Part shown: positions 1 to 64,000 of the stretch, piece by piece
How the letters are laid out: every line of letters starts with the position of its first letter
Numbering within the stretch: the stretch's first letter is position 1
Assembly: GCA_001303415.1 (NCBI GenBank)
Contig: LJTN01000002.1
Location: forward strand, 1-64,000
Reading direction: 5' to 3'
DNA: 64,000 bases
From: Myxococcales bacterium SG8_38
GTDB lineage: Bacteria; Myxococcota_A; Polyangia; Polyangiales; Houyiibacteriaceae
Notes under the pieces: generated by a model
What the model saw: the letters and a program-made list of their open reading frames with translations, nothing else
Database searches by the model: none
Told to the model about the DNA's origin: nothing
Position numbers and translations under genes: made by a program

Positions 1-667
1 CCTGATACGAGGGAACGTTGAACTGCACCTGGAGTTGTTCCGACATGAAGCACATGGTGAAGACGGCCACGCACTCTTGCGGCATGGTTGCGGCCATCGG
101 ATGCATTGCCTCGAAACCAGGGACTAGGCTGTATAGTTGATCGAGCACTTTTTGATCTTCCGCGATCCGCGGATCGTCATGCCAGGTTTCGGGAGTCGCC
201 GGCGGGACCGGGAACTGGACCTCCCAAAACAGAGGCGAGCGGTTGGCCGGATCCTTCTCGAGCAGCGCGTGTAGAATCGTGGTTCCCGTGCGCGGCATTC
301 CCACGATGAAGAGTGGCTCGAGGATCTCTTCGTTCTCGATCTCGGGGTGTCGCTTGCGCCAGTGGACGAGACGCAGCCGGTTGGCTAGGTTTCCGGTGAC
401 GTAGCCCTGCGCGAGCATGCGACCGAGCAACGTGAGCTTCGCCTCGTTCTCGACGCTGTCGAGAAACCGCCGCAGGCCTTCGCGAAAGTCATCGCCGCCG
501 AAGTCCGCGCTTCCCGCTTGCGCGATCGCCTTCTTCAGCAGCCGATCTTCTTTCAACGTGACGAGCTGAATCCCCAGCAGGCTGGCGATCCGACCGAGCT
601 GGTTCATCGCCTTCACGGCCACGGGCCGATGCGGTCTGCCAACCCGGACTTCCCCACGCTCCCTCAT
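1..667 (-). CDS. Sulfotransferase family protein, C-terminus cut off by window edge
   Basis: This gene is missing from the ORF track because it runs off the left edge. Reading the minus strand gives a frame with FIVGMPRTGTT, the 5'-phosphosulfate (PAPS) binding loop of the Sulfotransfer_3 family, preceded by the typical DFGGDDFREGLRRFL and LANRLRLVHW segments. Family members move sulfate from PAPS to hydroxyl or amine groups of small molecules, lipids or glycans; the substrate here is unknown. The start is uncertain: ATG at 667 gives a short basic leader, and ATG at 607 (MNQLGRIASL) fits the family N-terminus equally well. Neither has a convincing ribosome binding site. It diverges from the Cys-rich operon that begins at 910. 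About 220 N-terminal residues are visible. Confidence 0.82.
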   Translation of the reverse strand, partial: MRERGEVRVGRPHRPVAVKAMNQLGRIASLLGIQLVTLKEDRLLKKAIAQAGSADFGGDDFREGLRRFLDSVENEAKLTLLGRMLAQGYVTGNLANRLRLVHWRKRHPEIENEEILEPLFIVGMPRTGTTILHALLEKDPANRSPLFWEVQFPVPPATPETWHDDPRIAEDQKVLDQLYSLVPGFEAMHPMAATMPQECVAVFTMCFMSEQLQVQFNVPSYQ

Positions 668-909
668 CGGCGCCGAGGATAGGGGACACGCAACACTCCT
701 GGGAACACGGTCCTTTCGAGCACTTACAACCCACGGCGCGCAAGCTCGCCGGTTGGGTTTGCGCGGTGTGGTCTGCAAGGGTGTGAAACCACGCTTGTTT
801 TGGAGGGCTTGCGTGTCCCACCTCACAGGTTTGTGGAATTGCTGGGTCTTGGGGCGGACAGAGTTGCCGCAGCGGAAAATTTCCGTGATTTTGTCATGAG
901 GAGGCCCTC
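668..909. other. Divergent intergenic region, no gene seen
   Basis: This 242-bp region (302 bp if the sulfotransferase starts at 607) separates the sulfotransferase from the Cys-rich operon. I see no credible ORF or RNA gene. The only structure noted is the small palindrome listed at 873-885 and the strong Shine-Dalgarno GAGGAGG just before 910. Confidence 0.5.
873..885. promoter_or_regulatory. Perfect 6-bp inverted repeat, possible operator of the Cys-rich operon
   Basis: CGGAAA-A-TTTCCG is a perfect inverted repeat with a one-base centre, 24 bp before the ATG at 910. A weak -35-like TTGCCG lies at 864-869, but no good -10 is visible. The position suits an operator or activator site; no regulator can be named. 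Confidence 0.25.
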
Positions 910-1887
910 ATGGCTTATCGGTGGCTTGGTGCATTGCTGATGTCGGCAGCGTGTCTCGTCGGCTGCGGAGCGGACGAGCCCGGCGATCCATTCTGCTTGG
1001 GAAGCGGATGCGGCGGCTCTGGCGGCGATGGCGGCACAGGTGGCGTCGGTGGCACCGGTGGGCTTGGAGGTGCCGGCGGCGGAGGTGGCGGCTCAGTGCC
1101 TGCCTGCGAGACGAGCTTGTTGTGTCAGTCCTGCCCGACCGAAGGCTTTTGCGACACGAGCGAAGACTGCTCGGTCGGCTCGGTTTGCATCGAATCGGGT
1201 TGCAACACTCTGACCGGCGCGCCGATTGGACATTGTGTGTTCGCAGGCGGCGGCGCGTGCGACAGCACCGACGATTGTCCCGCGGAACGAGAGTGCATGG
1301 ACGTGCCGGTGGAAGGCAAGCGCTGCGTCAAGACGACGCCGGGCTGCTCGATACGCTTCGATTGTGTCCCCGGTTTCTCCTGCGAGAATGGGAGCTGCGT
1401 CGACCGTCGCGTGCCATGCGACCTCGATAGCGACTGTCCCAAGAATCACCTGTGCTTGGGCACGACGGCATCGGAGTTCTGTGTACGCATCCAAGTGGAC
1501 TGTGCCGAAGACTTCGATTGCTTCGGGCTCGCCCCCTTTTGCGCGGACATCGACGGCGACGGTAATAAGGAATGCGCAGGGGAGATCGATCCGTATGCGC
1601 TTTCCCTCGACACCTGCCTGAACGCCGAGTGTAGCGACCCATCAGCGCCCGTCTGCGAAGCCGCGACGGTCGGAAGCGCCAGCGAGTGCGGACAGTACGG
1701 GCTCTGCCTCGATGATGGCGACTGCGCGGCAGGCTTCAGCTGTGTCGGTCTTTGGCCCGATGGGCGCAAGGAATGCGTACCGAACGGAGGCAGCTGCTCG
1801 AGCTTTGTCGACTGTGGCATTCGACAGGTCTGCGCTTCGCCGCGGGATGGCGGGGCGCCAAGCTGTCAGGCGGGATACCAAGAATGA
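910..1887 (+). CDS. Cys-rich lipoprotein with Gly-rich linker (paralog 1)
   Basis: A 325-residue secreted protein. It has a type II signal peptide with lipobox LVGC (lipidated Cys 19), a Gly-rich flexible linker at about residues 33-63, then a long domain with many Cys in repeated C-x-D-x-DC patterns, such as CDTSEDC, CDSTDDC and CDLDSDC. Such spaced Cys/Asp motifs usually mean disulfide-stabilised, often metal-binding, extracellular folds. The enzyme-free composition suggests a structural or adhesive surface role, but function is unknown. The start is supported by GAGGAGG five bases upstream. Its stop overlaps the next start by ATGA, and the next protein is a colinear paralog, so this is a tandem duplication in one operon. 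Confidence 0.85.
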   Translation: MAYRWLGALLMSAACLVGCGADEPGDPFCLGSGCGGSGGDGGTGGVGGTGGLGGAGGGGGGSVPACETSLLCQSCPTEGFCDTSEDCSVGSVCIESGCNTLTGAPIGHCVFAGGGACDSTDDCPAERECMDVPVEGKRCVKTTPGCSIRFDCVPGFSCENGSCVDRRVPCDLDSDCPKNHLCLGTTASEFCVRIQVDCAEDFDCFGLAPFCADIDGDGNKECAGEIDPYALSLDTCLNAECSDPSAPVCEAATVGSASECGQYGLCLDDGDCAAGFSCVGLWPDGRKECVPNGGSCSSFVDCGIRQVCASPRDGGAPSCQAGYQE

Positions 1888-2981
1888 GCCAGATTGATCG
1901 CACCCGGCTCATCGGCGCTCGTGGAGCCAATATCGTTGCACCGGCATCGGCGCTGTTGCTGCTCACGCTTACCGTGAGCTGCGGTGATCCCGATGCACCG
2001 CCGGTCTACATCGGAACAGGCGGTACGGGCGGCTCGGGAGGGTCCATTGGCACAGGGGGAAATGTCGGAACGGGTGGCACTGTCGGCACGGGCGGCACCG
2101 GAGGCATGATCGGCGCCGGCGGCACCGCGGGAATGGGAGGAGTCAGCGGCACTGGCGGGATCGGCGGATCGGGCGGGTCTGTGGGCCCTTGCGTCACCAA
2201 CGCGCTTTGTCACACCTGCCCCAGCTCGTCCCTATGTGATACCGACGGCGACTGCTCGTTCTCTGGCTACGTCTGCGTGGCTTCCGGCTGCGAGACACAC
2301 CAGGGCGCACCGATCAAGCAGTGCCAGCCCTCGCGGGGCCCGTCTTGCGCGAACGACGACGAATGCCCTAACCCCAGCGACTACGACTGCATGCCGGTCG
2401 GCGCAAGCGCGGAGCGTTGTGTTCGCGTCACGCCGGGGTGCGACGCAGCCGCGGAGAGCATCGATTGTCCACCAGGGTTCTCTTGCGACAACGGCGCTTG
2501 CGTGGATCGGCGCCTGCCCTGCGACAGTTACCTCGACTGTCCGAAGAGCCATGTCTGCGTGACGACACCGAGCTCGAGCTATTGCGTTCGCACCCATCGG
2601 ACCTGCAGCGAGGACACCGATTGCGGTGGGTTCGCGGCCGTCGGCTCGTTCTGCGCTGATGTCGACGACGACGGCGTCAAAGAGTGCGTCGGCGCGCTCG
2701 GCAGTCAGGCCTGTGTCAACAACTCCTGCAACGGCGGTTCGCCGGTATGTGAGTCAGGCGCCGCGCCGTCTTCGGCGCTTTGTGGCGACTACGGCTTGTG
2801 TTTCGACAGCAGCGACTGCGACACAGACTTTTCCTGCGTGGGCCTCTGGCAAGATGGACGCAGGGAGTGCGTCCCGGCCGGCGGCACCTGCGGCCACGTG
2901 ACCGACTGCCCGCAGCAAGTTTGTGCGGCTCCTCGAAACGGCGGACCCCCCCGCTGCCAAGCCGGTAAGGAGGCAATGTGA
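1884..2981 (+). CDS. Cys-rich lipoprotein with Gly-rich linker (paralog 2)
   Basis: A 365-residue paralog of the preceding gene. The ORF track starts it at 1752, but the ATG at 1884 overlaps the upstream stop as ATGA and gives a lipoprotein signal with Cys 33 after LTVS. A Gly/Thr-rich linker (about residues 45-100) leads into a Cys-rich domain that matches paralog 1 almost Cys for Cys, for example PGFSCDNGACVDRR against PGFSCENGSCVDRR and FSCVGLWQDGRREC against FSCVGLWPDGRKEC. Function is unknown. Co-translation with the neighbours and shared export type suggest a surface assembly with the VWA-type lipoprotein that follows. The 3' end overlaps the next start (GTGA). Confidence 0.85.
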   Translation: MSQIDRTRLIGARGANIVAPASALLLLTLTVSCGDPDAPPVYIGTGGTGGSGGSIGTGGNVGTGGTVGTGGTGGMIGAGGTAGMGGVSGTGGIGGSGGSVGPCVTNALCHTCPSSSLCDTDGDCSFSGYVCVASGCETHQGAPIKQCQPSRGPSCANDDECPNPSDYDCMPVGASAERCVRVTPGCDAAAESIDCPPGFSCDNGACVDRRLPCDSYLDCPKSHVCVTTPSSSYCVRTHRTCSEDTDCGGFAAVGSFCADVDDDGVKECVGALGSQACVNNSCNGGSPVCESGAAPSSALCGDYGLCFDSSDCDTDFSCVGLWQDGRRECVPAGGTCGHVTDCPQQVCAAPRNGGPPRCQAGKEAM

Positions 2982-5413
2982 AACCTCGAGCTCTGACCCC
3001 ATTCATCCTTTTCTCACTGGCGGTTGCGCTACCGGCTTGCCAAGGCGGCGACCCGGGAACGGTAAACGCCATCTACGGCGGCCAGGTCGCTCCGCCAGCC
3101 GCATGCACCAACGACCCTGACCCCACCTGCAACGTCGCGCTCGACTACCCGACCCAGGCCGATCTGACCACGACGAACTCCCAAAACATCGAGTTCGTGA
3201 CCGGCACCAACCAGGTTCAGCTCGAGCCGGGCAGCGGGACCATCGTGGATACCGATGGAGACGGCGTGCCCGATCCCGCCGACGACTGTCCCGGGCCCGG
3301 GTGGCGGCTTCCTTGCGATGGCGACGCGAGCAACGACGGAATCTATCAAACCCTCTTCTTCAAGGACGATCAAGAAGCGACGGTGCAGGCCGATCTCGCC
3401 ATCAGCGGCGCGATCACCAGCGCGGATGCCTACATCTTGATGGATGCGACCGGCTCCATGACGGGCGAGCAGGTCCAGCTACTGAACGACTTGACCACGG
3501 GGACATTCGTCAACCCGTCCGAATGCGCGATCGCAGGTGGTACGGGCATCGTCGGCGCCTTGAAATGCTCCATTCCCGATCTCTGGATCGGTGTGGGTGA
3601 CTTCAAGGAGGTTGGCTATTATCCGTATGCGGAACGCTACGATCAGGCACCGTATCACCACTACCTCGATACGACCAACGACGTGCAGCACATGGTCGAC
3701 GCAGTGGCCCAGATGATCGCCGACTACAACCGAGATGCGCCCGAGGCCGCGACGCAGGCGATCTACTCGGTCGTGACCGGTCAAGGCTTGGGCGACTTGG
3801 TGCCGAACCGAGGTGCCTGCCCGTCGACGCCTGCAGGACGCTGGGGATACCCCTGCTTCCGTCCTGGAGTCCTTCCCATCATTCTGTTGTTCACCGACGC
3901 CGAGATGTACAACGGCCCCCGCTTGGCGAGCCCGACCTACATCAACCCCCCCTTCGACGGGGTGACCGGTGGCAGCACGCGGCTGCCACCCGTCGAGCAA
4001 TCGCCCAACGTGCTCTATTCGAGTGATCCCTTCACGGCTTGGGATCTAGGCGACCTCACCACCAAGTCGATGACGGTGATGGGGAGCACGAAGAACTTCG
4101 GAAACGACGCCAAGACCTGGGACAAGGGTGTATGCAGGCGCGGCAGCTCCTGGAGCGGCTATTGGAGCGATGGACGCGACGCATTCTTGAGGTTCTCCCT
4201 AAGCGCATCGACCAACATGTTCATCAGCGGTCAAGGGACGGCCTACAACACCACCAATGTCGCATTATTCGATTCCGCCCTCGGATACGTCACCTGCAAT
4301 GGCGGGCCCGGCACTGGCGGAGACTACTGGGGACGCTTCACGCGGAGCCTTGGGGCCGGTACCTGGTACGCGGTGTCCGATGGAGCGGTAAGCACGAGCT
4401 CTTCGTCGTCTGAGCGACTCGGAGACTTCCAGCTCCGATTTCACAATCTCACCGCTGATTCAGGCGGGTATCCCAGCTGGGACACAGCCACGTTGCCCGT
4501 CCCCTGGACCGTGGTGGAAAGCGAGCTCTTGGCCCGCAACGTGAACTTCGTCAGCGTCATCAGCCCAAGCACGGGCGGCGTCTACACCGCCATCCCCGAC
4601 GCCATCGAGCTGGCGAATGCCACTGGCTCTGTGGACCAGGATGGAAATCCCTACCTGCAGCAGATCGCGGGCGACGGCTCGGGGCTCTCGACGGCGCTTC
4701 TCGACGCGGTGCGGGCGCTCGTTGGCAACACCCGCCGGGACATCTCAATGGTGCCCGAGGACAATCCCACAACGACCTCAGTCGATGAGACCGCGTTCGT
4801 GAAGAACGTCACCGCGTCCGAGTGCCCCACCACCGGCATCAACAATTGTCTCGGCGGAGCGGGAACCACGGTTTGCCAGGACTGCCTGCAGGGGGCCGAA
4901 GTCGAATTCCGGTTCCGGCTGGGCAATACGACGGTGGCGCAGGACATCACGCCGCAAGTTTTTGATTTCGAGATGGTCGGCTACGCCGGAGCCGCGGAGA
5001 TTGGGCGCATTCCGGTGCGCGTCATGATCCCGGAGGCCGGCGGGTCGTATGGCTCCGGCTACTACCAGAACACCTACGACTCGGACGTGGTCTGCGAGAT
5101 GCCACCCGAGCGCCCCGACTGGGGCACGTTGACATGGCTGGGCTCGACGCCATCCGACAGCACCGTGGAGTTCGAGATCTACACCGCCAACACGCTCGCG
5201 GAGCTCGACACCGTCATTCCGGTCTCGATACGCTATCCGACCGACACGACGGCGCAGGCGTACGATGTCGGCGAGGAGCTCATCAATGCAGGCCAGGAGA
5301 ACTGGATGCCCTTCCTTCGCGTGCGGGCCAAGCTCAACGCATCGAGCGACAGCTTGAGCACGCCGACCTTCGAGGGCTGGTCCATGCAGTTCAACTGCGT
5401 GCCCTTCGACTAG
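2978..5413 (+). CDS. VWA-like lipoprotein with TSP3-type Ca-binding motif
   Basis: An 811-residue protein starting at GTG, with AAGGAGG about five bases upstream. The signal peptide ends in a lipobox with Cys 21 (ALPAC). A thrombospondin type 3-like calcium motif (DTDGDGVPDPADDCPG) lies near residue 90. A von Willebrand A-like domain follows, with the MIDAS signature DATGS starting at Asp 156; the VWA fold appears interrupted by a beta-sandwich-like insert around residues 395-495. VWA domains bind ligands through a MIDAS metal, so a cell-surface adhesin or complex-forming role fits; the ligand is unknown. It is the last gene of the operon with the two Cys-rich paralogs and ends 5 bp before the convergent gene. 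Confidence 0.8.
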   Translation: MKPRALTPFILFSLAVALPACQGGDPGTVNAIYGGQVAPPAACTNDPDPTCNVALDYPTQADLTTTNSQNIEFVTGTNQVQLEPGSGTIVDTDGDGVPDPADDCPGPGWRLPCDGDASNDGIYQTLFFKDDQEATVQADLAISGAITSADAYILMDATGSMTGEQVQLLNDLTTGTFVNPSECAIAGGTGIVGALKCSIPDLWIGVGDFKEVGYYPYAERYDQAPYHHYLDTTNDVQHMVDAVAQMIADYNRDAPEAATQAIYSVVTGQGLGDLVPNRGACPSTPAGRWGYPCFRPGVLPIILLFTDAEMYNGPRLASPTYINPPFDGVTGGSTRLPPVEQSPNVLYSSDPFTAWDLGDLTTKSMTVMGSTKNFGNDAKTWDKGVCRRGSSWSGYWSDGRDAFLRFSLSASTNMFISGQGTAYNTTNVALFDSALGYVTCNGGPGTGGDYWGRFTRSLGAGTWYAVSDGAVSTSSSSSERLGDFQLRFHNLTADSGGYPSWDTATLPVPWTVVESELLARNVNFVSVISPSTGGVYTAIPDAIELANATGSVDQDGNPYLQQIAGDGSGLSTALLDAVRALVGNTRRDISMVPEDNPTTTSVDETAFVKNVTASECPTTGINNCLGGAGTTVCQDCLQGAEVEFRFRLGNTTVAQDITPQVFDFEMVGYAGAAEIGRIPVRVMIPEAGGSYGSGYYQNTYDSDVVCEMPPERPDWGTLTWLGSTPSDSTVEFEIYTANTLAELDTVIPVSIRYPTDTTAQAYDVGEELINAGQENWMPFLRVRAKLNASSDSLSTPTFEGWSMQFNCVPFD

Positions 5414-5418
5414 TCAGC

Positions 5419-7647
5419 TCAGGTGCCGCCCCTGATTAGGGTCAGCATCGGCTTCGGCGCGTAGCCGGCGACATAGCCGCTCTCTTCGGCGATGTAGACC
5501 CAGCCGCGTTCGTCGACCCGCATGAGATCGGGCACGAGGTCACAAGGGAGGCTGGACGAAAGCCTCTGGCCGTCCGACGGCCGGACCACATGCACGGAGG
5601 AAGCCGGCACGAACAGCGCGCCGCCGCGCAACACCGGCTCGAGCCGCCTCGGAATCTCGTCCGCGAGGGCGTCGGCGAGGTTGGTGGTCCAACGAAGGTT
5701 GCCGGTGCCCACGTCGAGCGCGCTCAGCTGGCCGAACGGTGCGTTGACGACCCAGGTCTCGTCGATCGTCAGGCCCGCCCCGCCAATGGCCAGTCCCGGA
5801 TCCCGCGTCTCCCAGCGGAGGGCGCCGGTCTGCAGGCAGTGGGCTGATAGAGTCGCCTGGTCCCTCGCGGTCGATACGAGGACCGCCCGCCCTGCCGCGC
5901 AAGGATCGGATGTGGGCGGACCGGTGAGCTCGCGCTGCCATCGGGGGCGGCCGCTGTAGAGATCGATGGCGAACAAGGCTCCCTCGTTGCGCCCGCGGAC
6001 CGCAGCTGCGACGACGGTTTCTTGATCGACCAGCGGCTTGAGCTGAAAGCATCCACGCTCCGCGAAGCGCCATACGTCTTCACCGGTGGCGATGTCGAGC
6101 GCGTGGATCGCCTCCTCGCCGCAGGTTACCAGAAGGATGCGGCCGACCTTGGTCAGCCGGAATTCGCCCCCGCTTCGAGAGGCAAAGCGCCATCGAGGCT
6201 CGCCCGTGCGCACGTCGAGGGCGACGAGCCGGTGGCTGCCTTCGGTCAGCACGGCGACCGGAGGAATGTTGCCGCCGCCGGCCATCAAGCCGACCGGTGG
6301 TCCCCCGATGCGCGGCGTGATGTGCGTCGAGCAGTAGGGCTCGCCGTTGTCGACGCTGCACAGCTCGACATCGCCATCGGCGGAGAGCCGAATCAAGGCC
6401 GAGCCGGCCATCAAGGTGGCCGAGGACTGACCAGGCCGCGCCCATAGCACCTTGCCGTCATCGCGAGAGACCGCCACCACGTGCGTCTGGGTCGCGATCA
6501 CCAGCCGGTCTCCGCACATGAATACCGAGTTGGCATCGAGGCCTTCGAGACAGATCCGCCACCGCTCCTCGAACTGCAACGAGGGAAGGCTTGCCGTCGC
6601 CATGCCCTCTCCGCCCTCCGGGCTGTGGTGCATGCGGAGGCGATCAGGGTCGAGGTTCACGAAGCTGTCGGCGGCGCGGCGCGCGCGGATCTCACGCCGG
6701 AGCGCGCGAACCTCCTGCCGCAGGGCACGGACCCGCAAATTGCGGCTTTGGCCGCGGTCGGCCGCCGCGAGGCTCCGCAGCAGATCGCTGGTCAGCTTCA
6801 GGACGGGAAGCGCTGCCTCGGTGATGGTCAACGACGTTGCGGTCAGATCCCCACGGCCCTCCGCTGACAGCTCGACGCTGACGAGCTGGTGAGAGGACTT
6901 GCGCATCGCGATCTGGAAACCGCCAGCGCGCAAGCGCACGTGGGTCGGCCGCGCCCCGTCCCAGGCCTCGATCAGGGTTCGCACGGCCATCACCATGCGA
7001 TGGGCGGCCAACATGATCGGGCCTCTTGAAAGCGAGAGCTTGCGACCGCGGACGTAGGCCCATAGGTGGCCCTTGAAGAGAAGCGCGTGCACGTCGGCAC
7101 GGGCCGATCGGCTCTGCGACGAGGAGGAAGAGGGATAGATGGCCGCCTCGTATCCAAACGCCAGCGGCACGTGGTCCCCCGGTGCCTCGAGCTCCCCGCC
7201 GCGTTGGTGGATTGGCGCGCTCATGCCCTCGGGATCGGGCGCGATCTTGGTTGCCATGGCGCGCTCGGCGACCCGGATCGCGATTTGCCTCGCCGTCGGA
7301 TCCAGCTCTCGCGTCGCCGCATCGAGCATCGATTGGGCGCAGGTGTCGAGCAGCAATCGAAGCGCCACTGCGCGATCGAGCTGATAGGCCACTGGCGAGC
7401 TTGCCGTGCCGTAGCAGCTCACCAGCACCGAGTCCCCGCGCCGGACCAGCGCATACTCGATCGCGGCGGACGCGAGGGGAAGCAGCGCCTTGCGCCTCGA
7501 GCCGATCGCAAGCGCGACGGCGGTGGCCGTGAGATCGGCCAAGGCGGGGATGTCGACGTCGAGCCCCGCCCCCAAAAGGAGCCTCGAGACACCGGAATTC
7601 GGCTGTTTTTGAGCGTATGAGAACGATTCGTCCAAGTGGGCGACCAT
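5419..7647 (-). CDS. PQQ-type beta-propeller repeat protein
   Basis: A 742-residue protein. The ORF track extends it to 8199, across the NUDIX gene; the ATG at 7647 is the sensible start. The C-terminal half (from about residue 355) carries PQQ_2/BamB-like blades, seen as repeats such as VAVSRDDGKVLW, VALDVRTGEPRW, HALDIATGEDVW, FAIDLYSGRPRW and SALDVGTGNLRW. The N-terminal half has no recognised domain and ends in a basic coiled-coil-like stretch rich in LR and RR (about residues 300-340). No signal peptide is visible, so it is probably cytoplasmic, unlike BamB. It probably has a scaffold or sensor role. It is convergent with the VWA lipoprotein gene and divergent from the NUDIX gene. Confidence 0.78.
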   Translation of the reverse strand: MVAHLDESFSYAQKQPNSGVSRLLLGAGLDVDIPALADLTATAVALAIGSRRKALLPLASAAIEYALVRRGDSVLVSCYGTASSPVAYQLDRAVALRLLLDTCAQSMLDAATRELDPTARQIAIRVAERAMATKIAPDPEGMSAPIHQRGGELEAPGDHVPLAFGYEAAIYPSSSSSQSRSARADVHALLFKGHLWAYVRGRKLSLSRGPIMLAAHRMVMAVRTLIEAWDGARPTHVRLRAGGFQIAMRKSSHQLVSVELSAEGRGDLTATSLTITEAALPVLKLTSDLLRSLAAADRGQSRNLRVRALRQEVRALRREIRARRAADSFVNLDPDRLRMHHSPEGGEGMATASLPSLQFEERWRICLEGLDANSVFMCGDRLVIATQTHVVAVSRDDGKVLWARPGQSSATLMAGSALIRLSADGDVELCSVDNGEPYCSTHITPRIGGPPVGLMAGGGNIPPVAVLTEGSHRLVALDVRTGEPRWRFASRSGGEFRLTKVGRILLVTCGEEAIHALDIATGEDVWRFAERGCFQLKPLVDQETVVAAAVRGRNEGALFAIDLYSGRPRWQRELTGPPTSDPCAAGRAVLVSTARDQATLSAHCLQTGALRWETRDPGLAIGGAGLTIDETWVVNAPFGQLSALDVGTGNLRWTTNLADALADEIPRRLEPVLRGGALFVPASSVHVVRPSDGQRLSSSLPCDLVPDLMRVDERGWVYIAEESGYVAGYAPKPMLTLIRGGT

Positions 7648-7752
7648 GCTGCTTTTCCAACGCGAGTCGGGAAGAAAAATGGTACTTGGTGCCTTCGACC
7701 CGGATCCAAAAAAAGGCGCGTTGGCGCATATGTTGACAGCACGTGTGTGGCG

Positions 7753-8175
7753 ATGGGCGACGAGACGAAACAATGGGTTGCGGTGACGGTGCTCGTCTTC
7801 CGCGGCGACCGGATGCTTTCCATGTGCCGTGCTTCGAACGACGATGCGGCGCCCGGCTTGTGGGAAGGCGTTTCCGGACGAGTGAAAGCAGGTGAAGATC
7901 CGTTGGATGCGGCACGACGCGAAGTGGCCGAGGAGACCGGATTGCGAGTTCGCGTTCAACCGCGTCCCATCACTGCCTATGCGGCGACCCGGAGAGGAGA
8001 GCCGATGACGGTCATCGTGTTTCGCGCGGACCACCTGGAAGGCGAGGTGGTGCTTTCCGACGAGCACGAGGCACATCGCTGGTGCGAGCCGGAGGACCTC
8101 AGCGCGCTCGGGGTGCCGGAGAAGCTGCTTGCTGCCGCCCGGCAGGCTTGGGCTCGGAGCGCGCCTCACGACTGA
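7753..8175 (+). CDS. NUDIX hydrolase
   Basis: A 140-residue protein with a perfect Nudix box (GX5EX7REUXEEXGU), read as GRVKAGEDPLDAARREVAEE followed by TGL. The Glu residues of this box bind the metal that hydrolyses nucleoside diphosphates linked to another moiety. Substrate cannot be inferred. The ATG at 7753 is chosen over the longer ORF because upstream residues look non-coding; a GTG at 7747 is an alternative. The last 77 bp overlap the convergent glycosyltransferase gene on the other strand. Confidence 0.85.
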   Translation: MGDETKQWVAVTVLVFRGDRMLSMCRASNDDAAPGLWEGVSGRVKAGEDPLDAARREVAEETGLRVRVQPRPITAYAATRRGEPMTVIVFRADHLEGEVVLSDEHEAHRWCEPEDLSALGVPEKLLAAARQAWARSAPHD

Positions 8176-9295
8176 AGAGCGCGTCGATCGACGATGCAAA
8201 TGCGCCTCTCGAGTGATGTGCGGCGAGGTAGCGAAGGGCTCGTTCGCGAAGCGAGCCTGCCAAGCGCGGATCGTCGATCACGCGGCGGGCGGCTGCCGCC
8301 AACGCATCTGGATCGTCATTTTCGACCACCACGCAGGCCCCGTCTATCGAAAGGCCCGCTTTGGCACGCTCCATCGCGATGACGGGCAGTCCGCGGGCAA
8401 AGGCGTCCAGCATCTTGATGGGGAGCCCACCTTCGGTTCGCCTGGGAACCCAGGCCACATCGCTCGCGGCGTGAACCAGCGCACGGGCCCGCTCACCGTC
8501 GAGACCGCGGAAATGCACCGAATCTTCGACGCGCCATCGCCGCGCTTCGCGCCGCGCCGGGGTCGGGTCGGACTCCGTCGCGATCAGCAGCGAAGCGGTG
8601 GGGTGGGTGGAACGGAGAATCGCCAGCGCCGTTGGGAGATGCTCCCAGCCTTGGTAGCGATCGAGATTGCCCGCATAGAGACAGATGCGCGCATCCAAGG
8701 GCAGGTCGAGCGCATCGCGGGCTCGAACACGGCTTGGCTGCTCGGCGCTCGAGGCCGACCGCCAAGGCACCGGCAGGTAGACTGCTTCGTTCCCCAGGAG
8801 CTCGGCGAGCGCCGGGGCGACCGCAGCGACTCCATCGGCCTGCCTGCAAACGAACGCTTCGCTCGGCGCCGCCACGGCAGACACCATCTCTTCGGGAAGC
8901 GTGGGCAGGTACACCGGAAGCTCCCGGTGCACGCAAGTGTGCGCGACGTAGTACAGAGGCCGAACCCTTGCTGCAAGCGCTGCGAGCGCAGCTTCGACGT
9001 GGTGCGCCACGATCGCGTCGGGTTGGAGAGTTCGCGCCAAGCGCCGCGTCTCGGCAATGCATCGCGCATCGAGCGCAAGCTTTCCGAGGGAGGGGCCGGA
9101 GCGTAGCGATCGGACCTTGGGGAAGTCCGGGATTCGGTGAATGGGGTAGCGCGCCTCGGGCGCGTAGGCGCCATGCGAGTAGACCAGCAGGTGAGCGGAG
9201 CGATTGGACTCGATCGAAGCGCGCAGCATGGCGTCGATCGCCGCCTGGGTGCCCTGGTAGCTCGGAAAGGGGAGGCAAGCGAGATGCAGGATCAT
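8099..9295 (-). CDS. Glycosyltransferase, GT4-like
   Basis: A 398-residue protein. N-terminal MILHLACLPFPSYQGTQAAI fits the GT-B acceptor domain. The C-terminal half has CLYAGNLDRYQGWEHLPTAL and the donor-binding signature EGGLPIKMLDAFARGLPVIA (the E-x7-E region of GT4). It should transfer a sugar from an activated donor to a lipid or glycan acceptor at the inner face of the membrane. The start at 9295 overlaps the stop of the upstream phosphatase-like gene by ATGA, so the two are translationally coupled and probably act on the same envelope glycan. The C-terminal tail is antisense to the end of the NUDIX gene. Confidence 0.82.
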   Translation of the reverse strand: MILHLACLPFPSYQGTQAAIDAMLRASIESNRSAHLLVYSHGAYAPEARYPIHRIPDFPKVRSLRSGPSLGKLALDARCIAETRRLARTLQPDAIVAHHVEAALAALAARVRPLYYVAHTCVHRELPVYLPTLPEEMVSAVAAPSEAFVCRQADGVAAVAPALAELLGNEAVYLPVPWRSASSAEQPSRVRARDALDLPLDARICLYAGNLDRYQGWEHLPTALAILRSTHPTASLLIATESDPTPARREARRWRVEDSVHFRGLDGERARALVHAASDVAWVPRRTEGGLPIKMLDAFARGLPVIAMERAKAGLSIDGACVVVENDDPDALAAAARRVIDDPRLAGSLRERALRYLAAHHSRGAFASSIDALFSREARSEPKPAGRQQAASPAPRAR

Positions 9296-11004
9296 TCGAT
9301 GTAGCCCAGGGCGCGCAGCCTCGATTCGATCAACCCCTGGTTGCGGCTTTGCCCTGACCCAAGAGGCTCTGGTGAGGGTAGGGGCTGCGCGGAAGCATCC
9401 CGGTCTTGTCGCAGGGCCTCCCAAAGAACGCGACCCTTGAACGAGGTCGGAACCGAGAGCCCGAGCCGACACAGCAGCGTGGCGGTCAAGTCTGCGATGT
9501 GCGCGTCGATCCGGCCCGCGGCGCCGACGCTCGGCCCGGCCAGGGCCATGAACCCGTGCGAGCGGTGACTGCCCGGCAAGCTTCGCCCTTTTTTGCCGAT
9601 CTTCTCTTGCTCGGCGAGGCGACGGAAAGACGAGCTGCGCGACCTGTCATTCGGGCCACCACGATGCGGCTCGGAGGGCGCTCGAGCGCTTGGCATGAGG
9701 TTATACGAGTAGCCGTCGTCGAGATGAAGGTCGAGCAGAAGGTCGGGGGCGCGATCGAGAAACGGGCCCTCGAAGAGCGCTTCGCGCGGGATCACATCCC
9801 GGAACACCGGACGATGGGTCCAGGGATCCCGCGCGGTGAGCAAAGACGCACGCACGCGGCGCATCGTCTCGCCCGCCTGCTCCGGCGGCACGATGCCACG
9901 CGGCTCGCGATCCGCCAGGTTCAGATAGATGCCCGGGAAATAGTTGAGCTCGTCGCTGAAGGCGACCGTGTGTCGCATGTCGATCGCACCGAAGCGGACG
10001 CTCGATTCGAGCCGGCTCGGCAGCCATGCGTTGCCCAGGCGAAAAATCCGCTCGCGTAGACGCGGTGGAAAGCGACGGAGCGCAATCTCCTTCAGCCTGG
10101 CGCCGGCACGGCTTCGGCGCGGGCGAAAACGAAGCAGCCCATGCTCCGCAAGCAACCGATTGAGATAGAGCACCTTGTCCGAAGAGCCGCCCGATCCATG
10201 ATCGCTGAGCACCGTGACCTCGGTTGCGGCCCCGCCTGCGCCGGCCACGAGCGCGCCCACCGCGCGGTCGAGCGACTCGTAGACCCGGGCGAGCCCTGCA
10301 CCCGCTTTGGGCGTGACGTGCGCAGGCTTGCGCGGTGAATCGGGATCGTGATGCGCCCAGAGGTAGTGCGACGCGGTGTCGCTTTCCCCGAAGTAGACGG
10401 CAAAGACGTCCCAGTCTCGCCGTTCGAGAAGCCATCGCGCCCACTCGGTCTTTCGCTCCACTCTTTGCTCGAGCGCTCCGGGAAGATGGTCGATCCACCC
10501 AGGGCTATCCGCATGAAACTCATCGACGTCATCGAACGTGGGAGCGCCGAATCTGCGCACCGTCTCGTCATAGAGCGAGGGCGGCCACATGAACGAACGG
10601 TCCGCTTCGAAAGCGACGGGCGCATCCCAGCCACTCACGAAGATGCCGTGCTCGAGCCTTTCAGGCGGCCAAGTCGCGGGAAAGCTCAGACAGGCGCAGC
10701 GAAGCCTTAGTGCATCGAGCTGCTTGAAGATCGTGGGGACCTCCCGCGCGGTGCCCGCCGTGAAACGGATCTGGTACCCCTTGCGCGTGGTGAAGTCGAA
10801 AACCCCATGCTGTGCCGGGTCGACGCCCGTGAGGAAAGTGGTCCAGTTGGGAAGCGTCGCCGGAGGCTGCACCGATTCGAGGGCGGCATAGGCGCCGCCC
10901 GCCATCAGCGCGTGGATGTGCGGGAGCCGCTCCGGTCCGAGCTGCTCGACCAGACGCAAATCAAACCCATCGAGCCCCACCACCAACGCACGCGCACCCA
11001 CCAC
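9292..11004 (-). CDS. Alkaline phosphatase superfamily hydrolase (NPP-like), paralog 1
   Basis: A 570-residue member of the type I phosphodiesterase/nucleotide pyrophosphatase family. Metal and catalytic motifs are visible: VVGLDGFD (Asp 12), LPNWTTFLTG with nucleophile Thr 55, GESDTASHYLW, VLSDHGSGG, and a distal His in GSHRSHGFMALAGP. There is no signal peptide, so it is probably cytoplasmic. Family members cleave phosphodiester or phosphomonoester bonds, or transfer phospho-groups; the substrate is unknown. Coupling to a glycosyltransferase suggests sugar- or lipid-phosphate metabolism. The track starts at GTG 11004; GTG 11001 lies six bases after TAGGGT and is an equally good start. Confidence 0.8.
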   Translation of the reverse strand: MVGARALVVGLDGFDLRLVEQLGPERLPHIHALMAGGAYAALESVQPPATLPNWTTFLTGVDPAQHGVFDFTTRKGYQIRFTAGTAREVPTIFKQLDALRLRCACLSFPATWPPERLEHGIFVSGWDAPVAFEADRSFMWPPSLYDETVRRFGAPTFDDVDEFHADSPGWIDHLPGALEQRVERKTEWARWLLERRDWDVFAVYFGESDTASHYLWAHHDPDSPRKPAHVTPKAGAGLARVYESLDRAVGALVAGAGGAATEVTVLSDHGSGGSSDKVLYLNRLLAEHGLLRFRPRRSRAGARLKEIALRRFPPRLRERIFRLGNAWLPSRLESSVRFGAIDMRHTVAFSDELNYFPGIYLNLADREPRGIVPPEQAGETMRRVRASLLTARDPWTHRPVFRDVIPREALFEGPFLDRAPDLLLDLHLDDGYSYNLMPSARAPSEPHRGGPNDRSRSSSFRRLAEQEKIGKKGRSLPGSHRSHGFMALAGPSVGAAGRIDAHIADLTATLLCRLGLSVPTSFKGRVLWEALRQDRDASAQPLPSPEPLGSGQSRNQGLIESRLRALGYIE

Positions 11005-11184
11005 CCGACCCTAGCGCGTCCCCCAACCCCCCGCACACGTACCAGATCCCCCGGAGGACGGGTCGCGACGGGCGTGCTCGCGAGCGGGACCCGCTCGCCT
11101 GACGCCTCAAGTCATCGCACGACTAGGCTCCCGCCCCCTCGCTGTGCTGCCCATCCCGACCCGTCCTCCTGCGTAGACGTCGGT

Positions 11185-11277
11185 TTCAGCGACAGCGGCA
11201 GTGGCAGGGTCAGCGACAGTGGCAGCGACGGGAGCAGCGTCAGCTTCAGCGACAGCGTCAGTGACAGAGGCAGCGAT
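11185..11277. repeat. Degenerate CAGCGACAG-type simple repeat
   Basis: About 90 bp are built from variants of CAGCGACAG and TGGCAGCGA, with a roughly 6-base period. Translated, they give Ser/Asp/Gly or Leu/Pro/Ser low complexity depending on strand. It looks like a decayed hexamer microsatellite rather than a coding segment. Confidence 0.6.
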
Positions 11278-11366
11278 CCCGTCCTCCGGGGACTTGGGTT
11301 GAGCGACCGGGGTTGACGTTTCCTGACGTCGGGTGTCGTGTCTTGCCAAGCGAAGAGTCGTGTGCA

Positions 11367-11553
11367 GGGGCGCGGAAAAACGCGACATGGGGCGGAGCGG
11401 GCGTGCGAAGTGCCAATCGGCAAGACAGCAACCACCTCCGATTGGCGCGCCGCCCGAGGGGCGGGTTGCGTGGCCCAAGCCCACAAGTGCATCGGGGCAC
11501 CTATGCAAGCCGCCCCGTCCCGTGCAGCCCCGTGTCGTGTTTTTCCGCGCCCC
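11367..11553. repeat. 27-bp imperfect inverted repeat enclosing a 9-bp hairpin
   Basis: GGGGCGCGGAAAAAC and the following 12 bases (11367-11393) are the reverse complement of 11527-11553, with two mismatches over 27 bp; the first 15 bp are exact. Between the arms, GCCAATCGG (11412-11420) pairs exactly with CCGATTGGC (11438-11446) around a 17-nt loop. The whole could fold into a long stem with internal arms. Confidence 0.65.
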
Positions 11554-11560
11554 GGGGGAC

Positions 11561-13021
11561 CTAGGAGCGGGTGCGTTGCTGCAGTCGACATGTGGACGCG
11601 GGGTTTGGACCCGTCATCCCCACCCCGCCTCCCCCAACGCTAGCGCCTAGGTCCTTTCCTTGGATGCCCGGGGGTCTTGGGATGCCGAAGGCGGCGAGGA
11701 TGGTTGGCGTCACGTCGTAGATCTCCGCGCCCTCGATTCGACCCCGTCGTGGGGCGTTGCCGCCGCTCATCACGAAGATGCCTTCCCAGTCGTGATTGCA
11801 GCTGTCGGGGCCAGTGTCGTTTTCGAGCACGACCCGCCTACGGTTTCCAACCGAGCCGATCGCGCGTAGCGCGAGGTCGTCGAAATACACCATCAAGTCG
11901 GGTGGAAACCCTCGTGCGCTTCGGTAGTGCTCCTCCGGAATCCGAGCCACGGTTGGGATCGGCTTGCCTTCGTCGTCCCGGATATCTTCGAGGGCACGCC
12001 GGAGCTCGGCGCGCATCGCGCCGAGCGCATTTGGCGCAACCACGCCAAACGGCTCCCGCCCCGCGACGTTGACGAAGACCCTCGCATAGTACCCGCCCTC
12101 GGCCCACGCTCTGGTTCGCGTCCAGTCGATGAGACCATGATCGAGCGGGGTCGCCGCAGCCGGCGGCTCGCGGAGCGTCAGGTACCGGCGCTCGATCAAC
12201 CAATCATTGATGCAAACGCCGCCACGCATCGCGCGCGCGCCATGGTCGCTCACCACCAGGACGGTGGTCTCGTCGCCCGCCAGCTCGCAGAGCCGCCCGA
12301 TGTGCGAGTCGAGCCGCGCGTAGTATTCATGTCCGAGCCCTTTCCAGGGGTTCTTGGGGTCGTGCCGGGGGTGCTCCGGATCGATGTGGCGCCAGAACGC
12401 GTGGTGAAACCGGTCGACGCCGATCTCGACCATCATCAAGAAGTCCGGATTCTTTTCCTTCCAGACGAGCTCGGCGATCTGGAAGTGTTGCTCGGTCATC
12501 GCAACGATGTCGCTGTAGATGCGATCGAGATCCTCCGCCCGAAACCGCTGCACGTCCGCCCGGTAGGCGCCGACTCGATCGACGATCTCGGTCTCCAAGC
12601 TTCGCGGGAAGCACCAAGGCGCATCGGCGCCGGGCCACAAGAAGCCGGAGATCATGTGTCCCCGTACCGGGCTCGGGGGGAACGTGAGCGGAACGAAAAG
12701 CGGTGCAACGCGAAAGCCGTGATCGCCGAGCCAATCCCACACGCGCTTGGAGTGCACGTCTCGACCATCGGCGAGACGAAGCGCGGTCTCGCCCTCGACC
12801 CGATTGCGAAAGCCATAAAGACCCAGCTCCCCAGCATCGCGTCCCGTGACCATGCAGGTCCAAGCCGGCACCGTGATCGGCGGCTCCGAGCTTCGAAGCG
12901 CGCCCCAGGAGCCACGTTCCATCAGCGCCGATACGTTGGGCATCGCATCGCGGTAGCGCTCGAACACGAGCTGCGGCGGCGCGCAGTCGATTCCGATCAC
13001 GATCATCCGCCCCTTACCCAT
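11561..13021 (-). CDS. Alkaline phosphatase superfamily hydrolase, paralog 2
   Basis: A 486-residue protein of the same superfamily as the gene at 9292. Motifs: VIGIDCAPPQ (Asp 12), VPAWTCMVTG with nucleophile Thr 55, GVDRFHHAFWRHID, VVSDHGARAMRGG and NHDWEGIFVMSG. There is no signal peptide. The substrate is unknown. A start at 13006 (MIVIGIDC) after AAGGGG is an alternative to 13021, but 13021 sits eight bases after TATAAC, which would suit a leaderless transcript. The C-terminal tail after GKDLGASVGGGG is low complexity and ends just outside the inverted-repeat block. It lies 30 bp downstream of the hybrid histidine kinase on the same strand. Confidence 0.8.
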   Translation of the reverse strand: MGKGRMIVIGIDCAPPQLVFERYRDAMPNVSALMERGSWGALRSSEPPITVPAWTCMVTGRDAGELGLYGFRNRVEGETALRLADGRDVHSKRVWDWLGDHGFRVAPLFVPLTFPPSPVRGHMISGFLWPGADAPWCFPRSLETEIVDRVGAYRADVQRFRAEDLDRIYSDIVAMTEQHFQIAELVWKEKNPDFLMMVEIGVDRFHHAFWRHIDPEHPRHDPKNPWKGLGHEYYARLDSHIGRLCELAGDETTVLVVSDHGARAMRGGVCINDWLIERRYLTLREPPAAATPLDHGLIDWTRTRAWAEGGYYARVFVNVAGREPFGVVAPNALGAMRAELRRALEDIRDDEGKPIPTVARIPEEHYRSARGFPPDLMVYFDDLALRAIGSVGNRRRVVLENDTGPDSCNHDWEGIFVMSGGNAPRRGRIEGAEIYDVTPTILAAFGIPRPPGIQGKDLGASVGGGGVGMTGPNPASTCRLQQRTRS

Positions 13022-13051
13022 CGGCCGACGTTATAGCCCGGCTCCGAGGGG

Positions 13052-14695
13052 CTATTTCGGCTCGACCAGATTGGCCGCTTCGTAGATGGTGCGCTCGAGG
13101 TGGCTCAGCTCAAAAGGCTTTTCAATTCGGAGGTTTGGAACACTCTGCAAGAAGTCCCGAGCCCGCTGTGTGAAGGCGCCGCCGGTCATGAAGACGATCC
13201 GGTCGTGCAGCGGATTGGCTCGCTGCAAGGCGGCCCGATAGACGTCCATGCCGGTCATCTCGGGCATGATCAAGTCGCACAAGATGACGTCGTAAGCGTT
13301 CTCTTGCATGAGCGCCACCGCTTCGCGTCCGTCATTGGCCGTCGTCACGTCGTGGTCGACGAGCGCCTTTTGGATGAGCCGTGCAATGACGGGCTCGTCG
13401 TCGACGACCAAGACCTTGAGCTTGCCTGCCGCTGCCCGACGGATGGCGCTCATGGACGGAGGCGGCACGGTCAACGGGCGCTGTGCGCGCGTCGCTTTGG
13501 GCAGCACGACCCTCGCCACCGTTCCTTGTCCCGGATGACTCTGCAGCTCGATCGTTCCTTCGAGTGAATGCACGATGCGTCGGCAGATCGAAAGCCCGAG
13601 CCCCGTCCCGCGTCCGGCCGGCTTGGTGGTCACGAACGGATCGAAGATACGGCGGAGAAGCTGTGGTGGAATGCCGGGACCCGTGTCTTGCACCTCGATG
13701 CAGACGCTCTCGCCCGTGCTGCGCACCCGAACGGTGATCGTGTTCTGCGCGCGGTCTCCGGGATCGATTGCCTGTGCAGCGTTCACGATCAAATTGAGAA
13801 ACACCTGGCTGATGCGGGTCCTCGAGCCACGCACGTAGAGGCTCCCTTGCTCGTACTCGCGAACCACGGAGGCGCGATGCTGAATCTCGGGTTGCGCCAT
13901 GCGCAGGGCCGAGTCGAGCACTTGTTGCACGTGGACCACCTCGACTTCGGCCCCGGTGCCGCCATGCGACAACGATGTGATTTCATTGGATATTACGCGA
14001 ATACGCTCCGCCCCCTCGAAGGCCTCGCGAACGAGATCGGTCGCGGTTTCACCCAGGGGCTCGTTGGATTCTCGAAGCGATCGAAGGTGGTTCCACACGA
14101 AGGTGAGCGGGTTCTTGATCTCGTGGATGATGCTGGCGGTCAGCGTGCCAATCGCCGACATCCGCTCGGCCAGCAAGAGCCGCTCCTGAAGATCACGCTC
14201 CGCGGACATGTCGACGACGGAGACGATCGCGCGCTCGAATCGACCCTCGTCGTTCGGCACGAAGCGCCAGTGCACACGCACGTCCCTCGGCTCTCGCGCG
14301 CAGGTGACGATTGCCGTTTCCAGATGAACGTCGTGCTCGCAGCGAAACGCGGCCATGAGCACGCGAAGAAAATCGGCTTTGGATTCCGCGGTGAGCAGCT
14401 CCGACGATCTACGGATGCATTCTTCTTCACTCGCCGCTCCCACCAACGAAACGGCGCCTGCGCTCACGCGATTGATGCGCAACCGATTGAGGCATTCGCT
14501 CAGCGCCCCTGGATCGTTTCGCACCAACCGCTTGAACGCGTCTGCATCTTCACATCCCTGTGCCTCGATCCATGCGAGCGGGCCCGTGAAGTCCAAGTCC
14601 CAAAGTGCGCTCGGAAGCAACGCCCACGTGCGATCGTCACGTGCGGGCGAGGGCTCTTTCGACTGGCGGATGAGGCGAACCATGGCGCGAGGCAC
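13052..14695 (-). CDS. Hybrid histidine kinase (PAS-like, HisKA, HATPase, receiver)
   Basis: A 547-residue soluble sensor kinase with no membrane segment. Order: a PAS-like sensor region (about 30-165), dimerisation/phosphoacceptor helix ASIIHEIKNPL (His 191), ATPase with the N box (LNLIVNAAQAI), G1 (DTGPGIPP) and G2 (GRGTGLGLSI), then a C-terminal receiver with acidic pair at 432-433, phospho-acceptor Asp 474 (ILCDLIMPEMTG), and a conserved Lys in RIEKPF. Autophosphorylation on His would pass to its own Asp or to a partner. The start is GTG 14695, or ATG 14683. It is flanked by hydrolase and acyltransferase genes on the same strand; its input is unknown. Confidence 0.88.
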   Translation of the reverse strand: MPRAMVRLIRQSKEPSPARDDRTWALLPSALWDLDFTGPLAWIEAQGCEDADAFKRLVRNDPGALSECLNRLRINRVSAGAVSLVGAASEEECIRRSSELLTAESKADFLRVLMAAFRCEHDVHLETAIVTCAREPRDVRVHWRFVPNDEGRFERAIVSVVDMSAERDLQERLLLAERMSAIGTLTASIIHEIKNPLTFVWNHLRSLRESNEPLGETATDLVREAFEGAERIRVISNEITSLSHGGTGAEVEVVHVQQVLDSALRMAQPEIQHRASVVREYEQGSLYVRGSRTRISQVFLNLIVNAAQAIDPGDRAQNTITVRVRSTGESVCIEVQDTGPGIPPQLLRRIFDPFVTTKPAGRGTGLGLSICRRIVHSLEGTIELQSHPGQGTVARVVLPKATRAQRPLTVPPPSMSAIRRAAAGKLKVLVVDDEPVIARLIQKALVDHDVTTANDGREAVALMQENAYDVILCDLIMPEMTGMDVYRAALQRANPLHDRIVFMTGGAFTQRARDFLQSVPNLRIEKPFELSHLERTIYEAANLVEPK

Positions 14696-14778
14696 TCGGG
14701 CAAAGACCTTTGGATCCTAGCGAACGGCGGGCCGAGGGCCCAGAAGCCCGCAAGCTCCGTAGCTACGCCGTAGATCGA

Positions 14779-15525
14779 TCAGCGCGCGCCGTCGAGCGCC
14801 ACCCGGGCATCGAGGACCAATCGTTCGACCTGGGCGCGGGCAGCCTGGGCCGTCGCGCGCGCGTCCGGGCCGCGAGACAAGGGGTTTCCGAGCTGCACCG
14901 CGATGCGAGTCCGCGGCCGCGCGGCCACGCGGGCGACGTGCTGCGCAAACGACTCCTTCCCGTAGGGTACGGCGGGCGAGTAGGCCAGCCCTACCGGAAT
15001 CACCGGCACCTCGAGCGATTGAACGGCCGCGAAGGCGCCTGGGTGGAACTCGTGTACCGAGTCCCCCGGGAAGGTAGCGCCCTCCGGAAACGCCACCACC
15101 GTTCGTCCTTGCGCCACGCGCCTCCGGATCTCGCGAAGCGCTGCGGCTCCGCTTCGCCTGTCTTCTCGGTCGACGAAGATCGTGTCGCCGTGTTTGGCGA
15201 GCCGTCCGAGCAGGGGCCAGTCGGCGACGTCGTGCCGGCTCACCAGAACGGCTTGAAACAGCGCGAGCATGACGCCGATGTCGAGCGCGCTCTGGTGGTT
15301 TGCGACGATCAGCGCACCGTCGTTCGCGGGGCGCTCACCCTCGACCAAGAGCTCGGCGCCGAACACCCGGAGCAGCCCGTGGCTCAACCGCGCACGGTAC
15401 CGGTTCGCCAATGCATGACGCTGCGCTTCGGGCGTCATGGCGCGCCTGGCTTCGTAGGCTCCGAGGATGGTCGCGGACCACCCTACGAACGCGCCGCTCC
15501 GCAAGACCGCGCGCAAACGGCTCAT
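14779..15525 (-). CDS. plsC: 1-acyl-sn-glycerol-3-phosphate acyltransferase (PlsC-like)
   Basis: A 248-residue acyltransferase of the PlsC family. Motif I NHQSALD (His-x4-Asp, catalytic) and motif III FPEGATFPG are present. It would acylate lysophosphatidic acid or a related lysolipid at the inner membrane. The start at 15525 is chosen over the longer track ORF because GGGGAGG precedes it at good spacing. The gene diverges from yqgE with 58 bp between starts and lies 83 bp upstream of the hybrid kinase on the same strand. Neighbouring glycosyltransferase and phosphatase-like genes fit a lipid/glycan setting. Other lysolipid acyltransferase substrates are possible. Confidence 0.83.
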   Translation of the reverse strand: MSRLRAVLRSGAFVGWSATILGAYEARRAMTPEAQRHALANRYRARLSHGLLRVFGAELLVEGERPANDGALIVANHQSALDIGVMLALFQAVLVSRHDVADWPLLGRLAKHGDTIFVDREDRRSGAAALREIRRRVAQGRTVVAFPEGATFPGDSVHEFHPGAFAAVQSLEVPVIPVGLAYSPAVPYGKESFAQHVARVAARPRTRIAVQLGNPLSRGPDARATAQAARAQVERLVLDARVALDGAR

Positions 15526-15583
15526 TTGCGAGCCTCCCCATTTTCGACTCGCGAGGGTGCCGATTTGATGGCAGTCTCGGCTC

Positions 15584-16156
15584 GTGGCGGCATCACTGGC
15601 ACCGGGCTTCCTCGTCGCTGCACCGTCGATGCGGTGCCCATTCTTCAATCATACGCTCGTGCTGCTGGTCGATCACGGAGACGAGGGGTCCTTTGGGTTC
15701 GTCATCAATCGCAGGACCGACCTCGACATGACCGATGTGTTCAACGAGGTAGGTGTCCGCGTGCGCGCCGAGGGGGCCGTACGTGCTCCCGTGCTGCTCG
15801 GCGGGCCCGTCGCGCCCGAGTCCGGTTGGATCCTCTACGATGCAGAAGGCATTCCGGCCCCTTCCTCCGGCAAGACCATCACGGTCGGCGACCGGATCGC
15901 CTGCAGCGCCTCCGTCGACCTTCTCGAGCGCATCGCGCGGGGCGACGGCCCGGACACCTGTGCGATGATGCTCGGCTATTCGGGTTGGGGCGCAGGCCAA
16001 CTCGAAAGCGAAATGAGGCAAGGTTCGTGGATTCCCGTCGATCTCGATTACCATCTCGTCTTCGACACGCCGATCGAAAAGCGCTGGGAAGCGGCGTTGG
16101 CGACTCTGGGAATCGATCCGGCCCTGGTGATCGACAGCCAGATCGGTAGCGCCTAG
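15584..16156 (+). CDS. yqgE: YqgE/AlgH family protein (DUF179)
   Basis: A 190-residue protein of the conserved YqgE/AlgH family. Visible hallmarks are PGFLVAAPSM near the N-terminus, HTLVLLVDH, GSFGFVINR, LLGGPV and LGYSGWGAGQLESEM. The biochemical role is not settled; homologs are widely conserved and one was linked to alginate regulation in Pseudomonas. It begins with GTG at 15584 and has no signal peptide. It is the first of a plus-strand run leading to bamD and two more genes. Confidence 0.9.
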   Translation: MAASLAPGFLVAAPSMRCPFFNHTLVLLVDHGDEGSFGFVINRRTDLDMTDVFNEVGVRVRAEGAVRAPVLLGGPVAPESGWILYDAEGIPAPSSGKTITVGDRIACSASVDLLERIARGDGPDTCAMMLGYSGWGAGQLESEMRQGSWIPVDLDYHLVFDTPIEKRWEAALATLGIDPALVIDSQIGSA

Positions 16157-16210
16157 ACCGAGTGCACCTTGACTTGTTCCGGGCCAACTCTGGGGCTACT
16201 TCCTCATACG

Positions 16211-17017
16211 ATGGTTTCCCGTCTCGGTAGAGCCATGCTGTTGGGCCTCGTGATGCTCGGCCTCGCGTGCGGGGGCGGCTCGGGCTCGGGTAGAAAGGGC
16301 AAGACCGGTAAGAGCCTGCTCGACCCCGATGACGACGCCCAGAGCGGGTATGAGAAGGCGCTGCTCGATTTTCGGCGTGGAGACTGCCTGTCGGCGCAGC
16401 CGACCTTCGAGGAAATCCGTCGGGAGTTCCCCTACAGTCGTTTCGCGGCCCTGTCGGAGCTTCGCATCGGCGATTGCCAGTTCAAGAACGAGCAGTACCC
16501 GGAGGCGATCGAGACGTACCGTCAGTTCGTGCGTATTCGACCGTCGCACAAGGAGATTCCCTACGCGCGGTTCCGGATTGCAGAGGCTTACTACAACCAG
16601 ATTCCCGGGGGCTGGTTCATGACGCCCCCGGCTCACGAGCGCGACCAGAGCGCTGCCCGCGACGCCTTGGTCCAGCTGCGCCGCTTCGTCGTCGATTTCC
16701 CCGATGATCACCGGGTCCCCGACGCCAATAAGCTGATGCAAAAGTGCATGAGCCTGCTCGCCGCCCACGAGCTCTACGTCGCGCGCTTCTACCTGCAGCG
16801 TGACGCCTACCGGGGCGTGATTTCGCGGCTTCAAGGGCTCCTGGCCGCGTATCCGGGAAGCGACGTGGAGGCCGAGGCCATGCTCCTTTTGGGCCAGGTC
16901 TACTTGGAGATCGACGAGACCGACGCGGCGCGGGAGACGCTCGCCGAGGTCGTCCAGCGATTCCCGAATACGGGAGAGGCCAAACGAGCCCGGACTTTGC
17001 TGCGCAAGCTCGGTTGA
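16211..17017 (+). CDS. bamD: Outer membrane assembly lipoprotein BamD/YfiO-like
   Basis: A 268-residue lipoprotein with lipobox LGLAC (Cys 20), followed by TPR-like helices, matching BamD in size and order: YEKALLDFRRGD, YPEAIETYRQFVRIRPSH and IPYARFRIAEAYYNQIP. BamD is the essential lipoprotein of the BAM complex that folds beta-barrel proteins into the outer membrane. The track's TTG start at 16169 would put 14 extra residues before the signal peptide, so ATG 16211 is preferred. A TPR protein follows 54 bp downstream. Confidence 0.85.
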   Translation: MVSRLGRAMLLGLVMLGLACGGGSGSGRKGKTGKSLLDPDDDAQSGYEKALLDFRRGDCLSAQPTFEEIRREFPYSRFAALSELRIGDCQFKNEQYPEAIETYRQFVRIRPSHKEIPYARFRIAEAYYNQIPGGWFMTPPAHERDQSAARDALVQLRRFVVDFPDDHRVPDANKLMQKCMSLLAAHELYVARFYLQRDAYRGVISRLQGLLAAYPGSDVEAEAMLLLGQVYLEIDETDAARETLAEVVQRFPNTGEAKRARTLLRKLG

Positions 17018-17071
17018 ATCGCGGGCGCTGATTTCTGGCCACCGATCGGACCGATCGTTACCTTCGGCGCC

Positions 17072-17779
17072 ATGGCTCCTTGGGCTCGACAGCTTCTCGA
17101 CGCCGCAAACGAACACTACGATCGCGGCGACTATCCGCTCGCGCAACCCTACTACGAAAAGCTCGTCCAGCAGGGTCTGCGATATCCCGACGTGTTCAAT
17201 CGACTCGGGGTCATCTATCACCTCGGCGGCCGGCTGCCCGAGGCCCGCTGGTGCTTCCAGCAGGCGCTTGAGGGAAATGCGGGTTACACGGAAGCAGCGC
17301 TGAACCTGAGCGTCACCTGCAACGAGCTCGGTGAATACGGCTCGGGCCTTCGCGCCCTGAAACGAGCGCAGCGCCACTCGGATTCGTCGAACGATGCCTA
17401 CCGCCGCGGCAAAGTGGCGAATCTCCATCGGGCTCTGGCGCACGCTTATCTCGACCTCGACCGGCCCGAAGACGCGATGCACGAGCTCGGCCGCGCCCTC
17501 CGCCTCTGCCCGAAGTTCCACGACATCCGTCTCGAGCTGGCCAGGCTCCTGAGGCTCCGCGGCAACGCGCGCGGGGCGCGGGAAGAGCTGATGCTGATTC
17601 TGCAGATCGATCCCGGCCATCACGACGCCCGAACGCTGCTCGGCGTCATCGAGATCGAGACGGGGGACCCGGACCGGGGCAAGGAGCATCTTCGGGCGGT
17701 CGTGGACCAGCGCGCCGACCACCCCGTTGCTGGCGCATACCTCGAGAAGTCCGACCCGAGCTTCCGCCGAGCTTCCTGA
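17072..17779 (+). CDS. TPR-repeat protein
   Basis: A 235-residue protein made almost wholly of tetratricopeptide repeats, for example ANEHYDRGDYPLAQPYYEKL, FNRLGVIYHLGGRLPEARWC, LAHAYLDLDRPEDAMHELGR and LARLLRLRGNARGAREELML. There is no signal peptide, so it is likely cytoplasmic. TPRs mediate protein-protein contacts; the partner is unknown. TACCTT lies seven bases before the ATG, with TGGCCA 17 bases further up, and no Shine-Dalgarno is visible, so it may be leaderless. It sits between bamD and a multi-receiver regulator. Confidence 0.82.
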   Translation: MAPWARQLLDAANEHYDRGDYPLAQPYYEKLVQQGLRYPDVFNRLGVIYHLGGRLPEARWCFQQALEGNAGYTEAALNLSVTCNELGEYGSGLRALKRAQRHSDSSNDAYRRGKVANLHRALAHAYLDLDRPEDAMHELGRALRLCPKFHDIRLELARLLRLRGNARGAREELMLILQIDPGHHDARTLLGVIEIETGDPDRGKEHLRAVVDQRADHPVAGAYLEKSDPSFRRAS

Positions 17780-17836
17780 GATCGAAGAGTCCGATCGCTT
17801 TGTGGCGCCGCCAAACGGTGCCAGACTATCGATCAC

Positions 17837-19879
17837 GTGGCCCCCAACGTCCTTCTTCTCGACGACGACACCCAGTTTCGGACCAGCGTCACGCCCGCGC
17901 TCGAAGCGTTTGGGTTGCGGGTAACGAGCGCCACCAAGGGGAGCATCGCCCGGGCTCTCATCGAAGAGGAGGAGCCTTCGCTTCTGGTGGTCGATGGGTT
18001 GCTGCCCGATACCAACGGGATCACTTGGATTGAGGACCTCCGGGCGGACGGCTACGACACCCCCATCATCTTCGTGTCGGCCTTCTATCGGGACCTGACC
18101 ACGTTCAAGCACCTGACGCGCGATCTCGGCGTCATCCGAGTCTTTCACAAGCCCGTCACCGTCGAGCGGTTTGCGCGCGAGGTGGCAAACGCGTTGTCCG
18201 CCCCGATGAGCGTCGCGCCCGCCCCGCATCACCGGGCGCGAGATCAAGCCGACGATCCCGCCGAGCGGGTGCTTTACCCTGAAGAGCCTTCCGAGCCCGG
18301 CGTGGATACGGAGCGCGCGAGGGAGTCGTATGTCAGTCTCCTGCCGATCGCAGCCGACAATCTGACTGGCGCCATTCGGCGAGTGCATTCCGAGATCGAC
18401 CGGGCGAGCGTCGTCGCGGAAGCCCTGCGACAAGCCCACGATCTGCATGGCGCGGCCGCGACCCATGGCCTGGCGGAGATCTCGGAGGCCGCCGCGCGCA
18501 TCGAGCACGAGCTTCGTCAGCTTCAAGAATCTGGGCGGCTGGACTGGCCAACGATGTTCGAGTCGATCGATGCCGTCCGAGCCCATGCAGCTGCGGCGGT
18601 CGGGCGCGCCTCGCAACCCGTGGCGGCTGCTCCGCCTCCAGTGACGCCCGCGGCCAGCTTCTTTTTGCATCGGCCCATTCCAAGCGACTTCGTGCCGACC
18701 CTCTTGGTGCTCGAGGACGACCCCGCGATGATCGCGTATCTGCGTGCTGCTTTCGACGAGGTATTGGTCCATCTGAGGCCGGTTTCCACGGTCGACGAGG
18801 CGCTGAAGATCGCGAGCCGAAATCCGCCCACGGCTGTGCTCGTCGGTTGGCCGCTTCGGGATCGAGATGCTCTCGCACGTTTCGTCCAGATGTTCCGCGG
18901 CTTGTACGGCTGCGGACAGGCTCCGATCATCATGCTGTCGGTCGACGATGACCCGCATACGCGAGCGCAAGCTGCTCAGCTCGGAATCGACATCTTTCTT
19001 CCCCATCCGATCGAGCTGGTCCGCTTGCACCATGCGCTCGGCACGGCGGTGGAACGCGCGATGACGCCGCGGCCGAAGATAGCGATCCTTCGAGACCCCG
19101 ACGCCGCGCGATCGATCGAAGACGCGGGTCTCGAATGCCTCCTCTACTTCAGCTTGGAGGAGCTGTTGCGCGAGCTCGACGTCGAATCGCCGGACGTCGT
19201 GTTGTTGGGCTCCAGCGTCACCGCGAAGCAGGTGCCCGGGATCATCGGGATGTCGGCGTGGGACTCGGAGTGTGCGCTGCTCTGCTTTGACGACTCGCCG
19301 CTTGCGATGGAGCCCCAGATCACGGAGCGGCTGAGCCGTGCCTCCGGCTGGCTGGCACACCTCCACCGGGAAGCCGAGCGAGTCGCGCGTCTGCGCCGCC
19401 AGCAGGTGCGATGCGGCCAGACCGGCGTGCTCGCTCGCTCGGCGGCGGTTGCAGCTCTCGAGGCGGGGCTCTCGTCCGCGCAGCGTCATGGCCGCACCTA
19501 TTCCGTGGGCTTGATTCGAGCCACCGACTTGGAGGGCCTCGACCACGTTCTGGCGCGCCGCCTGCAGAGCCACTTGGGACGGCTCATCTACGGCCGGTTT
19601 CGGCGCGAGGACGTGCGAGGTCGCTGGGACGACGACACGTTCGTGGTGGGCCTCGACGGTACGAGCGCGCGAGCAGTGGTCCAGGTCCTTCGCAGGCTCC
19701 AAGAAGAGGTCGGGGCGCAGCGGATGCGGGACCCCGAGGCGCTCGCCTTCCTTCATGCCGCAATCGGGCTTTCGTCGTATCCGCTCGACGGCGATACGAG
19801 CCGGGCGCTCATCCTGGCCGCTCACGAACGCTTGCAAACGGCGGTCGAGCGGGACCCCGATGCCTTGGTCTGGCGATAG
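17837..19879 (+). CDS. Multi-domain regulator: receiver, HPt-like, degenerate receiver(s), degenerate GGDEF
   Basis: A 680-residue protein starting at GTG. Residues 1-120 form an intact receiver (DDD at 9-11, phospho-acceptor Asp 53, Lys 105). Residues about 165-235 look like an HPt helix bundle with His 201 in AHDLHGAAATHG. Residues 287-405 form a second receiver with acidic residues but Gly/Trp where the Asp should be (VLVGWPL). A third receiver-like segment (about 413-490) is also degenerate. The C-terminus (about 535-680) resembles GGDEF, but the GGDEF signature reads WDDDT, so diguanylate cyclase activity is unlikely; it may bind c-di-GMP or act as a scaffold. The cognate kinase is not obvious; two kinase genes lie elsewhere in the window. 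Confidence 0.75.
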   Translation: MAPNVLLLDDDTQFRTSVTPALEAFGLRVTSATKGSIARALIEEEEPSLLVVDGLLPDTNGITWIEDLRADGYDTPIIFVSAFYRDLTTFKHLTRDLGVIRVFHKPVTVERFAREVANALSAPMSVAPAPHHRARDQADDPAERVLYPEEPSEPGVDTERARESYVSLLPIAADNLTGAIRRVHSEIDRASVVAEALRQAHDLHGAAATHGLAEISEAAARIEHELRQLQESGRLDWPTMFESIDAVRAHAAAAVGRASQPVAAAPPPVTPAASFFLHRPIPSDFVPTLLVLEDDPAMIAYLRAAFDEVLVHLRPVSTVDEALKIASRNPPTAVLVGWPLRDRDALARFVQMFRGLYGCGQAPIIMLSVDDDPHTRAQAAQLGIDIFLPHPIELVRLHHALGTAVERAMTPRPKIAILRDPDAARSIEDAGLECLLYFSLEELLRELDVESPDVVLLGSSVTAKQVPGIIGMSAWDSECALLCFDDSPLAMEPQITERLSRASGWLAHLHREAERVARLRRQQVRCGQTGVLARSAAVAALEAGLSSAQRHGRTYSVGLIRATDLEGLDHVLARRLQSHLGRLIYGRFRREDVRGRWDDDTFVVGLDGTSARAVVQVLRRLQEEVGAQRMRDPEALAFLHAAIGLSSYPLDGDTSRALILAAHERLQTAVERDPDALVWR

Positions 19880-19998
19880 CTTTGCGGCTCGCGTCGGGCA
19901 CTCGGAGAGGCTAAGCTTTCAGCATCGAACCTACTTCGCAGACCGGCCTCGTCGAGGCCGATGTAGCAGCGGATATCGAAGTCGCTGATCCGAGCCTC

Positions 19999-20928
19999 TT
20001 GCTCAAGCTGACGGGTCCGGGCGGCTCCAACCTGCGGGTGCTCGAAGCGGAGCTCGGTGCGTCCATGGGCTTGCGCGGATCGACGATTCACGTGCAGGGC
20101 CCCAATCGCCAAGTCGAGTTGGTCGAGCGCGTCCTGCACGAGCTGATCGATGCGTTGCAAGTCCGCGAGCTGAGCCCCGTCGAGATGGCCCGCGCCGCCA
20201 GGACGCTCAGCGCCCATCCGCAGATCAGGCTGCGCGCATTGCTCGACGACGTCGTGCTCACCACGTCGAGCCGGCGCATCGTGTCGCCAAAGGGCGTTAC
20301 CCAGCAGAACTACGTCCAAGCGATTCGAAGTCACGACATCGTCTTTGGGATCGGCCCCGCGGGAACGGGCAAGACCTATCTGGCCATGGCCATGGCGGTT
20401 CGCGCCCTCCAAGAGCGGCAGGTCAAGCGCATCATCTTGACACGCCCCGCGGTCGAAGCCGGGGAGCGGCTGGGCTTTCTGCCAGGTGATCTCGCCGAGA
20501 AGATCAACCCCTACTTGCGTCCTCTCTACGACGCCTTGCACGACATGATGGAGCCCGGCCGTGTGGCTGCGTTGATCGAGCGCGGGACCATCGAGGTCGC
20601 GCCGCTGGCGTTCATGCGAGGCCGTACCCTCAACGATAGCTTCGTGGTCCTCGACGAAGCGCAGAACACGACAGCCGAGCAGATGAAGATGTTCCTGACG
20701 CGGTTGGGATTCGATTCGAAGACGGTGATCACGGGCGACGTCACGCAGGTCGATCTGCCTGGCGGTGCACGAAGTGGGTTGCGTCATGCAGTGCAGGTGC
20801 TCTCGAAGATCGAAGGCATCGAGTTCGTCAACTTCTCGCACGCGGACGTAGTCCGCCATCCATTGGTTCAACGGATCATCCAGGCCTACGATGTTCACGA
20901 AACGCGCTCTTCTGACGATGACATCTAA
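19999..20928 (+). CDS. phoH: PhoH-family ATPase
   Basis: A protein of at least 309 residues in the PhoH/YbeZ family, a P-loop ATPase linked to RNA metabolism. It has Walker A GPAGTGKT, Walker B FVVLDEAQN, and the family segments RPAVEAGERLGFLPGD and EKINPYLRPLYDAL. The start is problematic. The track uses TTG 19999, which trims the usual N-terminal strand. The frame is open upstream to a stop at 19912 and codes IEVADPSLLLKLTG, so translation probably begins earlier, but no ATG/GTG exists there. An ATC at 19924 is a possible non-canonical start. ybeY, the usual neighbour, is not next to it. Confidence 0.87.
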   Translation: MLKLTGPGGSNLRVLEAELGASMGLRGSTIHVQGPNRQVELVERVLHELIDALQVRELSPVEMARAARTLSAHPQIRLRALLDDVVLTTSSRRIVSPKGVTQQNYVQAIRSHDIVFGIGPAGTGKTYLAMAMAVRALQERQVKRIILTRPAVEAGERLGFLPGDLAEKINPYLRPLYDALHDMMEPGRVAALIERGTIEVAPLAFMRGRTLNDSFVVLDEAQNTTAEQMKMFLTRLGFDSKTVITGDVTQVDLPGGARSGLRHAVQVLSKIEGIEFVNFSHADVVRHPLVQRIIQAYDVHETRSSDDDI

Positions 20929-20945
20929 GCGCCGCCTGGTATGCT
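20918..20945 (+). promoter_or_regulatory. Candidate cysK promoter inside the end of phoH
   Basis: ATGACA (5 of 6 to TTGACA) and TATGCT are 16 bp apart, and TATGCT is preceded by an extended -10 TGG. The -10 ends nine bases before the cysK ATG, so the transcript would have almost no leader. Confidence 0.45.
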
Positions 20946-20954
20946 AGCCGCCAC

Positions 20955-21863
20955 ATGAACGACCGAATCTACGACGGCGCCCTGGAACTGATCGGGCATA
21001 CGCCTTTGGTGCGCCTGTCGCGAATCAGTGGCGGCAAAGGCGCGGAGCTATGTGGCAAGCTCGAGTCGAGCAACGTGGGCGGCTCGGTCAAGGACCGGCC
21101 GGCGCTTGCGATGATCCTGGCTGCCGAGCGATCCGGCGAGCTGCGGCCCGGCTCGACCGTCGTAGAGGCCACGAGCGGCAACACGGGCATCAGCCTTGCC
21201 ATGATCTGCGCGGTACGCGGCTACCAGTGCGTCATCGTCATGCCCGAGGACATGAGCGAGGCGCGCCGGCACCTGTTGAAGTCGTTTGGCGCCGAGGTGG
21301 TCTTGACCGGCGCAGAGGACGGCATGGCCGGCGCCGTGGAACAGGCGGAACGCATTTTGGAAACCACGCCCGGGGCGATGATGTGCCGGCAGTTCGAAAA
21401 CCCCGCCAACCCGCAGATTCATGCAGCGACGACGGCCGAAGAGATCTGGAGCGCCACCGACGGTAAGGTCGACGCGTTCGTGGCCGGCGTGGGGACCGGT
21501 GGCACGCTCACCGGCGTCGGCAGCGTCTTCCGGCAGCGCAACCCGGACATTCGACTGGTCGCGGTCGAGCCTCGCGCAAGCGCGGTGCTTTCTGGAGGCA
21601 AGCCCGGCCTGCACGGCATCCAGGGTCTCGGTGCGGGCTTCATCCCTGCCGTGCTCGATACCGACATCATCGACGAGGTGATCACGGTGACGGACGTGGC
21701 CGCCGAGCGCATGACCAAGCGTCTGGCGCGCGAAGAAGGGCTGTTGGTGGGTCCCTCGGCAGGGGCAAACGTGCACGCTGCCCTCGAGGTGGCGCGCCGG
21801 ATGAAGCCGGGGCAGCGAGTGGTCACCATCCTTTGCGATGGGGGCGAGCGCTACCTCTGCTGA
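20955..21863 (+). CDS. cysK: Cysteine synthase (O-acetylserine sulfhydrylase)
   Basis: A 302-residue PLP enzyme making cysteine from O-acetylserine and sulfide in the cytoplasm. The PLP lysine is Lys 46 in NVGGSVKDRPA; the substrate loop ATSGNTGIS and the phosphate-binding GTGGTLTG follow. GIQGLGAGFIP is typical of CysK, rather than CysM or cystathionine beta-synthase. Length is normal (about 300-320). It lacks a clear Shine-Dalgarno but has the promoter listed separately. The glycosylase gene begins 6 bp after its stop, so the two are likely co-transcribed. Confidence 0.92.
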   Translation: MNDRIYDGALELIGHTPLVRLSRISGGKGAELCGKLESSNVGGSVKDRPALAMILAAERSGELRPGSTVVEATSGNTGISLAMICAVRGYQCVIVMPEDMSEARRHLLKSFGAEVVLTGAEDGMAGAVEQAERILETTPGAMMCRQFENPANPQIHAATTAEEIWSATDGKVDAFVAGVGTGGTLTGVGSVFRQRNPDIRLVAVEPRASAVLSGGKPGLHGIQGLGAGFIPAVLDTDIIDEVITVTDVAAERMTKRLAREEGLLVGPSAGANVHAALEVARRMKPGQRVVTILCDGGERYLC

Positions 21864-21869
21864 GCTCCG

Positions 21870-22583
21870 ATGTCCGATCTGGTCAAGGTTTCGCGCGCTT
21901 TGTGCCGCGCCGTGTCCAAGCTCGAATTCGCCGAGCCGGTCACGCACGTGTACAACCCCCTCCAATACGCGAGGCGTCCCCACGAGCTCTACCTGAAACG
22001 ATTCGGCGCCGGCTCCAAGGAAGTCGTTCTGGTCGGCATGAACCCCGGGCCTTATGGCATGGCGCAAACCGGCGTGCCGTTTGGAGACGTGGCGTGCGTT
22101 CGCGACTGGATGGGCATCGAAGCGAAAGTGGACCATCCTGAAAAGGAGCATCCCAAGCGGCCCGTGCAGGGCTTTTCGTGCAGCCGCTCGGAGGTGAGTG
22201 GCTCGCGGCTTTGGGGCTGGGCGCGCGAGCGCTTCGGCACACCGGAGCGCTTCTTTTCGAGGTTCTTCGTGCTCAACTACTGCCCCTTGCTCTTCCTCGA
22301 GGCGAGCGGTCGCAACCGTACGCCGGACAAGCTTTCTGCCGACGAACGCGAGTCCTTGCTGCCCGAGTGCGACGAAGCGCTACGGGCCTCCGTCGGGATG
22401 CTCGAGCCGGAGCTGGTGGTGGGAGTCGGAGCCTGGGCGACCAAGCGGGTGCGTGCCGCATTGGGCGACGGACCCGCACGAATCGGGATGTTGCTGCACC
22501 CGAGCCCCGCGAGCCCAAAGGCGAATCGCGGCTGGGCAGCGCAGGCGGAGCGCGATCTGCGTCGTTTGCGCGTGTCGTTCTAG
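21870..22583 (+). CDS. SMUG1-like uracil-DNA glycosylase (family 3)
   Basis: A 237-residue DNA repair enzyme. The catalytic-loop motif GMNPGPYGMAQTGVPFG and the intercalation-loop motif HPSPASPKAN are the two signatures of family 3 (SMUG1) glycosylases, which excise uracil and oxidised pyrimidines from DNA. Length is close to vertebrate and bacterial SMUG1. It starts 6 bp after cysK and probably shares its transcript. No metal-binding Cys cluster is seen, which separates it from the iron-sulfur family 4 enzymes. Confidence 0.87.
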   Translation: MSDLVKVSRALCRAVSKLEFAEPVTHVYNPLQYARRPHELYLKRFGAGSKEVVLVGMNPGPYGMAQTGVPFGDVACVRDWMGIEAKVDHPEKEHPKRPVQGFSCSRSEVSGSRLWGWARERFGTPERFFSRFFVLNYCPLLFLEASGRNRTPDKLSADERESLLPECDEALRASVGMLEPELVVGVGAWATKRVRAALGDGPARIGMLLHPSPASPKANRGWAAQAERDLRRLRVSF

Positions 22584-22628
22584 GCGCGCGTCGCCCCGGC
22601 TTGGGCTATGCTTCCCCGAAGGGGAGCG

Positions 22629-22901
22629 ATGAAGAGAGCCTTCGAAATTGCGGCCGCCACGCTGCTCGTGCTCGGTTGCGGCCACGAGTCTGCCGCCACA
22701 CAGCAGATTCGAACCGCCGCCGCGGTCGACCTCGACTGCGACGAATCGGTAATCGAGCTGGCGGACGACGGTCCGATGGTGAAACGCGCAAGCGGTTGCG
22801 GCCGGACCTTGACTTACATGTATCGATGCAACCCGACCGCAGGCGGCGGCCAGGATTGCCGCTGGAGACCAGTGCGAGACGATCGCAACAAGCTCTACTG
22901 A
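22629..22901 (+). CDS. Small lipoprotein of unknown function
   Basis: A 90-residue protein with a signal peptide ending in lipobox LVLGC. The track start (22608) precedes a better ATG at 22629 with GGGGAG upstream. The mature part holds the pattern KRASGCGRTLTYMYRC, two further Cys, and a basic C-terminus. I do not recognise the family. Its stop overlaps the last 7 bp of the convergent Ser/Thr kinase gene. Confidence 0.7.
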   Translation: MKRAFEIAAATLLVLGCGHESAATQQIRTAAAVDLDCDESVIELADDGPMVKRASGCGRTLTYMYRCNPTAGGGQDCRWRPVRDDRNKLY

Positions 22902-24157
22902 CCGCCGTCCGGAATTCTGGAAGGCAGCCTCGCCTCGAGCTCGTCGATGTCCGGGTTGCTAGGGTCGAACTGGCGCGCCCGGTCGATCGCTGTCGCTGCA
23001 GCGCCGAAATCCCCCTGCTCCAGCGCTTCGCGAGCGCGTGCGAGCTCATCCTTCGCCGCCTCTTCTCGCTCGTGCGGCGAAAGCGCGCTCGGCCCTGCGT
23101 CGGCGCCGGTGCTGGCGTCCCCGATGCCGGCTCCTGCATGCATTCCCGCCTCCTCGCTGGCACCGGCGTCCGAGAGGGTGCCCGCGTCCGTCACGGCGCC
23201 CGCATCGATCCGCGAGGTTTCGCAGTTCTGAACCGCGATCCACAGGGCGGCGAGCACGCCCACGATCAACGTCATGACAAATGGCAGGCTCATTCGCCTC
23301 GGCCTGGTATGCGGTACTCGCCGTCCGTCATAGGCTTCCCTCAGCGCCGACACAAACGTGCGTGCGCTCGCCCAGCGATCCGCTGGATTCTTCCGCAGCG
23401 CCCGCAGGATGACCGAATCGACGGCCGTGGGAATGACCGCGCCCCGGTTCGCTTCGCTCGGCGGGACGGGATCGGCGTTCATCACTTGGTGAGCGACGGC
23501 CATCGCTTCGGCGCCCGGAAACGCGCGCTCGCCACACGCAGCCTCGTAGATGACCGCACCGAAAGAAAAGAGGTCGCTTGCCTCGCTGTACTCTCCCTTG
23601 CGCAGGGTTTCCGGTGCGGCGTAGCAGGGTGTGCCGAGGAACTGACCCTCCTTGGTGAGATCTGCGTTTGGAATCCGCGCGATGCCGAAGTCGGCCAGCT
23701 TGACCTGTCCGTTGTCGGTGATCAGCAGGTTTTCGGGCTTGAGGTCGCGATGGATCACACCGGCGACGTGCGCGGTTGCGAGCGCATCGGCGACCTGTCG
23801 TGCGAGCTCCAATAACCGCTCCCGAGGGAGCGGTCCCTTCTTCTTGAGCTCTTCCTTGAGCGTGCGTCCTCGCACGTACTCGAAGACCAAGTACGGGCCG
23901 ACCCGCGGGTCATCTCCGACATCGAAAATCTGAACGATGTTGGGATGATGCAAGCGCGCGGCCGCGCGAGCCTCGTTTTGGAATCGACTGAGGAAGACCT
24001 CGCGCATTTCCACGTCGAGCACGAGGTCACGCAGCGTTTTGATCGCGACCGGTCGATCCAGGTCCGCATCGTGCGCCAGGTAGACGTTGCCCATCGAACC
24101 GGACCCGATGAGCCGTTCGATTCGGTAGCGGCCGATCCGTAGGGGCAATTCTTCCAT
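22895..24157 (-). CDS. Membrane Ser/Thr protein kinase, Hanks type
   Basis: A 420-residue kinase. The N-terminal kinase domain (about 11-275) has Gly-rich loop IGSGSMGNVY, ATP-anchoring Lys 40 (VAIK), catalytic IHRDLKPENLL (Asp 138), DFG (Asp 156) and APE. A single membrane segment follows at about 291-310, then an Ala/Asp/Gly-rich stretch and a short Glu/Arg-rich helix outside. This is the usual plan of myxobacterial sensor kinases, with the kinase inside the cell. No Shine-Dalgarno is seen; TAGATC sits exactly seven bases before the ATG. It lies 33 bp downstream of pyk on the same strand. Confidence 0.92.
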   Translation of the reverse strand: MEELPLRIGRYRIERLIGSGSMGNVYLAHDADLDRPVAIKTLRDLVLDVEMREVFLSRFQNEARAAARLHHPNIVQIFDVGDDPRVGPYLVFEYVRGRTLKEELKKKGPLPRERLLELARQVADALATAHVAGVIHRDLKPENLLITDNGQVKLADFGIARIPNADLTKEGQFLGTPCYAAPETLRKGEYSEASDLFSFGAVIYEAACGERAFPGAEAMAVAHQVMNADPVPPSEANRGAVIPTAVDSVILRALRKNPADRWASARTFVSALREAYDGRRVPHTRPRRMSLPFVMTLIVGVLAALWIAVQNCETSRIDAGAVTDAGTLSDAGASEEAGMHAGAGIGDASTGADAGPSALSPHEREEAAKDELARAREALEQGDFGAAATAIDRARQFDPSNPDIDELEARLPSRIPDGGQ

Positions 24158-24190
24158 GGAGCGCGATCTAATGCATGCCAGCGGTCGGGG

Positions 24191-25600
24191 CTAGAGATGG
24201 TGCAATTTCAGGGTGTTCGTTCGGCCCGACGTCGGCCACCCCACGACCATGGCGAAGGCGTCGCCCCGTTTGCAGATCTTTTCGCGAACCAGCAACGAGG
24301 TGGCGATTCGCAGCGTCTCGTCGAGTGATTCGGGCGGCACCTCGACTCTCGGAACGACGCCCCACTCGAGCGCGAGCCTTCGCGCCACGCGGACGTCGCT
24401 AGTGACAGCCACGATCGGCGCCCTCGGCCGATGCTCTGCGAGCAGGCCGGCCGAACGGCCGTCCTGCGTGAACACGACGACGGCCTTGAGCGGCAAGTGT
24501 CTCGTCACCACTGCCGCAGCACGTGCGGCGGCATTCGAAAAAGGCCAATCCTCGTCTCCAACGCTCTGAAGCTCCCCGAACTCCCGAGCGATGTCCTCGA
24601 TGTAGTCGGATTCGACCTCTCGAATGATCGTGTCCATCATCTGCAGCGACTGCACCGGGTAGCGTCCGGCAGCGGTTTCGCCGCTGAGCATGACCGCGTC
24701 GGTTCCGTCCATCACCGCGTTGGCGACGTCGGCGGCCTCGGCGCGGGTGGGCCGCGGGTTGCGAATCATCGAATCGAGCATCTGGGTGGCGGTGATGACG
24801 ACCTTGCCGCGTGCGTTCGTCTCCCGAATGATTCGCTTCTGCATCAAGGGTACTTTCTCGGCCCCGAGCTCGACGCCGAGGTCGCCGCGCGCGATCATGA
24901 TCCCATCTGAGGCATCCAGAATCTCCGGAAGCCGGAGGACCGCCTCCGGTCGCTCGATTTTCGCGATGATCGGGACGTCGCCCGCCAAGGCCTTGGCCTG
25001 GTGGACGTCGGATGCGGACCGGACGAACGAAAGCGCGATGTAGTCGACACCCAGCTCGGAGACTGCGAACTCGAGATCCTCCCGATCCTTGTCGCCGAGC
25101 GCCGGGGCGCTGATGGACACGCCGGGCAGGTTGAGCCCCTTGTGGTCGGACAAGATCCCCCCGTCTTCGACGATGGTGTGAACGGTGTTGCCCTCGATGG
25201 ATTCGACCCGGAGCCGTATGAGGCCGTCATCGAGCGCCACCCGGTCGCCCGGTTTGACGTCGGCGGGCAGCGAGCCGTACGTCACGGAAACGATCTTTCG
25301 GGTTCCTTCGACTTCCTCGGTCGTGAGCGCAAAACGGTCGCCTTGCTCGAGCTTGACGGGACCTTCCGAAAACACGCCGATACGCATCTTCGGGCCCTGG
25401 AGATCAGCCAAGATCGCGAGGGGCACGCGTGCTTCGGATGCGGCCTCGCGAACGAGCGCCGCCACGGCCGCGTGAGAGGCGTGATCGCCATGTGAAAAGT
25501 TGAGACGCGCGCAGCTCATGCCTGCCCGGACGAGCTCACCGATCGTGGCTTTCGTGTTGCTGGCAGGCCCCAGCGTGCACACGATCTTGGTGCGTCTCAC
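24191..25600 (-). CDS. pyk: Pyruvate kinase
   Basis: A 469-residue glycolytic enzyme converting phosphoenolpyruvate and ADP to pyruvate and ATP. Signature segments are RRTKIVCTLGPAS (N-terminus), LNFSHG, the active-site block IIAKIERPEA, IMIARGDLGVE, and VITATQMLDSM. The C-terminal allosteric domain is present and length is normal. The start is GTG 25600, since the track's longer ORF adds residues without homology. TAAAAA lies seven bases before the GTG and TTGGCG 17 bp above it, so the message may be leaderless. An envelope protein gene lies 37 bp upstream and a Ser/Thr kinase gene 33 bp downstream. Confidence 0.93.
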   Translation of the reverse strand: MRRTKIVCTLGPASNTKATIGELVRAGMSCARLNFSHGDHASHAAVAALVREAASEARVPLAILADLQGPKMRIGVFSEGPVKLEQGDRFALTTEEVEGTRKIVSVTYGSLPADVKPGDRVALDDGLIRLRVESIEGNTVHTIVEDGGILSDHKGLNLPGVSISAPALGDKDREDLEFAVSELGVDYIALSFVRSASDVHQAKALAGDVPIIAKIERPEAVLRLPEILDASDGIMIARGDLGVELGAEKVPLMQKRIIRETNARGKVVITATQMLDSMIRNPRPTRAEAADVANAVMDGTDAVMLSGETAAGRYPVQSLQMMDTIIREVESDYIEDIAREFGELQSVGDEDWPFSNAAARAAAVVTRHLPLKAVVVFTQDGRSAGLLAEHRPRAPIVAVTSDVRVARRLALEWGVVPRVEVPPESLDETLRIATSLLVREKICKRGDAFAMVVGWPTSGRTNTLKLHHL

Positions 25601-25637
25601 AGCGAGCTTTTTACCCGGCTTTGACGCCCGCGCCAAG

Positions 25638-26282
25638 CTACCTGCGACGGTATCGTGGCGACTCCCAGCGGCTGATGTTCGACTTGAAACCGAGGCGCAA
25701 CACGAAGGTCGCATACAGCGTCCATTGCGTACCATCCAGCGTCGGTTGCGTGTTTCGATACGATGCATCGGCGTTCAGGTATCGAGTGGCGATGCGCAAC
25801 CACAAGCCCTCTACCGTCGTCAGAGGCCTGTACAGCGGAATCGCGAACCCGAAACCCACACCGAGAGCCGTGCTTTGCTCTCCATCGAGAAGAAAGGCGG
25901 GTCCGATCTCGACGAAGATCGATTGCAGAATCAGGTCGGTGAGCTCGTGCCACGTTTGCTTGTACAAGAAGAACAGCGCGGGAAAGAGGGGACGGAGGTC
26001 GACGCCCAAAAACAAATGCTGGCCGGAGTCGGGGCCCCACCGGCCCGACAGCACCAAACCCGCGACGTCGGCGATCAAGAACCGGGCCTCGCCGATCACG
26101 TTTGGATCGGCTTTGCGTTCGATCCAGGTTGCCCCGCCCCCCGCGCCGAGCGCAAGAGTCAGCCCGCGGTCCCAGCGCCCGTAGAGCCCATCGCCCCTTC
26201 GTTGTGCGCTTGCGGATGCGTCCAGCGCGGAAAGGACGAGGACTACGCCGACGATCACGCCTAAGCGGGCGCCCCCTGCCAT
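25638..26282 (-). CDS. Secreted, probably outer-membrane protein of unknown function
   Basis: A 214-residue protein. The track ORF starts far upstream, but ATG 26282 has GGGGAAATC before it and opens a signal peptide (hydrophobic LGVIVGVVLVLSAL, cleavage near ASAQ). The mature part alternates hydrophobic and polar residues and ends in a run of aromatic/basic residues, suggesting beta strands of an outer-membrane barrel. I do not recognise the family. It is divergent from the sensor kinase gene (54 bp) and 37 bp upstream of pyk. Confidence 0.6.
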   Translation of the reverse strand: MAGGARLGVIVGVVLVLSALDASASAQRRGDGLYGRWDRGLTLALGAGGGATWIERKADPNVIGEARFLIADVAGLVLSGRWGPDSGQHLFLGVDLRPLFPALFFLYKQTWHELTDLILQSIFVEIGPAFLLDGEQSTALGVGFGFAIPLYRPLTTVEGLWLRIATRYLNADASYRNTQPTLDGTQWTLYATFVLRLGFKSNISRWESPRYRRR

Positions 26283-26336
26283 GATTTCCCCATGCACCGG
26301 TCGGCGTGGCGGGTCAAGAGAGAGTGCTTGTAGACT

Positions 26337-27713
26337 ATGGTCATGGGGCGTCCCTTCGGCTTGGGGCTTCGAAGCCAGCTCATGCTCGCGCTCATGGTGG
26401 CGTTTGGCGGTGCGTTCGTCTTGCTGAGCTTGGTGACGGCGCGGCTCGACGAAGGCGCGCATGCCGAGGCGCAGCGGGCGCGGGCCGAAGCGCTCGCCGA
26501 AACGCTGGCTGCGAGCGTTGGCACGGACGGCACTGCGCTTCGGGAGCCTGCAATCGCCGCCGTGGTCGAAAACGGTTTGGCCGCAAGAGTCGATGTTCGA
26601 ACGCCGGATGGATCTTCGCGGTCGTGGGGATCGCACCAGGGAGCGCCCGAGGCTACGGTCATCACCGAGGATGGCGCGGAGCTTCGTGTCTGGGCGCCGC
26701 CGAACCCGCGCGGCGATGACGCCCGGCGCAACCTATTCATTTTCTACCTCGGGCTCACCGCGGCCACGGTCCTCTTGTTGGCGTACGTGCTTCTGACGTA
26801 CTTCATCGTGCGGCCCATCGATCGTTTGCGTTTGGCATCGGAGCGGCTCGCGGCCGGCCGACTGCGCACGAGCGTGCCGGTTCAAGGCGCCGCGGAGGTA
26901 GCTCGGCTCGCGGCCACGTTCAACGAAATGGCGGCGCAGCTCCGACGAGACCGGGCGGCATTGCAGGAGCGTTTGGCCGAGCTCGAGCAAACGACCGGGG
27001 AGCTGACCAGCGCGCAAGAGCAACTGATCCGAAGCGCTCGGCTGGCCGCGGTGGGACGGCTCTCCGCGGGCGTTGCGCACGAGATCGGCAATCCGCTCGC
27101 CGCGATCCGTGGCTTGATCGAGCTGCTGGAGGTCGGTGACCTCGATCCCGAAGAGCAGAAGGAATTCATCGGCCGCATCCAGCGCGAGACGGAGCGCATT
27201 CATTTCACGATACGCGATCTACTCGACTTCTCTCGAAGCGAGCCCGGCGACAGGGGGCGCATCGAGAGCTCCGCGGATCTATCGGAGGTCCTATCCGACA
27301 CCGCCAAGCTGCTCGATCGCCAGAGCCGCTTTCGCGAGATCGAGCTCAGCCTGGCGCTCGATGCAGGGCTTCCCCGGGTTCGCGGGGACGGAGAGCGGCT
27401 TCGGCAGCTGTTGTTGAACCTGCTGTTCAACGCTGCCGATGCGCTCGGCGGCAAGGGCCGCATCGAGGTTCGCGCTTCGAACGGTGGTGGGATGGTGGAT
27501 CTCAGGGTTGAAGACGATGGGCCCGGCATCGACGCCGCGATCCTCGATCAGGTGTTCGACCCGTTCGTGACGACGAAGCCGGCGGGCCAAGGCACCGGGC
27601 TCGGCCTGGCCGTGTGCCACGCAATCGTCGAGCAGTTGGGCGGCTCGATCGAGGCGGCAAATCGAGATCGCGGCGGCGCGAGCTTTCACGTGCGACTTCC
27701 AGCCGCGCTTTGA
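26337..27713 (+). CDS. Membrane sensor histidine kinase
   Basis: A 458-residue kinase. It has two membrane segments (about 13-34 and 132-156) flanking a roughly 95-residue periplasmic sensor, a HAMP linker (157-208), a coiled coil, phosphoacceptor AGVAHEIGNPL (His 248), and an ATPase domain with LLNLLFNAADAL, EDDGPGID and GQGTGLGLAV. No receiver is fused or adjacent, so the partner is unknown. ATG 26343, six bases after TAGACT, may be the real start instead of 26337. The gene ends 13 bp before convergent uvrC. Confidence 0.9.
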   Translation: MVMGRPFGLGLRSQLMLALMVAFGGAFVLLSLVTARLDEGAHAEAQRARAEALAETLAASVGTDGTALREPAIAAVVENGLAARVDVRTPDGSSRSWGSHQGAPEATVITEDGAELRVWAPPNPRGDDARRNLFIFYLGLTAATVLLLAYVLLTYFIVRPIDRLRLASERLAAGRLRTSVPVQGAAEVARLAATFNEMAAQLRRDRAALQERLAELEQTTGELTSAQEQLIRSARLAAVGRLSAGVAHEIGNPLAAIRGLIELLEVGDLDPEEQKEFIGRIQRETERIHFTIRDLLDFSRSEPGDRGRIESSADLSEVLSDTAKLLDRQSRFREIELSLALDAGLPRVRGDGERLRQLLLNLLFNAADALGGKGRIEVRASNGGGMVDLRVEDDGPGIDAAILDQVFDPFVTTKPAGQGTGLGLAVCHAIVEQLGGSIEAANRDRGGASFHVRLPAAL

Positions 27714-27726
27714 ACAGCCTCTTTCG

Positions 27727-29625
27727 TCAGTCGGGCTGAAACGCGTGTTCGACCGCCAGGTCCTCGGCAGCCTCGGCATCCGGCACGAGTGGGCGGTGAT
27801 CTCCGATGGCCTGCCTGATCGCTACGGCCTGGCGCCGCGTCGCGCCCGCTTCGATCAGAGCTTCCTCCGTTGCCGAGAGGACCGCTGCGAGCGAGCCGAG
27901 GCTCGCGAGGAGCTTGTTCCGGGTCTTGGGTCCAATCCCCGGGACCCCGTCGAGCTCACTGCGCAGCCGCTTCTTGCGCCCGACCTTCTTGCGGAGCGCG
28001 TTCGACGCACGGTGCGTCTCGTCACGCGCCAACAAGAGGAGCGACAGCGCGGAGGTGGAACGGACCGGAATCGGGTTTTTCTGACCGGGCCGAAAGACGC
28101 GCTCGCCCTCTTCTTGCCCGGAAGCGGTGATTCTCGGCTTGGCCACGGAGGCGACCTCGAGGTCCGTGACGCCCACGTCCTCGCAAGCGCGAACGGCGAC
28201 GCCGAGCTGACCCTTGCCTCCGTCCACGACCAACAAGTCGGGAAGCTCCCAGCCCTCCTCGCCCCGGTGGCCTCGGCGCAAGCGACGCGCCAACACCTCG
28301 TACATCGCAGCATAGTCGTCGCCGCCGCTCACCTGCTTGACCCGAAAGCTCCGGTATCGCTCTTTGGCGAGCACGCCGTCCTCGAGCGCCACGAAGACCG
28401 CCACGGTTTCTTCGCCGCCGATGTGCGAGATGTCCACGCATTCGATGCGGCGTGGCAGCACCGACAATCGAAGCTGCGCTTGCAGCGCTTCCAGCCGAGC
28501 ATCCACGTCTTCGCGCGCCCGTTCCTTCTCGTTGAACGCATGCGCCGCATTCTCCCGCGCGAGATCGAGGAGCTTGACCTTGGCCCCGCGTCGTGGTCGC
28601 ACGATGCTTACGCGCCGCTTTCGGTTCTCGCTGAGAAGCTCTTCCAGTGCCTCGCTCATTTCGATCGGGATGGGCACGAGGATCTCGTCGGGCATCTCGG
28701 CTCGCTCGGCATAGTGCTGACGAATGAAGTCCCCGAGCATCTCGTCGTTCGGTACGGCGACCCGGCGAAGCGGCATCGTTCTCACCGCGAACAATCGCCC
28801 TCCGCGCAAGCTCAGGAACGCGATTTCCACTTGGTCTCCTTGCCGGTGGAAGCCGATCACGTCCTGGTCCGACTTCTGCACGCCGGCCACGCGTTGTTCC
28901 TCGCGGGCGCGTTCGACGGCTCGAAGCTGATCGCGGTAGCGGGCCGCCCGCTCGTACTCGAGGTCCTCCGAGGCCGCCTTCATCCGGTTTTCGAGGTCGC
29001 GCACGAGCTCGTCGTGCCGCCCCTCGAGAAACCTCGCAACGTCGCCGACCTGGATCCGATACTCCTCCTCGTCCACGTCCAACACGCAGGGGGCCGGACA
29101 GCGCTTGATCTGATGCTGCAAGCACGGGCGCGACCGAAGCCGAAACTCGGTATCCGTGCATGTTCGAAGCTGGAAATGGCGGTTCACCAGCCGAAGGGTC
29201 TGACGCGCGGCCGTCGCGGAATGATAGGGCCCGAAGTATTGAGCCCCATCGGGCTTCGGCCGCCGCACCACTTCGAGCCTCGGCCACGGCTTCTTGGTGT
29301 CGAGCCGCAGCGACAAGTACTCCTTGTCGTCTCGAAGCTTCACGTTGTACTTGGGCTGATGCGACTTGATCAGCTGGTTCTCGAGGAGGGCAGCCTCCTT
29401 GTCGGTGTGCGTGACGAACGTTTCGATGTCCGCGAGCTCTCGCTCGAGCCGACTCACGAACGCGCGCAAGTCACTCGAGCCCGGCTGAAAGTAGCTGCGG
29501 ACACGGCTTCTCAGGCTTCGCGCCTTGCCGACGTAGAGCACCTTGCCGCGCTCACCACGGAATACGTACACGCCGGGCGATGCGGGCAAGGTCTCGAGCT
29601 TTCGCTGTACCGCTTCGGCAATCAC
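27727..29625 (-). CDS. uvrC: UvrABC system protein C
   Basis: A 632-residue subunit of the nucleotide excision repair nuclease, which makes both incisions. It has an N-terminal GIY-YIG nuclease (PGVYVFRGERGKVLYVGKAR), a UVR motif that binds UvrB near residue 210, a C-terminal RNase H-like nuclease (CVDISHIGGEETVAVFV and LLVVDGGKGQL), and a helix-hairpin-helix pair (GVPGIGPKTRNKLL). Length is as expected. The start is GTG 29625; TATAGA with an extended TGG lies six bases upstream. The order zapA, cyclo-ligase, uvrC on one strand may form an operon. Confidence 0.95.
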   Translation of the reverse strand: MIAEAVQRKLETLPASPGVYVFRGERGKVLYVGKARSLRSRVRSYFQPGSSDLRAFVSRLERELADIETFVTHTDKEAALLENQLIKSHQPKYNVKLRDDKEYLSLRLDTKKPWPRLEVVRRPKPDGAQYFGPYHSATAARQTLRLVNRHFQLRTCTDTEFRLRSRPCLQHQIKRCPAPCVLDVDEEEYRIQVGDVARFLEGRHDELVRDLENRMKAASEDLEYERAARYRDQLRAVERAREEQRVAGVQKSDQDVIGFHRQGDQVEIAFLSLRGGRLFAVRTMPLRRVAVPNDEMLGDFIRQHYAERAEMPDEILVPIPIEMSEALEELLSENRKRRVSIVRPRRGAKVKLLDLARENAAHAFNEKERAREDVDARLEALQAQLRLSVLPRRIECVDISHIGGEETVAVFVALEDGVLAKERYRSFRVKQVSGGDDYAAMYEVLARRLRRGHRGEEGWELPDLLVVDGGKGQLGVAVRACEDVGVTDLEVASVAKPRITASGQEEGERVFRPGQKNPIPVRSTSALSLLLLARDETHRASNALRKKVGRKKRLRSELDGVPGIGPKTRNKLLASLGSLAAVLSATEEALIEAGATRRQAVAIRQAIGDHRPLVPDAEAAEDLAVEHAFQPD

Positions 29626-29668
29626 CTTCAGTCTATACCACTGCTGGCTCCGCCGATCGCGTCGGGCC

Positions 29669-30271
29669 TCACTTGGTTCGAAGGACGCGCCGATCGGTGA
29701 CCACTAAATCGACGGGGACGTCGAATGGAAGCTGCGGCACCTCGGAGACCAGCTGAAAATCGTAGGCGACGACACACGCGCAGGCATGTTCGAGACGGGG
29801 CAGCAGCCGGTCGTAGTAACCACCGCCATACCCGATCCGATAGCCGCGTGGGTCGACGGCCAGCGCAGGAACCAGAACGAGCTGAACTTCTTCCGGCCGC
29901 ACGAGCTTTGCATCTGCTGGCGGCTCCGGAACCGAGAACGCGCCCTCGACGAGCTCGGTTCGTGCGTCGACCAGACGCAGCTCGAGATCGTCGTCCACGA
30001 TGCGCGGCAGGGCCACGCGCTTGCCAGCGGCCCACATGCCTTCGATGAGCGGTCCCAAGAGCACCTCGTTTCCGATCGACGCAAACGCGAGCACCGTGGT
30101 CGCGTGCGTGAGCTCATCGAGCTCGAGTAGCCGCCTGACGATCTCGACCGAGCGCGCGTCCCGCGCCGATTGCGGCAGTGTTGCCCGTATGGCCCGCAGT
30201 TGCTTGCGTAGCGCCAGCTTGGCGAGTCGACGGATCTCGTTTTCGTCGTGCTCCGGCTGGTCGGCGCTCAC
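29669..30271 (-). CDS. 5-formyltetrahydrofolate cyclo-ligase
   Basis: A 200-residue enzyme that uses ATP to convert 5-formyl-THF to 5,10-methenyl-THF, returning it to one-carbon metabolism. The phosphate/folate motif RIGYGGGYYDRLL is characteristic, with basic residues near the N-terminus (RKQLRAIRATL). The GTG start overlaps the zapA stop as GTGA. The zapA to cyclo-ligase order is conserved in many proteobacteria, where the ssrS (6S RNA) gene sits between; here there is no space for it. Confidence 0.92.
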   Translation of the reverse strand: MSADQPEHDENEIRRLAKLALRKQLRAIRATLPQSARDARSVEIVRRLLELDELTHATTVLAFASIGNEVLLGPLIEGMWAAGKRVALPRIVDDDLELRLVDARTELVEGAFSVPEPPADAKLVRPEEVQLVLVPALAVDPRGYRIGYGGGYYDRLLPRLEHACACVVAYDFQLVSEVPQLPFDVPVDLVVTDRRVLRTK

Positions 30272-30585
30272 GGCTCGATCTGCTGCGCGAGCTCGGCGTC
30301 AGCCTGCAGCCTCTGATCGATGCGCCGAATGGCCGCGCCGACCACTTGGCGTGTCTTCATCTCCAGCGTCTCGCGCCTGCGCTCCGATGCTTCGAGGTCC
30401 TCGGCGAGACTCAGCGCCACGACCGCGAGCAGCTGCGCTGGCGTAGCCGTACGCGCCGCCTTGGGTCCCAGCGCTTGCACTCGTTCGTTGACGATGTCAG
30501 CAAGTCGCTGAAGGTAGGCTTCGTCGGCGTCCGAGGACATACGGTAACGGGCGCCAGCAATTTCGATCTGTACGGTGCGCTTCAC
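30268..30585 (-). CDS. zapA: Cell division protein ZapA
   Basis: A 105-residue FtsZ-associated protein that bundles FtsZ protofilaments at midcell. The N-terminal beta segment VQIEIAGARYRM, the following LQRLADIVNERV and a long C-terminal coiled coil match the ZapA family in size and order. The start is GTG. It is divergent from the zinc-ribbon/TPR gene and translationally coupled to the folate cyclo-ligase. Confidence 0.88.
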   Translation of the reverse strand: MKRTVQIEIAGARYRMSSDADEAYLQRLADIVNERVQALGPKAARTATPAQLLAVVALSLAEDLEASERRRETLEMKTRQVVGAAIRRIDQRLQADAELAQQIEP

Positions 30586-30707
30586 GGTTGCAGCGAAGGT
30601 AGTCCCCGAGCTCCGCGGGCGTCAAGGTAGGACATTCACGCTCATGTTCCTTTGTTCCGCTGGCGCCGGAATCCCACTACGGGGGTTTATGAGGGACGCA
30701 TCGAGCG

Positions 30708-30716
30708 TGTTATGTT
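30708..30716 (+). promoter_or_regulatory. Extended -10 element of the zinc-ribbon/TPR gene
   Basis: TG-T-TATGTT is an extended -10. Transcription would start near 30723 and leave a leader of roughly 18 bases containing GGGGG, a plausible ribosome site for ATG 30741. No good -35 is seen, as expected for an extended -10 promoter. Confidence 0.4.
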
Positions 30717-30740
30717 GATCACCGGGGGACGAGTAGGGTC

Positions 30741-33700
30741 ATGATCAAGGTTAGCTGCCCGTCATGTAGTGCGTCTTACGAGGTGGACCAGAACCGTCTG
30801 CCGAAGGACGGGCTGCGAATGCGCTGTCCGAAGTGCAACCAGAGCTTTCACGTTCATCGCGACGGCTCGACGGCAAAGGCCGGAGCAGGTGCCGCGGCGT
30901 CCGTGAGAAAGCCCGCGCAGCGAAAGCCAACGCAAGCGGGAATCGGCCCCGCCTCGCCGCCCGGCCTTCCCGCGGCGGCCAAAAAACCCGTTCCTTCGAA
31001 GTCGGCCGATCCGCAGATCGATCTGCCGACTCCGTTGGCCGGCGATGCGCACGATGATTTGCCTATTCCCGGAAAGAGGAAGGGCCCTCTCGGATTCGAT
31101 TTGTTCGACGACGCCGGCGCAGCGGATCTTCCGGCGCCTAGAGACGAGGCAGCGCCATCCGGCTTCGATCCCTTCGCCGATTTGGATCTTCCCGCGCCGC
31201 TCGAGGGGCCGGGCGCCGCCGGTCTGGCGGATCTACCCGCCCCGCGTGGGGGCTCCGCCAACACCGATCTGCCGGCACCGCTTCGCGGCCGCGGCGCTTC
31301 CGGCCCCGACCTGCCCGCTCCGAGAGGCGCAGCCCAGGCTCGGTCGATCGATCCGATCGAAGAGGAAGTCGACCTTCCCATGGCGCTCACCGACGCGGAG
31401 CTGCCTAAGCCGAAAACGGATTCCAAGCTGCCGAATCCGATTTCGCTCGACTCGGATCTTCCCGTGCCGAGCCGGCAGCAGGATCTGCCCGTGGCGCGTG
31501 ATGACTTCATGGATCTCGATCTCGATCTCGACGGTCCGGAGCGCGTTCACGGAGGCGGCCCGATCGAGCTGGACCTACCGGAGGGGGACGATCTCGATCT
31601 GGACATGGACCTCGAGGAGCCGGTCAAGGCGCCGTCGCCACCGCCTCCGATCGGTCAGCCGTTTGGCGAGGCCAAAAGCCAAGACCGTATCAGCCACGAT
31701 TCTGCCGACCTCGACCTTCCCGACCTGACCGAAGATGGGGACGAAGTCCATCGCATGCCGAGGCTCGAACGAGCTGAGCCGGTAGCGGCTCCCAAGCGCA
31801 AGGCCAAGGCGATTGCGTTCAAACGCCCGCCGTGGCTCATCAAAGCCGCCGCGGCGCTCGGTGCCGCCGGAGTGGTGCTCGGCGCCGGGTTCTACGCCGG
31901 CACGACCAAGTACGGGCTGTTCGGCATCCACATGGTGGAGCCTTTCCTTCCTGCCTCGGGCGATGCGGTGGCGGTGGCTCAGGCGATCGAAGAGGCCGAG
32001 CAAATCGCCTCGTCGGATACGTTTGCCGACACCCGCCGCGCGCTCGATTCACTCGAAGCCGCGCGTCGAGACGCGGGTCTGAATCGTGCGCTCATCGCGC
32101 GGAGCCTCTTGCACGAGTCGTACTACCTGGCTCGCTACGGACAGGATGCTCAACGTGCGGCGGTGGCCGACTCGTTGCGGCTGCATCTGCAGCGGCGGGG
32201 TGATGAGGCGCCGCGGATTCACGTGGCCTTGGCTGCGGATGCCTTGCGCAATGCCGACACGGCTACGGCGGAATCCGAAATCGCGCTTGCCGCACAGGAG
32301 GACCCGACCGACGCCTACGTCGATCTGGTTTCGGGCGAGATTGCCCTGCGCAAACGGCAAGGGCAGGCGGCGCTCGACGCATTTGGGCGCGGTGCGAAAA
32401 AGCACGACAGTGGGCGGGCGCAGTGGGGCCTCGCCCGCGGTCGTCTCGTGCTCGGCAATGGAGACGAGGCCCTGCGGGCTGCGCAGGCCACCCTCGCCCT
32501 GAGCCCAAATCATGCGGGCGCGCGCGTTGCCGTGGCCGAGCGGTCGATTGCGGATGGCAATCTCGATGATGCCTACGAAGCTCTGAAAGCGCCGGCCGGT
32601 CTCGTGCCGGTCGAAAACGCGACGCTGCAGGTGGCGCGCGGCGACAAGTCGGCGGCGCTCTCGCTCATCGCACGCATCGAGGAGCACCGAGGACGGATGG
32701 GCGCCGCTCGGGAAATGTACGACAAGGCGCTCGAGCTCGATAGCGGCAACACAGAGGCGGCGCTTGGCGCGGCGCGACTGGTGCTCTTGGAGCGCGGCTA
32801 CCAAGACGCCTACGCTCGGTTCCAGACCGTTCTCGGTGCCGAGATCGAGCCTGGCGCACCGATGGACCCGACGGGCAAGCCCAAGGTGATCGTCGCAGCC
32901 AAGCTCGGCGCAGCCGAAGCGTTGCTCGCCATGAACAAGGCAGAGGAAGCCAATCGGGTGTTGTCGGACCTCGGGACGCCCGAGCCGGTCAATGCGCGGG
33001 TGGAGATGTGGCAGGGCAAGATCGAAGCAGCCCTCGACCGAAGCGACGAAGCGGTTCGCCACTTTCGAAACGCCATCACGCTCGATCCCGGAGCGATCGA
33101 CGCATATATGGCGTTGGCTCAGCACTACACCGACACCAACCGGCCGACCGAGGCCGTGGCGGTCCTGGTCGAAGCGCAAAAGAACGTGCAGATCACGGCC
33201 GGGGTGCGGCGCCTCTTGGGGTGGGCGGAGCTCCAGCGGAACGAGCTCGATGCGGCGATCACCCAGTTCGAGCAGGCCCTCGAAATGGAGCCAAGGGATT
33301 CCTCCGCACAGTTCGGCGTGGCGCAAGCGTATCGCCGCAAGTCGAGGCTCGAAGAAGCGGCCGCCGCGCTCGCCAAGGTAGAGGAAATCGACGCCAAGTT
33401 CCCCGGGCTCCAGCTCGAGAAGGGCCGGCTCGCCGAAGCGCGAGGGGACCTGCAGGCGGCCATCGCGAGCTACCGCGAGGCATTGGCGCAGACTCCCAAC
33501 GATGCCGCGCTCAAGTCGCGTCTGGGCGCCTCCCTCGTGCTCAGCGGCGAGCTGAAAGAGGCCGAGGCGCTATTGCGCGAAGTGCTCGAAGCCCAGCGGT
33601 ATTCCGCCGAGGCCGAGCACTACCTCGGCCGCATTGCGCTCGAGCGGAATCAGCTCGACGAAGCACAGCAGCATTTCCAAAGAGCCTCGCGCCTCGAGCC

Positions 33701-34298
33701 TCACAGCGGCCTCTATCGGATGTATCTCGCGTGGACGGCGCTCGAATCGAACGAGATGGCCGCCGCGCTCCGAGAGCTCGATGCGGCGCTCGAGCTAGAC
33801 CCCACCCTCGGCGATGCCTACTGGCTGCGCGCCCGAATTCGCACCCGGGCCGGCATCGTTCGAGACGCCCTGGCCGATTTGCAAAAGGCCCTCGAGCTCA
33901 ATCCCGACCGGATCGAAGCCTGGGCGGCCATGGCCGAGTGCCACTACCAGCTCGGGCAAACGAAAGAGGCCATCGCGGACCTGCAAAAGGCCGTCGAGGG
34001 GCGGCCGGAACGCGGCTACTGGTGGTACAGGCTGGGACGCTTGCAGCTCGACGAAGGCCAGGCCGAGCAAGCGCTGGCATCGCTCAACAAGGCCACCTCC
34101 CTCGGCGACAAGGCCCCGGAAAAAAGCGGCTGGTTGGCGGACGCGCATCGCCTGATCGGAGACATCTACTATGCGCGCAAGAAGCGGCGCGACGCAGTGG
34201 TCGAGTACGGTCGGTACCTGGAGCTCGCCGCCAGCGACGCCATCGATCGGGCCGACGTCCAGAACAAGCTCCGGCGAATCGGCGAAGGGCTCGACTGA
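30741..34298 (+). CDS. Zinc-ribbon, single-TM, multi-TPR protein
   Basis: A 1185-residue protein. The N-terminus is an MJ0042-type zinc ribbon (Cys 6, 9, 29, 32). It is followed by a long Pro/Ala/Asp-rich disordered region with repeated DLPAP-like tokens, to about residue 350. A membrane segment (about 363-388) comes next, then at least a dozen tetratricopeptide repeats to the C-terminus, for example ALELDPTLGDAYWLRARIRT and ALELNPDRIEAWAAMAECHY. The plan places the zinc ribbon and disordered tail in the cytoplasm and the TPRs in the periplasm. This architecture is common in myxobacteria, sometimes in motility or envelope machines, but a specific function cannot be assigned. It is convergent with cdd (6 bp apart). 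Confidence 0.8.
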   Translation: MIKVSCPSCSASYEVDQNRLPKDGLRMRCPKCNQSFHVHRDGSTAKAGAGAAASVRKPAQRKPTQAGIGPASPPGLPAAAKKPVPSKSADPQIDLPTPLAGDAHDDLPIPGKRKGPLGFDLFDDAGAADLPAPRDEAAPSGFDPFADLDLPAPLEGPGAAGLADLPAPRGGSANTDLPAPLRGRGASGPDLPAPRGAAQARSIDPIEEEVDLPMALTDAELPKPKTDSKLPNPISLDSDLPVPSRQQDLPVARDDFMDLDLDLDGPERVHGGGPIELDLPEGDDLDLDMDLEEPVKAPSPPPPIGQPFGEAKSQDRISHDSADLDLPDLTEDGDEVHRMPRLERAEPVAAPKRKAKAIAFKRPPWLIKAAAALGAAGVVLGAGFYAGTTKYGLFGIHMVEPFLPASGDAVAVAQAIEEAEQIASSDTFADTRRALDSLEAARRDAGLNRALIARSLLHESYYLARYGQDAQRAAVADSLRLHLQRRGDEAPRIHVALAADALRNADTATAESEIALAAQEDPTDAYVDLVSGEIALRKRQGQAALDAFGRGAKKHDSGRAQWGLARGRLVLGNGDEALRAAQATLALSPNHAGARVAVAERSIADGNLDDAYEALKAPAGLVPVENATLQVARGDKSAALSLIARIEEHRGRMGAAREMYDKALELDSGNTEAALGAARLVLLERGYQDAYARFQTVLGAEIEPGAPMDPTGKPKVIVAAKLGAAEALLAMNKAEEANRVLSDLGTPEPVNARVEMWQGKIEAALDRSDEAVRHFRNAITLDPGAIDAYMALAQHYTDTNRPTEAVAVLVEAQKNVQITAGVRRLLGWAELQRNELDAAITQFEQALEMEPRDSSAQFGVAQAYRRKSRLEEAAAALAKVEEIDAKFPGLQLEKGRLAEARGDLQAAIASYREALAQTPNDAALKSRLGASLVLSGELKEAEALLREVLEAQRYSAEAEHYLGRIALERNQLDEAQQHFQRASRLEPHSGLYRMYLAWTALESNEMAAALRELDAALELDPTLGDAYWLRARIRTRAGIVRDALADLQKALELNPDRIEAWAAMAECHYQLGQTKEAIADLQKAVEGRPERGYWWYRLGRLQLDEGQAEQALASLNKATSLGDKAPEKSGWLADAHRLIGDIYYARKKRRDAVVEYGRYLELAASDAIDRADVQNKLRRIGEGLD

Positions 34299-34304
34299 AG
34301 CCGC

Positions 34305-34703
34305 TCAGACCAGCTGGTCGGAGCCAAAGGCGTGCGGCAGCAGCGAGGCGAGCGTGTACTCCGCCCAATCGGCCGCGGCATAGCTGCGGATCACCAGGTC
34401 TGGGGCGAGCTCGTGCAGCGACTGCCGACAGATGCCGCAGGGCGGCGTAGGGCCGGGTGCGTCCGAGGCAATGGCAAGCGCCGCAAGCCCGCGCTCTCCT
34501 GCGCACACCGCAGCGGCCAAGGCCGCGCGCTCCGCGCAAATCGTGGCGCCGTAACTCGCATTTTCGACGTTGCATCCCACGAGGATGACGCCGGCCTCGG
34601 TTCGCAAGGCGGCCCCGACTGCGAACCCCGAATAGGGAGCATAGGCCTTCGCGCGCGCGGCAAAGGCCGCTTTGCGCAATGCTTCCCAGTCGCTCTCATT
34701 CAT
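34305..34703 (-). CDS. cdd: Cytidine deaminase
   Basis: A 132-residue homotetrameric-type cytidine deaminase converting (deoxy)cytidine to (deoxy)uridine. The zinc site is visible: C56-A-E58 in GATICAERAAL and PCGIC (Cys 89, Cys 92). The track fuses it to upstream frame (655 aa), but ATG 34703 overlaps the stop of the phosphorylase gene by one base (TGATG). Together the two form a nucleoside salvage operon. Confidence 0.92.
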   Translation of the reverse strand: MNESDWEALRKAAFAARAKAYAPYSGFAVGAALRTEAGVILVGCNVENASYGATICAERAALAAAVCAGERGLAALAIASDAPGPTPPCGICRQSLHELAPDLVIRSYAAADWAEYTLASLLPHAFGSDQLV

Positions 34704-35512
34704 CACAGCGAATCCAGGATACCCGAAAGCAGCGCCCGGAACCTCGACTGAACGCGTCGGGCGGTCTCCTCGACCTCTTGGTGGCTGAGCGGCCCCGAGG
34801 ACAGGCCCGCGGCGAGGTTCGACACGCACGAGATCCCGAGCACCCGCATCTTCATATGGCGCGCGGCAAGCACTTCGAGCACCGTGCTCATGCCGACCAC
34901 GTCCGCGCCGAGGGTTCGCAACATGCGCACCTCCGCCGGCGTTTCGTAGGCGGGTCCGAGCAGCCCGGCGTACACGCCGCGCTTGAGCTCGAATCCGAGA
35001 TCGCCGGCGACCCGGCTTGCAACCTCGATGAGATCGGGGGCGAAGGCTTCGGTCATGTCGACGAAGCGAGTCCCGAGCAGGTCGTCGTTCGGTCCGATCA
35101 GGCAGCTGGTTCCGGTGAGGTTCAGTTGATCGGTGATGGCCATGAGGTCGCCAGGCTGGAGCTCGGACGAGATGCCGCCTGCAGCGTTGGTCACGATCAA
35201 GGTCTCGGCTCCAAGCCGGCCCATCAGCCGAACGCCAAACGCGACCTCGGCCGCGGAGCGGCCTTCGTAGAGATGTGTCCGGCCCTGCATGACGATGATT
35301 TGCTTTCCTGCCTTGCGACCGGTCACGAGATTGCCGGCGTGTCCGGAGACGCTCGAGAGGGGCATGCGCGGGATCTCCGCGTAGGGGATTGCATGCGCAT
35401 CCTCCAGGGCGTGAGCGTAGTCTCCGAGGCCTGAGCCGAGCACCATCGCGACGTCGGGCTTGCCGGCGCGGCTGCGGACGGCATCGACGGCTTGATCGAG
35501 CGCTTCCATCAT
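34703..35512 (-). CDS. punA: Purine nucleoside phosphorylase, trimeric class II type
   Basis: A 269-residue enzyme cleaving purine nucleosides with phosphate to base and ribose-1-phosphate. Signatures: MVLGSGLGD (phosphate loop), GRTHLYEG, VTNAAGGI, GPAYETPAEVRML and GMSTVLEVLAARH. The size matches the trimeric guanosine/inosine-type enzyme and not the smaller hexameric DeoD. The start is ATG 35512 or the next ATG at 35509. TACAAT lies nine bases before 35512 and no Shine-Dalgarno is seen. It is coupled to cdd and divergent from a lipoprotein gene. Confidence 0.9.
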   Translation of the reverse strand: MMEALDQAVDAVRSRAGKPDVAMVLGSGLGDYAHALEDAHAIPYAEIPRMPLSSVSGHAGNLVTGRKAGKQIIVMQGRTHLYEGRSAAEVAFGVRLMGRLGAETLIVTNAAGGISSELQPGDLMAITDQLNLTGTSCLIGPNDDLLGTRFVDMTEAFAPDLIEVASRVAGDLGFELKRGVYAGLLGPAYETPAEVRMLRTLGADVVGMSTVLEVLAARHMKMRVLGISCVSNLAAGLSSGPLSHQEVEETARRVQSRFRALLSGILDSL

Positions 35513-35555
35513 CGCACCCGCATTGTACGCGACCTCGGCTATAGTGCCCGCCGCG

Positions 35556-36194
35556 ATGAGAAGTCGAGTCGGGATGGCCGGTCTGGCCCTGTTGGCGGCG
35601 TGCTCGGGAAGGACCGCGGCCGGCCCCGAGACCGAAACACCGGAAGAGATCGTGGAGACGATCGTCGCGCCGGAGGCGCTCGAGCCTCCGCGGTTGGTGT
35701 CGATCGTCCCGCGCTCGACTGCGGTGGAGATTCCCCGAGACTGCGCCAATCCGGTCGAGGAGCGATGCAATGCCCTCGACGATGACTGCGACGGCGTGAT
35801 CGACGAGGGCTGCGGCTACGGGACCGGTTTCATCCAGGTCACCGCCTCCTGGGACACCGGCTCCGACATCGATCTCTACGTCAAGGGGCCTCTCGGCGAC
35901 ACGCTGAGCTTCCAGCGGCTCTCCACGCCGTCCGGGGGGCGGGTAGATCACTCCGGGCGAGGAGACTGCACCGACATGCCGAACCCGCGAGTCGAGAACG
36001 TCCGGTGGGTGGACGAGCGTCCGATCGGCGGAATCTACGAGGTCGAGATCCACTACTGGGGCGAGTGCATCACGGGCGGAGGGCCGACCGAGGTGACGGT
36101 ATCGGTCGCGGTTGGCCGGGAGATCGCAGGCCAGTATCGCCACAGCCTGCTCCCGGGTGAGCGACTCCGGATCGTTCGTTTCGTGATCCAATGA
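35556..36194 (+). CDS. Lipoprotein with MopE-like motif and YfaP-like domain
   Basis: A 212-residue lipoprotein (lipobox LLAAC). It carries CNALDDDCDGVIDEGC, the DDDCDG/DE pattern of MopE-like metal-binding repeats, followed by a beta domain with TASWDTGSDIDLYVKGP, similar to YfaP/DUF2135 domains (DxDL pattern). Such modules sit on the cell surface or in the periplasm; the role is unknown. The start is set at ATG 35556, upstream of the signal peptide. TATAGT lies ten bases before it. It overlaps the next gene by ATGA. Confidence 0.72.
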   Translation: MRSRVGMAGLALLAACSGRTAAGPETETPEEIVETIVAPEALEPPRLVSIVPRSTAVEIPRDCANPVEERCNALDDDCDGVIDEGCGYGTGFIQVTASWDTGSDIDLYVKGPLGDTLSFQRLSTPSGGRVDHSGRGDCTDMPNPRVENVRWVDERPIGGIYEVEIHYWGECITGGGPTEVTVSVAVGREIAGQYRHSLLPGERLRIVRFVIQ

Positions 36195-37477
36195 CGGTTC
36201 CCCGGGGCTCGTCGTTCCTGTTTTGCCTGGCCGCACAGGGGTGCCTGGTCCTGGCAACATCTGTGTGGGCACGTTCGGGGTGCGCGCCTTCCGCGGTGGT
36301 TTTCGGCCTCGGGCTCTCGTTTGCGCCCTACGCCGGTCTGCTCGCCCTCGGGCCCGTCTTCGACAAGCGCACGTTGGACCGGATTGCAGTGCTGGCAGCG
36401 CTCCTTTTCGGAGGCGCGTTCGTGCTCGCGCCTCCGGTGATGTCGGACGATCTCTACCGCTACCTATGGGAAGGGCGTCTGTGGCTCGAAGGGCTCAATC
36501 CCTACCGGCTGGCCCCCGACGACCCGGCGCTGGCGCATCTGCGCGACGGCTCGTGGGAGCCGATCAACAACAAGGCGCTCGCCAGCATCTATCCGCCTCT
36601 CTCGCAGGTCTTGTTCGTGGTGTCGGCTGGGCTCGGAGGCAAGGTCTGGATCGTCAAGGCGTTGGCCCTTGCCGCGCACATCGCGTCTGTCGTCACCGTG
36701 GCGCGCATTGCGAGTGGGCCGAGAGCCGCATTGGCGCTCGCGCTCAATCCGCTCTTGTTGAGCGAAGCCGCGCTCAACGGGCACTTCGACATCCTGACCG
36801 GCCTCGCGCTGCTCCTTTCCGCTTGGGCAGTGGCCCGGCATCGGATCGTACAGGCGGGGGTCGCCACCTGCGCCGCGGTCGGTCTGAAGGTCGTCGGGCT
36901 CGTGTTGCTTCCGCTCTTTTTGCGTGCGCCCAAAGCGCTCGGGGCGATTTCATTGGTCTCCGGGCTGCTGCTTCTGCCGCTGCTGTGGTCTCGTCCGCTC
37001 TTCGACGAGGGCTCGGGCCCGGGCCAGTTTGCAACCCGCTGGCGAGGCAACGAGAGCGTCTTCGCGATCGTCGATTGGGTCGCACGTCAGGTTCTTCCCG
37101 AGGGCTCCGCTGCGATGTGCTCGCGCGTCGCCGTCGCTGCCGCGTTGATCGTGCTCTGGGGAGTCATCCTGCGGCGCCATCTGCCCCCGCTCGCTGCCAG
37201 CCGCGTCGTGCTCTGGGCGGCGCTCCTCTTGTCACCGCAGATTCATCCCTGGTATCTGGCGTGGCTCCTTCCGCTCGAGGTGCTGGCAGGAGGTGTCGCC
37301 GGCCTGGTGTGGAGCGCGGCCGTGCTCCTTTCGTATGCGCCGCTCGACCGGTGGGTCAGCGAGCGCGTCTGGGATATGCCCGCTTGGCTGCAGCTCTCGA
37401 GCTATGCAATCGTGCTGATCGCGCTGATCCTCGACCCGCGCCGGCCAAAGCTCCGGCCCAGCCCCGGCGCGCGATGA
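36191..37477 (+). CDS. Integral membrane glycosyltransferase (GT-C, GT87/mannosyltransferase-like)
   Basis: A 428-residue polytopic membrane protein with about ten hydrophobic segments. A conserved luminal/periplasmic loop near residues 80-105 reads SDDLYRYLWEGR...GLNPY, the signature of DUF2029/GT87-type polyprenol-linked glycosyltransferases; a further loop has NGHFDI and SPQIHPWYLAW. It should use a polyprenyl-phosphate sugar donor and glycosylate outside the cytoplasm. Start by ATGA overlap with the lipoprotein gene, so the two are co-translated. The sugar and acceptor are unknown. Confidence 0.78.
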   Translation: MTVPRGSSFLFCLAAQGCLVLATSVWARSGCAPSAVVFGLGLSFAPYAGLLALGPVFDKRTLDRIAVLAALLFGGAFVLAPPVMSDDLYRYLWEGRLWLEGLNPYRLAPDDPALAHLRDGSWEPINNKALASIYPPLSQVLFVVSAGLGGKVWIVKALALAAHIASVVTVARIASGPRAALALALNPLLLSEAALNGHFDILTGLALLLSAWAVARHRIVQAGVATCAAVGLKVVGLVLLPLFLRAPKALGAISLVSGLLLLPLLWSRPLFDEGSGPGQFATRWRGNESVFAIVDWVARQVLPEGSAAMCSRVAVAAALIVLWGVILRRHLPPLAASRVVLWAALLLSPQIHPWYLAWLLPLEVLAGGVAGLVWSAAVLLSYAPLDRWVSERVWDMPAWLQLSSYAIVLIALILDPRRPKLRPSPGAR

Positions 37478-37544
37478 ATTTCCGCGCCATTCTGCTATGT
37501 TACCTCGGCGTTGGGCCCGGGTCGGCCGGCTGCTCGGTTTTGGC

Positions 37545-37572
37545 TTGCAGGGAAGGCGCAAGCCCCTAGACT
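37545..37572 (+). promoter_or_regulatory. Candidate promoter of rplU-rpmA
   Basis: TTGCAG (37545-37550) and TAGACT (37567-37572) are 16 bp apart. The transcript would have a leader of about 30 bases before rplU, which could hold an autoregulatory site, but none is evident. Confidence 0.4.
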
Positions 37573-37608
37573 ACGCGGCCCCAAACCAGAGGGATTGACG
37601 GATTCACC

Positions 37609-37917
37609 ATGTACGCGGTCATTCAAACAGGCGGAAAACAATATCGAGTCGCAGAAGGCGACAGGATTCGCGTCGAAAAGCTGGACGGAGAGGTCGGCTC
37701 CAAAGTCGAGTTCACCGACGTCCTGATGGTCGGCGGCGACAAGGTCGCCGTTGGTAAGCCGCACGTGGGCGGAGCCAAGGTTACCGCCGAGATCATCGGG
37801 CAGGATCTCGCCAAGAAAATCATCGTCTTCAAGATGAAGCGCCGGAAAGGCTACCGGAACCGTCGCGGTCACCGGCAGCCCTACACCGAGCTGCGCATCG
37901 AGAGCGTGAAAGGCTGA
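37609..37917 (+). CDS. rplU: 50S ribosomal protein L21
   Basis: A 102-residue L21. The N-terminus [18 protein letters not shown] and the C-terminal block [16 protein letters not shown] are classic family features. L21 binds 23S rRNA and contacts L20. Gene order rplU-rpmA is near-universal. An Obg GTPase gene often follows but is absent here, its place taken by a HAD nucleotidase. Confidence 0.97.
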
Positions 37918-37926
37918 GGAAGCGCC

Positions 37927-38187
37927 ATGGCACACAAGAAAGGTCAGGGCTCATCCCGCAACGGCCGCGATTCCAACGCGCAATACCGTGGGGTGAAGGT
38001 CACCGGGGGGCAGACGGTTCCCGCAGGCAGCATTTTGGTTCGTCAGGTGGGCCAATCGTTCCAGCCCGGCGCCAACGTCGGCGTCGGCAAGGACTACACG
38101 CTTTGGGCCAAAGTTGATGGCATCGTGAAGTTCGAGCGCCGCGGCCGCACCGGCAAACGGGTCAGCGTCTATCCGGCCGACAACTGA
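37927..38187 (+). CDS. rpmA: 50S ribosomal protein L27
   Basis: An 86-residue L27. [19 protein letters not shown] is the standard N-terminus that reaches towards the peptidyl-transferase centre; [17 protein letters not shown] follows. The ribosome site GAGGAAG precedes the ATG, 9 bp after rplU. No extra Firmicute-type N-terminal cleavage peptide is present. Confidence 0.97.
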
Positions 38188-38195
38188 GCGACTCC

Positions 38196-39683
38196 TTGCA
38201 GGAGCGGTTCCCGGCGCCGGAGTTCGACTCCCCCTCGGGCAGCGTATTTCCGCCGCCCGTCGGACGTAGGGTCTACTGCAACCGCAACCTCCGGCTCGAC
38301 CAGGTCAAAGCCGTCGGCTTCGACATGGATTACACGCTCGCGATCTATCGCCAGGCGGAGATGGATCGGTTGAGCATCGAGGCGACGGTCGCCAAGCTCG
38401 TGGAGCAGGGGTACCCCGAAGAGCTTCTGTCCATGAAGTACCGGACCGATTTCCCGATTCGGGGGCTGCTCATCGATCGCAAGCTCGGCAACGTCCTCAA
38501 GATGGATCGTTACCGGTACGTGAAGACGGCCTATCACGGGTTCCGCAAGCTGACCCGCGACGAGCGGCGGCACGCCTACCACACCCGGCGGCTCCGGCCG
38601 GGCACCGGCAGGTATCACTGGGTCGATACCCTCTACTCGCTCTCGGAGGTTGCCGTGTATGCGGCCGTGGTGGAGCACCTCGAAACCCATGGTCGAAGCG
38701 TCGACTATGGAAGGCTTTTCAGCGACATCCGGCGCTGCGCCGACCTCTCGCACCAAGACGGCTCCATCCTCGATGTCGTGCTGGAGGACCTCCCCCGCTA
38801 CGTGGAGCGCGACCCGGAGCTCGGAGTCTTGTTTCACAAGCTGCGTAGCGCTGGGAAGCGCTTGTTCCTCATCACGAACTCCGGTCCACAATACACCGAC
38901 GCGATGATGTCCTATCTCCTCGACGATGCGCTCGAGGAGTACCCGAGCTGGAGGAACTACCTGGACTACGTCTGCGCCGCATCGAAAAAGCCTGGTTTTT
39001 TCACGGGGAAGGCCCCGTTCGTCGATCTCCTGACCGGCTCCGAAACCCGGGACCCGGAGCGCGGCCGCCTCTACACCGGAGGGAACATTGCAGATCTGCA
39101 ACGCGCGCTGGGTTTTGCCGGCGACGAGGTCCTCTACGTGGGCGACCACATCTACGGCGACGTGCTTCGCGCCAAGAAGGAATCGACCTGGCGAACGGCG
39201 ATGATCATTCAAGAGATGGATGACGAGCTTCGGGTCCTTCGGGAGCATGCGGTCGGGCTCGAGCGTGCAAGCACCCTCGAGCAGATGCGGGACGCGGTCC
39301 AAGACGAGCTGCGCGAGCACCAGGCGCGTCTCAAGCGCGTCGAGCGCAAGCTCGCCGAGCAGGGGTCGGGTCCGGAGCGCGCGTCATGGGAAGCCAAACG
39401 GGTTCGCCATCGGCGCTCGATCGATCGATTGCGGGCGCAGCTCAAGGAGGTCGACGCGGAGCGCTCGGCGCTCGATGAAGCTCTGTCCCAGGCGTTTCAT
39501 CCGTTTTGGGGCTCTCTTTTCAAGGCTGGAAACGAGGTTTCGAGCTTCGGGAACCAAGTCGAGCAGTACGGGTGCATCTACACTTCGCGTGCCACCAACC
39601 TCGCGCAGTACTCGCCCATGCACTACTTCCAAAGCCCGAGACATCGGATGCCGCACGAGATCGGCAGCACGCCCGGCGTGTGA
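38196..39683 (+). CDS. HAD-IG family 5'-nucleotidase
   Basis: A 495-residue protein of the HAD superfamily (subfamily IG, cytosolic 5'-nucleotidase type). Motif I is VGFDMDYTLA near residue 41; motif II is FLITNSGPQ; motif III/IV is VGDHIYGDVLRAKK. A coiled-coil-like stretch rich in Glu/Arg follows at about 345-420, and the C-terminal VEQYGCIYTSRATNL is typical of the family. It would dephosphorylate nucleoside monophosphates. The start is TTG 38196, eight bases after rpmA; no other start fits. At the 3' end CACGCC/GGCGTG and a T-run (39689-39695) give a weak terminator. Confidence 0.88.
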   Translation: MQERFPAPEFDSPSGSVFPPPVGRRVYCNRNLRLDQVKAVGFDMDYTLAIYRQAEMDRLSIEATVAKLVEQGYPEELLSMKYRTDFPIRGLLIDRKLGNVLKMDRYRYVKTAYHGFRKLTRDERRHAYHTRRLRPGTGRYHWVDTLYSLSEVAVYAAVVEHLETHGRSVDYGRLFSDIRRCADLSHQDGSILDVVLEDLPRYVERDPELGVLFHKLRSAGKRLFLITNSGPQYTDAMMSYLLDDALEEYPSWRNYLDYVCAASKKPGFFTGKAPFVDLLTGSETRDPERGRLYTGGNIADLQRALGFAGDEVLYVGDHIYGDVLRAKKESTWRTAMIIQEMDDELRVLREHAVGLERASTLEQMRDAVQDELREHQARLKRVERKLAEQGSGPERASWEAKRVRHRRSIDRLRAQLKEVDAERSALDEALSQAFHPFWGSLFKAGNEVSSFGNQVEQYGCIYTSRATNLAQYSPMHYFQSPRHRMPHEIGSTPGV

Positions 39684-39720
39684 TCGCGTTTTTTTCTGTT
39701 CGCAATCGCTTCCGCTTGTC

Positions 39721-39726
39721 TATACT
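39721..39726 (+). promoter_or_regulatory. -10 element of the histone-H1-like gene
   Basis: TATACT is close to the sigma-70 -10 consensus; no clear -35 is seen at the right distance. It would give a leader of about 37 bases before ATG 39770, containing GGAG at suitable spacing. Confidence 0.35.
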
Positions 39727-39769
39727 GCGCAGCAATCAACCTGCGCGACAACTGACAATGGAGCGTGAC

Positions 39770-40195
39770 ATGGCGAAAGCAGCCACCAAGACAAGCAAGA
39801 AGCGGGCGTCGAAAAAGTCGTCGTCCAAGAAGTCCTCGAAGAAAGCCGCCAAGAAGGCAGTGCCCAAGAAGGCAGCCAAGAAGCAGGCTTCCGCGCTGAA
39901 GAAGAGGGCGCAGAAGGCACGCGCCAAGATCAAAAAGAGCGTGACCAAGGCTCGCAAGGACATCGAGAAAGAGGTTGCGGATTTGAGGAAGAAGGCCGAC
40001 GAGCTCCGCGCGAAGGCGGCCCAAAGCGCGGCGGCGCAACGGAAGAAGCTCGAAAAGCAGGTCGACTCACTCGAGAAGAAGATTGAGACGATGGCTGAAG
40101 AGGCGACCAAGAAGCTGAGGCCGAAGAAGAAGGCCTCCAAGAAGACGTCGGCCAAGAAGACCACGTCGAAGAAGGCGCCCGCGAAGAAGAAGTAG
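39770..40195 (+). CDS. Histone H1-like Lys/Ala-rich protein
   Basis: A 141-residue, very basic protein. Both ends are Lys/Ala/Ser-rich (KKRASKKSSSKKSSKKAAKK and KKTSAKKTTSKKAPAKKK), and the middle (about 50-110) is a predicted coiled coil of Lys/Glu/Ala heptads. This resembles bacterial histone H1-like nucleoid proteins that bind DNA through their Lys-rich tails. ATG 39770 (MAKAATK) is preferred because GGAG lies six bases upstream; ATG 39758 is the alternative. The long frame in the ORF track starting at 39506 is not real. A hairpin follows the stop codon. Confidence 0.78.
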   Translation: MAKAATKTSKKRASKKSSSKKSSKKAAKKAVPKKAAKKQASALKKRAQKARAKIKKSVTKARKDIEKEVADLRKKADELRAKAAQSAAAQRKKLEKQVDSLEKKIETMAEEATKKLRPKKKASKKTSAKKTTSKKAPAKKK

Positions 40196-40202
40196 CCCGT
40201 CG

Positions 40203-40246
40203 AGGACCTTGGCGGGGCGTGAGCGTTCACGTTCCCCGCCGGTCCT
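40203..40246. terminator. Strong hairpin between convergent genes
   Basis: AGGACC-TT-GGCGGGG pairs with CCCCGCC-GGTCCT, with a further inner stem CGTGA/TCACG around a four-base loop, so the arms are nearly complete over 44 bases. No T-tract follows on either strand, so it may act as a bidirectional Rho-assisted or stability element. It lies between the histone-like gene (plus) and a minus-strand gene ending at 40267. Confidence 0.65.
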
Positions 40247-40266
40247 TGCGGATCGGCGGCTTGCCG

Positions 40267-40968
40267 TCAGCCGATTCGCTCCATGATCAGCTCGGGTGCG
40301 CCCGGCGGGCCGTAGGGCCCCTCGAAGCGTAGAACCGTGTTCGGGGCCTTTGGATCGAACCACAGGTGGTATTTCGGCATGATGGGCTTCGCGAGCCGCG
40401 CCATCGTGGAGCCGACGCGGACGAAGTCGTTGAGGTCGGGAAACAGCACCATCTCCAAGGCCCTCGTCGTCCGGCCCCCGAGCTCTAGGTCGGTTTCGCC
40501 CTTGGTTTCGACGTACACCCGGGAAACGAAGCGATCGTTGATCCACGAGTAGAAGGCCCGCGTCCGCTCGGCTGCGGGCCAGCCGAGCATCAGAGGCAGC
40601 AGGACCTCGGGATAGGTGTTGGGCGCGAGCCCGAGGTCCGCGCCGAAGTCGACTTCCTCTCGACGAACCTGCCTACCCTCGGAGTCCAGCATCCGCCGCA
40701 TGAGGCGCTCGCTCTGCAGCCCATGCAAGGTCTTTCGCAAGATGAAGCTCTCCTCGATTGCGCCCGAGGCGATGTCGTACCTCGTGGCGAGCTCGATGTG
40801 CGCATCGTCGAGGTCGCTGAATCTCAGCGTGCCCTTGGACCCCGGCGCCAAGAGCCGGTTTGAATCGAGGATCGTGTGGAAGGCACGCTTGGGCCGGGGG
40901 CGCAGCCGATATTCGACCGTGGTTTCGAAGCCCGGAGGCGGCAGGGGAAGGAATGCGTTGGGGGTCAT
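40267..40968 (-). CDS. Hypothetical protein
   Basis: A 233-residue protein I do not recognise. There is no signal peptide or membrane segment. The centre alternates charged and hydrophobic residues in long beta-like strands (SFILRKTLHGLQ, SRVYVETKGETDLELGG). The C-terminus is rich in Pro/Gly with hydrophobic ends. It lies 9 bp downstream of the double DUF1254 gene on the same strand and likely shares its transcript. TAGAAT lies eleven bases before the ATG, inside the end of the upstream gene. Confidence 0.65.
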   Translation of the reverse strand: MTPNAFLPLPPPGFETTVEYRLRPRPKRAFHTILDSNRLLAPGSKGTLRFSDLDDAHIELATRYDIASGAIEESFILRKTLHGLQSERLMRRMLDSEGRQVRREEVDFGADLGLAPNTYPEVLLPLMLGWPAAERTRAFYSWINDRFVSRVYVETKGETDLELGGRTTRALEMVLFPDLNDFVRVGSTMARLAKPIMPKYHLWFDPKAPNTVLRFEGPYGPPGAPELIMERIG

Positions 40969-40977
40969 CGGTTTGTG

Positions 40978-43900
40978 TCATTCTATGACAGAATCGACCG
41001 GCTCGATCTCGCCGGGCCGCCACGTTTCGTCGAACCAGGCCCCGAGCGGCCGATGGAGCCGTAGCATCACGAACCAACCCTTGCCGGGGACGGTCTGGAT
41101 CCAATTGCGTTCCTGGCCTCGAGGCGGCGCGGGCCCGAAGTAGAGCGTCCTCGATCCGTCCGCGCTGGGCACCACGTCGCGGCTCTCACTGCTCAAGCTT
41201 GGGCTCGGCGAACGCGGTGCCTGGAGCATCGAGCGGGTTTGCGGATCGTAGACTACGATCGACCAGAAGCCTTTGGCTGGGATGCGGGGAGGGAGCGTCA
41301 AGCGGTACGTCTTTCCTCCATCGAGGTACTTGCCGTTGGCGTCGGTCACAGCCAGCGCATGCGCGAAACCGGCGCCGACCTGGTCGTCCGCCATTCCCGG
41401 GCTCCTCATCGCGCTCAGGTAGAAGAACATCGCACGGACATCGAGCAGGCGTACGCCATTTCGCAGATGCTCGCCGCCGGCGGCTTGCAAGGCGTACCAG
41501 GCCGAGCCTTCGTAGAGGTACGCCGCGTCGTTGCGGTGGCGAAACGCGATAGCGCGCGCAGTGCCATTCGCAACGGCGGCCGCTTCGACCAAAATTGCCT
41601 TCATGCGCGGATCCGGCGCAAACGGCTTTCCCTTCTCGATCCCGATCGATGCCAGCAAACCGAGGATCTCGGGTCCGAATGCCGCTCGAGGCTCTTCTTG
41701 GATCATCGTGTCGACGTCCTCGTAATAGCGGAAGTCGCTCGGGAAAATTGTCTGCAGGGATTTTCCGGAGAGACTTAGGAAGCGCATCGGGTCCTCGTCT
41801 TCTTCCTGGTCTTCGACGGGTTCCTCTTCCGTCGTCTCCGTGGCGCTCTGCTCCGCGTCGAGGCCGAGATCCTCGAGGAGCGGCACATCGAAGGGGTAGA
41901 TGCGGATCCGCTCCTTTAGGGCGCCGACCGCCGCGCCTCGGTTGCTTTCAGCCGCAAAGCTGCCCCACATGAGCAGGTTGCCGTAGGTGGGTGACTTGAA
42001 GATGAAGTACTGCTCGGAGAGCTGCCCCTGATATTCGGGAGGCGCAAACAAGAATAGGCCCCCGGCTCCCTCGTCCGGACCTGCTTCTCCAAGATCGGCG
42101 ACACGGCGCCCGAAGAAGTCGACGACGATGCCGACCGTGCTGGGCGGGCTCTGCACGATCATCGCGCCCTTACGAAGATCGAGCCAGGTACCCGCATAGA
42201 TGCTTTCGGTGTCCCCTGTGAGGAACAGCGAATGAGCATCCATCGGATCGAAGATGGCGACGGTGGCGTTGTCGTCGACTCCCGCGCTCCGAAAGCCCCG
42301 CCGCATGGCGACCATCGACGCACCGGAAATCGTGTGGAGAAAGGCATCCACACCGCGGATGAAGTCGAGATGGTCGTAGAGCCGCTTCGCAGTTGGCTCG
42401 GTCGGGACGCCGTGCACGAGCTCGAGCACGCCCATCCGCGTCTTCACGCGTTCCGGCGCGCGGAGCGATGCCGGCACCTCGGTCCACAACTTCGGCCGCT
42501 TCCGGTCCGGTCTCGCCGGTGGAGCCTCGGTGACGAGCTCGATGTCCCCGGGCCGCCAAGTCCGATCGAACCAAGCCCGGCCGGTGCCGCGAAGGCGCAG
42601 CACGGCGTGCCAGCCCTTGCCGGGCACGGTTTGAATCCAATTGGAAGCCTTCTTCTTTGACCGGGGCGGCGTCGGCCCGAAGTAGATCGTAATCGACCCG
42701 TCTTGGTTGGGACGCGCATCGCCGCGCGCATCGCTCACGCTCGGAAGGCGCTGATCGGTCTGCAGCATCGATCGGGTCTCGTTGTCGTATACCGTGACCG
42801 ACCAGAGCTCCTTGCTCGGCACGTCGGGCGGCAAGGTCAGGGCGTAGCTTCGGCTCCCGTCGAGCAGCCGGCCCTTGTCGTCTCGGAACGCGATCACGGC
42901 CTGCGATCCGGATTCCGGCTCGCTCGGGCCGAGGGCCGCCGCGTCGATTGCCGCGCAGTAGTGGAACCGCACGCGGGCATCCGTCAAACCCATGCCATCG
43001 CGGATGAAGTCGCGGCTGCTTCCGACCAGAGGGGTCTGCCATTGTCGATCTTCGTAGAGGTACGCCTCGGCGTCGCGGGGCGAAAATAGAAGCGCTCGAG
43101 CGGTCGCATCGGCGACCGCCGCGGCATCGGCGAGGATCGCCTTCATGCGCGCATCCGGCGCGAACCGCTTTCCTTTCTCGATGCCGATCGACGCGAGGAG
43201 GCCCAGGATCTCGGGGTCTTGGCTCTCGGCCGGCTCCTCCTGCACCAAAGTGTCGAGCCGCTCGAAGTAGCTCGCATCGCTTGGGTGAATCGTCTGCAGG
43301 GGCAAGCCGGAGATGTCGAGAAACGGATTTGGGGGTGGTCTGCGGGCTTCGGTCAACGGATAGATCTTGAGATATTTCTTGAAGCTGCCGACCGCCGGCT
43401 CAGGGCGTCCGTCGATGAGAGGCCCGCGGAGTGCAGCCCAAACGCCGTAGGTGCGCGACCGCACGGCGAACTCGCTTCTCGGAACGTGGCCCGCGTAGCC
43501 CGGCGGAACCACCACGTACATCCCGCCGCGCCCTCGATCAGGCCCTGCTTTTCCCGTCTCGATGAGGCGACGACCCCAAGAATCATAGAGCGTGCCCTCG
43601 ACGTAGGGCGGCGTCTCGACGACGATGGGTCCACCCTTGAGGTCGATCCAGGCGGTCGCATAGACCGCCTCGCTGCTCGGCGTCAGGAACAGCGAGCGGG
43701 CATCCATCGTCGATTCGGTCAACAGCACCGTGTAGTTCGGAAGCGCGCCCGCGTCGTACAGCCCCTGTCGCATGGCGACCATCGAAGCGCCGGGAATCGT
43801 TTGCAAGAAGGCGCGAGCTGCACGAAGGAAGTCGAGGTGGTCGTAGACTGTGTCCACCGTCTGCTGGTCGGGCAGCCCGTCGAAAAACCGGAGTGTGCCG

Positions 43901-44040
43901 ATGCGTGTCCGCACCGAGTCCGGCGTCAGCACGGACGGCGGTGGCGGGGCATAGGACTCGACGGGCGTCTCGTCGGGGACTTGCGTGCCGGCGCATCCGG
44001 CCAGCAGCGAAGCCAGCAGCCACGACGCCACACGGTTCAT
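40978..44040 (-). CDS. Lipoprotein with two fused DUF1254/DUF1214 units
   Basis: A 1020-residue lipoprotein (lipobox LLAGC, Cys 16). Two homologous halves, about residues 35-505 and 515-1015, each read like a complete DUF1254 plus DUF1214 protein: GASMVAMRQG/GASMVAMRRG, ARSLFLTPSSEAVYATAWID/AHSLFLTGDTESIYAGTWLD, LQTIHPSD/LQTIFPSD, NWIQTVPGKGW in both. Normal family members are about 450-500 residues with one copy. The family is widespread and of poorly known function. The ORF track start (44079) lies inside the tRNA gene; ATG 44040 opens the signal peptide. The gene begins 3 bp after the tRNA. Confidence 0.85.
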   Translation of the reverse strand: MNRVASWLLASLLAGCAGTQVPDETPVESYAPPPPSVLTPDSVRTRIGTLRFFDGLPDQQTVDTVYDHLDFLRAARAFLQTIPGASMVAMRQGLYDAGALPNYTVLLTESTMDARSLFLTPSSEAVYATAWIDLKGGPIVVETPPYVEGTLYDSWGRRLIETGKAGPDRGRGGMYVVVPPGYAGHVPRSEFAVRSRTYGVWAALRGPLIDGRPEPAVGSFKKYLKIYPLTEARRPPPNPFLDISGLPLQTIHPSDASYFERLDTLVQEEPAESQDPEILGLLASIGIEKGKRFAPDARMKAILADAAAVADATARALLFSPRDAEAYLYEDRQWQTPLVGSSRDFIRDGMGLTDARVRFHYCAAIDAAALGPSEPESGSQAVIAFRDDKGRLLDGSRSYALTLPPDVPSKELWSVTVYDNETRSMLQTDQRLPSVSDARGDARPNQDGSITIYFGPTPPRSKKKASNWIQTVPGKGWHAVLRLRGTGRAWFDRTWRPGDIELVTEAPPARPDRKRPKLWTEVPASLRAPERVKTRMGVLELVHGVPTEPTAKRLYDHLDFIRGVDAFLHTISGASMVAMRRGFRSAGVDDNATVAIFDPMDAHSLFLTGDTESIYAGTWLDLRKGAMIVQSPPSTVGIVVDFFGRRVADLGEAGPDEGAGGLFLFAPPEYQGQLSEQYFIFKSPTYGNLLMWGSFAAESNRGAAVGALKERIRIYPFDVPLLEDLGLDAEQSATETTEEEPVEDQEEDEDPMRFLSLSGKSLQTIFPSDFRYYEDVDTMIQEEPRAAFGPEILGLLASIGIEKGKPFAPDPRMKAILVEAAAVANGTARAIAFRHRNDAAYLYEGSAWYALQAAGGEHLRNGVRLLDVRAMFFYLSAMRSPGMADDQVGAGFAHALAVTDANGKYLDGGKTYRLTLPPRIPAKGFWSIVVYDPQTRSMLQAPRSPSPSLSSESRDVVPSADGSRTLYFGPAPPRGQERNWIQTVPGKGWFVMLRLHRPLGAWFDETWRPGEIEPVDSVIE

Positions 44041-44043
44041 CGG

Positions 44044-44116
44044 TGGAGCCAAGGGGGATCGAACCCCTGACCTTCGCACTGCCAGTGCGACGCTCTCCCA
44101 GCTGAGCTATGGCCCC
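44044..44116 (-). tRNA. tRNA-Ala (GGC)
   Basis: A complete 73-nt tRNA fold: acceptor GGGGCCA/TGGCTCC, D arm GCTC/GAGC, anticodon arm TCGCA-CTGGCAG-TGCGA with anticodon GGC (Ala), variable loop AGGTC, T arm AGGGG-TTCGATC-CCCCT, discriminator A. The bases after it are CCG, so CCA is not encoded in full and needs addition. The gene ends 3 bp before the ATG of the lipoprotein gene downstream. Confidence 0.95.
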
Positions 44117-44128
44117 GAAAGGGAGCCC

Positions 44129-44157
44129 GGCTTAGCAACCCTGAGCCCCGGGCGCAA
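44129..44157 (-). promoter_or_regulatory. Candidate tRNA-Ala promoter
   Basis: TTGCGC and TAAGCC are 17 bp apart on the minus strand, ending about 13 bases before the 5' end of the tRNA, followed by a GC-rich stretch like a stringent discriminator. The -10 is poor. Confidence 0.3.
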
Positions 44158-44211
44158 ACGACCGCCGGATTTCTTGACGTTTCCCCCCGTCCCAGCGAAA
44201 CGAAACAGACG

Positions 44212-45711
44212 ATGCGCGCAGCCCTCTTGTGCCTGGCTCTGCTCACTGCGTGCAGCAGCTACGACGACCTGCCGCTACTCGAGGTGGACGAAATCGAGCC
44301 CTCGGAGATCGAGCCGGGCGCAACCCTGCACATTCACGGCCGCGGCTTTCCGTTGGGCCGTGCGCCCGAGATCTGGCTCCGCGGCTCGGTCTATCGGCCT
44401 GGGGTGGGGAAGGTGAAGGCCGAGGTGCGACTCGCGGGCATCGTGCAGTCGGAGGCGCTCGTGGAGGTCCCGGTCGATGACGCCTTGATCGAGGCCCTCG
44501 GGGGACGCGCCACGATGGACGGAGAGCTGCGGATCGGGTTCCGGGCGGCAGACGGCCGTCGCGACGTCTTCGCATCGGAGCGCGCGCGGCTCGACTTCCT
44601 GCCCGACACACCCACCCAGCTCCGCGCCCAAAGCATTCGCCAGGAGCGCACCAGCGCGGAGCCGCTCGCTGCGGAAGGTTTCGGGATCGAGCTTTCTAGA
44701 GAAGAGCTCGGCACGGTCGGGGTTCGCGTGGTTTCGGTCGCTCCTGGGAGCGTTGCATCCAAGCAGGGGCTGAAGGCCGGGGACATCGTCGTGGGGCTCG
44801 ACGGCGTTCGCATCTACGGTTGGCGCGACTTCGTCCCCGACCCGAGCACCAGCGAGTCGACGGTATTCGTCGCGCGGGACGGCCTGCGCAGCGTCCACGC
44901 GCTGCGATGGCCGCACGAAGCCTCCGAGCCGCCCTTGGATCCAGTTGCCCTGTCGCTTTTCGTTCTTCTCGGCTTGGTGCTCGGCTGGGTCTCCCCGGCC
45001 GCGCTCGGAATCCGCGCCCGTCTTTCGAGAGTTGCTCCGTCGACCTGGATCACCCGCCTGAGCCTCACGCTGACGCTAGCCGCGCTGCTCCTGATCGTCT
45101 CCTCGCTTCAGTGGGTGACCATGTGGATCGTCGTGCTCGGCGTGTTTGCTGCGCTCTTCAGCCTGGCCGCCAAGGATCGCGCCGGCGCCACGAGCTTCGC
45201 CTGGGTCTTGACCTCGACCCTCACCGTGATGTTGCTCGCCCGCACCGCCAGCATCGCGGAGATCGTCGCGGCGCAGAGCCCGGCGGCTCTGAGGTGGTAT
45301 ATCTTCCAGTCGCCGGCTTCGTTTCTCGCCTTTGGCGTCTCGCTTCACGCGGTCGGCACCGTGTGCGCCAGGGCCCGCCTCTCGGGCTCGTTGTACGCGG
45401 GCGCGCTGGCCGTGCTTGCCGCGGCCCTGTTCCTAGGGGGCGTGCCGCTCGACGACGCGGCATGGGGCGTCGCGATCCTTTCGGCAAAGGCGGGCGCTGT
45501 CCTCGTCGCAGCCCACGCCTTCGAGATCAGCTCGAAGACCGCTGTCACGCTGTCGGCCCTCGGTCTGCTCCTCGCATTGCTGAGCTTCTTCGTCGATCTC
45601 GAGACGCTGTTTCCTGCGTGGAGTGCGCTTGCCGTGGGATGCGTCTGTGCGCTCGGTGCACGCGCCATCGTGCCACCTCTACGCCGGGCCTCGGAGCCGG
45701 TACCTGTCTAA
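44212..45711 (+). CDS. Lipoprotein with PDZ domain and multi-TM C-terminus
   Basis: A 499-residue protein. It has a lipobox-like LLTAC (Cys 14), then an Ig/IPT-like beta domain (about 25-130), a PDZ domain (about 150-230, with SVASKQGLKAGDIVVGLDGV), then seven or more hydrophobic helices (about 245-490). The helices contain WYIFQSPASFLAFGVSLHAV, which resembles the WxxFQxPLGFLLF region of NADH dehydrogenase subunit H; this is a weak inference. Function is unknown. The start is ATG 44212 without a clear Shine-Dalgarno. It is divergent from the tRNA and convergent with the PilZ gene. Confidence 0.7.
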   Translation: MRAALLCLALLTACSSYDDLPLLEVDEIEPSEIEPGATLHIHGRGFPLGRAPEIWLRGSVYRPGVGKVKAEVRLAGIVQSEALVEVPVDDALIEALGGRATMDGELRIGFRAADGRRDVFASERARLDFLPDTPTQLRAQSIRQERTSAEPLAAEGFGIELSREELGTVGVRVVSVAPGSVASKQGLKAGDIVVGLDGVRIYGWRDFVPDPSTSESTVFVARDGLRSVHALRWPHEASEPPLDPVALSLFVLLGLVLGWVSPAALGIRARLSRVAPSTWITRLSLTLTLAALLLIVSSLQWVTMWIVVLGVFAALFSLAAKDRAGATSFAWVLTSTLTVMLLARTASIAEIVAAQSPAALRWYIFQSPASFLAFGVSLHAVGTVCARARLSGSLYAGALAVLAAALFLGGVPLDDAAWGVAILSAKAGAVLVAAHAFEISSKTAVTLSALGLLLALLSFFVDLETLFPAWSALAVGCVCALGARAIVPPLRRASEPVPV

Positions 45712-45725
45712 GCCTTGGTCCCGGG

Positions 45726-46076
45726 TTAGGCGGCAGCCTGCGCGAGGAAGTCCAGAAGCTGCGCCCGTTGCTGCTCGGAAGGCGAAAGGAATTGCACGCC
45801 CGCTTCATAGCCGTGCTCACCCACGGGGTTGCTCCAGCGAATCGAGGCGGCACATTCGAATGGCGACCGATCTGGATCTTCGATGCCGTCTTGCGTCAGG
45901 AAGAACGTGACCGTCACCACCTCGCCCGGAGACAGCGGTCGGGCAAACACGATCGCTGCGCCGCCGGCGCTGAGGTTCTTCATTTCGGCGTGGAGGGTCT
46001 CGCCCGAGATGGTCAGCTCGCACGAGATCCGAACCGGATAGCGCGCATGCTGTCTTGGCTCTTGAGCCCGGATCAC
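45726..46076 (-). CDS. PilZ-domain protein
   Basis: A 116-residue single-domain protein with the c-di-GMP binding signatures RxxxR (RQHAR, residues 8-12) and N-x-S-x-x-G (NLSAGG, 34-39). It probably binds c-di-GMP through these residues and passes the signal to a partner. The GTG start sits next to AAGAGG. It is the third gene of the ribF, Rho-N, PilZ set on the minus strand. Confidence 0.85.
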   Translation of the reverse strand: MIRAQEPRQHARYPVRISCELTISGETLHAEMKNLSAGGAAIVFARPLSPGEVVTVTFFLTQDGIEDPDRSPFECAASIRWSNPVGEHGYEAGVQFLSPSEQQRAQLLDFLAQAAA

Positions 46077-46121
46077 CTCTTCATGATGATCAAGAAGAGG
46101 CGGAGAGCAAAATTGCCGGCG

Positions 46122-46856
46122 CTAGTGAAGCTCGGATCGACGGGCCCGCGAGCGCATCCTGACCTCTTCCGCTTCGGCGCTCAGCTCGCCGTCATCGGGC
46201 TGATCCCGAAGCAACTTGGCGTAGATTGCCAGGGATCGCTTGAAATGGCCTTGCTCGGCGAGAATGCGCGCCATGGTCCGCGTGGGAAAAGGCTCCTCGA
46301 ACGTGCCGGCGCTTCTGGAAAAGACGCCCGCGGGAGGCCAGCTCGACGAGCTGGTCGGGCCGCCATCCTCGCCCTCGACTGCAACCCGGGGCGCGGGCTC
46401 CCAAGAGGCAAGGGGCACCGTCTCCGCCGGAGTCTCCGGCTCCACCGCTGTCGCGGACGGCGTCACCGGCGCTGACGCTGTGACAGCCGCTGGCTGTGCG
46501 GCTGGTGTGTCTCCAGACGCGGATGCTCCCGCCGACCCCGAAGAGGGCCCTGCCGCAGCCTCTGGCTCCGATGCCCCCGATCCCACCCTGGGCACCGGCA
46601 CCTCCGAATCGCCGCGCAGCGGCGTATCATGCTCCTCTTCCGGCCGCGGCGTCGCAGCGGCCGTGGTCTGCAGCGCCCACTTCGCAAAGCCGAGCACCTT
46701 GCCCAACAGGCCCTCGGGCTGCGATCCGCTGCGGTGGCTTCGAATCGCTTGAATGAGCTGTCCGCGGCTCATCGCGTAGGTGTCGCGGACTCCCAGTCGC
46801 TCGGCCTCGTCACGCAGCTCAGGGGTGGTCAGGTTGTAGAGTCGGGTCAGATCCAT
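46122..46856 (-). CDS. Rho-N/SAP-like domain protein with disordered middle
   Basis: A 244-residue protein. Residues 1-45 (LTRLYNLTTPELRDEAERLG, SRGQLIQAI) match the helix-extended-helix Rho N-terminal domain, which binds nucleic acid. A low-complexity Ala/Pro/Ser/Glu-rich region spans about 65-190, and a C-terminal TPR-like helix pair (ILAEQGHFKRSLAIYAKLLR) ends the protein. It is not transcription terminator Rho itself, as there is no ATPase. The 5' end overlaps ribF by 10 bp. Function unknown; nucleic-acid tethering is inferred. Confidence 0.72.
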   Translation of the reverse strand: MDLTRLYNLTTPELRDEAERLGVRDTYAMSRGQLIQAIRSHRSGSQPEGLLGKVLGFAKWALQTTAAATPRPEEEHDTPLRGDSEVPVPRVGSGASEPEAAAGPSSGSAGASASGDTPAAQPAAVTASAPVTPSATAVEPETPAETVPLASWEPAPRVAVEGEDGGPTSSSSWPPAGVFSRSAGTFEEPFPTRTMARILAEQGHFKRSLAIYAKLLRDQPDDGELSAEAEEVRMRSRARRSELH

Positions 46857-47776
46857 CGAGCCAGCTCCGGGCTCGACAGTTGTAGCGCGTTCTTGGCCTG
46901 GTCGCAGTCCCGAACGATCTGTTGCCGCAGTGCACCGAGCCCATCGAACTTCATCTCACCCCGTAACCGCGCGGCAAAGCCGATTCGCAAGCGCCGGCCG
47001 TAGAGGTCCCCGTCGAAACCAAACAGATGCACCTCCACCGCGTGTCCGGCGTCGAAGGTCGGACGGTTGCCGAGGTTTGCGACCCCATGGAGCCGCCCGA
47101 GCTCGGCACCGTCGAGCACGCGCGCCACGACCGCGTACACGCCGTCTTTCGGCAATTGAATCGGCTCGACCTCGAGGTTCGCGGTAGGAAACCCGACTTG
47201 CCTTCCGCGCCGATCGCCCGGGACCACGCGACCGGTGATTTCGTGAAATCGGGTCATCATCGCGGCTGCATCCTCTACGTTGCCGTCTTCGCTCATGATG
47301 CGCCGGATGCGGGTCGAAGACACCGATTCGCCTTGGAACATGACCGGCTCGACGAGCTCGACCGTGAATCCCTCTCGCTCGCCCCAGCTGCGCAGCGTAC
47401 GGACATTGCCGGAACGCTTGTGACCGAAGTGGAAATCAGGTCCCACCACGACTCCTTTTGCGCGGCAGGCATCGAGCAAAACGCGTTCGACGAACTGGGC
47501 CGGGCTGGTCTTGGCAAACGCGCTGTCAAACGGCAGAACCACGACGTCGTCGCAGCCCGCCCCCTTCAGCAGCTCAACGCGCCTCTCGAGGCTGGTGATG
47601 AGCAGGGGGGCGCGTTTCGGGGCCAGCACTGCCGTGGGATGGGGGTCGAAGCACATGGCCAGCGTCTCCCAGCCCTGGGCCTCTGCGGTCCGCTTCGCCG
47701 CGTCGATGAGAGCCCTGTGGCCCAGATGAACGCCATCGTGGTTACCGGGAGTGACGACGGAGGGGATTTGGCGCAT
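46847..47776 (-). CDS. ribF: Bifunctional riboflavin kinase/FMN adenylyltransferase
   Basis: A 309-residue enzyme converting riboflavin to FMN and FAD in the cytoplasm. The adenylyltransferase N-terminus has TPGNHDGVHLGHRALI, where His replaces the usual Phe of GNFDGVHLGH, and the SSTRIR motif; the kinase C-terminus has GRVVPGDRRGRQVGFPTANL and GVYAV. Length is typical. It is the first gene of a three-gene minus-strand set and diverges from xseB. Confidence 0.92.
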   Translation of the reverse strand: MRQIPSVVTPGNHDGVHLGHRALIDAAKRTAEAQGWETLAMCFDPHPTAVLAPKRAPLLITSLERRVELLKGAGCDDVVVLPFDSAFAKTSPAQFVERVLLDACRAKGVVVGPDFHFGHKRSGNVRTLRSWGEREGFTVELVEPVMFQGESVSSTRIRRIMSEDGNVEDAAAMMTRFHEITGRVVPGDRRGRQVGFPTANLEVEPIQLPKDGVYAVVARVLDGAELGRLHGVANLGNRPTFDAGHAVEVHLFGFDGDLYGRRLRIGFAARLRGEMKFDGLGALRQQIVRDCDQAKNALQLSSPELARWI

Positions 47777-47869
47777 CAGCTCGTAATTACGCGTGGACGT
47801 GCGGCTCCTTCACCCCCCTACAGCGGCCTCGGGGACACTTCAACACGAATGCGATCGACGGACACCTTG

Positions 47870-47898
47870 GTGACGTCGGGCTTTGGGTACGGTATGGT
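47870..47898 (+). promoter_or_regulatory. Candidate xseB promoter giving a leaderless message
   Basis: GTGACG (4 of 6 to TTGACA) and TATGGT are 17 bp apart. TATGGT ends exactly seven bases before ATG 47906, so transcription would start at or near the A of the start codon. Confidence 0.45.
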
Positions 47899-47905
47899 GG
47901 AAAAC

Positions 47906-48172
47906 ATGGGGAAATCGAAGGGGCGGGCAGGCTTGTCAGACGAGGCTCCTTTTGAGGAAGTCATGGAGCGCCTTCAGGCGGTCGTCGAGCAGCTGGAAGA
48001 GGGAGATTTGCCTCTCGAAGAGTCTTTGGCGATGTTTGAAGAGGGGGTTCGCCTATCGCGGGCCGGAGCAAAACGACTGGACGAAGCGGAGCGAAGGGTA
48101 GAGGAGCTGCTCGCAGCCGGGGATGAGCTGCAAACGAGCCCTCTCGAAGAAAGCGAAGCGGGGGAGCAATGA
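47906..48172 (+). CDS. xseB: Exodeoxyribonuclease VII small subunit
   Basis: An 88-residue XseB. The core FEEVMERLQAVVEQLEEGDL, PLEESLAMFEEGVRL and CRAGAKRLDEAE-like ending (SRAGAKRLDEAERRVEELL) is diagnostic. It binds XseA to form the nuclease that degrades single-stranded DNA; xseA is not nearby. The track ORF starts far upstream (47027) and is an artefact. ATG 47894 is an alternative. The stop overlaps the next start by ATGA. Confidence 0.92.
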   Translation: MGKSKGRAGLSDEAPFEEVMERLQAVVEQLEEGDLPLEESLAMFEEGVRLSRAGAKRLDEAERRVEELLAAGDELQTSPLEESEAGEQ

Positions 48173-49230
48173 GCAAAGTCCTCACGGTACCAACACACTT
48201 CAACGACATCGGGGAGCTCTCCGAGGGATTTCTGGATCGCATCGAGCAAGACATCTTGATCCTCTACGGACCGGTTCCCTACGAAGACGGCGCCGAGATC
48301 GAATTCGCCGTTCTGTTGGCGGACGGCACTCCGGCGCTGCAAGGCACCGGGATCGTGCGTGCCGCCGTCGATGGCGGCGCGGAGCGCGTTCCGGAGACCC
48401 GCTACGACGTCGTCGTCGAGCAGCTGCAATTCGAAGGGCGATACGAGGTCGTGTTCGAGAGATTGATTCTCGCGCGCCAGGCGGTTTCCGATCGGCCGGA
48501 GGCCGACGAGGTCATGTCGATTCCGCCAGCCGAGGAGCTCATGTCAGTTCCCCCCGGGGACGACGTCATGTCGTCGGAATTCGAGGACGCCGAGGCCTCA
48601 GATGATGCGCCTCCGGACACCGTACCGCCCGAATCCTTTCCCGAGGAAGAGGAAGCGCTGCTGGAGGACCACGAGCTGGACGACGAGCCTGCAACGGTGA
48701 TCGCGGCAGTCGATCCGGAAGCGATCATGGCCGAGGCCGCCCAAGAATTTGCTCGAGAGGTTGCGCAAGAGGTTGCCCAAGACGACGAAGAGCCCGAGGC
48801 CGTCTTCGAGGGAACGCTCAAGCTCGATTCCATGTACGCCTTCGAGCATGGAATCGCCTCTGAGCCGAAGGTTGGCATGCCTGTGCCGATGCCCTCGATG
48901 GCCGCGCCTCCGGAAGCGCCGCCTTCGCCGCCCATTCTTCGTCTTGCCGAGCCGCCGCAGGGGTTGACGCGCCCCTCGTTGGCACGGCCGCAAGACGCGC
49001 TTTTTGCGACGGACGATGAAGTCAGCGACGTGCACACGACCGGGCTCTTCGCCTACGAAGACGGGCTGCCGATTCCGTCCCGGCCGCCCCTGCCGGACCC
49101 AAACCGGCCGCGGCGGACGGCTGCCGTTGAAGCTCTCGACGAGGACGACGTCGAAGACGCATACTCCGATGACGATGAATACGAAGAAGTGCGTCTCAGC
49201 GATTTCGCGGGCACTGCCGAAGAGGGCTGA
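48169..49230 (+). CDS. Acidic protein with N-terminal PilZ-like beta domain
   Basis: A 353-residue protein. The first 110 residues form a predicted beta barrel with LLADGTPALQGTGIVRAAVDG and RYDVVVEQLQFEGRYEVVFERL, resembling degenerate PilZ domains without the RxxxR motif. The rest is highly acidic and Pro/Glu-rich, with repeated VMSIPPAEEL and VMSSE-type tokens, and ends EDDVEDAYSDDDEYEE. Translation is coupled to xseB (ATGA). Function unknown; the disordered acidic part suggests a scaffold. Confidence 0.65.
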   Translation: MSKVLTVPTHFNDIGELSEGFLDRIEQDILILYGPVPYEDGAEIEFAVLLADGTPALQGTGIVRAAVDGGAERVPETRYDVVVEQLQFEGRYEVVFERLILARQAVSDRPEADEVMSIPPAEELMSVPPGDDVMSSEFEDAEASDDAPPDTVPPESFPEEEEALLEDHELDDEPATVIAAVDPEAIMAEAAQEFAREVAQEVAQDDEEPEAVFEGTLKLDSMYAFEHGIASEPKVGMPVPMPSMAAPPEAPPSPPILRLAEPPQGLTRPSLARPQDALFATDDEVSDVHTTGLFAYEDGLPIPSRPPLPDPNRPRRTAAVEALDEDDVEDAYSDDDEYEEVRLSDFAGTAEEG

Positions 49231-49236
49231 CGCGGT

Positions 49237-49545
49237 ATGATCCGCGCGGTTGCCATCGTGGTTTGTGCGCTCGGGCTGCTGATGACCTCCGAGGTCAGGG
49301 CAGACACGGTCGTTCACGTCAGAGTCCGCAACGCAGAAAACCAAGCGGTCGACGGCCGGGTGGAGCTGAGCGGGGATGGCGGGCGCTTCACCTGCACAAC
49401 CAATCAGGGCAGCTGCACGATCCGCTCGGTTCCCGGAGGGCGGTACACCGTCGTATTCAAGCCGAAGAGCGGGAGCGCGACCGCCCCGAAGAAGGTCATG
49501 ATCCCGCCGGATGGAAGCGCGGACCTGCTCATCGCCGCCAAATAG
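49237..49545 (+). CDS. Small secreted carboxypeptidase-regulatory-like protein
   Basis: A 102-residue protein. The signal peptide ends near VRA-DT. The mature part (VHVRVRNAENQAVDGRVELS, CTIRSVPGGRYTVVF) reads as one carboxypeptidase regulatory (Ig-like) domain with a two-Cys loop. It lies 6 bp after the acidic protein gene and 62 bp before the OmpA gene. No specific function is known; it may be a partner of the barrel protein downstream, which has the same type of domain. Confidence 0.68.
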   Translation: MIRAVAIVVCALGLLMTSEVRADTVVHVRVRNAENQAVDGRVELSGDGGRFTCTTNQGSCTIRSVPGGRYTVVFKPKSGSATAPKKVMIPPDGSADLLIAAK

Positions 49546-49607
49546 GTCCCAAGTTGGCCGAGGCCGCGCCTGAAATGGCATCATTTCAGAGGGGGTAGGC
49601 GAGCGAC

Positions 49608-51647
49608 ATGCGCAGAGGCTGGATACTGCCCTGGCTGGGTGCCGTCGTCGCATTGACGTGCGCGACACGGGCGCATGCCGAGGAGACGCCGGCGTCCCCT
49701 GCGGAGGAGCGTCAGGCCAAGCTGGCCGAAACCCAAAACAGCTTCAGCGGTCCGACTGGAGGCATCCGCATCATCGACGCGGGCTCCGGTCCGAAAGGAA
49801 CGTTTCGGCTCGCGCTGAGCACCGAGTTCTTCGTCATCAGGGACTTCTTCGTTCCGCATGATCGCGCGCACGCATTTGCAGGAAACCTCTCGCTGAGCGT
49901 TACGGCCACGAAGTACCTCGAGGTCTTCGCCTCGGCCGAGGTCACGTCCGCCTGGGACGACTCGAACGACCCGTTGTTGATCCAGCGAGTGGCCGACGTG
50001 CTCTTGGGACTCAAGGGTTTCTACCGAGCCAAGCCTTGGGTCACGGTCGGGGGGGACGCCAGCATCGTCTTTCCGGGCGGGGTCGGCGACGCCCAAGCGA
50101 CATTTCGCGCGACGAGCTTTGGCTTTCGCGGGAACGTGCGCTTCGACCTACGGGATCTGAAGCGCCGCGAGGTGCCGCTCATCGCGCGCTTCAACACCCA
50201 ATACTGGTTCGACAATTCCGCCCAGCTGACAGCAGGAATAGAGGACCAGAGGTACGATGCGCTCGGCGGGGCGGTTCCGCGCGCGATGGAGACGCGCCAT
50301 CTGTTGACGCCCTTCGAGCGGTACGCGTACCGAGTCAATCGGACCGATCGGGTGCGCATCGCAGCGGGCTTCGAAGCGCCCCTCGAGGCCCGCAACGTGG
50401 GCCTGCGCCCCATGCTCGAATGGGAGTGGGATATTCCAGTCGACCGCCAAGGCTTCGATTGTGCCCAAAGCAGCGGCGCCGGCGACGACGGATGCCTCGG
50501 CGACGACGGGCTCAGCGCGTTTCCCATGATGCTGACCTTGGGCTTGCGAATCCTTTCACCGCCGTCGGGGCTCGCGTTTGCCGTGGCAGCCGACATCGGT
50601 CTAACCGGCACGCGCGATTTCGTGCGGGAGCTCGCACCGACCCCGCCTTACAACGTCATCATCGGCGTGGCGTATGCATTCGACCCTCGGCCCGCGGCGC
50701 CCGTTTCGCCTCCTCTCGAGCCGGAGCCCGAGCCCGCTGAGGTGGCGCCGCCGACCGGCCAGGTGCGGGGACGCATCCTCGAGAGCGGCACTGGCAAGCC
50801 GGTGGCCGGAGCCGTCGTCAGTGTGGTGGGCGCGGATGCATCCCCGCTGCACACCGATGCAGAAGGACGCTTCGTCACCTTCGATCTCCCGGTGGGCGAA
50901 GCTTCGTTCGAGGTTTCGCACCCCGAATACGGCCCTTCGCAGTGCACTGTGATCGTGCCGTCCGACACCGCCTGCACGCTCGACCCCGTGAGCGTCGATG
51001 GACAGCTGCGTATCCTAGCCGTCGACGGGAAAGGCAAGCCAGTGCCCCGCATCTCGATCCACGTGCGGGGGCCCTCCGAGCACGTCTTGATCTCCGACGA
51101 AGCGGGCAGCGGACGCATCGGTGCGATCGCGCCGGGGTCCTACACCGCCTACGTCGACGATCCTGCCTATCTGATCGCAGTGCGCGACTTCGACATTCGA
51201 CCGCGCGAAGAGACGGCGGTGGAGCTCCGCATCTTGCCGAGACCTTCCCGACCGCGGGTCGTGATCAAGACGGCCGAGATCAGCCTCCGGCGGCAGATCA
51301 GCTTTGCACTGGGCAGCGACGAGATCCTTCCAAACAGCGAGCCGATCCTCATGGAGGTCGCCGACGCCCTCGTGCGAAACCCGGATTTGGAGCTCATCGA
51401 GATCCAAGGCCACACCGACAGTCGCGGAGATCTGGAGGTCAACATGCTGCTGTCGCAGAGGCGCGCCGAAGCCGTCCTGCAGTGGCTGGTCGAGCACGGC
51501 GTGCAACCCGCGCGCCTGATGGCGAAAGGCTATGGCCCGACTCGGCCGCTCGCGCCGAACATCACCGCGTACAACCGCGCCCGCAACCGGCGCGTTCAGT
51601 TCAAGATCATACGCCGCGTGGACGTGACCGCTGTCGCGCCACCATGA
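49608..51647 (+). CDS. OmpA-family outer membrane protein
   Basis: A 679-residue protein. It has a signal peptide (about 1-24), a beta-strand-rich N-terminal half (about 40-360) that could be a barrel, a carboxypeptidase-regulatory Ig-like domain (about 385-440), a second Ig-like stretch, then a C-terminal OmpA peptidoglycan-binding domain from about residue 560 (EIQGHTDSRGDLEVNMLLSQ, AKGYGPTRP, NRARNRRVQFKI). It should tether the outer membrane to the cell wall. The last 41 bp overlap the convergent matrixin gene. Confidence 0.87.
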   Translation: MRRGWILPWLGAVVALTCATRAHAEETPASPAEERQAKLAETQNSFSGPTGGIRIIDAGSGPKGTFRLALSTEFFVIRDFFVPHDRAHAFAGNLSLSVTATKYLEVFASAEVTSAWDDSNDPLLIQRVADVLLGLKGFYRAKPWVTVGGDASIVFPGGVGDAQATFRATSFGFRGNVRFDLRDLKRREVPLIARFNTQYWFDNSAQLTAGIEDQRYDALGGAVPRAMETRHLLTPFERYAYRVNRTDRVRIAAGFEAPLEARNVGLRPMLEWEWDIPVDRQGFDCAQSSGAGDDGCLGDDGLSAFPMMLTLGLRILSPPSGLAFAVAADIGLTGTRDFVRELAPTPPYNVIIGVAYAFDPRPAAPVSPPLEPEPEPAEVAPPTGQVRGRILESGTGKPVAGAVVSVVGADASPLHTDAEGRFVTFDLPVGEASFEVSHPEYGPSQCTVIVPSDTACTLDPVSVDGQLRILAVDGKGKPVPRISIHVRGPSEHVLISDEAGSGRIGAIAPGSYTAYVDDPAYLIAVRDFDIRPREETAVELRILPRPSRPRVVIKTAEISLRRQISFALGSDEILPNSEPILMEVADALVRNPDLELIEIQGHTDSRGDLEVNMLLSQRRAEAVLQWLVEHGVQPARLMAKGYGPTRPLAPNITAYNRARNRRVQFKIIRRVDVTAVAPP

Positions 51648-52656
51648 CCCAGAGCAGGAGCGCGATCAGCGCCGTGGACCAAGGAGGGACGGAAGACGCG
51701 CCGGCTGTGCGGTAGGCGCTGCACCCGCCGTTGCTCGGTGCGGCGCCGGGGCCGTCGCAGGCCAACGGGTTGCCGTCTGCATCCGTCTCGCAGTTGAGCA
51801 ACAGGCCGCCCATCGGTGTCGGATCGCACGAGGTATCCAAGTCGCCAGGCGGATAGATGTCGCAGACCGCGTTGATGTCGTCGAGCGCGAGCGTTCGCTT
51901 GTCGACGGAGCTTCGCTCGTTCCTGTAAAACATGGTTGCTTGCACACAAGGGTCATTGGGATCCTCGGGGTCCTCGGGACTGCAATGGCCAATGCCGATG
52001 AAATGCCCTGCTTCGTGGGTCACGATGCTCCGCAGGTCTGCTGGGCCGAGGGCACCGGGGTTTCCGGCGGGGCACCCTGTGTCGGGACAATCATCATAGG
52101 GACCGCCCGCGTTGAGGCGCGATGCGAGCTGGTCGTTGATCATCATGTCGGCGTCGAGGATCTCGCCGGTCGTCGTGTTGTGCCAGACGATAGTGACCGC
52201 AAATGCAAGCGGCTCGTAGGGGGGATCGTCCTCGTCCCTACAGGGATTCTCCCACGGGTCGAGAAACGCGATGGTGTTGACGTTGCCCGTGGTGTTGTAC
52301 TCGGATCGCTGACAGGTAGATGGCTGCAAGGGCCTGAAGATCACGTTCGGAGGGTTCCCGCTCCCCACCACGCGTGCGTCGCAGTCGACGTTCCGCCAAG
52401 CGGCAAACGAGGCGTCTACGGCGGCCTCGATTTCGGCGTAGTCCATGTACACCGAGCCCCGGTAGTCGATTGCGTACGAGAGACACGGGTCCTTCCAGAC
52501 CAGCGGCGCACCTCGTTCGACGCAGCGCGCTTCGCCGACCTGCGGTTCACCCTGGGTTGTCATTCGGCAGTAGGCCGAAGCGCGCGCGGCCGAGAACCCT
52601 GCCACGAGCGCCATCCCGACCGCCACTACGCGAAGCGGGAGTCTACTCACCGGCAT
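51607..52656 (-). CDS. Matrixin-type secreted metalloprotease with MYXO-CTERM-like tail
   Basis: A 349-residue protein. Signal peptide from ATG 52656 (cleavage near ASA-YC). The catalytic zinc motif HEAGHFIGIGHC (HExxHxxGxxH) is intact. The C-terminus has a Cys (GGCSAY), a hydrophobic helix (STALIALLLWVMV) and Arg-rich end (RQRSRPRG), the pattern of the myxobacterial MYXO-CTERM sorting signal. It is therefore a sorted, cell-surface protease. The start at 52656 fits better than the track start 52731. It overlaps the 3' end of the upstream gene by 14 bp and the OmpA gene by 41 bp. Confidence 0.87.
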   Translation of the reverse strand: MPVSRLPLRVVAVGMALVAGFSAARASAYCRMTTQGEPQVGEARCVERGAPLVWKDPCLSYAIDYRGSVYMDYAEIEAAVDASFAAWRNVDCDARVVGSGNPPNVIFRPLQPSTCQRSEYNTTGNVNTIAFLDPWENPCRDEDDPPYEPLAFAVTIVWHNTTTGEILDADMMINDQLASRLNAGGPYDDCPDTGCPAGNPGALGPADLRSIVTHEAGHFIGIGHCSPEDPEDPNDPCVQATMFYRNERSSVDKRTLALDDINAVCDIYPPGDLDTSCDPTPMGGLLLNCETDADGNPLACDGPGAAPSNGGCSAYRTAGASSVPPWSTALIALLLWVMVARQRSRPRGV

Positions 52657-53236
52657 CACCTGCGCCCTGCTCTGCCAGGGCGCGAACCCGGGAAAGGAAT
52701 GCATCGAGCCGCTCGGATTGGGGAAGCGCACCGAGGCTCTTTTCGAGGCGCCCTTGCGCGTTTCGGCGCACGAGCATCAGGCCTTCACGGCTCTGGGTGA
52801 CCATTTCGATGCCCTGCTCCACGCGGACGCGCATCACGCCTTGCGCCATGCCCACGGGCCGAAAGGCGGTGTACGGGCCGCCGCCCCGGATGAATACCAC
52901 GACCCGCTCGCCGATGGCGAACGAGGGCTCGCCCTCGACTCGCATGCCGATCTCGCCGATCTGGCCGCCCATGGTTTCGACGATGACCTCCGAATCCCCA
53001 ACCGCGCCGCCGCCGACGTCTCGCTCGACCTCGATGCGGTGCCAGGTGCCCAAGGTTCCGTCGGAACGCTGGAAAGACTCGGAAAACAGGACCCGGCCGA
53101 GCACGATCTGGTCCGCACGCGCGACCAGCTCCTCGAGCTCGAGCCCTTGCACGATGGAGCCCTCGGCCGGGCTCGCCACCACCAGGCCGGCGAGCACGGT
53201 TCCCATCAGCCCCGGGAACAGCCTCATTCTAAGCAT
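52643..53236 (-). CDS. Secreted protein of unknown function, partner of the matrixin gene
   Basis: A 197-residue protein with a signal peptide (FPGLMGTVLAGLVVASPAEG). The mature part is rich in beta strands (ADQIVLGRVLFSE, RIEVERDVGGG, GERVVVFIRGGG) and ends in a charged helix. I recall similar small secreted proteins next to matrixins in myxobacteria, but assign no function. The start could be the second ATG at 53227. It overlaps the start of the matrixin gene by 14 bp, so the pair is co-translated. Confidence 0.65.
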   Translation of the reverse strand: MLRMRLFPGLMGTVLAGLVVASPAEGSIVQGLELEELVARADQIVLGRVLFSESFQRSDGTLGTWHRIEVERDVGGGAVGDSEVIVETMGGQIGEIGMRVEGEPSFAIGERVVVFIRGGGPYTAFRPVGMAQGVMRVRVEQGIEMVTQSREGLMLVRRNAQGRLEKSLGALPQSERLDAFLSRVRALAEQGAGDAGE

Positions 53237-53295
53237 TTCCTAAACCTGGCGGCCGGAGCACCCCGCGTCAAGCAATCCGTCACACACGATCTCGA

Positions 53296-53325
53296 TTGAC
53301 AGTTTCTCCAAAATTTTCGTAGATC
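53296..53325 (+). promoter_or_regulatory. Promoter of the tatT-dctPQM operon, leaderless type
   Basis: A perfect -35 TTGACA (53296-53301) and TAGATC (53320-53325) are 18 bp apart. TAGATC ends exactly seven bases before ATG 53333, and no Shine-Dalgarno precedes that ATG. The same TAGATC-seven-ATG arrangement precedes the Ser/Thr kinase gene at 24157. Confidence 0.5.
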
Positions 53326-53332
53326 TCGCCCC

Positions 53333-54259
53333 ATGTCTCAGGACCTGTTGTCTCGCCATCTACGATCGGTGATGGGGGCGTTGTGTGTCATGGCGCTCGG
53401 TGGCTGCGACGTCGCGAAGTTCACCGCGGACTCTACGGCCGGCCTTTTTTCTCGCGCGGCCCCAGCGTTCGAGTCCTATTGGGACTACGACCTCGCCGGC
53501 GAGGCCGTGCCCGCGACGATCGTCCAGCTCGAGGGCATTTTGCGGGTCGTTCCCGACAACGACGCCATTCTCGCGCAGCTGTCGCAGGCCTACGTCGCGT
53601 ACGCGTACGGCTGGATCGAGGTGGAAGTCGAGGAGCTCGAGTTCGAAGGCGAGTATACCGAGGCCAACGACCAGCGGCAGCGCGCACGTACCATGTACCT
53701 GAGAGCGATGGATCTCACCAGGCACCGCATCCGGCTGTGGCACCCCAACGTCGATGACGCCGTGGGGGGCAGCATCGAGGGACTCGAAGCTTGGCTCCGA
53801 GACGAATTCGCCGCCGAGGGCGACGCGGAGATTCTCTTCTGGCACGGGTATGCGTGGGGCTCCTACATCAACACCGCCAAGGACGACATGGAGGCCATCG
53901 CAGACCTCGCGTACGCCAAGGCGTTCGTGACGCGCTCGATCGAGCTCGATCCCGATTACTACAACGCCTCCGGGTACACGTTCATGGGTGTGGCCGTTGC
54001 ATCGGAGATGGCCGGCGACATGGACGAGGCAAAGCTCTATTTCGAAAAAGCGCTTGCCCGCACCGAGGGACGGGCGCTGCAGACGCATGTAAACATGGCG
54101 CGCTACTACGCAGTCAAGACGGGGAATCGGGAGCTCTTCGACAAGCTGCTCAACGAAGTCATGGATGCGGATGATCCGCTCCCGGAAGCCCGCTTGGCAA
54201 ATCGAATGGCCCGAGAGCGGGCAGCCCTTTACATCGAGAACGCAGACCAACTTTTTTAG
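53333..54259 (+). CDS. tatT: TRAP transporter TatT-type lipoprotein
   Basis: A 308-residue lipoprotein (lipobox LGGC). TPR-like helices fill the mature part, matching the TatT component described for the Treponema TRAP system, which sits in the periplasm and docks with the substrate-binding subunit. Characteristic segments are LFWHGYAWGSYINTAKDD and NASGYTFMGVAVASEMAGDM. It is the first gene of an operon with dctP, dctQ and dctM, which strengthens the call. Function as a partner of DctP is established for the Treponema homolog; here it is inferred. Confidence 0.85.
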   Translation: MSQDLLSRHLRSVMGALCVMALGGCDVAKFTADSTAGLFSRAAPAFESYWDYDLAGEAVPATIVQLEGILRVVPDNDAILAQLSQAYVAYAYGWIEVEVEELEFEGEYTEANDQRQRARTMYLRAMDLTRHRIRLWHPNVDDAVGGSIEGLEAWLRDEFAAEGDAEILFWHGYAWGSYINTAKDDMEAIADLAYAKAFVTRSIELDPDYYNASGYTFMGVAVASEMAGDMDEAKLYFEKALARTEGRALQTHVNMARYYAVKTGNRELFDKLLNEVMDADDPLPEARLANRMARERAALYIENADQLF

Positions 54260-54298
54260 TGATATCAGCCACTAGGAAAGGTACGCTGCCGAGCTTCG

Positions 54299-55309
54299 AT
54301 GAAACTACAGATCACACTGAGCCTCGCAATTGCGTTGGCTGCGTTTGGGATCCCGGGCGGGCTCGCGCACTCCGCGTCCCCGGAGAGCACGACTGAGCTC
54401 CGAATTGCGACCCTGGCGCCAAGCGGCTCCTCTTGGATGAAGATCTTCAACGCGTGGAACCTGACCGTCCAAAAGGAGACGAACAACGCCCTGCGGATGC
54501 GCTTCTACGCGGGGGGGAGCCAGGGGGACGAGCGCGATTTCGTCCGCAAGATGCGCGCAGGTCAGGTGGATGGCGCCGCGCTCACGAACATCGGCCTTGG
54601 CCAGCTCGTCCGTCCCATTTTGGTCCTTTCGGTTCCCGGCGTGTTCAGCGAGTATGACGAGCTCGACCGGGTCCGCACCGAGCTCGGCCAGCGCTTCGAG
54701 GAGATGTTCGAAGCCGAGGGTTACAAGCTGCTCGGGTGGGGCGACGTCGGCAAGACGCGTCTCTTTTCGACGGAGCGAATCGAGCGTCCCTCGGATCTGA
54801 AGAAGCAGCGCCCTTGGGCGTGGAAGGACGACCTCATCTTCACCGAGTTCCTGAAGGTGGTGGGCGCAAATCCGGTTCGTCTTGGCGTTCCCGAGGTGTA
54901 CCCTGCGCTTCAGACCGGTATGGTAGACACGCTTCCCGCCTCGGCTCTCGCAGCCGTCTCGCTCCAGTGGTACACGCGACTCAAGTACATGGCGGCGAAG
55001 AATAGCGGGATCATCGTGGGCGCAGCGATCATGCGGAAGGACAAGTTCGACGCGCTCACCGACGAGCAGCAGAAGGTCTTGGTCGAGACCGGCGCTCGTG
55101 CGCACGCCGCGCTCAACAAGTCCATCCGGCGCGACGACGAAAAGGCCTACCAAACGGTGCTCGAGCGAGGGCTCACCCCGGTCGACACGTCCGAGCACGA
55201 CGCCGAGTGGAAGGAGGCCGGCAAGCAGGTGCGTGAGCGCCTCGCGGGGCGTGTCTACCCGGAAACCCTACTCGACGAGGTCCTTGCTGCAGCAGGGAAG
55301 CAGGAATGA
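54299..55309 (+). CDS. dctP: TRAP transporter substrate-binding protein DctP/TatP
   Basis: A 336-residue periplasmic receptor with a signal peptide. LRIATLAPSGSSWMKIFNAW, GGSQGDERDFVRKMRAGQVDGA and GVPEVYPALQTGMVDTLP are family landmarks. The region that usually reads LKGxKxR, where an Arg clamps a carboxylate, reads KKQRPWAWKDD, so the ligand may differ from classic C4-dicarboxylates; TatT-associated receptors are thought to bind hydrophobic ligands. The stop overlaps dctQ by ATGA. Confidence 0.87.
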   Translation: MKLQITLSLAIALAAFGIPGGLAHSASPESTTELRIATLAPSGSSWMKIFNAWNLTVQKETNNALRMRFYAGGSQGDERDFVRKMRAGQVDGAALTNIGLGQLVRPILVLSVPGVFSEYDELDRVRTELGQRFEEMFEAEGYKLLGWGDVGKTRLFSTERIERPSDLKKQRPWAWKDDLIFTEFLKVVGANPVRLGVPEVYPALQTGMVDTLPASALAAVSLQWYTRLKYMAAKNSGIIVGAAIMRKDKFDALTDEQQKVLVETGARAHAALNKSIRRDDEKAYQTVLERGLTPVDTSEHDAEWKEAGKQVRERLAGRVYPETLLDEVLAAAGKQE

Positions 55310-55983
55310 ATTTCGTACGAAAGCTCGATCGAAATCTGGCGCGCGGAGAAGCGGCCATCGCGTCGACCGTCCTTTTGTTCATGATCGTGGTCGCCGCCAC
55401 GCAGGCCACGCTGCGTAATCTCACCAATCTCGACGTCGAATGGGCCAACTTGGTCCTCGAGCGGATGAGCTGGGCGGATTCATTTCTGCAGAAGGGTACC
55501 TTGTGGCTGGCGTTCTTTGGAGCGTCTCTGTCGACGTACGAAGAAAGGCACATCGCGATCGACGTGCTACCGAGGCTGGCGCCGCCCCGCGGAAAGCAGC
55601 TTCTTCGCGCCATCGTCAATACGTTCGGGTCGGTCACTTGCTTCTACCTCGGCCGCGTCTTCTGGCTGTCGGTTCTCAACAACGCCCAGGAGATCCCCCT
55701 CGAATACTCCGTCCTGGGCGCTTCGGACCAAATGATTCACGTCTGCGACGCGCCGCGTGACCTCGTGGTCGATGCGGGGCTGTCGCGACCCGATCTGTTC
55801 TGCGCAGTACGAGACGCGCTCGACGTGTTCGGAGCCCAGATGTCGACCCCGGACGTAGCGCTGCAGCTGATCGTGCCGGCGATGTTCATGTTCATGGCGG
55901 TTCGTTTCATCAGCCGCGCCATCGCGGCGAGCGTCGTGTTCATCACAAAGCAACACCCCGAGGAAGAAGGAGGGGAGGGCTGA
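55306..55983 (+). CDS. dctQ: TRAP transporter small permease DctQ, with insertion
   Basis: A 225-residue four-helix small permease subunit. Helices are visible near residues 20-40, 60-80, 95-120 and 185-210. A segment of about 45 residues between helices 3 and 4 (EYSVLGASDQMIHVCDAPRD and so on) is longer than in usual DctQ proteins (about 160-190 residues) and holds two Cys that could pair in the periplasm. Small and large permease genes are 3 bp apart. DctQ binds DctM in the sodium-driven TRAP carrier. Confidence 0.82.
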   Translation: MNFVRKLDRNLARGEAAIASTVLLFMIVVAATQATLRNLTNLDVEWANLVLERMSWADSFLQKGTLWLAFFGASLSTYEERHIAIDVLPRLAPPRGKQLLRAIVNTFGSVTCFYLGRVFWLSVLNNAQEIPLEYSVLGASDQMIHVCDAPRDLVVDAGLSRPDLFCAVRDALDVFGAQMSTPDVALQLIVPAMFMFMAVRFISRAIAASVVFITKQHPEEEGGEG

Positions 55984-55986
55984 CCG

Positions 55987-57483
55987 ATGGATACGCTTTG
56001 GATCGTCCTTCTCGTCACCCTCGCCCTGCTCGGCGCACCGCTTTTTGCGATCTTCGGCGCGGCCTCGATGCTGCTCTTCGCTGGGCTCCCCGACACCAGC
56101 ATCACCGGTGCGGCCAACGACGTCTTCAGCGAGAAGTTCGCAGACTCGCCGCTGCTCGTCACCATTCCGCTGTTCACGTTTGCCGGCTACGTGCTCGCGG
56201 AGAGTGGAACGCCGCATCGTCTGGTGAAGCTCTCGCGGGCCTGGCTCGGATGGATGCCGGGCGGTCTGGCGATGGTCTGCTTGATGGCGTCCGCATTCTT
56301 CACGACCTTTACGGGGGGCAGCGGGATTACCATCGTAGCCATCGGCGGGCTTCTGTATCCAGCGCTCCTCGCAGACAAATACAAAGAAAACTTCTCTCTC
56401 GGCCTGGTGACCACCGGCGGCTCCCTAGGGCTCCTGTTCCCGCCGAGCGTTCCCATGATCATCTACGGTGTCGTTGCCGGCATCATGATCGAGAAGCTGT
56501 TCTTGGCGGGTCTCATTCCGGGCATCATCACCGTGGCTGCGCTCGCGACCTACAGCTCGATCACTGGCATCAAGGCCAAGATGCCGCGCACCAAGTTTGA
56601 CGCGCCCGAGGCTTTGAAGACGCTCTGGGAGGCGAAATGGGAGGCGCTGCTGCCCGTCGCGCTGCTCGGTGGGATGTACAGCGGCTTGATGCGTATTCAC
56701 GAAGCCGCCGCCTTTACGGCCATCTATACCTTGATCATCGAGGTGTTCGTCTACCGGGACGTGGGCTTCCGTAGAGACCTCCCGCGCATCATTCGAGAGT
56801 CGATGACGCTGGTCGGCGCCATCCTCGCGATCCTGGCGACGGCCATCGGCTTCACGGCGTTCCTGATACAAGCTCGCGTTCCCATGATGATCCTCGACGC
56901 CATGGAAGGGTTCATCCAGTCGCAGGTGATGTTCCTCATCGCGCTGAACTTGTTCCTCATCGGCGTCGGCATGTTGATGGACATCTTCTCGGCGATCGTG
57001 GTCGTGGTTCCGCTCATCGTGCCGATCGCTCAAAGGTTTGGCGTCGACCCGTATCATTTGGGGATCGTGTTCCTCCTCAACCTCGAGATCGGCTACATGA
57101 CGCCGCCGGTCGGCCTGAACCTTTTCATCTCTAGCTTCCGCTTCAACAAGCCGATTACGCAGCTCTACCGGGCCGTGTTGCCCTTCATAGGCCTGCTGGG
57201 CCTGGCTCTCATCATCGTCACGTACATCCCGACGCTTTCCACTTGGATTCCCAGCATGGTGGAAGCCACCGCGGTGGACCTCGATGCGCCGATCGAAGGT
57301 GCCGAAGGCGAGGGCGAGGGCGAAGGCGATGCTCCGAAGCTCGATCTCGATCAGCTCGAGGGTGACGACGTCGGCTTCGACCTCGACGACTTGGAAGTCG
57401 ATGACGAAGCGCTCGACCTCGACACCCTGGAGGGCGAGGAGCCCGCGGAAGAGCTCGAAGACGCCCCAGAGAAGACCGAATAG
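55987..57483 (+). CDS. dctM: TRAP transporter large permease DctM, with acidic C-terminal tail
   Basis: A 498-residue polytopic protein of the IT superfamily. TTFTGGSGITIVAIGGLLYPAL and GLLFPPSVPMIIYG are conserved helical-hairpin signatures of DctM, and it carries the ion/substrate pathway. Homologs end near residue 420-430; here about 75 further residues (424-498), half of them Asp or Glu with LDLDQLEG/DLDDLEVDDE tokens, form a soluble tail. It is unlikely to be a sequencing artefact, since the frame is intact. It is the last TRAP gene; an E1 dehydrogenase gene starts 147 bp after. Confidence 0.87.
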   Translation: MDTLWIVLLVTLALLGAPLFAIFGAASMLLFAGLPDTSITGAANDVFSEKFADSPLLVTIPLFTFAGYVLAESGTPHRLVKLSRAWLGWMPGGLAMVCLMASAFFTTFTGGSGITIVAIGGLLYPALLADKYKENFSLGLVTTGGSLGLLFPPSVPMIIYGVVAGIMIEKLFLAGLIPGIITVAALATYSSITGIKAKMPRTKFDAPEALKTLWEAKWEALLPVALLGGMYSGLMRIHEAAAFTAIYTLIIEVFVYRDVGFRRDLPRIIRESMTLVGAILAILATAIGFTAFLIQARVPMMILDAMEGFIQSQVMFLIALNLFLIGVGMLMDIFSAIVVVVPLIVPIAQRFGVDPYHLGIVFLLNLEIGYMTPPVGLNLFISSFRFNKPITQLYRAVLPFIGLLGLALIIVTYIPTLSTWIPSMVEATAVDLDAPIEGAEGEGEGEGDAPKLDLDQLEGDDVGFDLDDLEVDDEALDLDTLEGEEPAEELEDAPEKTE

Positions 57484-57630
57484 CCCGGGCGCCGATCCAA
57501 TCGATCGCTGTCCCCGTGGGGATATCCGCAATGAGGGAGTCCGGCGGCCTCTGGCTAACGCAAAATATTCGTCTTTGATCGAACGCTTTCCATCGGTAGC
57601 ATCGTGCCCAAGCCATGGAAGGGAGGCGCG

Positions 57631-58656
57631 GTGGAACCGGACGGCGTCGCGCTCTACAGCCAGATGCTCAAGAGCCGGCGCTTCGAGGAAGCGGTCACGG
57701 CCCTTTGGCGCGAAGGACACATCTCGGCGGAGATGCACCTCAACATCGGTGAAGAGGGGATCATCGCCGGTGTGGTCGATCATCTCTCGGAGGGGGACGC
57801 CATGGCGCTCGACCATCGTGGAACGGCGCCCCTGGTGATGCGTGGCGTCGATCTGGTGTTGCTTATCAAGGAGCTCATGGGCGAGGAAGATGGGCTTTGC
57901 GCAGGGATGGGCGGACACATGCACTTGTTTGTCCCAGAGTTGCTGGCAGCTTCGTCTGGGATCGTCGGGGCTTCAGGTCCAGCAGCTTGCGGGTTCGCGC
58001 TGGCCAATCAGCACCTGCGGCCGGGAAAGATTGCAATCGCATTCTTCGGAGAGGCCGCCATGAATCAAGGCATGCTGATGGAGTCCATCAATCTCGCCGC
58101 AGCCTGGTCTCTCCCGGTGGTTTTCGTGTGTAAGGACAACGGCATGGCAATCACCACCCCTTCCAGGAAAGTGACGGGTGGTAATCTGTGTACGCGCGCC
58201 GAAGGTCTCGGAGCCCAAGCCGTCTCGGTGGACGGGGCCGATGTCGGCGCTGTCTGGCGGGCGGCCGAGAAGGCGGTGGAACGAGCCCGCAAGGGACAGG
58301 GACCTACCTTCCTTCACGCGACCTGCCGACGTCCTGAAGGACATTTCCTCGGTGATCCCTTGCTTCGGATCGTCCGCAACCCCGTCGACGAGCTCAAGAG
58401 CAAGGTCGGTCCTTTGGTGAGAGCGGCGACGGGTAGTGGCGGCGCTTCAGTGGGAAGGAGGGCGGCTAGCCTCGGCTCGATCATGGACATGCTCGGCCGG
58501 GCGGGGAAGATGCGGAAGCTAGGCCGCCACGATCCACTCGAGCGGCAGGCCAAGCGCCTTTCCGGCGCGGAGCGTAGTGGCGTCGATGCCGCCGTCGAGG
58601 GCGAAGTCGCTGCGGCGATTCGTGCTGCAACGGAGCGCATGGAGGCTGGGCCATGA
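57631..58656 (+). CDS. 2-oxoacid dehydrogenase-type E1 alpha subunit
   Basis: A 341-residue thiamine diphosphate enzyme subunit. The TPP motif reads GEAAMNQG...CKDNGMAI (residues 140-173), a variant of the usual GDGAxNQG...NN. MGGHMHLF replaces the common GGSMH. Size and composition fit E1 alpha of pyruvate, acetoin or branched-chain dehydrogenases. GTG 57631 with AGGGAGG five bases upstream is preferred over GTG 57604. No E2 or E3 gene lies in the window. The stop overlaps the beta gene by ATGA. The acetoin-type (AcoA) is a possible alternative. Confidence 0.8.
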   Translation: MEPDGVALYSQMLKSRRFEEAVTALWREGHISAEMHLNIGEEGIIAGVVDHLSEGDAMALDHRGTAPLVMRGVDLVLLIKELMGEEDGLCAGMGGHMHLFVPELLAASSGIVGASGPAACGFALANQHLRPGKIAIAFFGEAAMNQGMLMESINLAAAWSLPVVFVCKDNGMAITTPSRKVTGGNLCTRAEGLGAQAVSVDGADVGAVWRAAEKAVERARKGQGPTFLHATCRRPEGHFLGDPLLRIVRNPVDELKSKVGPLVRAATGSGGASVGRRAASLGSIMDMLGRAGKMRKLGRHDPLERQAKRLSGAERSGVDAAVEGEVAAAIRAATERMEAGP

Positions 58657-59681
58657 GAACCATGACGTTTGCCGACGCGATCGAAGACGTGCTGATGGAG
58701 GCGATGACCGCGGACCCCCGGATCATCGTTTTCGGCGAAGACGTGCACGCGATTCGCATGAATCTCTATGCGCGCTTCGGCGAGATGAGAGTGCGTCCGA
58801 CCCCCATCAGCGAATCGGCGTTTCTCGGCGCGGGGGTCACCGCGGCCATGGGCGGGCTCCGTCCGATCGTCGAAATCATGATGGTCGACTTCATCGCCGT
58901 CGCTGTAGATGCACTGGTCAATCACGCGGCGAAGATCGAAGCCTTTTCTGGGGGAAAGTGGAAGGTCCCCATGGTGGTGCGAGTCGCGTGCGGAGGGGGC
59001 TACGGTGACGGAGGGCAGCACGAGCAAGCGCTGTGGGGACTCCTCGCGCAGGTGCCTGGGATGAAAGTCGTCGTCCCTTCGAACCCGGCAGACGCCGGGG
59101 GGCTGATGCTATCGGCTATCGAAGACGATGGGCCGGTCGTCTTCATGGAGCACAAGCTGCTAGCCGACTACTGGCTCGACTATCTCGCAGACGGGGGGCG
59201 TATGAATTTGGACTACGACATACCCGAGGAGGGCGCATTCGGGCCAGTGCCTGATGTCTGGCAGCCGACGCCCATCGGCGAAGCCAAAATCGTGCGGGAA
59301 GGTGGCGACCTCACCATGGCTGCCGTCGGAGTCGGGTTGCACCGTTGTCTCGAAGCCGCGGCACGACTGACCGAGCAGGGGATCGAGGCCTCGGTGGTCG
59401 ATCTACGCACGGTCTCTCCGCTCGACACGGACACGCTGTGCGAATCGGTGTCCAAGACGAGGGGTTTACTGGTGGCGGACGAGGACTACAAGAGCTTCGG
59501 GCTGTCGGGCGAGCTTGCGGCGACCCTCATGGAAGCGGGCATACCTGCCCGGTTCGCTCGCGTCTGCGTCGAAGAGACGATTCCCTACGATCGACGCAGA
59601 GAGGGACAAGTCCTGCCGAACGTACAGCGCATCGTCGAAGTTGCGCGTCAGCTCGTGGATCCGGGCTCGCTGGTCGCCTGA
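58653..59681 (+). CDS. 2-oxoacid dehydrogenase-type E1 beta subunit
   Basis: A 342-residue partner of the alpha subunit. It has the transketolase-like pyrimidine-binding domain (TFADAIEDVLMEAM, GEDVHA, PISESAFLGAGVTAAMGGLR) and the C-terminal transketolase domain (LRTVSPLDTDTL, VEETIPYDRR). Together they decarboxylate a 2-oxoacid on TPP; the substrate cannot be fixed. The 3' end overlaps the convergent ftsH by 34 bp. Confidence 0.85.
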   Translation: MRTMTFADAIEDVLMEAMTADPRIIVFGEDVHAIRMNLYARFGEMRVRPTPISESAFLGAGVTAAMGGLRPIVEIMMVDFIAVAVDALVNHAAKIEAFSGGKWKVPMVVRVACGGGYGDGGQHEQALWGLLAQVPGMKVVVPSNPADAGGLMLSAIEDDGPVVFMEHKLLADYWLDYLADGGRMNLDYDIPEEGAFGPVPDVWQPTPIGEAKIVREGGDLTMAAVGVGLHRCLEAAARLTEQGIEASVVDLRTVSPLDTDTLCESVSKTRGLLVADEDYKSFGLSGELAATLMEAGIPARFARVCVEETIPYDRRREGQVLPNVQRIVEVARQLVDPGSLVA

Positions 59682-61540
59682 CAAGGATGGGCAGGCTTCT
59701 TTTCGATCTTGTCGTAGAGGGCTTGGAGCTCCTCTTCACCCAAGGTCTCGTTCTCGAGCAGTCTCTGGGCGCCCTCCTCGAGCGCAGCTCGTTGCTCACG
59801 CAAAATGGTGAGCGCTTTTTTGAATGCCCCATCCACCATCGTTCGCACTGCATTGTCGATCTCTCGCGCGGTGTCGTCGCTATACTCGCGCTCTCGGAAC
59901 GGACTGGCGACGGAGCCGAGAAATGCCGGTGATTGGCTCTCATACGTGATGTGACCGAGCTCGGGAACCATTGCGTAACGCATCACCATGCTGCGTGCGA
60001 TGTCCGTCACCTTAGCCAAGTCGTCCGCGGCACCGGTGGACAGGTGCCCGAACACGAGTTGCTCCGCTGCGCGGCCGCCGAGAAGCGCAGCCATCTTTTC
60101 TTCGAGCTCCTCGCGGGTCATCAGGAACCGGTCCTCGGTGGGCCGCTGCATCGTGTAGCCGAGGGCGCCGACGCCCCGCGGAATGATCGACACCTTGTGC
60201 ACCTTGTCGCAGCGCTCGCACATCAGCGCGACGAGGGCGTGGCCCATCTCATGATAAGCCACAATCGTGCGCTCTCTCGGATTGAGCAGTCGATTCTTCT
60301 TTTCGAGGCCGGCTACGATCCGCTCGATGGCGGCGGTGAAGTCCTCCATGGAGACGGCATCAGCGTTTCGTCTCGTTGCGACGATTGCGGCTTCGTTGAC
60401 CAAGTTGGCCAAGTCGGCTCCCGTGAATCCAGGCGTCAGCCCCGCGACCGCTTCGATCTCGACCTCGGAATCAAGCGCCACCTTCTTTGCATGTACCTTC
60501 AGGATCTGCGTGCGTCCGGTCCTGTCCGGCCGATCTACGAGCACCTGCCGATCGAACCGTCCCGCACGCAAGAGGGCGGGGTCCAGGATCTCGGGCCGGT
60601 TAGTCGCGGCCAAGAGCACGATACCAGTCGACGGATCGAAGCCGTCCATCTCGACCAACAATTGATTGAGCGTTTGCTCCTTCTCGTCCGTCCCGCCGGT
60701 GAATGGCGCCGCGTTCCTCGCGCGGCCGAGCGCATCGAGCTCGTCGACGAAGATGATGCAGGGGGCCTGCTGGCGCGCTTGGTCGAAGAGATCGCGGACG
60801 CGTGCGGCGCCGACACCGACGAACATCTCGACGAACTCCGAGCCGCTAATTGAGAAGAAGGGAACACCGGCTTCGCCCGCCACGGCTCGCGCAAGGAGCG
60901 TCTTTCCGGTCCCAGGCGGCCCGATGAGCAAAATGCCCCTCGGCATGCGCGCGCCCAGCCTGCCGTAGGACTGGGGGTCCTTCAGAAAGGCAACCACCTC
61001 CTCGAGCTCCTCCTTTGCCTCGTCGACGCCCGCGACGTCCGAGAAGCTCACGCGGGTGTCGGTCTCCATGTAGACCTTGGCTTTGCTCTTGCCGACCGAC
61101 ATCAGCCCGGCGCCCGGACCCCCCATGGCCGCCATCCGGCGGCTCAAGAAGATCCAAAACCCGAAGAGCAGCAGCAACGGCAAAAGCCATGATGCGAGCG
61201 CCTGGATCAGCGGGCTTCGTGGCTCCTTCGAGTACTCGACCCCGTGCCCTTGGAGTGTCTCGGCGAGGTCGTGGTCGACCCGATTGGTCGAAAAACGGAC
61301 CTTTCCGTCGATCGGCTCGGTCAGCTCGCCGCTGAGGACGTCGTCGGTGACGACGACCTCTTTGACCTTGCCCTGTTCGAGCAAGCGCTCGAACTCGCTG
61401 TACGGAATCGTGGCAACGGGCTCCGTGCTTTCCCACACCTGAAGCAACAACGAGCCCGCCACGATGGCGACGAGAAGATACAGAAGACCGAGGCGCGGCC
61501 GGCCCTTGGTCCCTTCAGGCTTGCGTTTGTCGTCGGGCAT
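59648..61540 (-). CDS. ftsH: ATP-dependent zinc metalloprotease FtsH
   Basis: A 630-residue membrane protease that degrades misfolded membrane and regulatory proteins. Two helices (about 16-34 and 116-133) flank a periplasmic domain. The AAA domain has Walker A GPPGTGKT (207-214), Walker [10 protein letters not shown], and the second region of homology ([19 protein letters not shown]). The protease zinc motif is HEMGH (430-434), with Met where Ala is most common. Length is typical. The last codons overlap the E1 beta gene, and the tail [18 protein letters not shown] is short. Confidence 0.95.
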
Positions 61541-61641
61541 CCTGCCCTGCGCACACTAGTCGGGCGTCACCCCGCGGCAAGCCGTCTGGGGCTCGTCCAA
61601 TCTTCGATGGGGGCCGACCCTGCCGCGGTCATCGAGTCAGC

Positions 61642-62934
<1,293 letters not shown>

Positions 62935-62941
62935 GCAGCCG

Positions 62942-62970
62942 ATATTAGGATCGATTCCGTCCTTCGTGAA
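62942..62970 (-). promoter_or_regulatory. Candidate leaderless promoter of the Gly/Asp lipoprotein
   Basis: On the minus strand TTCACG (4 of 6) and TAATAT are 17 bp apart, and TAATAT ends seven bases before the ATG. No Shine-Dalgarno is seen. Confidence 0.4.
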
Positions 62971-63091
62971 GGGCTGCCTGCGATCGTCTTGCGCCTCAGA
63001 GAGCTGGAATAGGGTTTGTACTCTCACTCACTCAACCACGCCGTATCAATTCGACCTGGTTGCGCTTCAGACTTCCTCTACCCTTGTACTC

Positions 63092-64000
63092 TCAAAGACC
63101 CGAGATCTCGATCAAGGCGAGAATCACGGCTCCCACACCGTAGTTGAGGTCGTCTTCCAAGGGAACCGATGCGTACCCCTCGAACGTGGACACGTCGGTG
63201 GGTCCGGAAATGTCCGTGACGTACGGCCGTCCTTGATCGTCGGTCGCGACCTTACCCTTGACCGCCTCCACCGCGCTTTTCGCCGCGCCGAGCTCTCGCT
63301 CTCCAAGGAAGTTGTAACGATATCCCCTCGCCATCCCGTACGCGAAAAGCGCGGTGGCGCTGGTCTCGAGATAGGTCTCGCCAGGTCGGTTCATCACGGT
63401 CCACCACATGCCGGAGGGCGCGTCCTGGGTCTCGAGCACGCCCGCGACGTGATCTTCGAACATGCGGCTGGCGACCGGGTCGGATTCGCCGCGCAACAAC
63501 AGGATCCGCAAGTAGTCTGCCAACGAAGCCGTGACCCAGCCGTTGCCTCGCCCCCAATAGATGTCCGTGTCGAATGGTTCGGACCAGTCATCGGCATGAA
63601 CCAGAAGCCCGTTGTCGTCCTGAAGCACTTCTTGGAAGATGCCGAGTTGCTCGGACATCAGGGCAAGTGACTCGGCGTCGTCATCGAGCTCGCCATGGCG
63701 ACTCAGCACCATGCCGAACATGAACAAGCTATCGACCCAAATGGTCAGGTAGATTCTGCCGTAGTGGCTGATGCCGCCATCCTCGGTACGTGGGGCGGTT
63801 CGCAGATACTCGAGCACGTCGTCCACGACTTTCCGGTAGCGCGCATCTTCAGAGTCGCGCAGGAGCGCCAACGCGGTGAGCGCCGGCGGGCACGAGTCGC
63901 TCCAGAAAAGCCGGTAGCCTTCGGCGATGCGGGAGTCCATATACTCTTGGTAGTAGTCGCGCACTCTCGAGTCGCCGGTCACGCGGTAGAGCTCGGTGAG
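63092..64000 (-). CDS. Glycoside hydrolase family 88/105-like protein, N-terminus cut off
   Basis: The frame is open to the right window edge, so the ORF-track GTG at 63982 is not the true start; at least 302 residues are visible. It reads as an (alpha/alpha)6 barrel: WVDSLFMFGMVLSRHGE, YWGRGNGWVTASLADYL and ETSATALFAYGMARGYR are typical of unsaturated uronyl/rhamnogalacturonyl hydrolases (GH88/GH105). These hydrate the unsaturated uronic acid left by polysaccharide lyases. Secretion cannot be judged without the N-terminus. A related cellobiose-epimerase-like fold is a less likely option. Confidence 0.75.
   Translation of the reverse strand, partial: LTELYRVTGDSRVRDYYQEYMDSRIAEGYRLFWSDSCPPALTALALLRDSEDARYRKVVDDVLEYLRTAPRTEDGGISHYGRIYLTIWVDSLFMFGMVLSRHGELDDDAESLALMSEQLGIFQEVLQDDNGLLVHADDWSEPFDTDIYWGRGNGWVTASLADYLRILLLRGESDPVASRMFEDHVAGVLETQDAPSGMWWTVMNRPGETYLETSATALFAYGMARGYRYNFLGERELGAAKSAVEAVKGKVATDDQGRPYVTDISGPTDVSTFEGYASVPLEDDLNYGVGAVILALIEISGL

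Follow-up and report, generated by a model that had tools for sequence, protein, structure and literature searches.

In the 64,000-nucleotide stretch analysed here (the window), the gene for tRNA-Ala(GGC) lies immediately before a lipoprotein gene on the same strand, and this layout, together with comparison with related genomes, suggests that both are transcribed together; tRNA maturation may then release a message with almost no leader. We hold the whole account (a move of the lipoprotein gene, co-transcription, a maturation cut and translation independent of a Shine-Dalgarno sequence) with moderate confidence; co-transcription, the position of the cut and leaderless initiation are the steps that we infer. 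Co-transcription from the tRNA promoter is likely, and it is plausible, though less certain, that the mRNA is set free with hardly any leader. The preliminary description of this DNA had proposed a tRNA-punctuated leaderless message. The shared strand, the missing room for a promoter, the absence of a Shine-Dalgarno sequence and of a terminator-like site, and selection on the gene favour this proposal; the 3-nt leader that it included is not conserved, as the leader in a second species (G009) would have been about 9 nt. The features of the locus are as follows (positions in the window, strand, basis):

39770..40195, plus strand: convergent gene for a Lys/Ala-rich (histone H1-like) protein of 141 aa (blastn of intergenic regions, six relatives)
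40267..40968, minus strand: 233-aa open reading frame, 9 nt past the lipoprotein stop codon (homologs in the genus)
40978..44040, minus strand: lipoprotein gene, 1020 aa, two tandem DUF1254+DUF1214 pairs (open reading frame, profile search)
44041..44043, minus strand: CCG separating the discriminator from the start codon, the entire leader if the cut falls after the discriminator (sequence)
44044..44116, minus strand: tRNA-Ala(GGC), CCA incompletely encoded (ARAGORN, Rfam RF00005)
44129..44157, minus strand: probable tRNA promoter, TTGCGC (44157-44152), 17-nt spacer, TAAGCC (44134-44129) (conservation)
44212..45711, plus strand: divergent gene for a PDZ-domain membrane protein, syntenic in the genus (profile match, synteny)

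The junction between tRNA-Ala(GGC) and the lipoprotein gene

ARAGORN placed the tRNA at 44042-44116 on the minus strand, and the Rfam tRNA model (RF00005) matched 44044-44116 with 65.7 bits (cut-off 29); the Rfam search of positions 39500-46500 gave nothing besides this tRNA. Read on the minus strand, the acceptor strand GGCTCC (44050-44045) is followed by the discriminator A (44044), CC (44043-44042), G (44041) and ATG (44040-44038). The tRNA thus directly abuts the reading frame, with 3 nt from discriminator to ATG, and as CCG follows the discriminator, the CCA end is not fully encoded and would be added after processing. The earlier claim of a 3-nt gap on one strand is borne out in coordinates and spacing by the sequence, ARAGORN and Rfam. 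No second tRNA-Ala with the GGC anticodon was seen in the genome of the window, a draft assembly of 105 contigs. ATG 44040 is the sensible start, because the in-frame longer start, GTG 44079, sits inside the tRNA and would prepend a non-signal stretch; the orthologs in two relatives (G012 and G010) begin at the equivalent point. The protein starts with MNRVASWLLASLLAGC, which contains a lipobox.

Transcription and translation signals

It had also been claimed that no other promoter fits between the two genes, and the gap indeed has no room for one; nor is there a terminator-like site, the two genes being adjacent on one strand. The motif TTGCGC-N16/17-TAAGCC upstream of the tRNA is kept in the window and in six other species of the genus (L033-L039). 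That it is the tRNA promoter is probable from this conservation, because a scan for the sigma-70 consensus over 43700-44400 on both strands found no sigma-70-like site there or elsewhere in that interval. GGAG, GAGG and AGGA are absent from the 20 nt before the ATG, so that, as expected of a leaderless mRNA, no Shine-Dalgarno sequence stands upstream of ATG 44040. Such 4-mers precede 25 of 40 putative genes of the window, which is near chance when up to six starts per gene are allowed, and the count was set aside.

In four relatives whose tRNA is not followed by the lipoprotein gene, a hairpin adjoins the tRNA 3' end; G007, G015 and G017 share the same CCCGU...ACGGG element, and G011 has another. 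These hairpins may be terminators or processing elements at which the tRNA transcript is ended or trimmed. No such hairpin follows the tRNA in the window, an absence that is supporting rather than decisive, because G003 and G006, which also lack the gene there, have no hairpin either. If the message is released, its first eight bases, start codon included, are predicted to be unpaired. As long as the RNA is uncut, the binding place of the 30S subunit would be occupied by a folded tRNA. The predicted fold of the entire precursor was no better than that of shuffles (z 0.26) and is uninformative. The conserved hairpin directly after tRNA-Ala in three relatives (L065:1920-1984, L067:11123-11187, L113 after 3141) reads CCCGUAAAAGCGAUGC...GCAUCGCUCACGGG and has no T run.

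The lipoprotein gene and its neighbour

DUF1254 and DUF1214 (Pfam PF06863 and PF06742) matched the lipoprotein in two stretches each with 131 and 190 bits, above the curated cut-off. With dN/dS of 0.24 against G012 and 0.18 against G010, third positions being the most divergent, the gene is by sequence comparison under purifying selection and its frame intact; as dS exceeds 1, recent relaxation of selection could be hidden in these values. The lipoprotein is itself an internal duplication, its two DUF1254-DUF1214 units sharing 66% DNA identity across about 790 nt, and a single-unit relative is encoded elsewhere in the same genome (G000:C48:13391-14890). The 233-aa reading frame is the probable third member of the transcript. 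It has no Pfam or NCBIfam match; six species of the genus carry homologs with 70-75% identity, but outside this locus.

Relatives and history of the locus

The PDZ gene, tRNA-Ala with its promoter-like motif and the downstream genes are common to G003, G006, G007, G009, G011 and G015. In these six species, the Lys/Ala-rich gene lies directly behind the tRNA and, convergent with it, ends within about 150 nt; in the window, a segment of ~3.7 kb with the lipoprotein gene and the 233-aa reading frame lies between the tRNA and this next gene. The lipoprotein gene is intact at the tRNA junction in the species of the window only. G009, however, retains a relic of the beginning of the gene, 30 nt long and 7 nt past the same tRNA, identical at 26 of 30 nt to the gene starts of G012 and G010 (0 of 20,000 shuffles were as good); it translates as MRLAAWVL and then runs out. 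The spacing after ACC is 1 nt in the window versus 7 nt in G009.

A tree of three neighbouring genes, unrooted and with long branches, unites the genome of the window (G000) and G009 with support 1.00, their proteins being about 70% identical. A single old move behind the tRNA fits because these two group together, and the simplest account of the sequences would be one such move, kept in the window and mostly deleted in G009; as the tree has no fixed root, the gene may alternatively have been lost in the other clade. Compared among relatives in this way, the adjacency first noted in the window seems, from relic and tree, to be shared with the ancestor of G009.

In G012 and G010, the lipoprotein gene is at another place, behind a gene for a TPR protein (a label taken from its sequence rather than from a profile match). 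Its start overlaps the TPR stop codon as ATGA in G012, so translation there can proceed by coupling rather than from a Shine-Dalgarno sequence of its own. At the tRNA locus of G017 (L113:2961-3141), only the 3' half of the original tRNA-Ala is left, and an intact tRNA-Ala(GGC) of different sequence precedes it, which looks like a replacement of the missing 5' half.

tRNA 3' maturation

RNase Z is the enzyme that classically cuts tRNA precursors exactly behind the discriminator. All 25 family genomes searched (that of the window and 24 relatives) gave only partial matches to the RNase Z profile, of at most 98 bits (cut-off 293), whereas three genomes from other families within the order gave full-length matches of 279-283 bits. 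The partial matches lack profile positions of about 153-200, where we presume the tRNA-binding exosite to lie, and to judge from the profile the family seems to have no RNase Z of the canonical type with an exosite. In its place, a shorter protein that resembles RNase Z and contains HLHGDH is encoded at L140 (G000:C71:33932-34597) and in the relatives of family f1. The genome of the window also possesses two genes of the nucleotidyltransferase/poly(A)-polymerase family (CCA/poly(A)) and a gene for RNase E/G, which means that the cut could fall away from the discriminator. Depending on the cut, the predicted leader would be 3 nt (after the discriminator) or shorter (within CC), and a later cut would destroy the start. 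In Streptomyces coelicolor, cutting within CC was reported for tRNAs whose genes encode CCA (PMC4681348).

Proposed mechanism and alternative explanations

In the ancestor of the species of the window and G009, the lipoprotein gene would have moved from behind the TPR-protein gene to directly behind tRNA-Ala(GGC) and would since have depended on the tRNA promoter. RNA polymerase would not stop behind the tRNA but go on to transcribe the lipoprotein gene and, probably, the 233-aa reading frame, and tRNA maturation would separate tRNA and message. A cut at or just after the discriminator would let the message begin 0-3 nt before the AUG, to be translated without a Shine-Dalgarno sequence. tRNA processing at the junction would leave a 5' phosphate on the message; a 5' phosphate favours leaderless translation, which becomes weaker when the start codon is some distance from the 5' end (reviewed in PMC9031893). 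Against this explanation, no full-length RNase Z match was obtained in the family genomes searched, a cut by RNase E/G within the start region could ruin the message, and the spacing differs in G009, which subsequently lost its copy.

The closeness may instead be a neutral accident of rearrangement and read-through that has no role, the protein being made weakly from the uncut precursor or after chance cuts. We consider this rather improbable. It would agree with the intact junction in a single species, the loss of the gene in G009, the 1-nt and 7-nt spacings and a dS at which recent relaxation could be hidden, and the presence of the 233-aa reading frame at other loci in relatives marks the segment as a patchwork; yet the move seems older than the split of G000 and G009, and a frame of 1020 codons is still intact and constrained. 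A promoter inside the tRNA gene, from which the lipoprotein gene would obtain its own short-leader mRNA independently of tRNA processing, is unlikely in our judgement. The scan found no sigma-70-like site on either strand, and the tRNA sequence is identical in relatives lacking the gene, so that nothing inside it is tuned for the gene; the silence of the scan is nevertheless weak evidence, because it also missed the probable promoter of the tRNA itself, and two short hexamers suffice for a promoter.

Were GTG 44031 the real start, the leader after processing would measure 12 nt instead of 3 nt. This codon is in frame, and it is preceded by AACCG, much as the ATG is in G012 and G009, but starting there would deprive the signal peptide of its only basic residue, orthologs keep M-R-L-A-A-W, and a Shine-Dalgarno sequence would still be missing, which makes this start very unlikely. 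We reject as scarcely credible an integrative element in the 3' end of the tRNA with the lipoprotein gene as cargo. The extra segment does start precisely where the tRNA ends, and integration at tRNA 3' ends is common; self-blastn of 39600-44116, however, revealed no direct repeat of this end at the far side, which largely refutes the idea, the segment contains two open reading frames only and no integrase, and the lipoprotein gene has orthologs within the genus.

Comparison with known systems

The type case of a bacterial tRNA-mRNA operon is thrU-tyrU-glyT-thrT-tufB of E. coli, and a tRNA-Thr/Tyr/Gly/Thr-tuf cluster is also present in the genome of the window. As in the E. coli operon, the lipoprotein gene follows a same-strand tRNA with no obvious separate promoter or terminator, and tRNA maturation would free the mRNA; unlike tuf of the same genome, with its leader of about 45 nt and AGGA site, it has a leader of 3 nt and no such site. 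If released by tRNA processing, one cut would yield both the tRNA and the 5' end of the mRNA, and translation must begin without a Shine-Dalgarno sequence. The lipoprotein junction is apparently, from its arrangement, a new form of this known operon type and part of a wider class. In animal mitochondria, tRNAs reportedly punctuate the transcripts (Ojala and co-workers, 1981). The junction is similar in its gap of zero to three bases between tRNA and start codon and in that the 5' end of the message would be set by the tRNA; it differs in being a single junction on a bacterial chromosome with a putative cut, in a family where no full-length RNase Z was found.

Leaderless mRNAs of bacteria have been reviewed (PMC9031893) and described for mycobacteria (PMC4633059) and for Streptomyces coelicolor and E. 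coli (PMC4681348); cutting by MazF was reported as a further source (PMC3848588). The predicted lipoprotein message resembles them in having AUG at or near its 5' end and no Shine-Dalgarno sequence, but the 5' ends mapped in the former three papers originate from transcription starts, whereas that of the lipoprotein message would come from tRNA maturation. Among open-licence papers, we found none on bacterial leaderless mRNAs derived from tRNAs.

Rarity of the junction and occurrences elsewhere

Among 33 tRNA matches in the genome of the window, flanks were read for 30, and no other tRNA abuts an ATG-started gene; the nearest alternatives have TTG or GTG frames, probably by chance. The pattern T-arm...ACCN-ATG occurs in 26 of 379 genomes of the phylum, and only in the window does a recognisable gene follow an ARAGORN-called tRNA, frames in the other genomes being judged by length and N-terminus rather than by profile search. 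The tRNA-lipoprotein adjacency is thus more than chance. A wider scan of genome contigs with this pattern plus AA gave at least 118 places, at least 90 of them called tRNAs; it cannot show a spacing preference, because the pattern fixed the spacing. The matches listed include a gene for a penicillin-binding transpeptidase behind tRNA-Ile (L193), one for a class-I tRNA synthetase (trpS-like) behind tRNA-Met (L175), tsaD behind tRNA-Val(GAC) in three Patescibacteria, with the start codon 0-1 nt beyond ACC or ACCA, and, in three Actinomarina, a gene for an FAD-dependent oxidoreductase whose ATG directly follows the CCA end of tmRNA:

L205:4-1351 and L266:6090-7412: tRNA-Val(GAC)/tsaD (Pfam)
L272:2077-2267: tRNA-Val(GAC)/tsaD (N-terminus; gene cut by the contig end)
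L160:3645-5161, L201:4651-6165 and L267:4072-5588: tmRNA/FAD-dependent oxidoreductase (Pfam on L267)

Chance frames were also among the places, and no paper on the tRNA-Val(GAC)/tsaD or tmRNA/oxidoreductase junctions was found among those of open licence. Both of these, in three species each, have a start codon right after tRNA or tmRNA and recognisable genes, as does the junction in the window; they differ in lying in small compact genomes, before other genes and in several species, whereas the latter is intact in one species. Tentatively, and with more doubt than belief, we suggest that 3' maturation of tRNA or tmRNA creates the 5' ends of leaderless messages in bacteria as a counterpart of mitochondrial punctuation and has come to do so several times (lipoprotein, tsaD, oxidoreductase). 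If true, protein expression would be tied to tRNA supply and tRNA processing, bacteria would have a natural source of leaderless mRNAs with a 5' monophosphate, and ACCN-ATG behind a T-arm would be a simple genomic signature for finding more. Relatives that have lost the gene or carry it elsewhere offer a natural before-and-after comparison.

A Fisher test of junctions with versus without encoded CCA was discarded, its counts being hand-set and the sample lineage-biased. One match, before rpsO in G157, was rejected as a tRNA, none having been called there. The sequence in question (L125, G157:C122:81203-81230) is a T-arm-like GGTTCGAGTCC, with partly tRNA-like sequence, that adjoins the start codon of rpsO; it may be a regulatory mimic or have matched by chance.
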